Source: Candidatus Zixiibacteriota bacterium (GTDB taxonomy: Bacteria; JAAXHH01). From it: a stretch of 52,179 nucleotides of DNA. This document shows positions 1 through 52,179 of the stretch, piece after piece (position 1 is the stretch's first letter; each line of letters begins with the position of its first letter). The translations under genes were made by a program, and so were the position numbers. The notes under the pieces are model-generated. The model searched no databases. It was not told the origin of the DNA and saw only the letters and a program-made list of their open reading frames with translations. The stretch is from the NCBI GenBank assembly GCA_016867335.1, contig VGJU01000004.1, positions 1-52,179 of the forward strand, read 5' to 3'.

Positions 1-44
1 CAGAGCCTCCTTGTGGACAGTTTTCTGCTAATATACCTCAAGGA

Positions 45-91
45 GACTGACCTACAATTGCTGTCACTTGACTGACCTACAATTGCTGTCA
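45..91. repeat. 22-bp direct tandem repeat
   Basis: A 22-base unit beginning GACTGACC occurs at 45-66 and again, identically, at 70-91, giving a 25-base period with a 3-base spacer. It lies downstream of the SprT-like gene, which ends at 200 on the minus strand. I see no gene in 1-199. The function is unknown; a two-copy repeat could be a protein-binding site or a slippage duplication. Confidence 0.6.
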
Positions 92-199
92 TCTGGCTCT
101 TCACCTCTAAGACACCGCGCTGGGCAAATTGGTAAGGGACAGAGCAAAGTTTTGGGAAAATTCTGCTGGAAAAACGGAATAGCAGGGCCAGGGTTAGCG

Positions 200-691
200 T
201 TACGACGTTTCTTCCACACGGCCGACATAGCGGATAAGGTAACGAGGATCGAATTTTCGGGCGCAAATCCCACAGGAGACGGTGCGACGGATACGGTTTT
301 TGCGGTACATCCGGTGACCGTTGGGACACTCGTAGAGATGTCGCGATCTGCGGGCGTAAGGACTCATGTCCTCACGGTGATAGATCGAAGTCTCGCCAGT
401 AAGCATTTTGAGCAGACGGCGAAATTCGGGGGTATGGCCACAGGGCTTTCCTTGAACGTCGAGATAGGCATGGATCATTTCGTGGATCAACGTGGTCCGG
501 CATTTTTCCCAGCCATGAAGACGCAGATAAGGGGCGGAGAGTCGAATCAGTTTTCGGCGAGAAAAATACCGTCCGGCCGCCGAGGTCATCCGCTCGCTGA
601 ATTCTACCCGAACGTCTGCCAGACGCCCTTGAAAGAGCTGTATGTCAAGCTCCCTAAAGGTCTTTGCAAGAAGGGATGAAAACTCGTGCAT
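200..691 (-). CDS. SprT-like zinc metalloprotease domain protein
   Basis: 163-residue protein of the SprT/Spartan-like zincin family. The zinc-binding helix HEMIH is at residues 70-74, with a third likely metal ligand in GHTPEF (His86). A C-terminal zinc ribbon follows: Cys122 and His126 in ECPNGH, and Cys140/Cys143 in SCGIC. This core-plus-ribbon layout and length match bacterial SprT proteins, whose substrate is generally unknown; eukaryotic Spartan cleaves DNA-protein crosslinks. No signal peptide is visible, so it is probably cytoplasmic. The ATG at 689-691 has only a weak purine-rich stretch upstream. It is divergent from the acylphosphatase gene, about 100 bp away, so both promoters probably lie in 692-788. 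Confidence 0.85.
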   Translation of the reverse strand: MHEFSSLLAKTFRELDIQLFQGRLADVRVEFSERMTSAAGRYFSRRKLIRLSAPYLRLHGWEKCRTTLIHEMIHAYLDVQGKPCGHTPEFRRLLKMLTGETSIYHREDMSPYARRSRHLYECPNGHRMYRKNRIRRTVSCGICARKFDPRYLIRYVGRVEETS

Positions 692-788
692 GGATAAATC
701 TCTTGCCTGACGGGGCTGTGCCGCATACTTTTTCGGGACATTGGCGGCATTGGCGTATCGACAAATTTATCTTCCTTACATTCAACCC

Positions 789-1079
789 ATGAAGCATGCG
801 GATGTCAAGAAGCATCTACGGATCAAGGGCCGGGTGCAGGGGGTAGGCTACCGGTACTTTACGTGGGAGTCGGCCACGCAGTTGGGTCTTCGCGGGTATG
901 TGCGCAATATGTGGAACGGAGAGGTCGAGGTGGTGGTCGAAGGACCGCGTAATTTGATCGAGCGCCTGATCGGTCTGCTGCGGGAAGGCCCGCCGCTTGC
1001 CCGTGTGGACGATATGGCCGTGGTTTATCAAGAGGCGAGCGGCGAATTTTCCCATTTCGATATCAGACGCGGATCCTGA
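789..1079 (+). CDS. acyP: Acylphosphatase
   Basis: 96-residue acylphosphatase, which hydrolyses the carboxyl-phosphate bond of acyl phosphates in the cytoplasm. The signature GRVQGVGYRYF covers residues 14-24 and supplies the phosphate-binding Arg22. The second motif, GYVRNMWNGEVEV, supplies catalytic Asn40. The length is typical. The open frame extends upstream to 741, but those 16 residues are not conserved in the family, and the ATG at 789 (MKHADVKKHLRI) gives a normal N-terminus. The gene stands alone between the divergent SprT-like gene and the structured repeat at about 1111-1400. Identification is secure; the physiological substrate is not known. Confidence 0.92.
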   Translation: MKHADVKKHLRIKGRVQGVGYRYFTWESATQLGLRGYVRNMWNGEVEVVVEGPRNLIERLIGLLREGPPLARVDDMAVVYQEASGEFSHFDIRRGS

Positions 1080-1110
1080 TCATGACAAGGGAACGACATG
1101 GCATCTAAGT

Positions 1111-1395
1111 ATTGAAACCGCCCCCGCAGCCTTCCGAAGGCGGCTTTACGCCTTCCACTTGCGAGGAGTACGCTTGCCAGTAGTACCGCAAGCTATCTTT
1201 GACAGTAAGGAGTAGTCGCTCTTGCGGCCGTTCTGCCGCAAGATATGTTGATGGTTTGGAGTTCGCTCGTTTACCCCGCAGCCATTGCGTAAGCAACCGC
1301 GTAGCGCTCGATGCGTTCCCGGAGAGAACCATCCATCGAAGCCTCTTCACGCTTCACCTACGGGGTAAACGAACTGTTCTTGTTCACCATGCCTG
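1111..1395. repeat. Structured intergenic repeat, copy A (upstream of apt)
   Basis: Non-coding element filling most of the acyP-apt gap. Its left end (1111-1169) aligns over 59 bp with 37319-37377 with about six differences. Shared blocks continue: GACAGTAA at 1201, GTTTGGAGT at 1254, CTCGTTTACC, GCAGCCATTGC at 1278, and CTGTTCTTGTTCA near 1373. It folds heavily: GAAGGCG/CGCCTTC at the left, GCTTGC/GCAAGC near 1172-1194, CTTGCGGC/GCCGCAAG near 1220-1242, and an outer pair CGTTTACCCCG (1268-1278) with CGGGGTAAACG (1361-1371). Copy A carries two hairpins absent from copy B. It resembles REP/MITE-like elements but matches no family I can name. Confidence 0.75.
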
Positions 1396-1455
1396 TTGGG
1401 TGGGCTTTTCGGTGTCTTTTTCAGGTCACTATGAAGGGAACTACAAGGGGTTGAT

Positions 1456-1980
1456 ATGGAAATACTCAAGCAGAAAATCCGAGACATTCCCGACTTTCCC
1501 AAGCCGGGCATCGTTTTTAAGGACATTACGACCCTGCTCAAGGACCGTGAGGCGTTTCGGGTGATGGTGGATCGTTTTACCGAGAATTACAGGGGGCACG
1601 ACATCGATCTGGTCGCCGGTATAGAAGCACGCGGGTTTCTACTTGCGCCCTTTCTTGCCTATCACCTGAACGCTGGTGTGGTGCCGCTCAGAAAACCCCG
1701 AAAACTTCCGGGTCAGACCCGTCGGGTCGAGTACGCGCTCGAATATGGCACGGATGCACTTGAGGTACACGCGGATGCGATTCAACCGGGGGAACGGGTG
1801 CTGGTGGTCGACGATCTGCTCGCAACGGGGGGTAGCGCGAATGCAGCATGCCGACTGGTGGAAGATCTGGGGGGAAAAATCGTGGGGATAGGTTTTTTGG
1901 TCGAACTGAGTTTTCTAAACGGGCGCTCGCGTCTTACCGGATACGACATTTTCTCGCTTATCCAATACGACTCAGAGTAA
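1456..1980 (+). CDS. apt: Adenine phosphoribosyltransferase
   Basis: 174-residue Apt, which converts adenine and PRPP to AMP in purine salvage. The PRPP-binding motif [14 protein letters not shown] is at residues 115-128, and the family signatures [15 protein letters not shown] (residues 11-25) and [10 protein letters not shown] (55-64) are present. The length is typical (about 170-180). The ATG at 1456 follows a purine-rich AAGGGG stretch about 6 bases upstream. The structured repeat lies directly upstream, so any promoter is inside it or in the approximately 60 bases between its end and the start codon. The gene ends 47 bp before the 3' end of the convergent kinase fragment. Confidence 0.96.
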
Positions 1981-2027
1981 GATTCCCCGCTGACGCATGG
2001 ACGCCGCCGGAACAACCGCTTACCGTA

Positions 2028-2657
2028 TCAGTTCAAAGACTGTCCATCTGCGGTTTTTCGCTCCTCACCCGTAGCAAGCGGAGTGTTTTCAGCGGGACAG
2101 GGTTGCGCCACGTAACCGGAGGAAAGCCGCTCTTTGACCACAGCTTCGAGGTCTACCATCGTTGTGCCGTGTTGTCCGTCCACAATCAGGCGCACGGTTT
2201 TGATCTGGGCAAGCAACGTCGTGACATCTCGAATGCGGTCCACCGCCGCGCGGATGTTAAGTAGCCTTTTGTTGCCCGGTTCTTCGGATAACCCCAAGTC
2301 GGTGTTGCCTTTGATGACCATCAAGGGATTGTTGATTTCATGCTGAACCGTGGCACTCATCTGTAAAATCGTATCAAGCGCCAATTTGGACCGCGCGGCT
2401 TCCTCCAGTTTTTTTCGTTGTTCCTCTACCAGCGCATGTTGACGTTCGAATGTGGCCAGTACGGCATAGACGAGCAGGCTGACGATAGCAGGGGTTATCA
2501 GTGTCCCGATCAGGGCTTCCACAAGCGGATCGAACACCTGGACGCCCCAAGCTTGTTCCACCAGTTCGCGTGCTACCGCAGCCAGAAAGATCATAAGCGT
2601 AGTCAGATGTTTCTGGTCCGCTGCTTCTTCGACCAACCGGGTCATGACTCGCCGCAT
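2028..2657 (-). CDS. Membrane-anchored HisKA-domain protein lacking the kinase ATPase domain
   Basis: 209 residues. Two hydrophobic segments (about 18-36 and 48-70) are followed by a charged coiled stretch (71-97) and a HisKA dimerisation/phosphoacceptor region whose H-box is SATVQHEINNPLMVIKGN, with His106. A normal kinase would continue into a HATPase_c domain with N, G1 and G2 boxes; none is present, and only 47 bp separate its stop from apt, so the domain is not simply out of frame downstream. The start at 2657 is supported by AAAGGA 7 bases upstream. It lies just past the pilin gene on the same strand, beyond a hairpin terminator. It could be a phosphotransfer or dominant-negative partner of another kinase, or a degraded gene. 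Confidence 0.75.
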   Translation of the reverse strand: MRRVMTRLVEEAADQKHLTTLMIFLAAVARELVEQAWGVQVFDPLVEALIGTLITPAIVSLLVYAVLATFERQHALVEEQRKKLEEAARSKLALDTILQMSATVQHEINNPLMVIKGNTDLGLSEEPGNKRLLNIRAAVDRIRDVTTLLAQIKTVRLIVDGQHGTTMVDLEAVVKERLSSGYVAQPCPAENTPLATGEERKTADGQSLN

Positions 2658-2699
2658 CTTTCGTCCTTTCCTATCCCGTTCGTTGTGGCTTTATGCAAG

Positions 2700-2735
2700 A
2701 AACGGGTATCCTGTTTGCTTGCAGGATACCCGTTT
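2700..2735 (-). terminator. Hairpin terminator downstream of the pilin gene
   Basis: A perfect 14-bp stem (AAACGGGTATCCTG at 2700-2713 pairing with 2722-2735) and an 8-base loop lie 26 bp after the pilin stop codon and before the HisKA gene. On the minus strand the stem runs into a short T-rich tail. It probably ends pilin transcription, with partial read-through into the kinase fragment possible. Confidence 0.7.
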
Positions 2736-2760
2736 TTCGCGACCCGACTTCGAGCGATGC

Positions 2761-3213
2761 CTATTCGGAGGCGAGGGTGCCGTCCTGATCGATGGTGCGG
2801 ATAATACCGGCCACTGCCGACTTGTTGGTCGTCCGGCTGCTGTCACCGATCGCTTTGACCACATACGCCGAAGACGTAAGCGTCGTGACCCGGTACGAGT
2901 TCCCGTCGAAATACGTCCCGGCAAGGTCTATATCGTCCAGATTCAACTCGTCCACATCGCTCACCTTGAGCGAAAGACCTGCCGTGTACGAGCCCGAGAT
3001 CGCCGAAAAATCTCCAGCTACCGCCTGAGACTTTACCGTGCGGAACGAGCTTCTGATCGTACCCAGCGCCGCGTCCGCTTCCGAGGCGTACGCGCTTTCC
3101 GTCGCTCCACGATAAAGCGGAATCGCTACCGCCGCCAGAATACCCACGATAATGACCACGATCAACAGTTCGACGAGAGTGAAACCAGACTGCTGGGAAC
3201 GGGGCGTTTGCAT
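2761..3213 (-). CDS. Type IV pilin / major pseudopilin-like protein
   Basis: 150-residue prepilin. The class III leader is short (MQTPRSQQSG); the prepilin peptidase site lies between Gly10 and Phe11 in SGFTLVELL, and Glu15 is the conserved Glu5 of mature pilins. A hydrophobic helix of about 20 residues follows, then a variable globular domain without a clear C-terminal disulfide. An upstream in-frame Met at 3306 is not the start: the sigma-54 promoter maps downstream of it, and the ATG at 3211-3213 has AAGGAGA 7-8 bases upstream. The protein could be a pilus subunit or a type II secretion pseudopilin; no assembly genes are nearby to decide. A terminator follows at 2700-2735. Confidence 0.9.
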   Translation of the reverse strand: MQTPRSQQSGFTLVELLIVVIIVGILAAVAIPLYRGATESAYASEADAALGTIRSSFRTVKSQAVAGDFSAISGSYTAGLSLKVSDVDELNLDDIDLAGTYFDGNSYRVTTLTSSAYVVKAIGDSSRTTNKSAVAGIIRTIDQDGTLASE

Positions 3214-3296
3214 CTTGATGTCTCCTTGTTGGAAAAAGTGAAACCCTTGCTTACACTCGTTTTTGATGGTTGACGTCCACTTCTGCCCCTTACAAT

Positions 3297-3313
3297 ATGC
3301 AAGCATCGTGCCA
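3297..3313 (-). promoter_or_regulatory. Sigma-54 (RpoN) -24/-12 promoter of the pilin gene
   Basis: Read on the minus strand, the sequence is TGGCAC (3308-3313), five bases, then TTGCAT (3297-3302): an essentially perfect sigma-54 consensus with GG and GC elements at the required spacing. The predicted transcript starts near 3287, giving a leader of about 73 bases to the pilin ATG at 3213. Sigma-54 control of pilin genes through an NtrC-type activator such as PilR is known in other bacteria. Confidence 0.8.
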
Positions 3314-3516
3314 TTCCGATATTTTTTCTCAAAAAAATTATAAGTTATTGTAAATAAATATTATAACAATGTCTTCTTTTAAGCCGGACAGGACATTTAT
3401 ACCGTATCCGCATCCGACCTGTCAGCCCTCAAACCCCACGGGGTAGCCTATTGGGTATGGAAACAACGATTGAAACAATATAACTCATTTATTTTTATAT
3501 AATTATATATGGAACA

Positions 3517-3577
3517 TGACACACTGTCAGTCATGACATATCTGACATGCAATGTCATACCTTGTCATCGAGTGTCA
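3517..3577. promoter_or_regulatory. Array of seven TGTCA/TGACA motifs upstream of the pilin promoter
   Basis: TGACA or its complement TGTCA begins at 3517, 3525, 3534, 3543, 3553, 3563 and 3573, at intervals of 8, 9, 9, 10, 10 and 10 bases, so the sites lie roughly on one helical face. The array is about 230-290 bases upstream of the predicted sigma-54 start, where enhancer-binding activators act, and overlaps the last codons of the glycosyltransferase gene ending at 3555. Pseudomonas PilR sites contain a C/G-TGTC core, which resembles these. The rest of 3214-3554 is AT-rich with no gene. Confidence 0.5.
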
Positions 3578-4589
3578 GAGCGAGAAGGTTTTCTAATTTT
3601 TGTATAACGCTTTCTACTCCAAGCGTTTCCATACAGGCATGGGTATGAAGACGGCAGGGACGGTCGCCATGAAGGCTGCACGGGCTGCAGGGCAGATTTA
3701 GCGATATAGCCGTGCTGCGAGCACTGGCAGGAGCAAACCCCAAGCAGGGATGCGTAGGTCCGAAAAGAGCTGCTACCGGGGTGCCCACCGCCGCCGCGAT
3801 GTGCATGGGACCCGAGTCGTTTCCGACCAGCGCCTCGCAACGGGCCACTACGGCGGGAAAAAGCGACAACTCGAACGCGCCTGTGCAGTCGATAATGGGC
3901 GATACAGCCTGCAAGGCCACCTCGCGCGCCACCGAACGATCTTCGTGGCTACCTGCCATCAGGATGCGCATCCCACGGCGGAGGGCGAAATGATCCGCCA
4001 GTTGTGCAAAATAACGAGCTGGCCAGCGTTTGGGAGCTGAAGAAGCGCCAGGAGCCAGTGCCAGTACCCGGTCGGACGGCCCGATACCGTATTCCCGAAG
4101 ACGAGCGATAGCCTCATCGCGCGCCGCAAAAGAAATATCGAGAATCGGAACCCGACTCGCTACGGCTATATCACAACGCTCCAACACGCTTAGATACAGA
4201 TCAACGGTGCTGCGGACCGGCAAGCGAGTTTTGGCTCCATATACCATGGCCATGCGGGCCAGACGGCGTTTGCCATACCGAAAGCTTTCTCCAGCGGCGC
4301 TAAAAAGAGCAAGTAGCCGACTGCGTGCATTGGCATGAAGATCGAACAACCGATCGAATCTTTCTGCTCGCACTTCGCGGATCAGCGGCCAGAGCCCGCT
4401 TGACGGATCGAAAGCCAGTACCCGATTTACTCCCGGAAGTTGCAGTGCCAGCGGCTCATAGACTTGCTTTGTAGCAAACACGATGTCCGCGTCGGTCCAT
4501 TTCTGCCGTAAAGCCTGCGTTACCGGAGCGGTCAGCACGATATCTCCGAGCGAACCCAACCGTACCACTAAAATCTTCGAGGGGTTCAT
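3555..4589 (-). CDS. Glycosyltransferase family 9 (heptosyltransferase-like)
   Basis: 344 residues. The N-terminus ILVVRLGSLGDIVLTAPV is the GT9 Rossmann start, and GNDSGPMHIAAAVGTPVAALFG is the C-terminal donor-binding motif of the ADP-heptose:LPS heptosyltransferases (WaaC/WaaF/RfaF type). The frame is open upstream to 4733, but the ATG at 4587-4589 overlaps the TGA of the preceding GT9 gene by four bases (ATGA), the usual sign of translational coupling. The C-terminal part is rich in Cys (CSPC, CRLH, CMET). It probably transfers a sugar during lipopolysaccharide core assembly at the inner membrane; the exact sugar cannot be read from sequence. It is the last gene of the rlmN-GT9-GT9 operon. 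Confidence 0.88.
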   Translation of the reverse strand: MNPSKILVVRLGSLGDIVLTAPVTQALRQKWTDADIVFATKQVYEPLALQLPGVNRVLAFDPSSGLWPLIREVRAERFDRLFDLHANARSRLLALFSAAGESFRYGKRRLARMAMVYGAKTRLPVRSTVDLYLSVLERCDIAVASRVPILDISFAARDEAIARLREYGIGPSDRVLALAPGASSAPKRWPARYFAQLADHFALRRGMRILMAGSHEDRSVAREVALQAVSPIIDCTGAFELSLFPAVVARCEALVGNDSGPMHIAAAVGTPVAALFGPTHPCLGFAPASARSTAISLNLPCSPCSLHGDRPCRLHTHACMETLGVESVIQKLENLLALTLDDKV

Positions 4590-5611
4590 GACGGAAACAA
4601 CTGCCGCTCCACTGCGGCCAACACTGTATCGACACCCACTTCTTCCAACCCGCACAGCGGTCCCCGCTCGCATGTCGCGCACGGGCCGTCGGGCGGGGTA
4701 ATCGTGATAGACCGGTCGGACAGAGGCCCCCAACGTTGCGGCGAACGGACCGGCAAAGGACAGAACAGCGAAACGGTCGGAATCCGAAGCGCGGCAGCTA
4801 TGTGCATAGGACCGGTACTGCTACTGAAAAACACGTCCATTTCCCCGATAACCCCGATCAGTTGGCGAAGCGACAGCCGGCCCGCAAAAGAAATCGATCG
4901 ATTCTCGGTTTCCATGTTCATCCGGCGAATCAACTCAGCCTCTTCCTCTTGCCCTGTCACTACCACGGTCGCATCAAAACGTCGTTGTAGATGTCGGACC
5001 AGTTCGCCGTAACGTTCCGGGGGCCAGTTGGGCGCGCTGTGCCCATTGCCCGGATGCACCCCGATCCAAGGTCGCCGTACCGCACCGGCCGCCGCCAATC
5101 GCTCACTCGCCTGTCTTCGTTCTTCTTCGGTCAACGCAATCGTCGCCCGCCAACGGTCTGCGGGCGCTCCGATCCGTCGGACCAAATCCAGACAGTAATC
5201 GGCCTCATGACGAAGCGGTACATATCGATTCCGGCTTACCGACCGGGTCATGGTAAGAAATTGATATATCTTTGTCCCCACGCCGATGCGACGAGGAATA
5301 CCGGATAAAAACAGCATCCATGCCATCCGGGGGGTAGGAAGCAACATAAGCGCGGTATCGAAGCGGTGAGCGCGAAGCCGTGCGATCTGACGCATAAACC
5401 CTGAAACGCCTCGGTTTTCTCCGTTCGGATCGTCGGTAAGGATTTGGTCTATATAAGGATTTTCAAGCCATATATCCCGTGTATACGGGCGTGCCATTAC
5501 GGCAATGTAGGCGTCAGGCCAGCGAAGCCGCAACGCCTCGACCACCGGTGTCGAAAGAACGACGTCTCCCACCCGGTCTGGACGGAGGACAAGAATACGC
5601 GGAGTGCCCAT
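4586..5611 (-). CDS. Glycosyltransferase family 9 (heptosyltransferase-like)
   Basis: 341 residues from the ATG at 5609-5611; an in-frame TTG two codons upstream (5617) is an alternative, and neither has a strong ribosome-binding site. The start ILVLRPDRVGDVVLSTPV and the late motif SSSTGPMHIAAALRIPTVSLFCP are diagnostic of GT9. A C-terminal Cys cluster (CATCERGPLCG) occupies the place of the CSPC cluster in its neighbour, which suggests the two are paralogues. It starts 10-16 bases after the rlmN stop and overlaps the next GT9 gene by 4 bp, so the three genes form one minus-strand operon. Its likely role is outer-core or heptose addition in LPS. Confidence 0.88.
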   Translation of the reverse strand: MGTPRILVLRPDRVGDVVLSTPVVEALRLRWPDAYIAVMARPYTRDIWLENPYIDQILTDDPNGENRGVSGFMRQIARLRAHRFDTALMLLPTPRMAWMLFLSGIPRRIGVGTKIYQFLTMTRSVSRNRYVPLRHEADYCLDLVRRIGAPADRWRATIALTEEERRQASERLAAAGAVRRPWIGVHPGNGHSAPNWPPERYGELVRHLQRRFDATVVVTGQEEEAELIRRMNMETENRSISFAGRLSLRQLIGVIGEMDVFFSSSTGPMHIAAALRIPTVSLFCPLPVRSPQRWGPLSDRSITITPPDGPCATCERGPLCGLEEVGVDTVLAAVERQLFPS

Positions 5612-5627
5612 AGACAATAGCGAAGGA

Positions 5628-6719
5628 TTACCGACTTTTTTCTTTTAACCTGAGTTGGCCGCAGGCAGCGTCTATGTCCCGCCCGCGTTCACGGCGGACC
5701 GTAGTCGTAATACCCCCCGAATGAAGAATCTGCAAAAACGCCGCTTGGCGACCTTCGTCGGGCGTCTCGTACGGCAGTCCTTCCACCGGATTGTAAGGAA
5801 TCAGGTTGACTTTGCCCTTGAGCGGACGCAACAACGTCACCAGTCGATTGGCATCCTCAAACCGGTCGTTGACGCCTTTGAGCAGCACGTATTCGAAGGT
5901 GATGATCCGGTGCGTCGCCGCTATATACGCCCGACAGGCTTCCATGAGCACGTCCAACGGATAGCGCCGGTTGATCGGCACGATAGCGGATCGGGTCCGG
6001 TCATCCGCCGCATGAAGCGATACCGACAGTTCGAACTGAAAATCTTCGCGTGCCAACTGATGAATCTTCGGCGCGATACCGCTTGTAGAAAGCGTGATTT
6101 TCCGAGCACCGATGCCAAGCCCCCACGGCGCGTTGAGAATACGTACCGCGCGCAACACGTTGTTGTAGTTGGCCAGCGGCTCGCCCATCCCCATGATCAC
6201 TACATTGGTGATCGCGCGGTTGGGCGCCAACCGGCGAACTTGAATCACCTGATCCACAATCTCGGCGGCGGTCATGTTGCGCGACAGCCCGGCAAGCCCG
6301 CTGGCACAAAATCGACATCCAATGGCGCAACCCACTTGTGAGGAAATGCACAGGGTATTGCGCTCGCGGCCCCCGATGAGTACGATCTCTACTGGCTGTC
6401 CGTCCTCCAAACCCAGCAGATATTTGGTCGTAGGGCTGTAGTGCGAACGAGACTCTCGGATCAAACTCGCTCCGGTGATCGCCGTTTTCTGCTGAAGCGC
6501 CGTCCGAAACCCTTTGGACAGGTCGGTCATTTCGTCAAACGAAGTGACCGCCTTTCCAAACATCCAAGAGGCAAGCTGACCGGCTCGGAATTTAGGTTCA
6601 CCCAAGTCCGTCACCAACCGCTCCAATTCCGGTAACAAAAGCCCTTTCAAATTGGGCCGATCTTTCTCGCTTCGAGATCCGCGCGGCAATTTTGCTTCTA
6701 TTTCTCGTTCGTTTGGCAT
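5628..6719 (-). CDS. rlmN: 23S rRNA (adenine2503-C2)-methyltransferase, radical SAM
   Basis: 363-residue RlmN, a dual-specificity radical SAM enzyme that methylates A2503 of 23S rRNA and A37 of some tRNAs. The CX3CX2C iron-sulfur motif is Cys131, Cys135 and Cys138; the seven-residue-upstream Cys124 (TLCISSQ) and the C-terminal Cys353 (ACGQL) match the E. coli Cys118 and Cys355 positions. The middle region carries MGMGEPLANYNNV, another family signature. Its length is typical. The gene leads an operon with two GT9 genes. A hairpin at 6760-6785 lies in its upstream region. Confidence 0.96.
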   Translation of the reverse strand: MPNEREIEAKLPRGSRSEKDRPNLKGLLLPELERLVTDLGEPKFRAGQLASWMFGKAVTSFDEMTDLSKGFRTALQQKTAITGASLIRESRSHYSPTTKYLLGLEDGQPVEIVLIGGRERNTLCISSQVGCAIGCRFCASGLAGLSRNMTAAEIVDQVIQVRRLAPNRAITNVVIMGMGEPLANYNNVLRAVRILNAPWGLGIGARKITLSTSGIAPKIHQLAREDFQFELSVSLHAADDRTRSAIVPINRRYPLDVLMEACRAYIAATHRIITFEYVLLKGVNDRFEDANRLVTLLRPLKGKVNLIPYNPVEGLPYETPDEGRQAAFLQILHSGGITTTVRRERGRDIDAACGQLRLKEKSR

Positions 6720-6759
6720 AGATTGACTCTCTGTAGGTTCGGACTATCGTCTCTCAAAA

Positions 6760-6785
6760 AAACCGTTCTCTCAAGGTAACGGTTT
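6760..6785 (-). terminator. Hairpin with a T7 tail in the rlmN leader region
   Basis: AAACCGTT (6760-6767) pairs with AACGGTTT (6778-6785). Read on the minus strand, the stem is followed by about seven T residues, so it looks like a Rho-independent terminator or attenuator about 40 bp upstream of the rlmN start. No minus-strand gene lies to its right, so it may be part of the rlmN leader or an end-point for antisense transcription. Confidence 0.4.
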
Positions 6786-6838
6786 CATACTCGAATGTCT
6801 ACGCGAATATACAACCTGTTCGCTCTTCGAACTTCCGT

Positions 6839-8323
6839 ATGCACTCCTCTTGCCGCATCTCGATCTCTTCGCACGGAAAATCCATAGCTGCATTGGACGG
6901 CTTTGAAGCGCCGCGCGAAAAAATTACCTTTTTGTTTGGCGAATCCGGCATCGGAAAGTCGATGTTGTCCAAAGCCTTCTACGGTCTGTTGGACCCACTT
7001 TCGCTTGACGTGGTGATCAACGGCGCGCCGTATAGCACCTATCTTGCGTCGGAACGGGTTGTAGCCATGCGCGAACACGGGTTTTTCGTGTTTCAAGAGC
7101 CGTCGTCGCACTTAAATCCACTTATGACCATAGAAACGCAAATCCGTGAAGGCAGCCTAGCCGGTTGTGCCACCGAAACGGAAATATTCGACGGTCTCTG
7201 GGAGCGCCCACCCACGTCTCTGCTGGGTGTATACCCCAAACCTCACCGACCCAGCGGAGGGGAAAAACAGCGTTTTCTGTTGACCATGGCATTTAAAAAA
7301 ATCGATCTACATCTCTCGAACGCCTTTCCTTCTCCGCACGCGCTGTTTGTTTTTGACGAGCCGACAGGGAGTCTCGACAACAAAACCCGCAATCGGTTTC
7401 TGTCGCTTCTTTGCGATCGGTTTCGCCAGCGTCCGTTTACCGTATTGATCATCACGCACGACTATTCGATGATTTCGGAAGTATATCGCCAACATTCGGA
7501 CCTTCTTGCATCCACGCTTTTTAGAGAACTGGTAAACCGGGGCAACGGGCTTGCGCTCCTCGATTTTTCTCCACAGACCTATCTCGCATGGCTGACGGAA
7601 AGCCGAGCGCCGCAAAAACGAAAACCGGAGACATTATCCGCTTCTGACACGGTCCTGTTGCATCTGAAAAGCGGTATCGAGGTTTTCGGACGCCGGTTGC
7701 GCTTTTCCACCCCTTCCGGCGAATGCCCCTTGACTGTCCGAAAAGGACAGGTGGTCTATCTCAAAGCAGCCAGTGGTGTAGGTAAGACGACAATCGCCAA
7801 AGTCATCATGGGACTGATACGTGGACAAGGGCTTGACCTTCGTATCGGCGATCTGCACCTTACCGACCTGACGTCGGAAAAGACGTGGCAACGGGAGTTG
7901 TGGGGGCGAAAAATCAGCATGGTGTTTCAACACGCCGACGAAGCGCTCAACCTGAACGCCAGAGCGGGCGACATCTTTGCCGGTCTGCCCCACGCCCGCA
8001 CCCTCACACCAACCCGTGTCCGTGCTATGCTCAACCCCTATTTCCCCTTTGAGATAGACGACGCCTTTCTAAATAGGCCCATCCGATTTTTGAGCGGTGG
8101 ACAGAAACAACGTCTCAATCTACTGCGCGTGCTATCCCTTGATACGGACCTGATCGTGCTGGACGAGCCCCTAAACGGTCTCGATTTTCTCAGCATCCGC
8201 AAGGTTATCGAACTTATCGAACAAAAAAGAATCGAAGGAAGGGGTATTTTGCTTATCTCTCACAACGAGGAAATTTTTGACGGTCTGGACGGTGTGGATC
8301 CGTTTTACCTGACGGTCGCGTAA
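6839..8323 (+). CDS. ABC transporter protein with two fused ATPase domains (oligopeptide/nickel-type)
   Basis: 494 residues with two ABC cassettes. The first has Walker A GESGIGKS (residues 34-41), signature PSGGEKQ and Walker B LFVFDEPTGSLD. The second has ASGVGKTT, LSGGQKQR and LIVLDEPLNGLD. This tandem arrangement resembles fused DppD-DppF/OppDF-type proteins. The first cassette has a short N-terminal strand: no ATG exists upstream, although the frame stays open, so a non-ATG start or a truncated N-terminus is possible. No permease or binding protein of that type is adjacent; the only peptide-type binding protein here is at 49.9-51.6 kb. It is followed 19 bp later by a PhyH gene, so it is probably co-transcribed with it. 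Confidence 0.78.
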   Translation: MHSSCRISISSHGKSIAALDGFEAPREKITFLFGESGIGKSMLSKAFYGLLDPLSLDVVINGAPYSTYLASERVVAMREHGFFVFQEPSSHLNPLMTIETQIREGSLAGCATETEIFDGLWERPPTSLLGVYPKPHRPSGGEKQRFLLTMAFKKIDLHLSNAFPSPHALFVFDEPTGSLDNKTRNRFLSLLCDRFRQRPFTVLIITHDYSMISEVYRQHSDLLASTLFRELVNRGNGLALLDFSPQTYLAWLTESRAPQKRKPETLSASDTVLLHLKSGIEVFGRRLRFSTPSGECPLTVRKGQVVYLKAASGVGKTTIAKVIMGLIRGQGLDLRIGDLHLTDLTSEKTWQRELWGRKISMVFQHADEALNLNARAGDIFAGLPHARTLTPTRVRAMLNPYFPFEIDDAFLNRPIRFLSGGQKQRLNLLRVLSLDTDLIVLDEPLNGLDFLSIRKVIELIEQKRIEGRGILLISHNEEIFDGLDGVDPFYLTVA

Positions 8324-8342
8324 CACGCAAAGGAGAAACCCC

Positions 8343-9152
8343 ATGTCATTTACCTTCTCCGACGAACACATCGAATCGTATCATCGCCACGGGTATGCCA
8401 TTTTCAGACAGATTTTTCCGGAAAGCCTTCTCGGTGATTTGCGGCGTGTGTCGGACCGTGCGCGCGAGATCGCACGCGAGCGAAGCGGGGGGCAGGTACA
8501 GCGGCTTCAGCCCGTGGGGAAATTCGACATCGACCAACAACCGTTTATCGACTATGCGGAATTGCCGCCGCTCAACGACGCGATCCATCGCCTGTTGACG
8601 CCAAGACATTATCATGCCGACAGTGATTTCATGGGCATTCTGTTGGAACCGGCCGAGTTGCCGTGGTGTACCGCATGGCATCGTGACTGGCGCGATAACA
8701 TGGCCGGGCTTCCGCTTTCCATGTGGGACGAGCTTTTTTCCGACATCCGCTATTTCAATCAGGTAAACTGCGCACTCTACGACGACCACAGCACTTGGGT
8801 GGTTCCGGGCAGTCATCTGCGGCGCGACCTACCCCGTGAGGTGGAACGGTTTCCCGACCGTCCGATACAACCGCCAAATCTGGAAGGCAAAAACGCGGAA
8901 GAACGCAAACGGATATTTCTGGCTTACTGTCGCAGTATGCCGGGCGGCGAGCAAGTGATACTCAACGCAGGCGATTATATGTTGTATCGCAACACGCTCT
9001 GGCATCTCGGCAGTTACGTACCGTACCTCCGCCGTGCCACCCTGCACGACGGCGTCCTCACGCCGGAGTTTAAAAAATTTATCACCGACGCCGTCGAAAT
9101 CTCCGCCGAACGCCGCAAGGCCGGGCACGCCATGGAGAACCCAAATCGGTAG
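8343..9152 (+). CDS. Phytanoyl-CoA dioxygenase (PhyH) family protein
   Basis: 269-residue Fe(II)/2-oxoglutarate-dependent oxygenase of the PhyH family. The iron-binding HxD is His113 and Asp115 in AWHRDW; the distal His is near residue 222 in TLWHLGS, followed by Arg in LRRATLHDG for 2-oxoglutarate binding. The start has a strong AAAGGAGA 6-7 bases upstream. Members hydroxylate small molecules (phytanoyl-CoA, ectoine, phosphonates, secondary metabolites), and the substrate is not readable from sequence. It sits between the double-ATPase gene and the PHP-domain gene, a likely small catabolic unit. It is clearly diverged from the other two PhyH proteins in this window. Confidence 0.88.
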   Translation: MSFTFSDEHIESYHRHGYAIFRQIFPESLLGDLRRVSDRAREIARERSGGQVQRLQPVGKFDIDQQPFIDYAELPPLNDAIHRLLTPRHYHADSDFMGILLEPAELPWCTAWHRDWRDNMAGLPLSMWDELFSDIRYFNQVNCALYDDHSTWVVPGSHLRRDLPREVERFPDRPIQPPNLEGKNAEERKRIFLAYCRSMPGGEQVILNAGDYMLYRNTLWHLGSYVPYLRRATLHDGVLTPEFKKFITDAVEISAERRKAGHAMENPNR

Positions 9153-9192
9153 ATCGCGCCAAACGCGGTTTGCACAAGCAAAAGGAGAACCG

Positions 9193-10080
9193 ATGACCGA
9201 TTGGATCGATCATCCGTACAAAGCGCTTTCCGGCGTATGGGTACGAGCCAACTTTCACGGACATTGCAAGGAAAACAGCGCCTGCGCTTCGATCCCGCTT
9301 ATGGAAGGCGCGAGGATGTATCGTTCGATCGGAGCCGACGTCATGACACTCACCGACCACGACGTCGTGACCGATCTGTCGGAACTACGCGCTTTGTATC
9401 CGGAGATGATCTTTTTGAGCGGTTTCGAGTACAGTTCACGGGAAAACGTCGTCTTTGCCGGCACCCGGATGGAAGACCTCTACCGTCATACGCTCGAAGA
9501 CGCCTTGGCACACGCAGAAGATCTGCTGACCATCCTCTGTCACCCACAGCCCAGACAAGGCATCGAGTACTGGACACAGACCAAAATACGCGCGCTTGGG
9601 GTCGTTCCGGACGGGATCGAGGTATACAACGGTCACTACGGCATCGAACGCATGCGCAAAAACGGATGCAATCCTTACTATGCGCCGTTCTGGGACGAAC
9701 TGCTTACCTCAGGTCTACGGCTCTGGGGTTTTGCAAACGACGATTTTCACGATCCGGCGGATTTCGACAACGCCTTCAACATGGTCCATGTAACCGAACG
9801 GACACCGGATGCCGTTGTTAGAGGGGCAAAATCGGGGCGTTGCTACGCCAGTACGGGGCTGCGTCTGCAATCGGTCGCCGAAGAAGACGGGCATCTTACC
9901 GTGCTTACCGACGCGCCCTGTTCGGGGCGATTTATCGGTCCTCAGGGCCGAACGCTTGCAAAAAAAACCGGAACGCACTTCGAATACTCGATCAACGGCG
10001 AAACCTATGTACGGTTTGAGGGAGAGGGTGAAACGGGCCGATTGTTTCTCCAACCGTTTTTTTCCGTCCGGCAAGGGTAA
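9193..10080 (+). CDS. PHP-domain metal-dependent phosphoesterase-like protein
   Basis: 295 residues from the ATG at 9193, which has AAAGGAGA 5 bases upstream; the frame runs open to 9034, but that overlaps the PhyH gene. PHP metal-ligand motifs are visible: His22 and His24 (NFHGHC), Asp55-His56-Asp57 (LTDHDVV), the Glu in GFEYSS, His in LCHPQP, and NDDFHD near the end of the barrel. The C-terminal 70 residues form a beta-rich add-on. PHP proteins hydrolyse phosphate esters or related bonds; some act on nucleotides or histidinol phosphate. The 40-bp spacing after PhyH and the shared style of ribosome-binding site imply an operon. Confidence 0.85.
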   Translation: MTDWIDHPYKALSGVWVRANFHGHCKENSACASIPLMEGARMYRSIGADVMTLTDHDVVTDLSELRALYPEMIFLSGFEYSSRENVVFAGTRMEDLYRHTLEDALAHAEDLLTILCHPQPRQGIEYWTQTKIRALGVVPDGIEVYNGHYGIERMRKNGCNPYYAPFWDELLTSGLRLWGFANDDFHDPADFDNAFNMVHVTERTPDAVVRGAKSGRCYASTGLRLQSVAEEDGHLTVLTDAPCSGRFIGPQGRTLAKKTGTHFEYSINGETYVRFEGEGETGRLFLQPFFSVRQG

Positions 10081-10262
10081 ACTTGCCGACGGTATGGCCA
10101 TGTTGCACGCCACACGGATACATGGCGGTTACGAAACCCCAATCAAATCGCTTGATTTCAGCGTAAAAAACATGGTATATACACCTCTGCCCGGATTCAG
10201 AAACCCCGAGGCTTGCGCCGTCTTCCGACCTACCGCTCACGGTTTACTCCCGACCCTTCCTC

Positions 10263-11333
10263 ATGGCCCGAATTACCCTTCAAAATCTCGTCAAAAACTT
10301 TGGAGACGTCGCGGTCGTCAAACATATCGACCTGACCGTGGAAGATGGTGAATTCTTTAGCCTCCTCGGCCCCAGCGGATGCGGGAAAACGACCATTCTG
10401 CGTATGATCGCAGGATTTGTCTTTCCCACATCGGGTACGATACGTTTTGACGACAAAGACGTTTCTTTTGTGCCACCCAACCGGCGCAACACCGGGATGG
10501 TTTTTCAGAACTACGCGCTCTTTCCGCACATGACCGTCTTCGAGAACGTGGCGTTCGGGTTGCGTACGCGCCGGGTCGCCCCGGACGCCGTCCGGGACCG
10601 TGTGGCCACGGTGCTGGAGCGTGTCGGGTTGGGCGGGTTGGAAAAACGCCCGGTTCCACAACTGTCCGGCGGCCAGCAACAGCGTGTGGCGCTGGCTCGC
10701 GCCATCGTCATCGAACCGGCGTTGTTGTTGCTTGACGAACCGCTGTCCAATCTGGATGCCAAATTGCGCGAGGAAACACGCGACCAGATACGCGCACTCC
10801 AGCAACAACTGCGTATTACGACGCTCTATGTAACGCACGATCAGGAAGAGGCGCTGGCCGTATCGGACCGCATTGCAGTGCTCTACGATGGAAAATGTCA
10901 ACAGACGGATACCCCGGACCGTATTTATCATCACCCCGCCAACCGTTTTGTAGCTACGTTCATGGGGCGGATGAATCTCTGGGAAGGCAAGGTGACGATG
11001 GAACACGGTCGGGCCGTCTTTCGTCATCCCCGCGGGCTTTCCGTGGTTCTGGCTGTCCCCGCACCCGAAGGCCCGGTCTGTCTCGGTATACGTCCCCAAC
11101 GTCTCAAACTGATCTCCACAGCGTTGGATGACGCTGTGTCCGGCCATATCCTCGAACGCCGGTTCAAAGGTCCGGTGGTCGAGTTTCGCGTGCAAGCCGG
11201 CGGCGTGGAAATCCAAGCGTCGGTAGCCTCTTCCGACCCGGTTTCCGGGAGCGCCCCCGGCGACGCGGTATGGCTTGTCATTCCCGGCGACGAAACCATT
11301 CTGCTCAGCGACCGGCCACCGGATAGCCTATGA
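10263..11333 (+). CDS. ABC transporter ATP-binding protein (PotA/FbpC-type)
   Basis: 356 residues. Walker A GPSGCGKTT, signature LSGGQQQRVALARA, Walker B LLLLDEPLSNLDAKLR and the H-loop YVTHDQEEAL are all intact. The C-terminal approximately 110 residues fit a TOBE regulatory domain, as in the polyamine/iron/thiamine/sulfate importers (PotA, FbpC, CysA). It lies 182 bp after the PHP gene, a gap in which I see no gene, and there is no obvious Shine-Dalgarno sequence. The stop overlaps the permease start by 4 bp (ATGA). No periplasmic binding protein is encoded next to it. Confidence 0.9.
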   Translation: MARITLQNLVKNFGDVAVVKHIDLTVEDGEFFSLLGPSGCGKTTILRMIAGFVFPTSGTIRFDDKDVSFVPPNRRNTGMVFQNYALFPHMTVFENVAFGLRTRRVAPDAVRDRVATVLERVGLGGLEKRPVPQLSGGQQQRVALARAIVIEPALLLLDEPLSNLDAKLREETRDQIRALQQQLRITTLYVTHDQEEALAVSDRIAVLYDGKCQQTDTPDRIYHHPANRFVATFMGRMNLWEGKVTMEHGRAVFRHPRGLSVVLAVPAPEGPVCLGIRPQRLKLISTALDDAVSGHILERRFKGPVVEFRVQAGGVEIQASVASSDPVSGSAPGDAVWLVIPGDETILLSDRPPDSL

Positions 11334-13111
11334 GCACCTCTTCTCTCGACAAAGACGCGGTCGCCCCCATGACAGGAAACCCGAATACCCCGTCCGGTAG
11401 CCGTTTCTCCTTCGGAAAACGGTTCGCCGCCGGACTTCGGCCTTCGGTAAACTGGATGCTTCTTCCGCTTGGGTTTATCATCGCCGGATACATCGTCTAT
11501 CCCGTGCTTACCGTCGTTTGGGAGAGTTTATTCAGAGACGACGCATTTACCTTGCAAAACTACGCCGAGTTTTTCGATCCCAGCCAAACGTCCTATCTTG
11601 CGGGACTTTTCAACAGCGTCTGGATTTCTCTGTGTAGCGTCCTGCTCTCGGCGCTGATCGGCGTTCCGTTGGCGTTCGCCTTTTCGACATACGAGTTCCC
11701 CGGACGTTCGATCTTTGCGGCTCTTGCCACCTTGCCTATCGTCCTGCCCCCGCTTGTGGGGGTCATATCCTTTATGTTTCTCTACAGCGAAAGCGGGATG
11801 ATTCCGCGTCTTCTACAGAGCGCTTTCGGACTGGAGCAGGTTCCTTTCGCCCTTGACGGGGTATGGGCGATCTTGATCGTACATGCGTACACCATGTACG
11901 TATTTTTTTATCTGTTTGCCTCGGCAGCGCTTAAAAACCTCGATCCGTCGGTAGAGGAGGCGGCGCTCAGTCTTGGCGCGTCAAACCGGTTTCGCTTTTG
12001 GCACGTTACCTTGCCACTCCTGACACCCGCTTTGGTCGGCGCGGCGCTTCTCGTGTTTATGACTTCGATGAACTCGTTTAGCGCACCCTTTATCTTTGGC
12101 GGCGGGTTCCGGGTGCTCAGCCTCAGCATCTATAACGCCAAACTCAACGGCGATATGGCCATGGCCGTGACGCAAACCGTTGTGTTGTCGGGTTTCTCCA
12201 TCGGATTTCTGTTATGGATGCGTCATTACGAAAGTCGGCGGCAATACGCCATGAGCAGCAAGGGGGTAGCCGCTCGCCGACGGGAAGTTCGCAAACCATG
12301 GCTGCGTCTGCTGATCGGTGGGGCGGGCATTTTTCTTGTCGCCATCCTACTCTTACCTCATCTGACCATTCTGCTGCTTTCTTTTGTTCGTGACGGTTCA
12401 TGGACCCATCAGACGCTACCACCGGTCTATACCACCGAGAACTACGCTCGGTTGTTTGCCGAAGATACGGTATGGGAACCGATCCGCAACAGCCTGTACA
12501 TGTCGGTTTTGGCGACGGCGGCCGATCTTTGCATCGGCGTGACCGCAGCATATCTGGTGGTAAAGGGGAAATTCCGAGGCCGCCGGTTGCTCGACGCCCT
12601 TGTCATGGTTCCGTGGGCGTTGCCGGGTACGGTGGTCGCCATCAATCTGATCGTAGCATTTAGCAAGGGAACACCTTTTAGCTTTGGCGAGGCGCTGGTA
12701 GGCTCGTTTTATCTGCTGCCCATCGCCTATTTTCTAAGACATCTTCCCATCGTATTTCGGGCTTCTTCCGCTGCGTTCAAACAGGTGGACGACTCACTCG
12801 AAGAGGCGGCGCACAATCTCGGCGCGGGCTGGTTTTACACATTCCGGCGGGTTACGCTTCCGCTGATCGGTCCTGGAGTGCTGGCTGGAGGCCTGCTTGC
12901 GCTGGTCACCTCGCTCGGCGAATTTGTCGCTTCCATATTGCTCTACGTATACGCCAACCGCCCCATCTCCGTGGAAATCCTCTCACAACTGCGACAGTTC
13001 AACATGGGAAGTGCCGCCGCCTACGGCGTCCTCCTGCTGGTACTCGTTTCCCTCGTGCTGCTCGGCTCCCGTCGTCTCTCGCACGGAGCGGCGGACCGAA
13101 GTCTGTCGTAA
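11330..13111 (+). CDS. ABC transporter permease with two fused membrane domains (FbpB/ThiP-type)
   Basis: 593 residues, about twelve membrane segments in two homologous BPD_transp_1 halves. Each half carries an EAA-type loop for the ATPase: VEEAALSLGASNRFRFWHVT and LEEAAHNLGAGWFYTFRRVT. Two-domain permeases of this kind serve iron(III), thiamine and some organophosphonate importers. The ATG overlaps the ATPase stop (ATGA), so the two are translationally coupled. A hydrophilic N-terminal extension of about 40 residues precedes the first helix. The missing binding protein must be elsewhere, or the system is unusual. Confidence 0.9.
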   Translation: MSTSSLDKDAVAPMTGNPNTPSGSRFSFGKRFAAGLRPSVNWMLLPLGFIIAGYIVYPVLTVVWESLFRDDAFTLQNYAEFFDPSQTSYLAGLFNSVWISLCSVLLSALIGVPLAFAFSTYEFPGRSIFAALATLPIVLPPLVGVISFMFLYSESGMIPRLLQSAFGLEQVPFALDGVWAILIVHAYTMYVFFYLFASAALKNLDPSVEEAALSLGASNRFRFWHVTLPLLTPALVGAALLVFMTSMNSFSAPFIFGGGFRVLSLSIYNAKLNGDMAMAVTQTVVLSGFSIGFLLWMRHYESRRQYAMSSKGVAARRREVRKPWLRLLIGGAGIFLVAILLLPHLTILLLSFVRDGSWTHQTLPPVYTTENYARLFAEDTVWEPIRNSLYMSVLATAADLCIGVTAAYLVVKGKFRGRRLLDALVMVPWALPGTVVAINLIVAFSKGTPFSFGEALVGSFYLLPIAYFLRHLPIVFRASSAAFKQVDDSLEEAAHNLGAGWFYTFRRVTLPLIGPGVLAGGLLALVTSLGEFVASILLYVYANRPISVEILSQLRQFNMGSAAAYGVLLLVLVSLVLLGSRRLSHGAADRSLS

Positions 13112-13114
13112 CCC

Positions 13115-14257
13115 ATGCGCACCGACCTTGCCTTTTATATCGCCGCCTTTCTGATGGACATGTGCGCCGGTCTGATCGCGTTTAGCGTGCCACTTTTAGC
13201 GCTCGATCTCGGCGCTTCGGCCATCGAACTAGGAGTCATCGGAACGTCGGGAAGCGTCGCTTATACGCTGGGATGTCTTTTTACCGGAAAACTTGCGGAC
13301 CGTCACGACCGCAAAACGCTCATGATCATCGCCAGTGCAGGCATAGCCGGCGTGCTGGGGCTTGTCATGGTCGTACGCGAAGTGTGGATGCTGGCGATCA
13401 CGACGGCACTGATCTCGTCGATGGGAGCGCTTTTCTGGCCGGCGCTTCAGGCGGGTCTTGCCGAGGGACACAACCGCGCACAACTCGTGCGCGTGCTTGG
13501 CAATTTCAACATGGTATGGGCCATCGGGTTTATGAACGGTCCCTTGCTCGGCGGCGCATTCTACGAAATACACCCTCGCCTTCCCTTTGCCGTAGGGCTT
13601 ATTGCGACCGCCGTCATCGTGGCCCTGCTTACCCTGATCCGTATCCGACCGGTGCATGACGTGTCAAATCCGGAATTGGAAACCCCAGACCCAGCACATC
13701 TCCGGGAGATACCCAGATTCCGGAACATTGCCTGGATGGCCTCCTTTACCGCATTTTTCTGTCTCAGCATGCTCACCAACCAGTTTCCCAAACTGGCCAA
13801 AGAGCTTGTCATCGCGCCGTCTATTTTAGGGATCATGCTGGCGTTGCCGAGAGTGGTGCAATTTCTCATTTTCATGGCGGCGCGTCATACGCATCGCTGG
13901 CAATTTCGGCTTTATCCGCTGCTCGTTCCCCAGATGGTCGCCGTCTTGGGCATGACGGTCGTCGCCACCCAGCATTCGCCCGTCCTGCTTGCCACAGCCT
14001 TTTGCGGTGTCGGTCTGCTGATCGGCAGTTCGTTTTCCGCCGGGCAGTTTTATTCGTTTTTTCACGAAAAGAAAAAGGGAGAGGTCGGGGCGCTCAACGA
14101 AATGATCATCGGGATGAGCAATTTTTCCGCTCCGCTGGTAGGGGGTATCCTTGCCCACACGGTCGGTCTGCGTGCGCCCTATATCCTGTGCATCCCCGTT
14201 CTGTGTATAGGTATGGTCGTCGAATACCGTCTGGCGCGCCAAAACCAAAACGGATAA
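13115..14257 (+). CDS. Major facilitator superfamily transporter
   Basis: 380 residues, about eleven to twelve membrane helices. The loop between helices 2 and 3 carries the MFS motif as GKLADRHDRKTLM. It starts 3 bases after the ABC permease stop, so it is the last gene of that operon, and it converges on the TPR gene at 14265. Substrate and direction cannot be assigned. As part of this unit it may export a product, or import a second form of the substrate taken up by the ABC system. Confidence 0.88.
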   Translation: MRTDLAFYIAAFLMDMCAGLIAFSVPLLALDLGASAIELGVIGTSGSVAYTLGCLFTGKLADRHDRKTLMIIASAGIAGVLGLVMVVREVWMLAITTALISSMGALFWPALQAGLAEGHNRAQLVRVLGNFNMVWAIGFMNGPLLGGAFYEIHPRLPFAVGLIATAVIVALLTLIRIRPVHDVSNPELETPDPAHLREIPRFRNIAWMASFTAFFCLSMLTNQFPKLAKELVIAPSILGIMLALPRVVQFLIFMAARHTHRWQFRLYPLLVPQMVAVLGMTVVATQHSPVLLATAFCGVGLLIGSSFSAGQFYSFFHEKKKGEVGALNEMIIGMSNFSAPLVGGILAHTVGLRAPYILCIPVLCIGMVVEYRLARQNQNG

Positions 14258-14264
14258 TACCTTG

Positions 14265-14636
14265 TCATTCGGGCGGTTCTTCGAGGTAACGCCGCATCAT
14301 CTCGATCAGCTTTGTATTGCCATGCCGCGCCGCCAGACGCGCATGACGCCACGCCAACTCGTATTGCTCCTGCACGACGTAGATTTCTCCGAGGTTTTTG
14401 TGCGCCTTTGCAAAGGTGGGATCCAACGCAAGCGCATGTAGATAGGCCATGATGGCCTCGTCCGTTCGTTTCTGACTGTAGTACAACACCCCAAGGTTAA
14501 ACACGCCTTCAGCAAAATCGGGAAATTGCGTGTTGACCTCGTGTTGCGTTTCGATGGCCCGGTTGACGTCGTGGTCAAGCGCAAACGAGGCGATCCAGCG
14601 AAACAGACCCTGTTTGGGCGGCGTTTTGGAAGACAT
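14265..14636 (-). CDS. TPR-repeat protein
   Basis: 123 residues containing about two to three tetratricopeptide repeats: AEGVFNLGVLYYSQKRTDEAIMAYLHALALDP (about residues 57-88) and AKAHKNLGEIYVVQEQYELAWRHARLA (about 91-117) show the canonical W/L-G-Y-A-P spacing. No signal peptide or membrane segment is seen, so it is probably a cytoplasmic protein-interaction module. It converges with the MFS gene (7-bp gap). A 166-bp gap separates it from the next minus-strand gene; I see nothing identifiable in that gap. Confidence 0.8.
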   Translation of the reverse strand: MSSKTPPKQGLFRWIASFALDHDVNRAIETQHEVNTQFPDFAEGVFNLGVLYYSQKRTDEAIMAYLHALALDPTFAKAHKNLGEIYVVQEQYELAWRHARLAARHGNTKLIEMMRRYLEEPPE

Positions 14637-14802
14637 GGTCAGGTCGTTCTATGTAGGCTGGACACAGACAGAATAAGGTGATTATAAGAGACCGTTCCGT
14701 GATCAGCCTGCTAAGTCGTGCGTCTATCGGACGGTCAAACGTCGTGTTATACAAAGAAACTTGTCTGACGGAACCAGGTATCTCCCCGATTCCGGATCGA
14801 CC

Positions 14803-15411
14803 TCAACCCGATCCTTCTCCGAGATACGCCAGAAATCGGTCACGCGCATCAAAAAAAAGTTCTGACGGGTCATCGTCATCCGAGTCTTCCATACTGCCTA
14901 TGGAAAGCAGACCTTCCGGAGTTTTCGCCTCAGGTTCGGACCGTGCCATACACCCTGCGATGGGGGCAATATACGCCGCATCGGGCTGGATTTCGTGTTC
15001 TATGGCTTTCATCATTTCGAGAACGATACGCACATCGTCCTCGCCAAATGATTCGAGCGCATCTATATAGCTGTTGGCCCGACCGGCCATGTCTTCGAGT
15101 TCCCGACACACCTCAAGCGCACGTTCTACGGAAGGAAGCGCGCCAAACCGCTCTACTTCGGCAGGGGAGGCGGTCAGACGCGACCCCGCCGACTCGTTAA
15201 AAAAACGCCATTTTTCGACCACCAAGGTAAGGTCATATCGCGCCCGGTCCAGCGAACCGGCCCATCCAAACGCTTGACGACGTGTCTGACCTTCGAGCGT
15301 GAGGGTATGATAGCCTATCGTAGCCAGCGCACCATGAAACCTTATGATAAAGGCATGAAGACAGCCGAGATATTCGATCATGCAAAGCGATTCGTGTTCG
15401 TCAAGCAACAT
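14803..15411 (-). CDS. Uncharacterised acidic protein
   Basis: 202 residues; family not recognised. The start at 15409-15411 (MLLDEHESLCMIEY) is chosen because GGAAGGA lies just upstream, inside the last codons of the preceding gene; the longer frame to 15468 would overlap that gene heavily. Predicted mainly helical and acidic, ending with an Asp-rich stretch (SMEDSDDDDPSELFFDARD). There is no membrane segment. It is probably coupled to the 143-residue gene upstream, which ends 5 bases before. The pair may be a functional unit, but nothing in the sequence shows the function. Confidence 0.6.
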   Translation of the reverse strand: MLLDEHESLCMIEYLGCLHAFIIRFHGALATIGYHTLTLEGQTRRQAFGWAGSLDRARYDLTLVVEKWRFFNESAGSRLTASPAEVERFGALPSVERALEVCRELEDMAGRANSYIDALESFGEDDVRIVLEMMKAIEHEIQPDAAYIAPIAGCMARSEPEAKTPEGLLSIGSMEDSDDDDPSELFFDARDRFLAYLGEGSG

Positions 15412-15416
15412 GATCG

Positions 15417-15848
15417 CTATCCTTCCACCGTGACGATCAGATACCCCGACACCTTGGCTTTGCTCCATACGCTGGTCCCCGGCACGGGTTCTCCGCCGCG
15501 GTAGTCACGGACGATTCCGCCGGAACGCTCGACGCGTACATAGTTTACCCCAGGTTGCAGTCCCAATTCCGCTGTCGCCTTCTGCACACTTACCGTTCCG
15601 GTGGGAAATCCCCTGAAAATCGGCTGACCGTCCGTATCGGTCTCCGTCGTCGCGCCGTATCCGTATACGTCGTCCCAACGTGGTGAAAGACCGGCAAATT
15701 CGTCCGGCATGACGATGTGGAGCGTAAGCGTTCGGTCGGCAGTAGACAATCGGTCGGCCTCGTCCCAGCCCCAGAAACGCGGCAGGGTAGCCAGTTTGTG
15801 AAACGGAATACTTCGGTCGATACGAACGGTCAGCGTATAGGTAGCCAT
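15417..15848 (-). CDS. Uncharacterised protein, beta-rich
   Basis: 143 residues; no family recognised. Alternating hydrophobic strands (TYTLTVRID, RTLTLHIVM, GTVSVQKATAE, VNYVRVERSG, SGYLIVTVEG) suggest a compact beta fold of immunoglobulin or carbohydrate-module type, but there is no signal peptide. AGGA 6-9 bases upstream of the ATG supports the start at 15846-15848. It lies 57 bp downstream of the Cys-cluster gene and immediately upstream of the acidic 202-residue gene on the same strand. Confidence 0.6.
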   Translation of the reverse strand: MATYTLTVRIDRSIPFHKLATLPRFWGWDEADRLSTADRTLTLHIVMPDEFAGLSPRWDDVYGYGATTETDTDGQPIFRGFPTGTVSVQKATAELGLQPGVNYVRVERSGGIVRDYRGGEPVPGTSVWSKAKVSGYLIVTVEG

Positions 15849-15905
15849 GGTCTTCCTGAAAAGTTTGCAGAGGAAATCCGAAAGGTAAAAGTAAAACCCC
15901 TACAC

Positions 15906-16550
15906 CTACGTCAAAGGACAGGGGCTTTGTCTTTCTTGTCGGATCATGTCGTCATAGTCGTACAGGATCGCCTCTGCGATGGTAGTTGCTTGTTTTTCCG
16001 GACAAAGCCGCTCGTTGACAGCCGCTTTGAGGGTCTGCCATCGCTCCGAGATTTCGGTTTGCCGTTCGATCAGCAGATCGAGTTCTTTGTCTTCAAATTC
16101 TGTCCCGGGCGGAAAGTTTAGTTCACACGCCTGCAAAGCGTCAGGGTGATACGGGTCGAACAGCGGTATGCCCCACTTGCGACACACCACCGGGCGCGCC
16201 TCGTATATTCCGCAGACGCCCTCCTCCAGTGCAGGACACGGCAGCCGAAGCCCCATGGCGGAGGGATGATCGTGTGATTCCTCGTCGTTTCGGGTGTGCA
16301 GGAGATGTTGGCGTTCTTGTAGGTAAACACGCGCCTTGTTTTGCAGATGTCGGCGCTCCGGTTCGGGAAGCTGGCGTACTACCTCCGAGATCCGGGCGGC
16401 GTCGAGCAAGGTGATGCGAAACATCTGACTACAGCACGAAGAGCAACCGCGCCCACACTGGATCCGGTCTTCGTACAACCGCATGTTGCGATCAAACTCG
16501 GCTTCTACAAGCGTCACTACGTCTCGATAGTCGATAAAAATAGCATCCAT
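15906..16550 (-). CDS. YkgJ-like cysteine-cluster protein
   Basis: 214 residues. Cys32, Cys36, Cys39 and Cys40 form the CGRGCSSCC cluster, and a second set occurs in CPALEEGVCGIYEARPVVC; together these are the mark of the YkgJ/zinc- or iron-binding Cys-cluster family, whose biochemical role is unknown. The frame is open upstream to 16622, but those residues lie within a terminator hairpin (16589-16611) for the preceding operon, so the ATG at 16548-16550 (MDAIFIDYRD) is the better start. A weak stem (CCCCT/AGGGG) followed by TTTT lies across its stop codon and may end the transcript. Confidence 0.8.
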   Translation of the reverse strand: MDAIFIDYRDVVTLVEAEFDRNMRLYEDRIQCGRGCSSCCSQMFRITLLDAARISEVVRQLPEPERRHLQNKARVYLQERQHLLHTRNDEESHDHPSAMGLRLPCPALEEGVCGIYEARPVVCRKWGIPLFDPYHPDALQACELNFPPGTEFEDKELDLLIERQTEISERWQTLKAAVNERLCPEKQATTIAEAILYDYDDMIRQERQSPCPLT

Positions 16551-16577
16551 ATCCAAAGCCAGAGACCGGTCCGGGTA

Positions 16578-16611
16578 GAAAAAGAAAAGCCGAAGGGGTC
16601 TTTCCTTCGGC
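16578..16611 (-). terminator. Rho-independent terminator of the dehydratase/activase operon
   Basis: GCCGAAGG (16589-16596) pairs perfectly with CCTTCGGC (16604-16611) around a 7-base loop. On the minus strand it is followed by an 11-base T-rich tail (16588 down to 16578). It lies 39 bp past the stop of the redox-disulfide gene and fixes the downstream gene's start at 16550. Confidence 0.85.
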
Positions 16612-16649
16612 GTGACGCACATTCCGGAGAGGGGGCTTCCATATACGCG

Positions 16650-17126
16650 CTAAGACGTGATCGCCTCTATGGTCAGCAGACCTTCTGGACGCGGCTGTTT
16701 TTCCGGGATATCACCGCCGTCGAGCAGATTGTTGAGCGCGGCCAGCAGCCGGTCGATGTCTACGCCGTACGATTCGGCGGCGGGTCCGAGGATATGGCTT
16801 TCGCTGATAGAACAACTCGAACAGCCGCCCAGATGAAACTGCGCCATCACCGTGCTGGCCTGCGGGTGCAGGGCCAGCGCTTCGGCGACGGTCATATCTA
16901 TATGAAACCGCTGGTTCTGGCCCGTTGCCACGGCTCGTTTCCGGATCACGATACCGAGGTCTTCGATTTTGCGTTCAAGGATGTTGTTCGAAGCGGTGAC
17001 ATGGCTTCGAAGCGACTCCATCTCCCGGTTAGCCCTGTCGAGCGCTTTCCGGGTCTGTCCGGCTCTTATCCATCCTCCGATGGCGGCTACAAGCGCCGCT
17101 CCTGCCAAAATACTGCCTGTTTCCAT
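16650..17126 (-). CDS. Membrane-anchored DUF1858-like redox-disulfide protein
   Basis: 158 residues. An N-terminal hydrophobic segment (about 5-22) is followed by a coiled-coil stretch (about 28-65) and a DUF1858-like domain (about 76-134) with the pair Cys102/Cys105 in LGGCSSCSISES. This domain occurs with hybrid-cluster and ScdA-type proteins and is thought to hold a redox-active disulfide or metal. It is the last gene of the operon with the 2-hydroxyacyl-CoA-dehydratase-like protein and its double activase, followed by a strong terminator. The context suggests an electron carrier or redox sensor for that system; this is inference. Confidence 0.75.
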   Translation of the reverse strand: METGSILAGAALVAAIGGWIRAGQTRKALDRANREMESLRSHVTASNNILERKIEDLGIVIRKRAVATGQNQRFHIDMTVAEALALHPQASTVMAQFHLGGCSSCSISESHILGPAAESYGVDIDRLLAALNNLLDGGDIPEKQPRPEGLLTIEAITS

Positions 17127-17212
17127 GTTGGTTCCTGTCCGGACGCTGTTGCGTCCTCAATCTTTGTTCGGCGTTCCGGAAAACGAGGTCTTGGGTATCG
17201 ATGGCTACGGTT

Positions 17213-17497
17213 TCATGGCGCGCCTACGGGAAGATGGTTGGCCAACGCCTCTTCCAGTTCGTCCGATGTTACGCTTTCTCCGTCGTTTAGCCGATCGAGC
17301 ACGCCGTCAATAATGCGCTTGGCGTCCTCCTTGCGAAACTCGCGGATGAATCCGTTGTAAAAGTGCTCGCCTGCCAGCGCCTTGCCGATCTCGGTATCTC
17401 GGTTGTGGTCGTTGAGTTCGGTAAAATATACGACCCGGTAAGTCTGGCTGTAATTCTCTCGGTAGATTTCGAACATCAGTTTTCCGGTTTCCAGCAT
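17213..17497 (-). CDS. Small uncharacterised protein of the dehydratase operon
   Basis: 94 residues, charged, no membrane segment; family not recognised. Two halves are visible: a beta-rich start (LMFEIYRENYSQTYRVVYFTEL) and a helical end rich in Asp/Glu/Arg. It starts 29 bases after the activase stop with AGAGGA 6-9 bases upstream of the ATG at 17495-17497, so it is a genuine operon member. It lies between the activase and the redox-disulfide gene. A role as an accessory or regulatory subunit is possible but unproven. Confidence 0.65.
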   Translation of the reverse strand: MLETGKLMFEIYRENYSQTYRVVYFTELNDHNRDTEIGKALAGEHFYNGFIREFRKEDAKRIIDGVLDRLNDGESVTSDELEEALANHLPVGAP

Positions 17498-17526
17498 GAT
17501 ACATCCTCTATCCGTTTTTTTTACCG

Positions 17527-20500
17527 CTATCTTCCGCCGCCGCCGCCACCTGCCGCCGCCGCCACAGGTTCGTAATCGGGTTGTTGACGACCGGCACGCA
17601 ACTGTCGCTCCAGCTCTTGGAGTTTCCGCTCGATCTCCTGACGTTTTCTCTTATCGCGCACCATGTCTTCACGATAGCGTTTGAGAAAGTACGCAATCGT
17701 CTCGACACGAATCCGGATCGAACCGGTCGGCTTGTTCTCGTCGATATCCTTGAACGAGAAGTACGGAGTGCCGGAGCGTTCCACGATCTGTTCGACAACC
17801 GAATACGTGGGCGCATCGTGACCGCATTTGAAACTCGACAGTTCCAGCGCTACGAGGTTGGGATGCCGAGCGACAAATTTGCAGGCCCAGACCTTACGGG
17901 TGGTGTTCTCGCTATAGGAGTTTTTCCACACGTCCTGCACGTCCAACGCAAACTGGGCTACCGTGAGCGGTTCACCGGTTTTGGCATGACGCGGCGGGTG
18001 TCCGTTGTCACGAATGTAGGCGTCGTAGTCGTCCTGCCAGAGTCGCGTAAGAATATCTTCGTCCATCGGCAGCGAGTCGATCGTAAAAACCGGATACCCG
18101 ATCTTTTGGAACTCTTCGAGGATTTCGTGGTTGACGCCGGGATCGTTGTGATAGGGACGGCCCAGCATCACGATACCCAGCCGGTCTTCGGCTTCGAGTT
18201 GGTCCAGCACCTGGCGGCCCGTACCGAGCAAGACATCGTTATTGTAAATGGAAAGCGCCCGGTATCCTTCGGCCACCGCCCGCGCGTTTTCCTCTTCGGA
18301 CAGTCCGAGGATATCTTTGAACGACCGGTACATCTGCCGCTCGAAATGTTTGTACTCGCTCGTGTTGACAAACGTGTCGAGAAAGAGCACACCCATCTCT
18401 TTAAACAGATCGCCTTCCTTGATATACGCCGCCTTGGTGGCTTCGGGTGTAGTGGACACGGTCGGGCAGGAGCGTCGTCCCAGCGTGTTGACCAGCGGGC
18501 TCGTCAGACAGTCGATCATCGGGAAAAAAACGATGTCGAGCGGATGTTTCTTATGATGGACGTACAGCAGGTTGTGTAGATGCGGGATGCCCAACTTGCT
18601 GGGAAAACACGGGTCGATGGCTCCACGTTTGGCCCCGTCCTTGTACAGTTTCTCGTTGGTGTAATCCGAAAACACCAAGTGGCGGTGCTTTATGCCGAGG
18701 CTTTCGAAGTACGCCGTAAACAGGGGAGCCTGCGAGTAAATGTTGAGTACGCGCGGTATACCGATACGCAGTTCGGAACGGCGTTTCATCAATTCGGCGC
18801 GTTTTTTGGCGCTCTCGGTCATGAACCCAAAACGGGGTTGGGGCAAAGGGTCGGACACGTTAGGCGGTTCGTATGATTTGAACACATCCTTGGCCGCGAT
18901 TTCGACAAGATTGACATTCGCGTCCTTGACGGAATCCAGTCCCTTTTTGATTTCCCGCATATCCTCTACGTCTTCCACCAGACCTTTTTCGCAGGAGTTG
19001 CCTACGATCAATCGTTTGTGGCCGTCCTTTACCGGAATCTTCGATTTTTTCGTCTCCATTTTTTCCATGGCCACTTTGACATCGATAAAGGTACGGAGAC
19101 ATTTGTTTTTGCAGAAAAAGCAGCGTGTATCTTCGTTGCGGTGGGTTTCGTAGGTGATGGCCTTGACTTGATCGAGACCGATAAAGGTGGTCTCCATACC
19201 GTTTTCCCACAGCCGCACGGCTTCAATGGCCGCGCCGATGGCGCCGCTTTCTCCGCAGTGCCGATGTACGACGACATTGGGTTGCTGTTCCTTGCCCTTG
19301 AAACGCGACTCGATAAAATCCACCTGCGCCTTTACCGCCGCGAGGTTTTGTTGCGTGCCGCCCTGCAGGACAAAATTGGTACCCAGTGCGGACAAGTTGG
19401 GAATCTGGGACACGTACAGCCAGATGTTTTTTGGAAGCACATTGGCCAGACCGGCCATGATCTCATCCGGCTTCCAGCCTTGCCGTTGGAAATCGACGAT
19501 GTCGGACTGCATAAACACCGCACACCCGTACCCAAACATCGGCATGGATTGCGCGCTAAAAGCGGTGTCGGCAAACTCCTCGACTTGGAATCCAAACCCA
19601 TGTGCCGTGCTTTGGAGAAAATAACCGTTACCCGCCGAACACTGCGTATTGAGTTTGAAGTCCTTTACCTTGCGGTTTTTGAGTATCATGATCTTGATGT
19701 CTTGGCCGCCCACATCGCAGATCACGTCTACATCCTTGTAGAAATGCAACGCCGCTTCGGTATGCGCTACCGTCTCGACAAGGGCCACGTCCGCGCCCAG
19801 CACATCCTTAAGGATATCCTTGGCGTAACCGGTGGTACCGACGCCGAGGACCTTGAGCGTAGCGCCCTGGCTTTCCACTTTTTTACGGAGTTGGGCAAAC
19901 ATCTCGACCGTATCCTCGATCGGGTTGCCCTTGGAAAGCTGATATACCTTGACCAGGATATTGCGGTCTTTGTCGAGGAGTACGGCTTTGGTGGACGTAG
20001 AACCGCCGTCAAGACCGATAAACCCTTCCACGACCTGTCCCGGCTCGAATATGGCTTCGACAAAAGGCGTTTTTTTGTAGCGTTCCTTAAAGACGGAAAG
20101 TTCGTCCTCGTCCTTGCTCAACCCTTTGCCACCGGCCTTTTTCTTTTCTTCCAGACGACCGACGTTGATATACCACTCTAAATTTTCACTGCCTTTGTAC
20201 ACGCCGACCGATGCGTCTTCCTGTTTACCGAATTCCACCGCACCGAGCGCCGCGAAGTACTGGGCGTTCTCCGGAACCTTGACAAGGTCCATCGGGTCCA
20301 CACCTTCGGGCAGGGGATAGTTGCGCTCTTCCCACATCCTTGGGATGTTGTACTTCCAAGCGTCTCTCATGCCTTTGATGTACGTATTGGGGCCGCCGAG
20401 TAGCAGGACTTCCGGACGCAGGGTATTGCCTCGCGTCAACACCGACAGGTTCTGTCCGACGATGGCTTCGAAAAGAGACGCCATCAGTTCATCGCGCGGC

Positions 20501-21078
20501 ACACCAAGTTTCTGCAAGCTGTTGATGTCCGTCTCGGCAAATACACCGCATTTTCCGGCGACCGGGTGCAGTTTGAGGTCGAAATACCCCATGTGGGAGA
20601 GTTCTTCCGCCGGAATACGGAGTTTGGCGTTGATCTTGTCGATCACCGCTCCGGTTCCTCCGGCGCACTTGTCGTTCATGGTGGGGATTTTCTTTTTCTT
20701 GCCGGTCTCCGGATCCTCTTTAAAGATGATGATTTTGGCGTCCTGTCCGCCCAACTCGATGACCGAACCAGCTTCCGGGTACAGTTTTTCCACGGCAAGC
20801 GCCACGGCATTTACTTCTTGGACAAACTTGGCCCCGATACGCGGTGCAATCCCGGAACCGCCGCTGCCGGTGATAAAAATCCGGTACCGTTCCTGCGGCA
20901 ATCCGAAGTCCGCTTCGATACGTTTGAGAAATTCGAGCGTCTTTTCGGGCTGTTTGGTATCGTGACGCTGATAGTCGTTCCAGAGCATCTCGTCGGTGGC
21001 GGGGTCCACTACGACCGCTTTCACGGTCGTGGAGCCGACATCCAAGCCGACCATCAGCCGGCGGTTCGGATCGTTCAT
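17527..21078 (-). CDS. Double acyl-CoA dehydratase activase (BadF/HgdC-type) with DUF2229 region
   Basis: 1183 residues. Two ASKHA ATPase domains: one at about 8-290 (GLDVGSTTVK, IELGGQDAK, and Cys138 in NDKCAGGTG) and one at about 352-640 (GLDGGSTSTK, CDVGGQDIK, Cys480 in NTQCSAGNG). The two Cys would hold the [4Fe-4S] cluster normally bridging an activase dimer. A region with CRYFCKNKC-like Cys (RCFFCKNKC) and a DUF2229 domain (about 790-1010) follow, then a coiled tail ending AAAGGGGGGR. Activases use ATP to push low-potential electrons into 2-hydroxyacyl-CoA dehydratases or double-cubane cluster proteins. The start at 21078 has GGAGA 8 bases upstream. The probable partner is encoded just upstream. 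Confidence 0.88.
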   Translation of the reverse strand: MNDPNRRLMVGLDVGSTTVKAVVVDPATDEMLWNDYQRHDTKQPEKTLEFLKRIEADFGLPQERYRIFITGSGGSGIAPRIGAKFVQEVNAVALAVEKLYPEAGSVIELGGQDAKIIIFKEDPETGKKKKIPTMNDKCAGGTGAVIDKINAKLRIPAEELSHMGYFDLKLHPVAGKCGVFAETDINSLQKLGVPRDELMASLFEAIVGQNLSVLTRGNTLRPEVLLLGGPNTYIKGMRDAWKYNIPRMWEERNYPLPEGVDPMDLVKVPENAQYFAALGAVEFGKQEDASVGVYKGSENLEWYINVGRLEEKKKAGGKGLSKDEDELSVFKERYKKTPFVEAIFEPGQVVEGFIGLDGGSTSTKAVLLDKDRNILVKVYQLSKGNPIEDTVEMFAQLRKKVESQGATLKVLGVGTTGYAKDILKDVLGADVALVETVAHTEAALHFYKDVDVICDVGGQDIKIMILKNRKVKDFKLNTQCSAGNGYFLQSTAHGFGFQVEEFADTAFSAQSMPMFGYGCAVFMQSDIVDFQRQGWKPDEIMAGLANVLPKNIWLYVSQIPNLSALGTNFVLQGGTQQNLAAVKAQVDFIESRFKGKEQQPNVVVHRHCGESGAIGAAIEAVRLWENGMETTFIGLDQVKAITYETHRNEDTRCFFCKNKCLRTFIDVKVAMEKMETKKSKIPVKDGHKRLIVGNSCEKGLVEDVEDMREIKKGLDSVKDANVNLVEIAAKDVFKSYEPPNVSDPLPQPRFGFMTESAKKRAELMKRRSELRIGIPRVLNIYSQAPLFTAYFESLGIKHRHLVFSDYTNEKLYKDGAKRGAIDPCFPSKLGIPHLHNLLYVHHKKHPLDIVFFPMIDCLTSPLVNTLGRRSCPTVSTTPEATKAAYIKEGDLFKEMGVLFLDTFVNTSEYKHFERQMYRSFKDILGLSEEENARAVAEGYRALSIYNNDVLLGTGRQVLDQLEAEDRLGIVMLGRPYHNDPGVNHEILEEFQKIGYPVFTIDSLPMDEDILTRLWQDDYDAYIRDNGHPPRHAKTGEPLTVAQFALDVQDVWKNSYSENTTRKVWACKFVARHPNLVALELSSFKCGHDAPTYSVVEQIVERSGTPYFSFKDIDENKPTGSIRIRVETIAYFLKRYREDMVRDKRKRQEIERKLQELERQLRAGRQQPDYEPVAAAAGGGGGGR

Positions 21079-21184
21079 GTATGCGTTTCTCCGTTGGGGA
21101 GCGTCTTCTATGAGAATACGGGCCACAGCGTCCTTTTCGCTACCGCGATACAAAATCATGGCGGTACGAAGATGGCCCGGTCCG

Positions 21185-22948
21185 TTATCCGGCGGCTTCG
21201 CTGTATCCGTATCCTTCTTTTTTTATCCGTTCGGCTACGTACATCACCGTACGCGCGGCCATCCCGATTTTGCCCTTGTACTCTGGGATGTGGTACATGG
21301 GGCGTTTGATTTCCGGATGCGCGTCTATATACGCCCGAACCTGAAGTTCGGTAAGCCCTGTCTGCGCCAGCGTTTCCGTAAATTCGGTCTTGGTTTTGGC
21401 CTTGGCTTCGCCGAGCGCCATCTGGACGCGGCTATGGGCGTTGATCTCGCCTTCTCCGGAGGTCTCTATAGGGAGATAGATCATGTCTTTGTACAGGCTT
21501 ACTACAGCGGCCTGCGCTCCGTCGGACTGTGTACTCGGCATACAGCCAAACGGCTTGAGCGAGAGCACCATGTGGGCCAAATCTTTGTTCGAGTAGTAGA
21601 TATTCTTGGCGATTTCGAGATGACCTTCGCCGCCGCCGGACCGCGAATTGTAGAACGGATGGCCGAGCCGCTGCATCTCGTACTGGTTGGCCAATTCATG
21701 CACCGTGCCGCCTATGGCGTGGCGTAGCCGATTGTATTCTCGGTCGAAGATTTTTTCGGCGACAGTCATCGCGGCGATCTTCTGACGAAACTTGAGTTCC
21801 TGTTTGAGACGGGTAACCGGGCGTGTCCACGGAGCGAACACCTCGCCTTCCTTGACGCCCTTGCGATCCTTAGTAGCCTGTTTGGCTTGATGGAGCATGT
21901 AGACGATCCAGGTTCCGATCGGTTCTACCAGCGCCTCAGCGCCCTCGCGCTCCAGAAAACGAAACATGTTGAAATTGCCATCCCCTTCGGTGGTCTGTGC
22001 CCAGAATTCGCCCGTGATCTTGACGATGGGTTTAGCCCGAAGCCGGTCTATTTCGATGGCGTCGAACCGGTCGCGGACGTGATGCAGCGCCTTGACATAC
22101 TCGTCGCCGGCAAGCTGATCGGCAAATTTTCCGATATAGCCCGCATTGGGAAGATGTTTGAGCAAAAACGCCCATTTGCTGTCTTCTACTTCGAATCGTT
22201 TCTTGTTTTTGATAACGTCGTGCAGATAGTCGATACATTCCTCAAGGACGCGATCCGTTTCGCCCGGATTGACTTCATAAGGACGAATCTGGTAGGCCAG
22301 CGCAGTGACCATATCGCCGATGTTGAGCGCATTCAGGATGGCCATGAAAAAATCGAGGTTCATTTCGAGACCGGCCTCGACTTCGGCCTGATTCAACCCA
22401 CCCGCCTGCTGAAACAGTTGAACGCGAAAACCGTCGAAACCGGAGTTTTTGAGCGCCAGTCGGTATTCGGCTTCGTACATCCCGAATCGGCATGGCCCGC
22501 AGGCGCCGGCGGTAAGAAAAATGTAATTGTCGACGATCTCTTCTTTGCTCATGCCGGACGCTTCAAGACCCTGAAGATACTGGACCACGTTTCCGACGGT
22601 AAAATAGGTGGGATTGCACTGACCGTTGTTGCCGTACTCTTTGCCGGTCTGAAACGCCGCAACGTTAGGGGTGGGCAGATACTCGCATTTGTAGCCCAAC
22701 CCCTCGAACGCTCCGTGCAACAGGTGTTCGTGTTTCCAAGTAAGCCCGCCGAAAAGCAGCGTCGTATGCGCCCGCTGGGCTTTGGTAAACGGATTTTCCA
22801 CAGGCTTTTTGAAGTGTTGCGAACGCTTTTCTTCCAGACCCGCTTCCTTCATCAGCCGAGCGCGTTCTTCGGCCAATGTTTGCTGGATAGGATCCGTCTG
22901 TTCCGTAAAAGGATCTATGGTCAAAAGCCCATTGTGATTGCCCGCCAT
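21185..22948 (-). CDS. 2-hydroxyacyl-CoA dehydratase / double-cubane-cluster-like protein
   Basis: 587 residues of the HgdB/FldC-like 2-hydroxyacyl-CoA dehydratase family. Candidate cluster ligands are Cys111 (NNGQCNP) and Cys150/Cys153 (AGACGPCRFGMY). One polypeptide of this kind next to a 1200-residue double activase is a widespread but poorly characterised pair; enzymes that dehydrate 2-hydroxyacyl-CoA usually have two subunits, so this is more likely a stand-alone reductase of the double-cubane type. The ATG at 22946-22948 has AGGAGGCAGG upstream. It is first in a four-gene operon. Acyl-CoA as substrate is not shown by sequence. Confidence 0.82.
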   Translation of the reverse strand: MAGNHNGLLTIDPFTEQTDPIQQTLAEERARLMKEAGLEEKRSQHFKKPVENPFTKAQRAHTTLLFGGLTWKHEHLLHGAFEGLGYKCEYLPTPNVAAFQTGKEYGNNGQCNPTYFTVGNVVQYLQGLEASGMSKEEIVDNYIFLTAGACGPCRFGMYEAEYRLALKNSGFDGFRVQLFQQAGGLNQAEVEAGLEMNLDFFMAILNALNIGDMVTALAYQIRPYEVNPGETDRVLEECIDYLHDVIKNKKRFEVEDSKWAFLLKHLPNAGYIGKFADQLAGDEYVKALHHVRDRFDAIEIDRLRAKPIVKITGEFWAQTTEGDGNFNMFRFLEREGAEALVEPIGTWIVYMLHQAKQATKDRKGVKEGEVFAPWTRPVTRLKQELKFRQKIAAMTVAEKIFDREYNRLRHAIGGTVHELANQYEMQRLGHPFYNSRSGGGEGHLEIAKNIYYSNKDLAHMVLSLKPFGCMPSTQSDGAQAAVVSLYKDMIYLPIETSGEGEINAHSRVQMALGEAKAKTKTEFTETLAQTGLTELQVRAYIDAHPEIKRPMYHIPEYKGKIGMAARTVMYVAERIKKEGYGYSEAAG

Positions 22949-23046
22949 ACACCTGCCTCCTGCCGATTCCGGACTCCGAAACGGCTCTATGATATAACTG
23001 AGGATGATTGTCGTATTCGAAAACGAAGACGCTATGACATGATATT

Positions 23047-23120
23047 AAAATACGAGGCCCCCGCGCCATTGCAAAATTTTTACACCCGGCGGTCATGGAG
23101 ACAGGTAAACGGTCATGGAG
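23047..23120 (-). promoter_or_regulatory. Candidate promoter and tandem operator of the dehydratase operon
   Basis: On the minus strand, TTGCAA (23069-23074), 16 bases and TATTTT (23047-23052) make a plausible sigma-70 promoter about 100 bp before the dehydratase ATG. Directly upstream, the 11-base unit CTCCATGACCG occurs twice (23110-23120 and 23090-23100), exactly 20 bases apart, as expected for a dimeric activator binding tandem sites. The hybrid histidine kinase gene lies immediately beyond. Confidence 0.35.
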
Positions 23121-23167
23121 GGTTTTGCACGGTGTTTTAAACAAAGCGGGAGGGAGACGAAAAGCGG

Positions 23168-24799
23168 TTACATACCCCGACCTACCTCGACGGCCTTTGG
23201 AAGCGCGCGGCGAAACAGTTGAAGAATGACGGGCTTTTGGAGCAGGACGGTGATCACCTGCTCGGTCTGCTCTTCTTCTTCGTCAAAGTCGACTGTATGC
23301 CCGGTGATCATGAGAATCGGTTTACGGGGGGCGATATTTTTGATGGCTCTGGCAAGCAGAAAACCGTCCATTTCACGCATGACCGCATCGGTAATCACCA
23401 CGTCGAACTGGCCCTTGTGGAACTTCTCCAGTCCTTCGACCCCGCTGGTCGCCGTTACCGTCTTATGATTGTCCTCTTCCAGATACCGCACGATCTGAGC
23501 CAGATGGACCGGATCGTCTTCCACGACCAACACGGAAAGCGGCGGCAACGCCCCGGCGCCCTGACCTTTGGCTTCCTGCATCAACGAGGATGCCGCTAAC
23601 AGGAAACGGATACGGAACGTCGTGCCCTTGCCGACGGAGCTGTCGATTTCCAAGGTTCCCCGGTGTCGCTGGATAATACCAAAAACCATGGCAAGTCCCA
23701 TGCCGGTTCCCCGCTCGCCCTTTGTGGAAAAAAAAGGCTCCAGACATTTTTCGCGGATTTCGTCCGACATGCCGATCCCTGTGTCCGAGACTTCCAGCAC
23801 GGCCCGATTTTCATCGACACGGGTGTGAAACGTCAACGTGCCCCCTGTGGGCATGGCGTCGGTTGCGTTGAAAATGAGATTGATAAACATCTCGCGCAGA
23901 TCGGCGTCGTCGCCTTCTATCGGCGCAATGTCCTGTAGATCGCGGACCACGGTAATCACGGCGCCTTGCTCACCGGCCTGCGTGCGCCACTTAGGCTCGG
24001 AGATATCGACCGCCTGTTCGATCACCTCGTTGAGTGAGACCGGCAACATGGTGTTGCCTTCTTCGCGTGGACGGTAAAAACCGCGCAACCGGCGAATGAT
24101 ATGGGTGGCGTCCTTGGCGGCGGTGTTGATGGTTTGCAGGTCGTGTAACACCTTGCTCCGATTGTCGAGCATTTTGGGAAACATGATCCACAATTCGGTG
24201 TACCCCAAAATGGCGGAAATGGCGTTGTTCACATCGTGTACCACACCGCTTGCCATCTGCCCCAGCGCGCGCAGACGCTCCTGTTGTATCATCTGTTTTT
24301 GGGTCGTCTGAAGTTCTTCGAGCGCTGCTTCAAGCTGGCGGTGGCTGCTTTGCAGATGTGTATACAACAGGGCGTTCGAGATGGCGATCGCGGTCTGTCC
24401 GGAAAAGGCGACGGCCACTCGCTCGTCTTCCTGATTAAACGGCGCAGCACTCGTATCGGAACTCTCCTTATCGATAACACCCAGCACACCGAGGATTTCG
24501 CCACCCGCCTTGAGTGGTATCGCCATCAGATGCCGACAAAGGCAAGCGCCTATCTGTCGGTCGATATAATTTTGAATCGTTCCCTGCCCGCTCTTCATCA
24601 CACGGTCGATCAAAGGTTCGCCCGGACAGAACGTCATCCCCGCGTCTTCTTCCATGCCTACGCACGCAGTCACACAGTAAATGTCGGATTCCGTATCCTT
24701 GAGGAACAGAAAACTCGCCTTGAGTTCGAGTAGCACGCCAAGCCGGCTCAACGCCTCCTCGGCAAGACGGTCCACATCCAGCATTGACGAGACGGACAT
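23168..24799 (-). CDS. Hybrid sensor histidine kinase (GAF-HisKA-HATPase-REC)
   Basis: 543 residues. A GAF domain spans about 1-145, a coiled linker about 150-178, HisKA with H-box GVVHDVNNAISAILGY (His188), HATPase_c at about 300-410 (N-box INLIFNATDAM, G1 DTGIGM, G2 GTGMGLAM), and a receiver domain at about 422-535 whose phosphoacceptor Asp is in VVITDAVMREMDG. No membrane segment, so it is a cytoplasmic sensor. The in-frame sequence upstream of the Met at 24799 encodes TRKILELETLYDFG, which looks like the normal start of such GAF kinases, yet contains no ATG, GTG or TTG before an in-frame TGA near 24862. The true start is therefore uncertain. Confidence 0.88.
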   Translation of the reverse strand: MSVSSMLDVDRLAEEALSRLGVLLELKASFLFLKDTESDIYCVTACVGMEEDAGMTFCPGEPLIDRVMKSGQGTIQNYIDRQIGACLCRHLMAIPLKAGGEILGVLGVIDKESSDTSAAPFNQEDERVAVAFSGQTAIAISNALLYTHLQSSHRQLEAALEELQTTQKQMIQQERLRALGQMASGVVHDVNNAISAILGYTELWIMFPKMLDNRSKVLHDLQTINTAAKDATHIIRRLRGFYRPREEGNTMLPVSLNEVIEQAVDISEPKWRTQAGEQGAVITVVRDLQDIAPIEGDDADLREMFINLIFNATDAMPTGGTLTFHTRVDENRAVLEVSDTGIGMSDEIREKCLEPFFSTKGERGTGMGLAMVFGIIQRHRGTLEIDSSVGKGTTFRIRFLLAASSLMQEAKGQGAGALPPLSVLVVEDDPVHLAQIVRYLEEDNHKTVTATSGVEGLEKFHKGQFDVVITDAVMREMDGFLLARAIKNIAPRKPILMITGHTVDFDEEEEQTEQVITVLLQKPVILQLFRRALPKAVEVGRGM

Positions 24800-25152
24800 G
24801 CCGAAGTCGTAGAGCGTTTCGAGTTCGAGAATTTTACGTGTCAGCGTAAAATCTGCATTGTCCCGTATTCAGGTATCTGGAGACGATACATTCATGAGAT
24901 TTCTGCCGGGGCGTTCGATTAAGGAAAGCGGGTTAACCCGCGGGTGTTGCGGTATTTTGAAAGATATGCGTAAAAAAGTCAAAGAAAATCGGAACCCTGT
25001 CGCCGATACTTGTGTTCGTTTCAAGTTTCCGGATGAATGGATGTATAAAGAAAAATCCGAAGTTCGAAGGGTGAAAATGGCTTTGCCTGGCCTCATCTTT
25101 ACTTACGAAAACGTTTGGTCATCGGATGTATCCATACGCAAGGAGGTGTTTT
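24800..25152. other. Intergenic region between the hybrid kinase and the dienelactone hydrolase
   Basis: 353 bp with no convincing gene. It contains a small hairpin (ATTTTACG at 24831-24838 with CGTAAAAT at 24845-24852) in the probable 5' part of the kinase gene, and a perfect 14-bp palindrome GCGGGTTAACCCGC at 24928-24941 that could be a repressor operator. AAGGAGGT at 25140-25147 is the strong ribosome-binding site of the hydrolase gene. Confidence 0.5.
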
Positions 25153-26011
25153 ATGGACCAGAAATACATCGATCTGTACGACGAATACACGCACAAGCCC
25201 TTGGATCGTGCCGAATTTCTGCGGCGTCTTGCCCTGCTTGCCGGTGGGGCGGTAGCGGCGTCCGCGTTGTTACCGTTGATCGAATCCGACTATGCACACG
25301 CGCAGACCGTCGCCACCGCAGACACCCGTATCGAGGCCGGAGCGACAACCTATCCGGGCAAAACAGGCGATATGAAGGCGTATTTAGCAAAACCCAAAGG
25401 TGACACCAAACGACCGGGTGTGGTGGTGATCCATGAAAATCGAGGGCTGAATCCCCATATCGAGGATGTCGCGCGCCGCGTCGCGGTCGCCGGTTTTCTG
25501 GCCATTGCGCCGGACGGGCTGTCTCCGCTCGGTGGAACCCCTGCCGATGCCGATCAGGCGCGCTCCATGTTTTAGGGGTCTGGACCGCGATGCGGCGGTG
25601 CAAAACTTCGCGGCGGCGGTTTCGTTTCTGAGAAGCCATCCCCAGTCCACCGGCAAAGTCGGGTGTGTGGGATTTTGTTGGGGCGGGGCTATGGCCAATC
25701 AACTTGCCGTGCATGCCCCCGATCTCAATGCCGCCGTGGCGTTTTACGGACGGCAGGCCGTGGCAGCGGACGTGCCCAAAATTAAGACCTCGCTGTTGCT
25801 TCACTATGCCAGCGAAGATCAGGGTATCAACGCGGGTATCGCCGAATACGAAGCCGCGCTCAAGCAAGCCGGAAAAGAGTATACGATCCACATGTACGAA
25901 AATACGCAACATGCGTTTCACAACGATACGTCGGAGGCTCGTTACAACGCGGCGGCGGCAAAACTGGCATGGGAACGGACGATTGCTTTTTTCAACGCCA
26001 AACTGAAATAG
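25153..26011 (+). pseudogene. Dienelactone hydrolase family protein interrupted by a +1 frameshift
   Basis: The reading frame starts at the ATG at 25153 behind a near-perfect AAGGAGGT, encodes the typical N-terminus of exported dienelactone-hydrolase-like proteins (hydrophobic RRLALLAGGAVAASALLPL at about 24-42), and stops at TAG (25573-25575). The rest continues one base on as FRGLDRDAAVQNF and includes the Cys nucleophile in GFCWGG, the Asp in ASEDQG and the His in TQHAFH, ending at 26011. Removing one T from TTTT (25570-25573) restores about 285 residues. The junction TTT-TAG allows Phe-tRNA to re-pair one base on, so a programmed +1 shift is possible besides mutation or sequencing error. 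The enzyme would hydrolyse a lactone or ester. Confidence 0.8.
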
Positions 26012-26012
26012 C

Positions 26013-27245
26013 TTATCGCACCTCTTCCGGATCCGAATCGTCGGTTTTTACACCGTAAAGCAGAAGGAGTCCGATAACAAACATGACGGTGACGGACAGC
26101 ACCGCCGGACGCTGATTGCCGCCGTAGAGCCGTGAGATTTCTCCGAACAGCAATGGTCCCATGATCGCGGCGGACTTTCCTACAAGCGCGTACAGGCCGA
26201 AATACTGGTTTTCCTCGCCTATGGGTACAAATCGGGCATAAAACGCACGCGACGCCGCCTGCACGCTGCCAAGTCCCAACCCGGCCACGATGCCCACCGC
26301 CCAGTACTGCGTGGGGGTCTGCACAAAATAGGCGGCGGTTGTAACACCGCACCACAGAAAAAGCGAGACGGTCACCACAAATTTGGGACCCCGCGTGTCG
26401 GTAGGTTTGGCCATGAGCGCCGCCCCTGCCAGCGCGGAAAACTGGACCAGAAGAAACAAAATAACCAACTGTCCCGTCTCCATCCGTAGTGTGGTGGCGG
26501 CAAATACCGACGAAAAGATCAGCACCGTCGTCACGCCGTCCTCGTAGAACAGATAAGCGATCAAAAACCACCGCGCGTTCGGACGACGCCAGAGTCTTGC
26601 CAACAGTGTCCGGGTGGTGTCGAACCCTTTGCGGGCCGCCTCGAAAAATCCCACGGACGCTCCTCGTTCCGAGGGCAGATAGAGAAAAGCCGGCAGCGAA
26701 AACAGTGCAAACTGAACCGCCACCAGCAGCCATATCGGTTCCGGGCGCAATGGTTCGGTAAACGGCATTGCGGCCATGAGCGCCACGATGGAGCCGGCAT
26801 ATCCGATGGCAAAACCCCATCCCGACACCCGCCCTTCCATGTGGGAAGGGACGATTCGGGGTAGATAGGCGTTGTAGAAGACGATGCCCCCCTCCATGCC
26901 GATGTTGGCGAGCACCGCCAGCACAAAGGCGGTCAGGACCATACCGGGTTCGAGCAGTGTAAACCCGGCAACCATGAGAACGGTCAGATAGGTAAACCCC
27001 ATCCAGAAGGGTTTGCGCAATCCGCCCGCATCGGCGATCCCGCCCAGATACGGCGCGGTGAGAGCGACGATGAGCATGGAGACCGAACTGACGCGCCCCC
27101 ACCACACGTCCCCCATTCCATCTTCGTTGCCGACAAGCACCTTTGTAAAGTATGGGGCGAAAATCGTCGTCGTAATCACCGCCGAATAGGAGGAGTTGGC
27201 AAAGTCGTAGAGACACCACGAGGCGATGGAGCGGCGTGTATTCAT
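26013..27245 (-). CDS. MFS transporter, UMF1/Atg22-like family
   Basis: 410 residues with about twelve helices. The N-terminus RSIASWCLYDFANSSYSAVITTTIFAPYF begins with the characteristic UMF1 motif WxLYDFANSSY. A charged tail (DSDPEEVR) ends the protein. Its ATG overlaps the TGA of the sugar-ABC ATPase gene by 4 bp, so it is the last gene of a five-gene operon. Members of this family are usually uncharacterised permeases. It converges with the dienelactone hydrolase gene with only 1 bp between stops. Confidence 0.88.
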   Translation of the reverse strand: MNTRRSIASWCLYDFANSSYSAVITTTIFAPYFTKVLVGNEDGMGDVWWGRVSSVSMLIVALTAPYLGGIADAGGLRKPFWMGFTYLTVLMVAGFTLLEPGMVLTAFVLAVLANIGMEGGIVFYNAYLPRIVPSHMEGRVSGWGFAIGYAGSIVALMAAMPFTEPLRPEPIWLLVAVQFALFSLPAFLYLPSERGASVGFFEAARKGFDTTRTLLARLWRRPNARWFLIAYLFYEDGVTTVLIFSSVFAATTLRMETGQLVILFLLVQFSALAGAALMAKPTDTRGPKFVVTVSLFLWCGVTTAAYFVQTPTQYWAVGIVAGLGLGSVQAASRAFYARFVPIGEENQYFGLYALVGKSAAIMGPLLFGEISRLYGGNQRPAVLSVTVMFVIGLLLLYGVKTDDSDPEEVR

Positions 27246-28726
27246 GATACACCCGTCATCAGCCGCAGAACGGCGGCTTCGTCGGCATCGCCGCGCGACA
27301 GCATCCCGGCGATGCGGCCTTGGCGAAGCACGAGGATGCGGGTAGACAAGTTAAGGATTTCGGGGAGTTCGCTCGACGCCAGCACGACAGTTCCGCCGTC
27401 ACGCGCAAACCGGTCGATCAGCGCGTGCATCTCTGCTTTTGCGCCCACATCCACCCCGCGCGTAGGTTCGTCGATAAGAAGGATACGACAGTGTGACGCC
27501 AGCCATTTTGCCAAGACCAGCTTTTGCTGGTTTCCACCCGACAGATGCACCGTTTCGGTGTCAAGGGACGGCGTGCGGACCTGAAGCCGGTCTGTATAAT
27601 CCCGCGCCATGCGTGTTTCCGCATCCGAATTTACAAAACCCCACCGGGCGAGGCGTTCCAGCGTCGGAAGCGAGATATTGTCCCGGACTCCCATCGAAAG
27701 CACCAGCCCGAATCGTTTGCGGTCTTCGGGAACCAACCCGATGCCAAGCCGCATGGCTTCCCCCGGATGGGGGATAGACACGGGTTTTTCTTCTACCCAG
27801 ATACGACCGGCGGCGGCCGAGTCCAGCCCAAACAGAGCTTGCAGTGTCTCTGTGCGCCCGGCGCCGATCAACCCCGCCAACCCCAGTACCTCGCCGCTGT
27901 TAACCCGGAAGGAAAGGTCCTTACATCTGCCGGGACTGGAAAGCCCTTCGACACGAAGCATCTCGCGTCCCGGTGCGGTCTGCAAATGGGTCGGAAAATA
28001 ATCGTCGAGCGAACGCCCGATCATCCGGTGGATCAGTTCGGTTTCGTCCGTTTCGGATACCAGACCGGTGGAAATGTGGAGACCGTCGCGTAGCACCGTC
28101 ACGCGGTCGCACAGACGAAAGACCTCTTCCATCCGATGCGAGATGTACAATAGTGTAACCCCTCGGCTTTTGAGCCCCATCATTTGTTCGAAAAGCCGTT
28201 CGGCTTCTATGTGTGACAGGCTGCTTGTCGGTTCGTCGAAGACGATGACCTGCGCGCCGCTGTTTACCGCTGCCGCAATCCGGACCAACTGTTGTTGCCC
28301 CACCGCCAGTTCACCTACCAGAACCCGTACATCCAGTTGGACGCCGATTCGGTCCAGTGCTTCGCAGGCGCGCTTTTCCAAACGATTACGCAACAGAAAA
28401 CCCGACCGGTCGGGCAAAGCACCTAGAAAAAGATTTTCGGCGACCGACAGGTTTTCGCAGAACACCATCTCCTGATGGACGATGCCGATGCCCATGCGGA
28501 GCGCATCCGCGGGGTCGGACAATCGCGCGGGCCGGTCGGCAACGACCAGTTCTCCTTCGTCATGCGGATAAATCCCGGCCAGTATTTTGCCAAGCGTGCT
28601 CTTGCCGGCGCCGTTTTCGCCTACAACGGCGTGACAGGTTCCCTGCTCCACGTCGAACGTCACATCGTGTAGTGCCGTCACGCCCGGAAAGCGTTTGGAT
28701 ATGCCGCGAAACCGGATATATGACAT
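27242..28726 (-). CDS. Sugar ABC transporter ATP-binding protein (RbsA/MglA-type)
   Basis: 494 residues with two ABC cassettes, as in RbsA, MglA and XylG. The first has Walker A VGENGAGKST and Walker B VIVFDEPTSSL; the second, more divergent, has signature LSGGNQQK and Walker B ILLIDEPTRGVD. The frame is open to 28801, but the ATG at 28724-28726 (MSYIRFRGISKRFPG) is the family-typical start and avoids overlapping the binding-protein gene by 61 bp. It energises the permease and works with the binding protein encoded just upstream. Confidence 0.93.
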   Translation of the reverse strand: MSYIRFRGISKRFPGVTALHDVTFDVEQGTCHAVVGENGAGKSTLGKILAGIYPHDEGELVVADRPARLSDPADALRMGIGIVHQEMVFCENLSVAENLFLGALPDRSGFLLRNRLEKRACEALDRIGVQLDVRVLVGELAVGQQQLVRIAAAVNSGAQVIVFDEPTSSLSHIEAERLFEQMMGLKSRGVTLLYISHRMEEVFRLCDRVTVLRDGLHISTGLVSETDETELIHRMIGRSLDDYFPTHLQTAPGREMLRVEGLSSPGRCKDLSFRVNSGEVLGLAGLIGAGRTETLQALFGLDSAAAGRIWVEEKPVSIPHPGEAMRLGIGLVPEDRKRFGLVLSMGVRDNISLPTLERLARWGFVNSDAETRMARDYTDRLQVRTPSLDTETVHLSGGNQQKLVLAKWLASHCRILLIDEPTRGVDVGAKAEMHALIDRFARDGGTVVLASSELPEILNLSTRILVLRQGRIAGMLSRGDADEAAVLRLMTGVS

Positions 28727-28740
28727 AACCGACCCGCAGG

Positions 28741-29733
28741 CTATTGGAGGAGATGTTCGGGGACGTCGGAGAATCCCCATCCTTTGAGCTTTTTCGCCCA
28801 CTCACGGATATTTTCCATGGATACGCGCTCCAATGCCATGGGGTTGATGATCGGAACGTCTTTTTTCAGGTGCACCTTGTCCACGATCAGCCGGACCGAC
28901 TCGTATCCCCACAGATAGGTCGGTTGCGCCCACAGCACCGGCGCAATACCCTTTTCTATATAAGCCAGTTCGGGCGGAAGTCCGTCTACGGATACCACTT
29001 TGATCTTTTCCGAATTGAGATCGGTGAGCAGCGTCTGGGTAAACAGCGCCCAACCGCCGACCATGGCCCAGCCGCCAAGATCCGGATACGCATTGTTTAC
29101 GCGCACCACCTCCGCCGCGGCATCCTGCGGGGTTTCGACATGATAAAACGTCCCCGCGACGGTCATGTCGGGATGCTGCTGTGCTTCCAGCATCGCGCCT
29201 TCCACCCGTTTGCGCAGGTTGGGGGCATTCTGGTTGCCGGCAAGGATGGCGACCTTGCCTTTTCCACCCATAAGCGCCGCCAATTCGGCCATGACCGCGC
29301 GTCCCATCTTGATGTCATCTACGCCGTAATAAGCGAATCGTTTCGAGTCCGCCGCGTCGCTATCAAACGTTATGACCGGCACACCGCGCGCCACCGCATC
29401 GTCGATGGCTCCGGTGACTTTGGCGGCATCCGAACAGGAGATAAGTACGGCATCGACGCCGTCGTTGACCGCTTGGGCGATCCGTTGCGCCTGCACCTGG
29501 CCGTCTTCGGTGGGCGGTGTGCGCCAGTCGATCACGATCTCGATACCGTGCTGGGTGGACAATTCTTTTGCCGCCGCCTCCGCGCCGGTCCGAGCAGACA
29601 AAAACACCGGATTGACCGAACTCTTGGCGATCATGGCGATGGTAAGCCGGTTGTCTTGCGGTGTGGGTGTTTCTCCCCCGCAACTTGCCCCAAAACACAA
29701 CACTGCACACAGCCATACAAAACGACGCCACAT
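28741..29733 (-). CDS. Sugar ABC transporter substrate-binding protein (RbsB-type)
   Basis: 330 residues. A signal sequence with a probable lipobox (FGASC, Cys18) is followed by a periplasmic-binding-protein-1 fold: LTIAMIAKSSVNPVF, DAVLISCSDA, GVPVITFDSDA, GKVAILAGNQNAPN and VVSVDGLPPELAYI are the usual strands. The start at 29731-29733 has AAAGGAG 5 bases upstream. The frame is open far upstream, but there it only shadows the permease gene. Residues of the sugar pocket are not clear enough to name the ligand (ribose, xylose, inositol and others share this fold). Operon: PhyH, permease, this gene, ATPase, MFS. Confidence 0.9.
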   Translation of the reverse strand: MWRRFVWLCAVLCFGASCGGETPTPQDNRLTIAMIAKSSVNPVFLSARTGAEAAAKELSTQHGIEIVIDWRTPPTEDGQVQAQRIAQAVNDGVDAVLISCSDAAKVTGAIDDAVARGVPVITFDSDAADSKRFAYYGVDDIKMGRAVMAELAALMGGKGKVAILAGNQNAPNLRKRVEGAMLEAQQHPDMTVAGTFYHVETPQDAAAEVVRVNNAYPDLGGWAMVGGWALFTQTLLTDLNSEKIKVVSVDGLPPELAYIEKGIAPVLWAQPTYLWGYESVRLIVDKVHLKKDVPIINPMALERVSMENIREWAKKLKGWGFSDVPEHLLQ

Positions 29734-29747
29734 ATCCACTCCTTTCT

Positions 29748-30767
29748 TTATCCCGCTTCGCTTTTCAAACGCTCGGTAAGCCGCTGTTTGGTCTGATCCA
29801 AAACCACGGCCACCACGATGGCGCAACCGATGAGGATCCACTCGTAATTCTGGTCGAAGTGAAGTGTGCGTATCGACTGCCGGATAAGGACGATCAGTGT
29901 CGCGCCCAGCATAGCGCCTATGGCGCTGCCACGTCCACCGCGAAGACTTGCGCCACCCACTACCGCCGAAGCGATCACGTACAGTTCGTAGCCTGTCGCA
30001 TCCGCGCAGGAGGCCGAACCGTAGTAGCTGCTGCCGATAAAAGCGGCCATGCCGGCGGTCAGACCGGAGACGGCATACACGCCGATCAGGATGCGGTCGA
30101 TATGTAAACCGGCGTAGCGACTGGCCTCCACGTTGCCCCCCACGGCAAAGATATGTCGGCCCATGACAGTCCGCGCCAGATACACCGCCCCCACACCCGT
30201 GACCGCCAGCATGACCAGCATAGGGATGGGATATAGTGCGTCCGAGCCGGCGGTCCACTTTACCGTGTCCGTCAGGCTCCGGGGCAACAATACGCTCTCC
30301 GCCTTGCTGGCGACAAACGCGATACCCCTAAACACCCACATGGTTCCGAGCGTAACGATAAACGGATGCACACGCAGACCGACCACCATGACGCCGTTGA
30401 TCAGCCCGCACGTCAGCCCGATCCCCACGCACAGCGCTCCGCTGACCAGCACATCCGGTGTGCCGCCGAAACCGCCTGTGGCACGGAGTACCAGCGCAGT
30501 TATGACACCAGACAAAGCATAGACGGATCCTACGGAAAGATCGATCCCGCCGGAGATGATGACAATCATAGCGCCGACAGCCATGATGACGAAAAAGCTG
30601 GCATCCGTGGCCGTCTGCATCAACGTATAAGGATTAAGAAAATTATTTACAGGGACGCCTGTGATCCGGTCCGGATGAGAACCGGCAAACAGCGAAAGAA
30701 TCGCGCCAAGCAACAGAATAATCCAGAGTAACCCTGCCTGTTGCGACTTGATAAGAGACCGGAGCAT
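29748..30767 (-). CDS. Sugar ABC transporter permease (RbsC/XylH-type)
   Basis: 339 residues, about eight to ten helices. The motif GGIDLSVGSVYALSG and the region YEWILIGCAIVVAVVLDQ at the end are hallmarks of RbsC-like permeases, and GGNVEASRYAGLHID is the cytoplasmic coupling loop. The ATG at 30765-30767 is 11 bases after the PhyH stop; longer frames overlap PhyH. It forms the membrane channel with the ATPase and binding protein encoded next. Confidence 0.93.
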   Translation of the reverse strand: MLRSLIKSQQAGLLWIILLLGAILSLFAGSHPDRITGVPVNNFLNPYTLMQTATDASFFVIMAVGAMIVIISGGIDLSVGSVYALSGVITALVLRATGGFGGTPDVLVSGALCVGIGLTCGLINGVMVVGLRVHPFIVTLGTMWVFRGIAFVASKAESVLLPRSLTDTVKWTAGSDALYPIPMLVMLAVTGVGAVYLARTVMGRHIFAVGGNVEASRYAGLHIDRILIGVYAVSGLTAGMAAFIGSSYYGSASCADATGYELYVIASAVVGGASLRGGRGSAIGAMLGATLIVLIRQSIRTLHFDQNYEWILIGCAIVVAVVLDQTKQRLTERLKSEAG

Positions 30768-30778
30768 AGCCGGGGCGT

Positions 30779-31591
30779 TCAGGTTTTCTGTGCCTGCTGG
30801 CGAGCCGAGACTGTCGCCCGCTTTTGAGCGGCGTATGTAGTGGTCTCTCGCTGCCAGTACAGATCGCGGGACGTCTTCCGGCGGCGCGGCGGCGTGCCAA
30901 AACCGAAGATAAACGCCCTGCGGGGCGTCTCGGTCCGATTGGGACCGGCATAGTGCAGGGTACGGCTGAAATGGAAGGTCGCTCCGGCGGGGAAAAGCGG
31001 ACAGGCCACGGCCCCGGAGAGATCCGCTGCGCCGTCGTCCACTTCGAGGGCATGGATTTTGGGATTGTAACCCACATGGTGATGTGGCAAAATATCGAGT
31101 CGGTGAGATCCAGGAATAAACTGCATACACCCATTCTCGATCGTAGCATCCTGAAGCGGCATCCAAACGCCAAGGGCATTGTAATCGAAATCGGGAGACC
31201 AGTACGCCTCGTCCTGATGCCAAGGAGTCTCGCTTCCGTAATGTGCCGGTTTGAGAATCGCATGCGACCCCTGAAACACCGCCTCGGGGCCAAGAAGTCG
31301 TTTTGATACGGCCAAGGCATTGGCTTCGTACAGCGTATTTTTAAGCGCAGGAGCGTAGCGTAGCGGATCGAGTATCTGCGGAAGCGTCGCTACCACGTCC
31401 TCCTCGTCCGTCCCCGCAAGGTCAAACTCCATACCCTCCTCGCGTCCTGCACGCCGAGCAAACATCTCGTCGTATGTCGACCGTATCCGCTCTATTTCTT
31501 CATCGGTCGTAATGCGGTCGATGGACAAAAACCCGTTGGCATGAAAAAAAGCGACCTGTTCGTCGGAAACGGTGATGGTAGGGAAGGGCAT
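30779..31591 (-). CDS. Phytanoyl-CoA dioxygenase (PhyH) family protein
   Basis: 270 residues. The iron ligands are His125 and Asp127 (TPWHQDEAYW) and His213 (TLHYAGPNRT), with Arg224/225 placed to bind 2-oxoglutarate. This is the most canonical PhyH protein in the window. It is first in the operon with a complete sugar-type ABC importer and an MFS protein, so the imported compound is the natural candidate substrate. The ATG at 31589-31591 has no strong ribosome-binding site. A perfect 17-bp palindrome (31702-31718) lies about 110 bp upstream and may be its operator. Confidence 0.9.
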   Translation of the reverse strand: MPFPTITVSDEQVAFFHANGFLSIDRITTDEEIERIRSTYDEMFARRAGREEGMEFDLAGTDEEDVVATLPQILDPLRYAPALKNTLYEANALAVSKRLLGPEAVFQGSHAILKPAHYGSETPWHQDEAYWSPDFDYNALGVWMPLQDATIENGCMQFIPGSHRLDILPHHHVGYNPKIHALEVDDGAADLSGAVACPLFPAGATFHFSRTLHYAGPNRTETPRRAFIFGFGTPPRRRKTSRDLYWQRETTTYAAQKRATVSARQQAQKT

Positions 31592-31701
31592 TGGAGATTT
31601 TGGATTTTGGATTGGAAAGATCTGGGGCGACTTTGCAAAAGTACACCGCCGCTACGGTAAATCAAGCGTTTTTATCACGGGCTGACAATTGCATTGACGG
31701 T

Positions 31702-31718
31702 GTAGCAAACCTTGCTAC
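31702..31718. promoter_or_regulatory. Palindromic operator candidate between divergent operons
   Basis: GTAGCAA, three bases, TTGCTAC: a perfect 7-bp inverted repeat, typical of a dimeric repressor site such as LacI/GntR families use. It lies in the 280-bp region between the divergently transcribed PhyH/sugar-importer operon and the propeller gene, so one regulator could control both. No recognisable gene lies in this gap; a direct TTTTGGATT-type repeat is present near 31598-31612. Confidence 0.45.
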
Positions 31719-31880
31719 CTTACTACCATGATCGCATCCTTTACAAGTAATCGCTCTTTGACACACCCGCCGATTTATTCGGGAGGATGGTAGGGCGTGA
31801 TTGCGTCGCTTGTCTTTACCGAAGGGGATGTCGCCTGACTTTGTCCTATTGCGGGGTATTTCTTTCTCAGGATGGTCTCT

Positions 31881-32756
31881 ATGTCTGCATGGCGGGAAGA
31901 GTGGCTTGTCGGATCTCGCGGAGTATATCACGGTCGTATCGGTGGTGTATGGGATTGTGTAGGTGCGCAGGAGGATAGCGTTTCGGATATTCTGCGTCTG
32001 CCCGACCGCTTGGTGGCCGCCGCATCCGGAGGCAGTGGGCTGTGGGAATGGCGTTTTGAGACGGACGGATGGGTACAGCTTCACGACGAGACACTTACCG
32101 AGGTATTGGCTATCGCGGCCATAGAGGGGGATCCGGGGATTGTGGCCGGGTCGCCCTTCGGTGTCGCCGTTGCGCAACGCGACCAGCTGGGCGCTGTGCG
32201 GTGGACCCACCTGTCGGACAAACTGCACGTCGCCGAACGGTTTACCAACGCGATCCTGGTCGATCCCGGCAACCCGTCGTGCTGGCTCGTCGGAACCGAG
32301 ACGGGCGTGCTGGTGGCGCACGACGCCGGGACAACATGGGAACGCACGAGCCTCATGGATACCCCGGTGCGCACGCTGTTGCACGCCCATGGCCTCTTCT
32401 GGGCCGGAACCGACCGCAAGGGCGTATGGTGTAGCCAGGACGGTCTGCGCTGGGATCCGGCAGGTCATACGATAAAACACAGCCCCGTCTATCGTCTCAT
32501 TCCATGGGAAGATCGTCTCATCGCCGCGACCGGGGACGGCGTCGCTGTGATGGACGGTCAGGGCGGCTGGCCGCTGACCGGCCCTGCCATGCTGTGTTCC
32601 GGCGTGGCCGTAGACCCGTGGCATCCGTCATGCTGGGTATCCGGCGGCGCACCCGGCGGTCTGTGGTACACCGAAGATGCTGGGATCATATGGCGGCAGA
32701 TACCCGGGTTTGCCTTCGTATGGACGGTTCTTCCTCCCGAAAGGCGCAGGAGGTGA
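31881..32756 (+). CDS. Asp-box (BNR-like) beta-propeller protein
   Basis: 291 residues (an in-frame ATG three codons earlier at 31872 is an alternative). Several Asp-box-like turns are visible: HDAGTTWERT, SQDGLRWDP and TEDAGIIWRQI, each with S/T-x-D-x-G-x-x-W spacing, between repeated strand pairs. These occur in sialidase and photosystem-assembly (Ycf48)-like propellers. No clear signal peptide is seen. Its last codons overlap the GTG start candidate of the next gene (GTGA), so the two are co-transcribed. A carbohydrate- or protein-binding role is likely; catalysis cannot be claimed. Confidence 0.7.
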   Translation: MSAWREEWLVGSRGVYHGRIGGVWDCVGAQEDSVSDILRLPDRLVAAASGGSGLWEWRFETDGWVQLHDETLTEVLAIAAIEGDPGIVAGSPFGVAVAQRDQLGAVRWTHLSDKLHVAERFTNAILVDPGNPSCWLVGTETGVLVAHDAGTTWERTSLMDTPVRTLLHAHGLFWAGTDRKGVWCSQDGLRWDPAGHTIKHSPVYRLIPWEDRLIAATGDGVAVMDGQGGWPLTGPAMLCSGVAVDPWHPSCWVSGGAPGGLWYTEDAGIIWRQIPGFAFVWTVLPPERRRR

Positions 32757-34549
32757 ACGAAGAAACGTACCGCCGCGAGGTGGACGAACGTGCCCGCAAC
32801 ATCGTCGAACATGCCGCGCAACGCCCAGCCTTCGGCATGTGGGACGCGCACGCTCCGCTGATGCTCGATCTCCATGCGGACCGGGTTACGGACGCCATAC
32901 GTCAGGGGTTGGAGACCCGCACCTCCGGACCTGCCGGACGCCGTACCGGTGGTCCGTTTCATATCCTGCCCTGTATGGCGCTTTTGGCACGATGGTCGGA
33001 CAGAATTTCCGAGGAAGGCGTAGAAATCGTCAAGGATTTCATGACCAAGGGGGTGATAGACCGGGGCAACACCGAAAACCACTGGCTTATGTACTATACC
33101 GGAAACCTGCTCGCTGCCGAACGATGGCCGGATGCGGAGATGTGGAACGGGCTTTCTTCCGCCGCCATGCGTGCCGAAGCGACGCGGTGGATTCTCGGCA
33201 TCATCGACCGCACGGCGCGTTGCGGTCATCACGAATACGACTCGCCCCAGTACCATATCGAACACATGGTTTCGATGATTCTTCTGGCGGACCATGCAAA
33301 CGATCCGCATACGCGAAGACAGGCCCGCCAAGTACTGGATCTTTTTGTGGCCGACATGGCGCTCGAACATTTTTACGGCACTTGGGCGGGCGGTCACAGC
33401 CGAGAGGGCTACCGCGAAAACACGTGGACGCGGACCGGCACTTCTCCTGTTCTCCACTATCTGTATTTTGGGGGCGAGGCGTTTGATCCGCGCTATCATA
33501 CGCACGGGTTCGGCCTCATCGCCGCTACGGCGCATTACCGTCCGCCGGCGCTGTTTGCCGATATGGCGTGGGACCGTTCCACGCCGTATGTCGTCAGAAA
33601 GACGAAAGCGCCGCGCACCCTGTACCGATGTGTGGAGCGCGACCCCGATCCGGTGCGCAAATACACCTACATGAGCCGGTCTTTTGCACTCGGTACGACA
33701 CAGACCGGCCTGCCTGGTCAGTACGGCGGTCCCATCGATCTGGTGTCATGGGATTTGAGTTGGCGAGGCCCCCGCAATCAAGCCAAGATCGTATGCAACC
33801 ATCCGTATCGGCACGCCGACCGGTTTAGCGCCTTTCTGGTTCCCTATCCGCAACATGCCGGACGGCTGATCGCTACGGGAAAACCGTATCTTCAATGGAG
33901 CGACCGGTTGTTTGGCGCCTCGCCATACGAACGTCTGATGCAACACGAAGGTACAGCGATCGCCGCGTACCAGATTCCGGCGGATGACGAAACGCCTTTT
34001 GTCAATCTGTTTCTACCCAAAGGAACCGCCTATGTGGAGCAGGGCGGCTGGCTCATGGGCGACATGGGCGATTTCTACACCGCCTTATACCCCGTAGGCC
34101 CGTACACTTGGCATGAAATCCGAGAGGCAAACAATTCGAGCATCATGGTGGTGGGCGAAGGCGATCAGATCGACGGCTGGCTGTTGCGGATAGAGACGCG
34201 GCTGCCGGGGCTGATACTCGAAGCGGTGGAGGCGTCGGATGTGGCGTCGTTCGAGGATTTCCGCGTGCGGCGTGCGGCGCTTCAGCCCGATCTGAGCCGA
34301 TGGGTCGAGGCGGGCCGTATTGCCATCGAGACGATTGTGGGGCATCGGTTGGAGATGTTTTACGACGGTCCGCATCGTATAGACGAAAAGGTGATCGACT
34401 ATGCCGCGTATCCGCTGTACGACGCGCCCGGCGTAGAAGCCAAACTTTATACCGGAAAAATGACGTTCAGTCGTGGCGACGAGAAAGCGGAACTGGATTT
34501 TCGCGTCGATCCGTCGGCTCCGTTGCTTCCGATGCGGGTGATCGGGTAA
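32753..34549 (+). CDS. Probable alpha/alpha-toroid carbohydrate-active protein (lyase-like), function unknown
   Basis: 598 residues from a GTG at 32753 that overlaps the previous stop (GTGA); an in-frame ATG at 32720 is a valid alternative. The first half is helical with motifs NTENHWLMYYTGNLLAAERW and HHEYDSPQYHIEHM, reminiscent of the (alpha/alpha)6 toroid of alginate-lyase or heparinase families, with His, Tyr and Asn at positions where such enzymes keep catalytic residues. The second half is beta-rich (roughly 330-598). No signal peptide is seen. I cannot place it in a named family. Next to the propeller protein it could form a glycan-processing pair. Confidence 0.6.
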   Translation: MNEETYRREVDERARNIVEHAAQRPAFGMWDAHAPLMLDLHADRVTDAIRQGLETRTSGPAGRRTGGPFHILPCMALLARWSDRISEEGVEIVKDFMTKGVIDRGNTENHWLMYYTGNLLAAERWPDAEMWNGLSSAAMRAEATRWILGIIDRTARCGHHEYDSPQYHIEHMVSMILLADHANDPHTRRQARQVLDLFVADMALEHFYGTWAGGHSREGYRENTWTRTGTSPVLHYLYFGGEAFDPRYHTHGFGLIAATAHYRPPALFADMAWDRSTPYVVRKTKAPRTLYRCVERDPDPVRKYTYMSRSFALGTTQTGLPGQYGGPIDLVSWDLSWRGPRNQAKIVCNHPYRHADRFSAFLVPYPQHAGRLIATGKPYLQWSDRLFGASPYERLMQHEGTAIAAYQIPADDETPFVNLFLPKGTAYVEQGGWLMGDMGDFYTALYPVGPYTWHEIREANNSSIMVVGEGDQIDGWLLRIETRLPGLILEAVEASDVASFEDFRVRRAALQPDLSRWVEAGRIAIETIVGHRLEMFYDGPHRIDEKVIDYAAYPLYDAPGVEAKLYTGKMTFSRGDEKAELDFRVDPSAPLLPMRVIG

Positions 34550-34588
34550 GAAACGAAATCCCGATATCGTCCTTGCCGGGCAGTAACT

Positions 34589-35076
34589 ATGAACCGTCTT
34601 TTTATCCTCTCATGGTTTTTGTTGGTCTGGTTTGCAGATGTCGGTTTTGCGCAGGATGCATCGGTCGATCTTGCCGGAGGGTTTACGCATGCCCCGGATG
34701 CAAGACGTCAAGCGCTTACCGGGGTCCGGATTCGTTTCGGAAGACTCATATTGCGTCCGGAAGCCCGCTATGCCGATAGCCGGGACCATGGCCCCATGGT
34801 CATTGCCGGAGTAACGGTCGGGTTTGCTCCAACGATGGGCGCTGCCCGTGTGCGGCCTTATTTGTTTACCTCTATCGGCTATGCGGTTGCGCCGGAAGAA
34901 GGGGATGAGTCGCCGTTGATCGGGGGTGGGTTGGGGATCGGAGTCGGGGGTGACGTTACGTTTTCGCAGAGGCGCGCTATGAGAGATTTACCGCACCAAG
35001 ATACAGTTTCTACAACTCCAGTGGCAGCCGTGCTTGGCTTGGGTGGGTGATAGGCATCAGATTGGGCGATGGGTAA
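34589..35076 (+). pseudogene. Outer-membrane beta-barrel-like protein with a frameshift near its end
   Basis: A signal peptide (MNRLFILSWFLLVWFADVGFAQ, cleavage after Ala21) is followed by alternating strands of a small outer-membrane barrel. The written frame stops at 35050, but after TTTT (34961-34964) the -1 frame continues as FAEARYERFTAPRYSFYN and ends GSRAWLGWVIGIRLGDG at TAA 35074-35076. The aromatic/glycine pattern of that alternative end is what a terminal barrel strand should look like, whereas the written end is not. One missing T explains it. It is either an assembly error or a real mutation. The complete protein would be about 162 residues. Confidence 0.7.
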
Positions 35077-35102
35077 AGAGGGGGTCTTCGCTGCCATTCA
35101 CC

Positions 35103-36401
35103 CTACGGAGTCAGGTCGTCCCACTCGACATCGGCACCCAGCCGTTGGAGATTTTCGACAAAGCGCGGGTGCGCCCGCTGGATCGACTCCGCTCCTTTGA
35201 TAACGCTCGCGCCCGGAATACTGGCGGCGACCATGTACAGCGCCACCGCCGCCCGGATGATATACGGCGCCTCCACCACGGCCGGACGTAGCGGACGATT
35301 GCCAAAGACGATGATCCGGTGTGGGTCGCAGGTCACGACATGTGCGCCGTATTTGGTCAGTTCGGGAATCCACGAATACCCGCCGTCATAGACCTTGTTC
35401 CAGAACATCATTATCCCATCGACTCGGGTAGCCAGCGCGATCATGAGCGGCAGCAGGTCCACCGGAAAATACGGCCACGGGGCCGCTTCGATACGCGGCA
35501 GCAGGTTGGCCGTATAAGGCGCTTTTACCCGAAATGATTGATCCGGCCCGACGATTGCGGTATGGCCGTCGTATCGGACATGGACGCCGAGTTTGTCGAA
35601 CGAGCGGTTTATAAGATCGAAATGATGAGGCAGTGCGGTCTCGACCTTTACCTCGCCGCCGGTGATCGCGCCAAGCGCCAGAAACGTGGTTATCTCGTGG
35701 TGATCGGGCGAAATCGACGTTTCCGTCCCGTGAAGCCGGTCCACCCCCCTGATCCGCAGTAGGCTCGACCCGACGCCTTCCACATCTGCCCCCATACGTA
35801 TCAGAAACTGACACAGATCTTGTACATGCGGCTCGCTGGCTGCGTTGATAAGGGCCGACTCGCCTTCGGCCAGTGCGGCGGCCATCAAAAAATTTTCGGT
35901 CGTCGTCACCGACATGTAGTCCTGCCAGAGCCGCCCTCCTCGGTAACGTCCGGACATCGTCAGTCGTATAGGCTCTCCGGTGGAGACCGTCGCGCCGAAG
36001 ACGTGTAGGGCTTCCAGATGCGGATCGAGTTCGCGCGAGCCGAGCGCGCACCCTTTGGTATTCGAACACTCGAGCGTTCCGACACGGCGGAGCAGGGCAG
36101 GAAGCAGCAACACGGCGGACCGCATGCCTTCCGGCAGCGCGACACCTTCCAGTGTATCGCGAAAATGGCTATGATCGACCCGGAGTACACCCTCTTCCCG
36201 GTCCCATTCGATTTGCGACCCCATCGTCTCAAAAAAATGCACCAGCTTCTGGACGTCCGTAATGTTCGGTACGTTGCGTAATATGACCGTCTCGTCGGTC
36301 AAAAGTGTCGCGCAAAAGATCGGCAACACCGCGTTTTTATTGCCCGACGGCGTGATACTTCCGGAAAGGGGCTTACCCCCGTGTACGCATAAACTGGCCA
36401 T
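35103..36401 (-). CDS. murA: UDP-N-acetylglucosamine 1-carboxyvinyltransferase
   Basis: 432 residues, the expected MurA length plus about 12. It catalyses enolpyruvyl transfer to UDP-GlcNAc, the first step of peptidoglycan synthesis, in the cytoplasm. Family motifs: SGNKNAVLPIF (Lys22, Asn23), the active-site Cys118 in NTKGCALGSRELDPHLEAL, and the repeated inside-out barrel. The fosfomycin-sensitive Cys is present, not the Asp of resistant enzymes. The ATG at 36399-36401 gives the normal N-terminus (MASLCVHGGK); the frame is open further upstream but runs into another gene. Some residues differ from classical MurA, so it may be a second, diverged copy. Confidence 0.9.
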   Translation of the reverse strand: MASLCVHGGKPLSGSITPSGNKNAVLPIFCATLLTDETVILRNVPNITDVQKLVHFFETMGSQIEWDREEGVLRVDHSHFRDTLEGVALPEGMRSAVLLLPALLRRVGTLECSNTKGCALGSRELDPHLEALHVFGATVSTGEPIRLTMSGRYRGGRLWQDYMSVTTTENFLMAAALAEGESALINAASEPHVQDLCQFLIRMGADVEGVGSSLLRIRGVDRLHGTETSISPDHHEITTFLALGAITGGEVKVETALPHHFDLINRSFDKLGVHVRYDGHTAIVGPDQSFRVKAPYTANLLPRIEAAPWPYFPVDLLPLMIALATRVDGIMMFWNKVYDGGYSWIPELTKYGAHVVTCDPHRIIVFGNRPLRPAVVEAPYIIRAAVALYMVAASIPGASVIKGAESIQRAHPRFVENLQRLGADVEWDDLTP

Positions 36402-36406
36402 ATAGC

Positions 36407-37285
36407 TTATAACTGTTCCGTCGTCTGTTTTTGTCTCTGTTCCGAGTCTCCCGCCAGATCGAACGCGCGTTCGGAACAGGTTTGACGCGCGTTTTCCAAG
36501 GCCGTCTGCGTGATCTTGACAAAATGGCTGCCCGGTTCCGTACTCCATAACCGGTTGTAGGCAGTCATCTCCTCGTCCGAAACGTCCCGAAAGACAAACA
36601 GTGCATCGATCAGAAAAGTGGCGGTCAGTCCCTCGCTCAACTGCGCCTCCATGGTGGCGAGCGTAATTTCCAGCACATCCACATCGATCGAATCTTATTT
36701 CAAGATAGTCGGAACAAGGGTCAAATACGTTCGCATCGTATTGGCTACCAGAGCGGAGGCCGTTTCCATCTTGCCGGTCACCGAACCGCATTCCTGCATC
36801 AATTCCAGACGGGTGTCGGACGGTGGTTCCCGTTCCAGTCGAGTGGCAAACGCCTCACGCGCCGCCTCCGCCTCGCGCGTCCTTGCGGCCCGCTCCAGCG
36901 TGCGCATTCTGTCCGCCGTCGGTGTGTCGAGATTTTTTAGCAGTGCGGCGGAGGCGTCCGGACTATAGCTGGCCATCAAACGCGACCGGATTTCGGAGAG
37001 AATATACTCTGCATCGTATGCTTTGAGCAGGATATCGGCAAGCTGCCGCTGCTGGACATCCGTAAAAATCTTTTGGGGTTCGGACGTTTCTTCGCGTATA
37101 TGATCGGGAAGCTGCAGGATCTCCTCGCGAAGCCCCGACATTTCCAACAGCCTGTCGATCCGGCGTTCCGGCGTTGCGGCCTGTCTACCGCAACCGGCAA
37201 GCGCAAGCATGAGAACACAAAAAAAAGCATCCGTCCGAATGAGTTCATATTCGTCTATATGGCGTTTCCGGCCTTTATAAGTCAA
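36407..37285 (-). pseudogene. Lipoprotein-like gene interrupted by an in-frame TAA
   Basis: Two same-frame pieces separated only by a stop codon. The first (37285 down to 36698) encodes a lipoprotein signal ending LALAGC and a helical domain; it stops at TAA (36695-36697). The second (36682-36407, first codon GTG) continues in the same frame with VLEITLATMEAQLSEGL, and has no ribosome-binding site of its own. The overall pattern resembles DUF2059-type periplasmic helical proteins, but I am not sure. At the start, an 8-T run (complement of 37219-37226) may also have lost a base: with nine Ts an ATG at 37248 would give MNSFGRMLFFCVLMLALAGC, a better lipoprotein signal. Confidence 0.55.
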
Positions 37286-37318
37286 GACATTCTACCCTTG
37301 GTAAAGAACAGACATTAC

Positions 37319-37480
37319 ATTGAAGCCTCCCACGCAGCCTTCCGAAGGCAGCTTTACGCCTTCCACCTGCGGGGAGTCTTCGACAGTAAAATATTTTGAT
37401 TGTTTGGAGTGAGCTCGTTTACCTTGCAGCCATTGCTGCGCAATGGCTGCAAGGTATGCACTCGCTGTTCTGTTCATTAG
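37319..37480. repeat. Structured intergenic repeat, copy B (upstream of surE)
   Basis: The left 59 bp (37319-37377) match copy A at 1111-1169 at about 90%. Further blocks GACAGTAA, GTTTGGAGT, GCTCGTTTACC, GCAGCCATTGC and a CTGTTC end are shared in the same order. At 37420-37456 it has a perfect 16-bp stem (TACCTTGCAGCCATTG) with a 5-base loop, replacing the long-range pairing of copy A. It ends about 30 bp before the surE start. It is shorter than copy A, lacking two hairpins. Non-coding; it may be mobile or regulatory. Confidence 0.75.
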
Positions 37481-37512
37481 TCCATTGACATTTCCTATCT
37501 TTCGGAGGCGCT

Positions 37513-38277
37513 GTGCATATTCTCCTTACCAACGACGACAGTCATCGCTCCCCTTTGCTCTCCCTTTTGCTCGAGTATCTCAAAACCCTCGGCGACGTCA
37601 CCATTGTCGTTCCTATGGAGGAACAAAGCTGGACGGGAAAGAGCATGACTCGTTTTCGTCCCCTGTATGTGGATGAAATCCTGCTGAATGGCACGCGTGC
37701 CTTTTGCGTAGATGGAACACCGGCGGATTGCGTCAATCTGGGTCTGCATCATCTGGTTCCCCAAAAACCGGACATTGTGGTTTCGGGTATCAATATCGGA
37801 CGCAATACGGGGGTGGGTTTCGCCCTATCGTCGGGAACGGTGGGCGCGTGTTTGGAAGGCAACATCGCAGGAATACCGGGGATCGCCATTTCTCAAGATC
37901 TGGAGCATGAGGTCTATATGCACTGGGGTGGCCACCGGTCTTTTCTGCCGGAGACGGTCGAGCGACTCGGAACCGGTCTTGTCCCTCTGTTGCCCCGTCT
38001 TGTGGATCATCTGCTGAGCGGTCGTCTGGAGCCGTTTGTCACATGGAACGTCAACCTGCCGGTCGATCTTTCGCCCGACTGCCCGCTGGTCCACACCGTT
38101 TTGGGACATTCGTTTTACGATTCGTGTTTTGAAAAACAGGGCGCCCGGTATCGGCACAATTTGAAGGTTTACCATGCCGACGAACGCCCTATGTCTGACG
38201 GGGTAGTCATTCGAGAGGGAAAAGCAAGCTTGACTCGGATCGACATGAGAGATTTAGGACAACAGATCGAAGGATAA
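37513..38277 (+). CDS. surE: 5'-nucleotidase SurE
   Basis: 254 residues. Metal ligands Asp8-Asp9 are in the SurE motif TNDD, and VSGINIGRNTGVG is the classic Asn-containing signature. The usual Gly after NDD is Ser here (NDDSHRS). SurE removes 5' or 3' phosphate from nucleoside monophosphates in the cytoplasm and is linked to stress survival. The start is GTG at 37513, preceded by CGGAGG 5 bases upstream. The last 24 bases overlap the tail of the convergent HAD gene, another nucleotidase-type protein. The structured repeat B lies just upstream. Confidence 0.93.
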   Translation: MHILLTNDDSHRSPLLSLLLEYLKTLGDVTIVVPMEEQSWTGKSMTRFRPLYVDEILLNGTRAFCVDGTPADCVNLGLHHLVPQKPDIVVSGINIGRNTGVGFALSSGTVGACLEGNIAGIPGIAISQDLEHEVYMHWGGHRSFLPETVERLGTGLVPLLPRLVDHLLSGRLEPFVTWNVNLPVDLSPDCPLVHTVLGHSFYDSCFEKQGARYRHNLKVYHADERPMSDGVVIREGKASLTRIDMRDLGQQIEG

Positions 38278-38859
38278 ATATCCCGTATATCGCGTAATCC
38301 GGGGGTGTAACGTTCCGTTTCGGTTCCACGGGCGATCCAGCAACGCTACCGGTGTCGCCATGCTGTAGGCAAGAAACGTCGCCATGTCGAGCGAATCTTC
38401 TATGGCCAGACGAAATCGGCGGTTGGAAAATTCTTCAAGCGAAACCGCCCGACGGTCCATAACAAATCGACGATATTTATCGACGACGACAAACTCGTGG
38501 TACGCGACCCTGTGCCTATCGAGCCATGCGACGGATGCCTCGATGGCGCGGGTGGGGCGGCCCGTGACGACGGCGATCTCAACCCCCCTCGATGTCCATT
38601 GTCTCAGCGTTTCGATGTTTTCTCCGATAGGCGGAATCTTGAGCAGTTCCTCCGACGAGTGAAACATTCCGAAAACCGTATCGAGTTCTTCTCGGCTCAA
38701 CCCACAGGACACGCCAAGATCGAAAGTCGAAAGCGACTCATAGGCGACGCACCGACCCAACCGCCGCTCGACCAACCTCAGAAACGCCCGTGTTGAATGA
38801 CAGAGCACATCATCCATATCGACATAGACGGCGTGGGCATCCATGAGATCGGGGGTCAT
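38254..38859 (-). CDS. HAD-family 5'(3')-deoxyribonucleotidase-like protein
   Basis: 201 residues. HAD motif I is VYVDMDDVL (nucleophile Asp14, acid/base Asp16); motif II lies in IAVVTGRP; LAIEDS is the motif IV region. The size and cap fit the NT5C-type deoxyribonucleotidases, which dephosphorylate dUMP/dTMP in other organisms. A second Met at residue 6 (MDAHAVYV) is an alternative start. It converges with and overlaps surE by 24 bp. It lies just downstream of the surface-protein gene on the same strand, 4 bp apart, and may be its operon neighbour by position only. Confidence 0.8.
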   Translation of the reverse strand: MTPDLMDAHAVYVDMDDVLCHSTRAFLRLVERRLGRCVAYESLSTFDLGVSCGLSREELDTVFGMFHSSEELLKIPPIGENIETLRQWTSRGVEIAVVTGRPTRAIEASVAWLDRHRVAYHEFVVVDKYRRFVMDRRAVSLEEFSNRRFRLAIEDSLDMATFLAYSMATPVALLDRPWNRNGTLHPRITRYTGYLSFDLLS

Positions 38860-40778
38860 GGGCTTATTTCAGCAACGTCATACGGTACGTCGCGGAAAAA
38901 CCCGTATCCGTGACGATCCGATACAAATAAAGACCGCTCGATACGTTTCGTCCTTTCCCGTCTATCCCGTCCCAAGCTACCCGGTATCTCCCCACCGTTT
39001 GTACACCGTCCACCAAACGGATCACCTCCTGTCCGAGTATGTTGTATACGATCAGCCGTACATGCGTCCGGCGCGGCAGATCATAGGAGATTTCCGTAGA
39101 CGGGTTGAAGGGGTTGGGGCGATTCTGTTTCGCAAACACGACGGGTGGAGCGGAAACCCGGCGTGACGTTCCCGACAGACGAACGGCGACCGCCCCACCT
39201 TGACCGGCGGCCAGTATGGCCTCTTCGATCCGCACTTCGGCATTTTCCACTTCGGGGTCGATTTCTATGGGCAGATACAGCAACGGACTTTGACCTGTCC
39301 GGACAACGCGGCCTTCGAGGCTGTAGACCAACAGGGTCAGTCTTCCTTCTCGGTTCGCGTACTCCATCTTCATGTCGGCCAGACGCTCGCCCGGTTCAGG
39401 CCCAAGAAATCGTATCCCCTTTTCCGGATAGCGTATCCCGATCTGCACACCAGCAAGATTTCCCTCGTTCCGTACAAACACCGGAATCCTCAGTCGTCCG
39501 TCTTCCCCGTTTTGCTCCTCTCCCAAGGTCACCTCCGCTACAGCCGCGTCACCCGCTACCGGGCGAGTCACCAACCCCAGAATCCGATGGATCACGGCGA
39601 TTACGTCCAACACATCTAACTTATTATCTGAAAAAAGGTTAGATCGGAAAAAAGGCTGGGTTTCGGGTATGGGAGCCGTCTGGCGTCCGAGGATAACGTT
39701 AACAAGCAAGACGACGTCTCGTACGTTGATGACGCCATCACCATTGACATCCCCGACCGACTGCCCGATCGCCTGTACAATCACATCGAATACCGGCGTG
39801 GATGGATCACTGCTCGAAATGGAAAGTGTATCCCTAACTGCGCCGATGTCCGGCGGTTCAAACGTAATCGCAACTTTACCGGTGTCACCGGGAGCGAGCG
39901 TGAGCGTCACATCCGGAACCCCGAACAGCGGGCTGTCTTCTATACCGGTGACGTGAAGACTTTCCGCTCCTGTGTTGACGATCCACAAAGTATCCGAGAT
40001 CGTCGTTCCAAGCACCGCTCCACCCATGTCGAGCGTCGCAGGTAATACCGTAATCTCCGGTTTATCGGAATCGGCATGGATGACGACATGCACCGTCGCG
40101 GTAGACGTGGAAATCGTGTCGCCTATCGTATAGGTAAACGTATCGACTCCATTGAAGTTCGGGGCGGGCGTGTAGGTAACGGTCGTGTCCCCCGGATCAA
40201 TAGATACCATCCCATGCATACCCTGTGTAACTTCCTTGATCTTCAAAGGGTTCGTGGTAAAGTTATTGTCGTTTTGCCCGGGAAAAAGGGTCACCGCTTC
40301 GTCTTCGTCCGTTTCAAGATCGTCGTCTATCGCTTCCAAGGTGGACAGCCAATCTACGATAAATCCGCCGGTAGCGGTCGTAAACCCACTCCCATCGCGG
40401 GGCGTGGCGTTTAGCAGGGTGATATGCGCCGGGGTTCCGCCGTTTGTATCGTTAGCGACAAGATATTTGCCAGAGGTAGGAACGACCTGAAACTTCAACC
40501 CCGTAAACGTCGCATCCAATGCAGTGTGATTGATCGTAAACGCCGCACCCGCCGGAGAGTAGTTTCTGAATACGACACGGTCGAACCGCGTGATCGTTCC
40601 TCCGTTGATCGTAAGAACAACATTGTCCAATGTCATGCGACCCACATTTACACCCGTGGTCGTGATGGTACGACCGTTTCCGAAAATCGTCGGTGCAACG
40701 GCTCCGGACGTAATCATCTGTCCCGTGATCACCATATTGCTGTTCAGTATGATGCCGCCCGGCGAATCGTTTTCAAAT

Positions 40779-41058
40779 GCCACATTCTTGAAAAAGGCGT
40801 TGTTTACACCCGGAGAACTGAACGTCACCGTCTGAGGGTTCACCCCCACAAACTCAAACCGCGCACCCGGTGTGCCCGGCTGTATCGTCGCTCCGTTGAA
40901 ATCCTCGGTAAAATTGCCATGTAGACGGATCACACCCTCGGTCAACGTGTTACGCGCGCTCGAAACAGCACGTTGCCAAACACCGTCAACGTATCGGCGC
41001 TGTTGGTCAAAATCAGATGAGGAGCCGACGAGGAGTTCGCCTCCACCGTAAGGTTGCC
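40779..41058. repeat. 280-bp direct repeat, copy 2 (within the surface-protein gene)
   Basis: This block matches 41339-41616 (278 bp) almost base for base, with a handful of substitutions and one 2-bp insertion near 40953-40958. It encodes one of the two repeated beta modules. The near-identity implies recent duplication or gene conversion. The insertion causes the frameshift. Confidence 0.9.
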
Positions 41059-41338
41059 CTTCATTCTCAAATCATGACCGTTCAGCGTAAGCGAAGTGTT
41101 CGCCGCGATAAACAGGTGGTTGGTAGACGACTCGAGCGTAAACCCCTCGATCATCGTCACAGACCCGTTGATCCGGGTGTTGACCACATTGTACGTCCCC
41201 TCGTCGATATCCGGCAGACGAACGCTAAAGTAGACCTCGCTTGTGCCCGTCTGTGTAAGCACCGCGTCCTCTTCGAGTTTTAGCTGACCCTTGATAAACA
41301 CATCGGTCGCCAACGTAACCCCTGCCGTATTGAAAATG

Positions 41339-41616
41339 GCCACATTCTTGAAAAAGGCGTTGTTTACACCCGGAGAACTGAACGTCACCGTCTGGGGGTT
41401 CACCCCCACAAACTCAAACCGCGTACCCGGTGTACCCGGCTGTATCGTCGCTCCGTTGAAATCCTCGGTAAAATTGCCATGTAGACGGATCACAGCCTCG
41501 GTCAACGTGTTACGCCCTCGAAACAGCACGTTGCCAAACACCGTCAACGTATCGGCGCTGTTGGTCAAAATCAGATGGGGAGCCGAGGAGGAGTTCGCCT
41601 CCACCGTAAGGTTGCC
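41339..41616. repeat. 280-bp direct repeat, copy 1 (within the surface-protein gene)
   Basis: Partner of 40779-41058; 278 bp, in frame, without the 2-bp insertion. It shows the original reading frame through LFRGRNTLTEAVIRLHGNF, against LFRARVTR-stop in the other copy. Confidence 0.9.
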
Positions 41617-41861
41617 AAGTACCGTAAGCGTATGGCCTCCCAGCGTAAGCGAAACCCCAGCCCGGATGGTTACATTATTAAACGTTTGATCGGAACTTAG
41701 TGTAAGGGGGCTTGTAACGACCAGATCTCCCTGCGCGTGTGACGTACTGCCGGAGAACAGGACAAAAACCGCGCAGAAAAGCCACAGAAACACGCCGATA
41801 GTACGCATATCGTTCTCCTTGAAAGCGAATCGAGCGTTTTGGTATGGCCGGATAGCTTTTT

Positions 41862-41882
41862 AGAGCCTATCGGATAGGCTCT
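41862..41882. terminator. Hairpin at the end of leuS
   Basis: AGAGCCTAT (41862-41870) pairs with ATAGGCTCT (41874-41882) around a 3-base loop, immediately after the leuS stop. No clear T-run follows on the minus strand, so it may slow rather than end transcription; the surface-protein gene starts 73 bp further on the same strand. Confidence 0.45.
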
Positions 41883-44296
41883 TATCCTTTTACTACGATA
41901 TTGAGTAGACGATTGGGTACAAAGATGACTTTGATCACCTCGCCGGTTTCGGTCCACGACCGTACACGCTCGCTGGCAAAGGCGGCCTGCTCGACCCTTT
42001 GTTGATCCGCATTCGGTGGCAGCAAAACCTGATCGCGCACCTTACCGTTTATCTGCACCACATAGGGGATGGTTTCCTCCACGATCAGTGTTTCGTCGTA
42101 CGCGGGCCATGCGGCGTCGCAGATCAACCCTTTTTCTCCCATCCGGCTCCACAGCTCTTGCGTGATAAACGGGGCAAACGGGCTGGCCAGTTGCAGGAGA
42201 CGGACAAGCGCGGCCCGATGGTGGGTTTCGTGATCCTGAAGACCGTTGAGTAGTTCCATCAAACGGGCGATGGCGGTGTTATACTGAAGCGTTTGGAGGT
42301 CTTCGGTTACGTCTTTGGTTTTTCGGTGGAGCAGGGTCAACAGACGGCGGTCGGTGATTTGGGCGTCCGAAAAGGCGGTCTGCGTACCATAGCGCCACAG
42401 ACGGTCGTAAAATCGGCGTACGCCGTTGATCCCTGAATCACGGAAATCCCCGCCTTCCTGATAGGGTCCGAGAAACATCAGGTATGTGCGGAAGGTGTCG
42501 GCCCCATACGCTTCGAGATACTGATCGGGATTGACGACATTGCCTTTGGATTTGCTCATCTTGGCGCCGTCTTTGATCAGCAGACCGTGCGCGCGGAACT
42601 TTTGGAATGGCTCTTCAAACGAAACGAGTCCCATGTCTTTCAGTGCCATGGTGATAAACCGGGTGTACATCAGATGTAGTACCGCATGTTCGTTGCCCCC
42701 GATGTACATGTTGACCGGGAGCCATTTCTCGGTCAATTCCAGATCGAACACCACGTCGTTGCAATCCGCGCTCGGATACCGGAAGAAATACCATGCCGAG
42801 TCGAGAAAGTTGTCGTTTACATCGGTTTCGCGCTCTGCCGGACCGCCGCACGTTGGGCAGGTGGTTTTTACGAATGCGGGGTCGCGTCCCAACGGGCTTT
42901 TTCCGGAGCCATCGGGTTTGAAGTCTTTGAGATACGGCAGAACCACAGGTAGCTGCTCATCGGGGGTGGGTACGACGCCGCAAGCCGCGCAGTATATCAT
43001 CGGGATCTGCGGTCCCCAGTACCGCTGTCGGCTGATACACCAGTCGCGCAATCGGTAGTTGATCTTGCGTGTTCCGACGCCGCGTTCTTCCAGATAGTCG
43101 ATGACGCGAGTTTTGGCTTCCGTGCTGTTCACGCCGTCGAACAGACCGCTGTTAACCATCGTGCCTTCGCCGACAAAGGCTTCGGACAGCGGCGCATCTG
43201 CATCTGAATCGGCGATCACCCGGACGATCGACAGACCGAATTTTACGGCAAACTCGAAATCGCGTGCATCGTGCGCCGGAACCGCCATGATGGCTCCGGT
43301 TCCGTAAGTGATCAGCACATAGTCGGACACCCACACCGGTATATGTTTTCCGTTGACCGGGTTGACGGCGTACGCGCCGGTAAATACACCGGTTTTGGCC
43401 TGTGTGGCGTCTTCGCGTTCCACGGTCGATTTGCGTCCGGAGGACTGGACGTACGCCTCCACTTCGGCGCGACAGTCCGGCACGACGATTTCGGCCATCA
43501 ACGGGTGTTCCGGAGCGAGCACCATGTAAGTCGCCCCCCACAGCGTATCCGGTCGGGTGGTAAAGACACGGAGTTTGTCCGGATGGCCGACCAAGGGAAA
43601 ATCCACCTCCGCCCCTTCGCTTTGTCCCATCCAGCGCTCCTGGGCGTTTTTGGTGATATCCGACCAGTCAATCCACGAGAGGTTGTCAAGCAGACGCTGG
43701 GTATAGGCCGTGATCCGGAAAAACCACTGCCGCATGTTGCGTTGTTCAACGACGCTGCCGCACCGTTCGCATTCGCCGTTTTCGGCCTGCTCGGCGGCCA
43801 GCACGGTGTTGCACGAAGGGCACCAGTTGACCGGTGCGTCTTTCTGATAAGCCAGTCCGGCGTTGAAAAGCCGGATAAACAGCCACTGCGTCCATTTGTA
43901 GTACGCCGGATCGGTGGTGTTGACCTGATGACTCCAGTCGAACATCGCGCCGAGTCGCTGAAGTTGGGCGGTAAAATTGCGGACATTGCTCGGAATCAGC
44001 TCTGACGGGTGGGTATCGGTTTTGATCGCAAAGTTTTCCGAATGAATGCCAAAGGCATCAAACCCCATCGGCTCGAATACGTCGTAGCCGCACGAACGCA
44101 TAAATCGGGCGTGGATGTCGCTGCCGACAAAGGCAAATACATTGCCTACGTGCAGTCCCTCGGCGGACGGGTACGGAAACATCATGAGGTTGTAATACGG
44201 TTTGGGGGCTGTCCTGAGATCGGTCCGGAACGTCCCGGTCTCTGTCCAGTGTTGGGTCCATTTGGTTTCGATGCTTCGGTGCTCGAACTTCTCCAT
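41882..44296 (-). CDS. leuS: Leucyl-tRNA synthetase
   Basis: 804 residues. The class I HIGH motif is written HVGN (PYPSAEGLHVGN, residues 41-52), and KMSKS is present (GAKMSKSKGNVVNP). The CP1 editing domain carries TYGTGAIMAVPAHDARDFEFA, the site that removes misactivated amino acids, and zinc-type Cys pairs (CPSC ... CERC; CPTC) are kept. The frame is open to 44398, but the ATG at 44294-44296 (MEKFEHRSIE) has AGAGGA about 9 bases upstream. It charges tRNA-Leu in the cytoplasm. The length is within the usual range. I see no T-box leader upstream. Confidence 0.97.
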   Translation of the reverse strand: MEKFEHRSIETKWTQHWTETGTFRTDLRTAPKPYYNLMMFPYPSAEGLHVGNVFAFVGSDIHARFMRSCGYDVFEPMGFDAFGIHSENFAIKTDTHPSELIPSNVRNFTAQLQRLGAMFDWSHQVNTTDPAYYKWTQWLFIRLFNAGLAYQKDAPVNWCPSCNTVLAAEQAENGECERCGSVVEQRNMRQWFFRITAYTQRLLDNLSWIDWSDITKNAQERWMGQSEGAEVDFPLVGHPDKLRVFTTRPDTLWGATYMVLAPEHPLMAEIVVPDCRAEVEAYVQSSGRKSTVEREDATQAKTGVFTGAYAVNPVNGKHIPVWVSDYVLITYGTGAIMAVPAHDARDFEFAVKFGLSIVRVIADSDADAPLSEAFVGEGTMVNSGLFDGVNSTEAKTRVIDYLEERGVGTRKINYRLRDWCISRQRYWGPQIPMIYCAACGVVPTPDEQLPVVLPYLKDFKPDGSGKSPLGRDPAFVKTTCPTCGGPAERETDVNDNFLDSAWYFFRYPSADCNDVVFDLELTEKWLPVNMYIGGNEHAVLHLMYTRFITMALKDMGLVSFEEPFQKFRAHGLLIKDGAKMSKSKGNVVNPDQYLEAYGADTFRTYLMFLGPYQEGGDFRDSGINGVRRFYDRLWRYGTQTAFSDAQITDRRLLTLLHRKTKDVTEDLQTLQYNTAIARLMELLNGLQDHETHHRAALVRLLQLASPFAPFITQELWSRMGEKGLICDAAWPAYDETLIVEETIPYVVQINGKVRDQVLLPPNADQQRVEQAAFASERVRSWTETGEVIKVIFVPNRLLNIVVKG

Positions 44297-44678
44297 GATG
44301 ATAGATCCTCTGATGTGCTCGATGCGCTGGATAAGACCGGAAGAATAAAAACAAACCCACCCTGAAGCCATACCACAAATCGTGGCGTATGGTTCCATAG
44401 TTCAACTTGGCCGTTTAATTCCCATCCCGCAATCTAACCACAATACCGGATGCAGACAAGAAGGAACAAGAGCGGGGTATCCTGAGCACGAAACAAAAGA
44501 GACAAGACGACGTTCCCATACGTCCGCTCGGCACAACGAATCCACTTCCCGTGAAATCCGCTTGTCCCCGGCAAAACGATTTTCTATGTTTAGACCGATA
44601 GGTTTAGACCGACCTGGTTTTCGCAACATCATCAACCCCGTCGGTTTTTTCATCCTTCCTACTTCCTCGGACTTGCTC
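44297..44678. other. Intergenic region between leuS and the DJ-1/PfpI gene
   Basis: 382 bp between divergent genes, with no convincing gene. The only structure noted is an 11-base direct repeat GTTTAGACCGA at 44588-44598 and 44602-44612 (14-base period), about 70-90 bp upstream of the DJ-1 start, which may be a regulatory site. Confidence 0.4.
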
Positions 44679-45281
44679 ATGCGTCATGTCGCCATCTACT
44701 TGTACGATGAGGTCGAAGTGCTCGATTTTGCCGGACCGTTCGAGGTGTTTTCCACCGCCTCGCGGGTATACGAACGTCTTTACCCCGGTCGCGAGCCTCC
44801 GTTTCGGGTATTTACCGTCGCCCGGACGCCTGCTCTGGTGCAGGCAAGAGGCGGATTGCTTGTAACACCGGCGTACACGTTCGCCGATCATCCCCCCATC
44901 GACTTACTGCTGGTTCCCGGCGGTGTCGTAACCACCGAAATCGAACGGACCGAGGTGGTGGCATGGGTTAAAAACTGCGTAGCCCGTACCGAACTTGCTG
45001 CTTCGGTCTGTACCGGATCGTTTATCCTCGGCAAAGCCGGTCTGCTCGCAAACAAACGGGCGACGACACACTGGGAGGACATAACGGACCTGCGTGCATT
45101 GCTGCCCGATACCCATGTATTGGAAAATATCCGCTATGTCGATGAAGGAAAGGTCGTCACCTCCGCCGGAATTTCGGCGGGGCTGGACATGAGTCTGTAT
45201 CTGATAGCCCGGCTGGCCGGCAGGGAACTTGCCGTTCGCACCGCGCGCCAGATGGACTACGACTGGAAAGAAACGTCTTGA
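44679..45281 (+). CDS. DJ-1/PfpI family protein (isonitrile-hydratase-like)
   Basis: 200 residues. The nucleophile elbow is Cys111 in ASVCTGSFILGKAGLL, with His131 in ATTHWEDITDL and an acidic Glu near residue 15, the DJ-1 triad pattern. The TTHW motif is shared by isonitrile hydratase and GATase1-like AraC regulators; there is no DNA-binding domain here. The ATG at 44679 is the family-typical start (MRHVAIYLYDEVEVLDF); the frame is open to 44382. Its TGA overlaps the TTG start of the next gene (TTGA), so the two are translationally coupled and probably act together. Confidence 0.85.
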   Translation: MRHVAIYLYDEVEVLDFAGPFEVFSTASRVYERLYPGREPPFRVFTVARTPALVQARGGLLVTPAYTFADHPPIDLLLVPGGVVTTEIERTEVVAWVKNCVARTELAASVCTGSFILGKAGLLANKRATTHWEDITDLRALLPDTHVLENIRYVDEGKVVTSAGISAGLDMSLYLIARLAGRELAVRTARQMDYDWKETS

Positions 45282-47413
45282 GCGACGATCTCGATTTTCT
45301 TCCATCGCACGAACCGACCGACATACCCGGTTTTCACGCCTACAGCGACCAAGTCGGTCTTGCGCCCGGTGAAACGTTTCGCATCCGTGTATCGAACGAC
45401 GGCCCCGTGACCTGTACGATTCTGCGGTACGACGGCCCATCCGTCGCATCGGCTACACCCATCGAAACGCTGCCGCCGATCTCCGCGCATCTTTATCCCC
45501 TCCACCGCGGCAGCTATGTGTATGTCGAACGCGGAATAGCCGTTTGCGCACCGTTTACCGTCGAGGTGTGGTTCCGCACGATTGCGGATGCGCCGCTGAG
45601 TGGGCTGATAGGGCAAACGGGGTTCTGTCTTGCTCTGACCCAAGACAATCGTCCGATATTCCGGTTTGGCGGTTCGGCGGATCGGGTCGAAGTCCACGGC
45701 CCCCCGCTTCCGCTCAAAACATGGCATCATGTCGTAGGGTTTTTTGACGGCGCTCGGATCGCTCTGTATATAGATGGCCGATTAGCGGGTAGCGCACGGA
45801 CACCGCCCGGTGTATCGCTTCCTGCCGAGCCGCTCCGACTTGGCGCACTGCCGGACGACCAAGGACGGACGACTGCGCTGTTTACGGGCGACTTGTGCGC
45901 GCCGGGTCTCTATGCGGGTCTGTTTTCCGCCCGCCGGATTGCATCCCGGTTTTGGAACAAAACGCTCCGTCGCGCCCCACACGCACTTGGATATTGGAAG
46001 TTCGACGCGCTTCAGGGGCGTCCGTACCGTGATGTTTCGGGAAACGGTCGACACGGAAGACCTGTAAACTATCCGATCCGCATGGTTCCCGGTCCGCGTC
46101 GCACCACAGATAGCGATTGGTCCACCTATGACCCTACCAGCGACCCGGATTTTGGTCACGCCATCCGGTTAATGGCCGACGCCGTTGTAGACTGCCGATG
46201 GCCGGTCGCTGCCGAATGGCAAGCACCTGTTGATTTGCGTTCCGGTCAGTATGGGGTGTGTGTGACCGATGGCGCAGGCGCATCGCGTCATGTCCACTTT
46301 GTCGTGCGTCCGTCCAGACCGTCTGCAAAACTGATGTGTCTTTCGACTACCGGCACCCGAATCGCCTACAATTTCAAACCGTTCGACAATCCGGCGTTCG
46401 ACTACGGCGCGTATTATCCGCATCCAAACTATCCCATGATGATGGGAGAAATGCTCGGTGTGCGCCGGCCCGCTACAGGAGACGAGTGGGAGACATACAC
46501 TGTCGATTTCGAATTGCCGTTTTACGCTTGGCTCGATGCAAAAGACCTCGCCTACGACCTGTATACGGAATGGGACGTGGAAGCGGAACCTGCGCTTATG
46601 GATCGTTATACGGCGGTCGCCTTTGCGGGTCACAGCGAATACTGGACGCGGGCGCGCTTCGAGCGGCTTCAGGCGTTTGTACGCCGGGGCGGGCATGTGC
46701 TGTCGATGTCCGGCAACACCGCCTACTGGCGCGTCAGCCTCGATCTTGAAAACGGAGTGATGGAGGTTCGCAAGCACTCCCGTGTGCCCATGCCCGCCAC
46801 ACCTACACCTAGCACGACGTGCGATCCGCTGGCGAATGCAGCGCACTGGCATCAACTCGATCATCTTCCCGGCGCGACAATGCGCGAAGCGGGGTGGCCC
46901 GAATCGTCGCTGCTTGGCGTCATGTCCAACGGATGGACCGATCCGCCGATGCCCGGCCCACGCGCCGGATACCGAGTGCTGACACCCGACCACCCGGTAT
47001 TTCATACCCCGCGCCCGATACACACGGTCTTCCCGTTTGCCCAAGACGCCGCCGGATACGAGACGGATATTAGCGTGCGCACCATGCTGGAACGTTGCGG
47101 CGGTCCAAAACGCCCACAGTACCCGACGCGTGACGGCCACGCGATACCCGACCTTTCCGTTTCGTTTGATGCGGGGCTTACGGTTTTGGCGCGGGCGGTC
47201 CTGCCAAAGTCCGTCGTACTCGACTACGACAGCAACTGGTTCGAAGGCGAGATGGCGGGTGAGATGACGTTGTGGGAGCGCCCCGGCTGTGGTATCGTCT
47301 TCTGCGCCGGGAGCGTGCTGTCGTCCGACGTGCTGAACCGTGACGAAAATTTCTCGAACCTGATTCTCAACGTGCTAAACCGAATGGGTGTAAAGACAAA
47401 GTTTGAATGGTGA
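45278..47413 (+). CDS. N,N-dimethylformamidase large-subunit-like protein with LamG domain
   Basis: 711 residues from a TTG at 45278 coupled to the previous stop. After a short N-terminal beta region there is a concanavalin/LamG domain (about 85-215; VEVWFRTIAD, WHHVVGFFDG, ALYIDGRLAGSARTPP). The C-terminal half (about 370-700) is the DMFase large-subunit domain: YPHPNYPMMMGEMLG, VAFAGHSEYWTRARFE, GGHVLSMSGNTAYWRVSL. In the known enzyme, this subunit carries an iron site of two Tyr and a Glu and hydrolyses dimethylformamide. The LamG-DMFase order matches this enzyme class in environmental bacteria. No small subunit is visible nearby. True substrate unknown. Confidence 0.85.
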   Translation: MSDDLDFLPSHEPTDIPGFHAYSDQVGLAPGETFRIRVSNDGPVTCTILRYDGPSVASATPIETLPPISAHLYPLHRGSYVYVERGIAVCAPFTVEVWFRTIADAPLSGLIGQTGFCLALTQDNRPIFRFGGSADRVEVHGPPLPLKTWHHVVGFFDGARIALYIDGRLAGSARTPPGVSLPAEPLRLGALPDDQGRTTALFTGDLCAPGLYAGLFSARRIASRFWNKTLRRAPHALGYWKFDALQGRPYRDVSGNGRHGRPVNYPIRMVPGPRRTTDSDWSTYDPTSDPDFGHAIRLMADAVVDCRWPVAAEWQAPVDLRSGQYGVCVTDGAGASRHVHFVVRPSRPSAKLMCLSTTGTRIAYNFKPFDNPAFDYGAYYPHPNYPMMMGEMLGVRRPATGDEWETYTVDFELPFYAWLDAKDLAYDLYTEWDVEAEPALMDRYTAVAFAGHSEYWTRARFERLQAFVRRGGHVLSMSGNTAYWRVSLDLENGVMEVRKHSRVPMPATPTPSTTCDPLANAAHWHQLDHLPGATMREAGWPESSLLGVMSNGWTDPPMPGPRAGYRVLTPDHPVFHTPRPIHTVFPFAQDAAGYETDISVRTMLERCGGPKRPQYPTRDGHAIPDLSVSFDAGLTVLARAVLPKSVVLDYDSNWFEGEMAGEMTLWERPGCGIVFCAGSVLSSDVLNRDENFSNLILNVLNRMGVKTKFEW

Positions 47414-47460
47414 AGAAAGCGCAAAAGATAAAACCGTTCCAGCCATGAGGGGTATTGCCT

Positions 47461-48156
47461 ATGACCACGCCTGCCGACCCCGTCATCCGACAGCAGATCG
47501 AGTACTACCGCCAGCGCGCGCCGGAATACGACGAGTGGTTTCTGCGTCAGGGACGCTATGACCGCGGACCGAAATCGAACCGGCAGTGGTTTGACGCGGT
47601 AGAAATCGTTCGCTGCAGCCTCGACGTTTTCGCGCCAGCAGGCCACGTCCTCGAACTCGCGCCGGGGACCGGGTTGTGGACCGAGCGACTTCTTCCTCAT
47701 GCCCGGCGTATCACGGCCGTCGACGCCTCACCGGAAATGATCGCGCTCAACCGATCTCGTCTGCGGTCGGACCGGGTGGAATATATCCAGGCCGATCTGT
47801 TCGCATGGCAGCCACAACAGACTTACGATACGGTATTTTTCAGTTTCTGGTTGTCGCATGTGCCCCCGGAGCATTTCGAAGCGTTTTGGGGGATGGTCCG
47901 GTCCTGTCTTGCCAAAACGAGCCGGGTGTTTTTTGTGGATTCGCTCTACCAACCGGATATGACGGCACGTGATCACCGATTGGGCGAACCGGAAGAAACA
48001 ACCACGGTGCGTCGGCTCAACGACGGGCGGGCCTTCCAGATCGTCAAGGTGTTCTACGATCCGCCGGCGCTCCAACAACGCCTGACAAATCTCGGATGGA
48101 AAATCACCGTCTCCAGCGCCGGGGAGTGTTTTCTGTTTGGCAAGAGTAGTGTTTGA
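47461..48156 (+). CDS. Class I SAM-dependent methyltransferase
   Basis: 231 residues. Motif I is VLELAPGTGLWTERLL (about residues 62-77), followed by the acidic ITAVDASPEMI and IQADLF, and the aromatic FFSFWLSHVP, the standard Rossmann methyltransferase order. The N-terminus YYRQRAPEYDEWFLR suggests a small-molecule (UbiE/TehB-like) substrate. The ATG at 47461 is preferred to an in-frame TTG at 47455 because GAGGGG lies about 9 bases upstream. It follows the DMFase-like gene by 47 bp, so it may belong to that unit. Confidence 0.85.
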   Translation: MTTPADPVIRQQIEYYRQRAPEYDEWFLRQGRYDRGPKSNRQWFDAVEIVRCSLDVFAPAGHVLELAPGTGLWTERLLPHARRITAVDASPEMIALNRSRLRSDRVEYIQADLFAWQPQQTYDTVFFSFWLSHVPPEHFEAFWGMVRSCLAKTSRVFFVDSLYQPDMTARDHRLGEPEETTTVRRLNDGRAFQIVKVFYDPPALQQRLTNLGWKITVSSAGECFLFGKSSV

Positions 48157-48184
48157 TGTTAAACCCGCTTTCCTATCATCCCGC

Positions 48185-48220
48185 TTGACATGATCTCATA
48201 TAATAATTACGATGTAATTA
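48185..48220 (+). promoter_or_regulatory. Promoter and palindromic operator of the toxin-antitoxin operon
   Basis: TTGACA (48185-48190), 17 bases and TACGAT (48208-48213) form a good sigma-70 promoter. The inverted repeat TAATTAC-GAT-GTAATTA (48204-48220) lies across the -10, the position expected for autorepression by an AbrB-fold antitoxin or by the toxin-antitoxin complex. Confidence 0.6.
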
Positions 48221-48256
48221 CATATCTGGTTGGCTATGACTATCGAGGAGACGTTT

Positions 48257-48511
48257 ATGAAAGCGCGTATCATTCGTATCGGGAATTCCCACGGCATCCG
48301 GATTCCCAAGTCGGTCCTAGATCAAACCGGTCTTTCCGGGGAAGTCGAATTAGAGGTTCGGGATCATACGCTCACAATTCATCCGGTCGCAAAGACACGC
48401 GCCCGCTGGGACGAAGCATTCCAGGAGATGTCCCGACGTGGGGATGATCGACCTCTCGATCCGGATCTGACCGGGGCAACAGCGTGGGACCGGGAAGACT
48501 GGCAGTGGTAA
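48257..48511 (+). CDS. AbrB/MazE-type antitoxin
   Basis: 84 residues. The SpoVT/AbrB swapped-hairpin N-terminus is plain: MKARIIRIGNSHGIRIPKSVLDQ and VELEVRDHTLTIHP. The tail is acidic and flexible (DDRPLDPDLTG, DREDW), the part that normally occupies the toxin. The ATG at 48257 has GAGGAGA 6 bases upstream; a longer frame to 48230 is unlikely. The stop overlaps the toxin start by about 7 bases. It neutralises the toxin in the cytoplasm and binds the operator at 48204-48220. Confidence 0.9.
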   Translation: MKARIIRIGNSHGIRIPKSVLDQTGLSGEVELEVRDHTLTIHPVAKTRARWDEAFQEMSRRGDDRPLDPDLTGATAWDREDWQW

Positions 48512-48828
48512 TCCACCGATTCGATATCTATATGGTCGATCTCGATCCTGCCACGGGGTCGGAGATTCGGAAGACACGCCCGGCGGTGATCGTTTCCCCG
48601 GATGAAATGAATCGACATATCCGAACCGTGATTATAGCCCCGATGACCACGGAAGGACAAAATTATCCTACACGCATTCCGTGTGTTTTCATGGACAAAT
48701 CGGGTGAGATTGTATTGGATCAAATCCGCACGGTCGATAAATCGCGGCTTACCCGATTGCTTGGCCGTCTTGAAGAATCAACGCAATCTTTTGTCCTGCA
48801 AAGACTCCGAGAACTGTTTGACCCGTGA
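48505..48828 (+). CDS. MazF/PemK-type endoribonuclease toxin
   Basis: 107 residues from a GTG at 48505, which overlaps the antitoxin end. The motifs MVDLDPATGSEIRKTRPAVI and VIIAPMTTE are the conserved MazF core, with the Arg of KTRPAV and the Thr-Thr of APMTT in catalytic position. MazF cuts single-stranded RNA at short sequences and arrests growth when the antitoxin is lost; the exact recognition sequence cannot be told from the protein. A longer frame to 48484 is an alternative. Nothing distinguishes it from a stable, functional pair. Confidence 0.92.
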   Translation: MVIHRFDIYMVDLDPATGSEIRKTRPAVIVSPDEMNRHIRTVIIAPMTTEGQNYPTRIPCVFMDKSGEIVLDQIRTVDKSRLTRLLGRLEESTQSFVLQRLRELFDP

Positions 48829-48944
48829 TGCACAAGTCCATGTTCCCTTTACCTGAACCGGCTCAAACGGAGCCTCACCTGCACCAGATTCTAAAAAAAT
48901 GACCAAGAGAAGGCTCAAGGACGAAAAGAGCGCAAGGGGGTGTT

Positions 48945-49739
48945 ATGAAACCGTTTCAGCTTACGGATGAACTTGTCGTGCAGTTTGACCGGGACGGCTA
49001 CATCCTCGTGGAAAACCTGTTTGACAAAGAGGAGATGGACCTTTTGCTCAAAATCGGCAAGGCGGATCAGGAGAAGGCGGACATCGTCCACGCCGCTAAA
49101 GACGCCGAAGGCCGCGAGAGCAAGCTATGGTTGGTTTCGGATATCGACCGGCAGGACATCTACAACGGATTCTGTCATTGTCGGCGTATCGTGGATACCA
49201 TGGAGCGGCTGATGGAAGACGAGGTGTATCTGTATCATTACAAAATGATGGTAAAAGAACCGCGTGTCGGGGGGGCGTGGGAATGGCATCAGGATTATGG
49301 GTACTGGTATCACAACGAATGTCTGTATCCCGACATGGCCAGTTGCTATATCGCGGTGGACCGAGCGTACAGGGGCAACGGGTGTCTGCAGGTGCTGCGT
49401 GGTTCGCACCGTATGGGCCGTATCGAACATGGACGATTCGGCACGCAGACCGGCGCCGATCCGGGCCGTGTCGAACTGGCGATGGAGCATTTAGACCTTG
49501 TCTATTGCGAGATGTCGCCCGGATCGGCCCTGTTTTTCCATGCCAACCTGTTGCATCGTTCCGACCCCAACACCAGCGATGATCCGCGATGGAGCCTTAT
49601 CTGCTGTTATAACACGAAACACAATCCGTGCAAGGACCGGGTGGGGCATCCGAGCTATGTGCCGCTGGAGAAGTGGGACGACAGCCGGATCAAGGAATTC
49701 GGCCGTCGGCAGTGGACGGAGATGACGGTCCCGGCGTAG
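48945..49739 (+). CDS. Phytanoyl-CoA dioxygenase (PhyH) family protein
   Basis: 264 residues. The iron site is His115 and Asp117 (WEWHQDYGYWY) plus His204 (NLLHRSDPNTSDDPRW), with Arg215 for 2-oxoglutarate; the SDDPRWSL ending is typical of the ectoine-hydroxylase-like branch of PhyH. A strong AAGGGGG precedes the ATG at 48945 by about 6 bases. It is monocistronic as far as I see, and faces the peptide-type binding-protein gene (convergent). The substrate cannot be named. It is the third PhyH member in this window, more like the second than the first. Confidence 0.9.
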   Translation: MKPFQLTDELVVQFDRDGYILVENLFDKEEMDLLLKIGKADQEKADIVHAAKDAEGRESKLWLVSDIDRQDIYNGFCHCRRIVDTMERLMEDEVYLYHYKMMVKEPRVGGAWEWHQDYGYWYHNECLYPDMASCYIAVDRAYRGNGCLQVLRGSHRMGRIEHGRFGTQTGADPGRVELAMEHLDLVYCEMSPGSALFFHANLLHRSDPNTSDDPRWSLICCYNTKHNPCKDRVGHPSYVPLEKWDDSRIKEFGRRQWTEMTVPA

Positions 49740-49898
49740 GGGCGAGGGGTTGCTGTGACGAAAATACGGATCGAGAACAGGGTACATTTTTCGTCTATGG
49801 GACTGTATCCTCTTGTTGTTTAGCATCTGGTCCGGCTCTGCGGAAGGGCGCTGGCCCGCGGGGCAAGGCTCTGGGTCTGCAAAGCGTGTCTTGGCCTC

Positions 49899-51638
49899 TC
49901 AAAACCAGCGTCGCCAGAGCCTCCGGTCCTCGGAGCGGTTTGGAGACGTCTTAGCCACGTAGATGGTAGGCGAGGTATTGCCGATCTGATCCACGCGCCA
50001 TGCGCGGTAACCCTCCCGATTGGGTTCGAGCGATTCGCCCCGGATACGGCCTTTCCATATCTGGTTGAGCACGCTGTGCCAGAGAAAAGCGCCGCCGAGG
50101 TCTTCGACCAGCACCCGTTCGGCCTCGTGGTACAACCCCATCCGCCGTTCGGCATCCCCTACCACGGCTCCGGCCTGCCGCATAAGCCGGTCAAACAGAG
50201 AACTCGACCACGTATGTCGTCCGCCCGACATCCACAGGTTCATCAACGCCGTCGGATCGACATAGTCGAACCCGAACCGAACGAGTCCGAGTTGAAGCGT
50301 ATGTCGGTTGAGCGCTTCCATAAACGTTTTTACCTCCATCACCCGCATTTCCACTTCGATGTTCAGGTTTTGCCGAAGCATCGCTTGGATGGCTTCGCCC
50401 GCGTCGTTGACGGGTTTTGAGTCCGCACGCACCCAGAGTTCCACACTAGGGAAACCGCGTCCCTGTGGATACCCCGCTTCGGCAAGGCGACGGCGCGCCC
50501 GTTCGGGATCGTATGCCTGAAAGCTCTTGAGCGTCTCCGGACGAGCGGCGGGAAAACCGGCAGGAAGCATCGTATGCGCCGGAACGGCAAACCCCTGAAG
50601 CGCGGATCGCGTAAGCGCCTCGCGGTCGATAGCATGACTAAAGGCTTGGCGGATGCGTATGTCCGAAAATATCCCACTCTCTGTATTCATGGTTAGATAA
50701 TAGGTGGCAAAGTCCGTAAACGAATGCAGTTCGCCTGCCATCACAGGATCGGACGCGATCCGGCCTCGTTCCGCCTGGCTTAGAATGTCGGCGTAGTCTA
50801 CTTCGTCGGCTTCGTAGGCGGCAAGAATGGGCGGACGCGCCGACAGCGCGTAGAGCTTGGCGACCAGGGCCTCCATATACGGTTTTGCCGGGCCGTTGTA
50901 CTGGGGATTGGCTTTGAGTACGATACGGTTTCCCTTTGTCCAGTCGGCCAGATAAAACGGCCCGCTTGCAATCGAGGTTTCCGGTCGCGTGGACCAGGCG
51001 TCTCCGTGTTTTTCGACCGCTTGACGTGGCGAAACCCAACTGTCGATGAGCAGTTGGGGCAGATAGGCGCACACCTGCTCGGTTTCGACCGCAAGCGTAT
51101 AGTCGTCGACGGTACGGACGCCAAGCGAGTCTACAGGCATTTTTCCCGTGACGACCGAGGCCCAGTTTCGGATGGGACGGTAGTACCACTCTACATCGTA
51201 GGCGTTTTTGGGGTCGGCTCCGCGCCGGAAGGTATACACGTAGTCGTGCGCGGTCAGGGGGCGTCCATCGGAGAAAACCAGCCCGCGCCGGATGTAAAAA
51301 TACCAGATACGTCCGTCGCTGGATGCCGACCATTGTTCCGCTGCAGCGGGCAACAGATTGAAATCCTTATCCATCCGGAGCAACGGCTCAGCGATGATGG
51401 TGTTACCGTATACCCCTTTGTAGATGGTTCGGAACCATTCCATAAAATGGTTGTCCGGCTGGAAGCTGCGAAACACCTGTTCGGACGGTGGAGCGGCGTC
51501 TGATGGGAGCATGACGCCGATCGAGTTGACATAGCGCGGCGGGACCGCCGGTTGAGGCACGGCCGTCAGCCATACCGCGTTGCCGAAACAGACGCAGAGG
51601 GTCAGAAAAACGAGCAAAGCGCGATGATAAGGGGGCAT
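49899..51638 (-). CDS. Peptide/nickel-type ABC transporter substrate-binding protein (family 5)
   Basis: 579 residues. An N-terminal export signal (about 1-30, LVFLTLCVCFGNAVWLTAV) is followed by the SBP_bac_5 fold: EPLLRMDKDFNLLPAAAEQWSAS, GRIWYFYIRRGLVFSDGRPLTAHDYVYTFRR, and IRQAFSHAIDREAL are the hallmark segments of OppA/DppA-like proteins. The ATG at 51636-51638 (MPPYHRALL) is preferred to 51701 because the residues before are not signal-like. No permease or ATPase gene follows or precedes it here. The double-ATPase protein at 6.8 kb is a possible partner by family only. Confidence 0.9.
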   Translation of the reverse strand: MPPYHRALLVFLTLCVCFGNAVWLTAVPQPAVPPRYVNSIGVMLPSDAAPPSEQVFRSFQPDNHFMEWFRTIYKGVYGNTIIAEPLLRMDKDFNLLPAAAEQWSASSDGRIWYFYIRRGLVFSDGRPLTAHDYVYTFRRGADPKNAYDVEWYYRPIRNWASVVTGKMPVDSLGVRTVDDYTLAVETEQVCAYLPQLLIDSWVSPRQAVEKHGDAWSTRPETSIASGPFYLADWTKGNRIVLKANPQYNGPAKPYMEALVAKLYALSARPPILAAYEADEVDYADILSQAERGRIASDPVMAGELHSFTDFATYYLTMNTESGIFSDIRIRQAFSHAIDREALTRSALQGFAVPAHTMLPAGFPAARPETLKSFQAYDPERARRRLAEAGYPQGRGFPSVELWVRADSKPVNDAGEAIQAMLRQNLNIEVEMRVMEVKTFMEALNRHTLQLGLVRFGFDYVDPTALMNLWMSGGRHTWSSSLFDRLMRQAGAVVGDAERRMGLYHEAERVLVEDLGGAFLWHSVLNQIWKGRIRGESLEPNREGYRAWRVDQIGNTSPTIYVAKTSPNRSEDRRLWRRWF

Positions 51639-51843
51639 GAGACACCGCCTGAAAGGGATAAGACAAGGGGGTTTGCCCAAATATACACGCCCTTTGATCA
51701 AGCGACAAGCCGGATGGTTTTCTGCTTGCCCCGTCGAAAGCGAAATAGTACCATGTATCGGGCGGATTGGAACCTACGTAATACCCACAAGCGGTGCAAT
51801 AGACGTACGACCGGATTGCAAACCTTCCGTTTATGGAGGAGCA

Positions 51844-52179
51844 ATGGTGGTTTCAGGTGTAAAAGCGCTTACTTTTGATATTTTCGGCACGGTATTCGAC
51901 TGGCGGACGACGATTATCGGTGAAGGCGCGCGACTCGAACGGGAAAAGGGTATCCGGATCGACTGGCCGAATTTTTCCGACGCATGGCGCGGCGGTTACG
52001 AACCCGCCATGCACCGCGTACGGACCGGCGAACTGTCTTGGCTCAACATCGACCGATTGCACCGGATCATACTTGACGAACTCCTGGTCCGGTTTGGCAT
52101 CGAGGGGCTAAACGAGACGGAGAAAGACCATCTCAACCGGGTATGGCACCGCCTGATTCCATGGCCGGACGCGCTACCG
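51844..52179 (+). CDS. Haloacid dehalogenase type II-like protein (partial, cut by window end)
   Basis: The first 112 codons only. The HAD nucleophile is Asp12 in LTFDIFGTVFDW, the start expected of S-2-haloacid dehalogenases, which remove a halogen from 2-haloacids; the cap region begins afterwards. The ATG at 51844 has GGAGG 4-8 bases upstream. It is divergent from the binding-protein gene, with a 205-bp shared upstream region. A related phosphatase is the main alternative; motifs II and III lie outside the window. Confidence 0.8.
   Translation, partial: MVVSGVKALTFDIFGTVFDWRTTIIGEGARLEREKGIRIDWPNFSDAWRGGYEPAMHRVRTGELSWLNIDRLHRIILDELLVRFGIEGLNETEKDHLNRVWHRLIPWPDALP

Follow-up and report, generated by a model that had tools for sequence, protein, structure and literature searches.

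The window (the whole stretch of 52,179 nucleotides that was analysed, from a Candidatus Zixiibacteriota bacterium) codes for a type IV pilin-like protein, and upstream of its gene are a sigma-54 promoter and, farther away, a dense cluster of seven TGTCA/TGACA sites (3517-3577). We consider it probable that this cluster is an enhancer for NtrC/PilR-type sigma-54 activation of the pilin gene.

The pilin gene (2761-3213, minus strand) codes for 150 amino acids, including a GFTLVELL prepilin motif. The protein is matched by Pfam N_methyl (7.9e-9) and also by NCBIfam TIGR02532, and a profile built from six relatives matches solved type IV pilins. The ATG is at 3213-3211, and a putative ribosome-binding site (AAGGAGA, 3221-3227, minus strand), read from the sequence, precedes it by 7 bp. 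Upstream is a gene for a family 9 glycosyltransferase (3555-4589, minus strand; PF01075, 1.2e-32), which serves as a marker of the orthologous loci in two related genomes (G015:C368 and G014:C9). After 103 bp, the pilin gene is followed by a gene for a HisKA-domain protein, likewise on the minus strand (2028-2657). HisKA (4.2e-7) is its only Pfam match, and Pfam did not detect an ATPase domain in it. Judged by eye, this protein has probable membrane segments. At the contig end (46-91), ACTGACCTACAATTGCTGTCA occurs twice, the copies being 25 bp apart; a similarity search against plasmid DNA gave no match.

A preliminary description had noted a near-perfect TGGCAC-N5-TTGCAT upstream of the pilin gene. 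The match is in fact perfect, the minus strand reading TGGCACGATGCTTGCAT at 3313-3297, with the GG at -24 and the GC at -12 of the pattern TGGCAC-N5-TTGCW. No other perfect TGGCACNNNNNTTGCA occurs in the 52-kb window, and the promoter is also present at orthologous loci. From the position of the -12 element, transcription of the pilin gene is predicted to start at about 3287. A gene for RpoN, which had been suggested as a check, is present in the genome (PF04552, 2.1e-56).

The seven sites start at 3517, 3525, 3534, 3543, 3553, 3563 and 3573, as had been described, and form a putative enhancer for an NtrC-type activator. A further, isolated TGTCA (3420-3424, plus strand) lies between the cluster and the promoter. 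The array is partly genic, three of its seven sites touching the end of the glycosyltransferase gene: the one at 3553 shares bases with the stop codon, while those at 3563 and 3573 are within the last codons. Such a density exceeds that of all shuffled sequences. After dinucleotide shuffling of the window (200 shuffles), the maximum number of TGWCA sites per 61 bp was 1 in 1 case, 2 in 157, 3 in 38 and 4, the highest value, in 4. Nor did any of 2000 shuffles of the 400-bp stretch preceding the promoter reach seven TGWCA in 75 bp. TGWCA is rare in the window overall (68 sites); as a caution, the GC-rich 5-mer CCGCC (272 sites in the window) likewise reaches seven in 61 bp.

The array had also been described as helically phased, a view that had to be given up. 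The gaps between the seven sites are 8, 9, 9, 10, 10 and 10 bp, which corresponds to a period of about 9.4 bp, and only the four promoter-distal sites have an even 10-bp spacing. The phase coherence, which is 0.88 at 9.3-9.5 bp, drops to 0.69 at 10 bp and to only 0.40 at 10.5 bp. The array is thus dense and regular, without being on one helix face throughout.

The comparison covered the window genome (G000), one genome from the same family (G002), one from the same order (G015) and a further one (G014); G000, G014 and G015 represent three families. When the pilin was used as query against 59 genomes (its own and related ones), 44 were matched, mostly weakly and via the N-terminal helix, and close relatives outside G000 were found only in G002 and G015. 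A sigma-54 promoter with a TGWCA cluster about 110-320 bp upstream of it occurs at two pilin loci each in G000, G014 and G015, the pairs in G015 (C368 and C784) and G014 (C9 and C162) being orthologous to the two in G000. Besides the window locus (C4), G000 has such a pilin locus on C285, whose pilin gene is truncated by the contig end; its promoter is TGGCACGGTCTTTGCAT, and four TGWCA are found in 75 bp (0/2000 shuffles). In G015, the locus behind a glycosyltransferase pair (C368) has four TGWCA in 75 bp (3/2000 shuffles), the TGTC core alone being less striking (38/2000 shuffles), and the locus which is divergent from a ferredoxin-oxidoreductase-like gene (C784) has six (0/2000 shuffles). 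The corresponding values in G014 are three for C9 (7/2000 shuffles) and four for C162 (0/2000 shuffles). Both of these contigs stop at a start codon, and the gene that is cut off is, from synteny, presumably the pilin gene. A seventh case (G015:C446) precedes a prepilin operon behind pilB-pilC, with four TGWCA (5/2000 shuffles) and a weaker promoter, TGGCATCGATCTTGCG. Its products are termed prepilin-like from their GF-type N-termini, judged by eye, and the one product that was searched against Pfam and NCBIfam gave no match.

Pairwise identity between the pilin upstream regions, which are otherwise unalignable, is 40-51%, with the promoter kept. Given this degree of divergence in non-coding DNA, the cluster looks as if it has been maintained by selection or by repeated renewal. 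An IHF consensus between array and promoter that is shared between loci was not found. The expectation that the array is kept at related pilin genes holds in G014 and G015, which belong to other families, but fails in the same family: at G002:C231, a locus of the C285 type where tandem pilin genes follow a TGGCACGATAATTGCC promoter, and the only pilin locus seen in G002, there is no cluster and a single TGWCA. As the array is retained in two genomes of other families, its loss in G002 would be the simpler reading. For the third pilin of G000, a divergent one on C20, neither cluster nor promoter was present in the 600 bp seen. It may be added that four contigs (G000:C285, G015:C368, G014:C9 and G014:C162) break off within the pilin gene or at its start, and that the pilin N-termini of C368 and C784 in G015 are nearly identical, as if the two pilin copies were homogenised and break the assemblies. 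Within the TGWCA cluster of G015:C784 (L055, about 3955-3992) there is a perfect inverted repeat of 15 bp with a 6-bp loop, AATACTGGCATGACA / TGTCATGCCAGTATT.

Across the seven clusters, TGTCA is preceded by G or C in 24 of 33 sites, and the commonest gap between neighbours is 10 bp (7 of 26 gaps). The half-site as it emerges from these sequences is (C/G)TGTCA, present in both orientations and at 8-10 bp steps. Tandem (C/G)TGTC sites, by which PilR-controlled pilin promoters are reportedly recognised, are present here. The TGTCA sites might instead bind a regulator that does not act on sigma-54 (for example one of the PhoB/OmpR type, or a repressor), with the sigma-54 promoter being driven from elsewhere. 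They do resemble the PhoB/OmpR-type half-site CTGTCAT, which in the PhoB boxes of E. coli is repeated 4 bp apart (PMC3333781, in the passages considered). Pho boxes are, however, 11-bp repeats in the same orientation, and such steps account for only one of the 26 neighbour gaps, the orientations being mixed, so that a Pho box was rejected on spacing and orientation. Since the cluster is, in addition, associated with sigma-54 promoters about 110-320 bp downstream, we regard a regulator of this other kind as quite unlikely. It was also considered that the cluster might be a hairpin or the transcription terminator of the upstream glycosyltransferase gene, with the end of which it overlaps and for which the inverted TGTCA/TGACA pairs would be suitable. 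The predicted RNA fold of 3500-3600 is unremarkable, though (z -1.43; 16 of 200 shuffles fold as well), and at loci of the C285 type the cluster is flanked by genes that diverge, a position at which no transcript from upstream terminates. Fold and divergent loci led us to reject a terminator or RNA hairpin, and the recurrence of the cluster beside sigma-54 promoters also speaks against it; this explanation appears very improbable.

The association with pilin genes was assessed on all 35 exact-consensus sigma-54 promoters of G000, G002, G014 and G015, examining the 350 bp upstream of each; the promoters of G015:C784 and G015:C446 depart from the exact pattern and are outside this set. At least three TGWCA in 75 bp are found at 5/5 pilin promoters versus 4/30 others (Fisher P 4e-4), and at least four at 4/5 versus 2/30 (P 0.0014). 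As clusters of at least three also occur at four of the 30 non-pilin promoters, TGWCA sites are not unique to pilin genes. These four, each with three or four TGWCA in 75 bp, precede genes for a universal-stress-type (G000:C28), a cation-antiporter-like (G015:C815) and a metallopeptidase-like protein (G014:C250), names which were read from the translations only, and a gene without assigned identity (G015:C1006). They could be further members of a regulon, or they could be due to chance. In a control with 80 pilin-like loci from other phyla, none had more than three TGWCA within 80 bp when as much as 700 bp before the match was scanned; this control is weak, as many of the proteins are probably minor pilins and the start of the match was used rather than the start codon. 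A scan of seven genomes for triple sites also gave triples without a nearby sigma-54 promoter (G000:C303 and C101, G015:C683 and C237, G014:C320, and loci in G005). Ten triple-site loci were inspected, and a plausible promoter with prepilin genes downstream was found solely at G015:C446; the remaining ones were taken as chance occurrences. For G015:C546 and G000:C57, the inspection covered ORF lists only.

The cluster is read as an enhancer because NtrC-like regulators oligomerise on several sites, binding to half-sites spaced by about 10 bp (PMC11841059). The sites at 3517-3577 would be half-sites for an AAA+ activator of the NtrC family with a Fis-type DNA-binding domain. Once activated, this protein would oligomerise on the cluster, and the intervening DNA up to the promoter, roughly 200 bp, would be looped. 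Sigma-54 polymerase waiting at TGGCACGATGCTTGCAT would then be opened by the activator, and the pilin gene would be transcribed from about 3287. Binding to the sites, loop formation, activation and the assignment of the activator are predictions from sequence.

The window does not have an activator gene adjoining the pilin gene. Its genome contains 12 long matches to Sigma54_activat plus fragments, and two of the 12 look like pieces of one gene that is split between contigs C22 and C227. Activators were collected and compared across six genomes, the four above and two that lack pilins (G001 and G005). One group of response regulators (G000:C8, G014:C109 and G015:C289; 75-76% identity to the G000 copy) is the best candidate for the activator of the array, because its distribution matches that of the array: no counterpart is among the activators found in G002, G001 and G005, the genomes without array. 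The match is a correlation over six genomes, and we make this assignment tentatively, as a possibility which falls short of being probable. The G014 member has a receiver, an AAA+ and a Fis-type HTH domain. The gene in G000 (L184, about 6794-8143, minus strand) is preceded by its own sigma-54 promoter, TGGCACGGGTATTGCA, and has an in-frame TAA between the receiver and the AAA+ domain. Due to this stop codon, the activator may be inactive, altered or misassembled. Other NtrC-type activators remain candidates. The NtrC-like protein from C190 is a less specific one, as it has orthologs not only in G002 and G014 but also in the pilin-less G001 and G005. An NtrC-type activator encoded in the pilus cluster (G002:C387 and G015:C536) was rejected as the PilR for this array, since the activators found in G000 and G014 include no ortholog of it and since G002 has the activator without having the array. 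The copy in G015:C536 (L269, 1618-3000) has an in-frame TGA after the AAA+ core and is followed by the start of a receiver-PilB protein.

The window genome seems to have lost the pilus assembly machinery. In whole-genome searches of G000 and G002, none of the families T2SSE (ATPase, PF00437), T2SSF (platform, PF00482) and secretin (PF00263) had a match, so that G000 is devoid of the recognisable assembly ATPase, platform and secretin of a functional type IV pilus; G014 and G015 have all three. Specifically, PilB/PilT were not found in G000, and a PilC query gave no match in G000 and a single, partial one in G002. Completeness is 99.98% for G000 and 97% for G002. The missing pil cluster could be a gap in the G000 assembly, which consists of 431 contigs; this is less likely because two genomes from one family lack all three protein families. 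In G002, a decaying pilus cluster is found (C387, L239, 3-2633). Its remnants are the end of an activator, the start of a receiver-PilB protein (about 146 residues, with frame changes), residues 49-111 of PilC, and the start of PilM. A prepilin peptidase is present in G000 (C236, truncated at the end of the contig; PF01478, 1.5e-22), G002, G014 and G015; it is absent from G001 and G005, which have no pilins either. G000 has at least three pilin genes. For the pilins of G000, G015 and G002 (first copy), dN is 0.17-0.18 and dS is 1.6-2.6 (near saturation), which indicates strong constraint for most of their history, a selection estimate that includes the time before loss of the assembly genes.

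Promoter and array might then be relics, and the switch might no longer work in the window genome, a view compatible with an enhancer in its ancestor. It would account for the lack of PF00437, PF00482 and PF00263 matches in G000, for the in-frame stop codon in the C8 activator, and for G002 with its decayed pilB-pilC and without the array. A relic would, on the other hand, not be expected to have intact pilin ORFs with a dN of about 0.17 against a near-saturated dS (bearing in mind the time span of the estimate), a retained prepilin peptidase, and a retained promoter with seven exact sites at C4 and four at C285. We consider relics unlikely. The sigma-54-switched pilins may have outlived the type IV pilus machine in this lineage, with G000 and G002 keeping intact, selected pilins together with the peptidase. 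The pilins might then be membrane or secreted proteins or be built by machinery that is not recognised as such, and in the window species they would be controlled by a conserved enhancer with seven half-sites. This is speculative and, on balance, somewhat unlikely as well. A literature search for pilins without assembly genes returned no relevant report. For the enhancer-regulated pilin switch that had been proposed, the promoter, rpoN, the NtrC-type activators and the recurrence of the cluster at related pilin loci are all favourable, while the apparent loss of the pilus-assembly genes in G000 qualifies what can be said about the lineage. The wider question is why pilin genes, promoter and enhancer persist in genomes that apparently have no pilus assembly.

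PilR-RpoN control of pilA is known from Pseudomonas aeruginosa and also from Geobacter, Azoarcus and Myxococcus. The PilR sites of P. aeruginosa, reportedly described by Jin et al. in 1994, are said to be tandem (N)4-6(C/G)TGTC sequences with a TGTC core every 9-11 bp. The window has in common with the PilR-RpoN-pilA system a pilin gene behind a -24/-12 promoter and repeated upstream TGTC sites. It differs from P. aeruginosa in having seven sites in both orientations, as compared to four for PilR, and in their location 200-290 bp upstream, as compared to a distance of about 100 bp. Also, there is no PilS/PilR pair beside the window pilin gene. In form, the window promoter is of the PilR-RpoN-pilA type, with a putative role for PilR. 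In the cited passages, PilR acts with sigma-54 on pilA (PMC6058289; PMC3262810), and pilA of Geobacter is RpoN-dependent (PMC2725144).

Two other systems resemble the window in part, as far as the passages cited describe them. NmpR from Myxococcus xanthus, an NtrC-like activator of pilR and of oxygen genes, has half-sites (GCGCA-N5-TGCGC) that are 10 bp apart, with several sites upstream of a sigma-54 promoter, and it oligomerises (PMC11841059). Its half-site is, however, GCGCA rather than TGTCA, there are two sites per promoter, and the target genes are different. The PrsK/PrsR system also has a -24/-12 element preceded by copies of a repeated motif, at genes for surface proteins (PMC1569441). 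There, the motif ends in TTTACA, is about 63 bp from the promoter, and belongs to proteobacterial PEP-CTERM genes. The analysis yields a half-site with its spacing and a shortlist of regulators, all of them amenable to testing in vitro. PilR/NtrC-type control of pilin genes, known from proteobacteria, would thereby be extended to a lineage outside the well-studied groups: a familiar type of gene switch, encountered here in an unstudied lineage.
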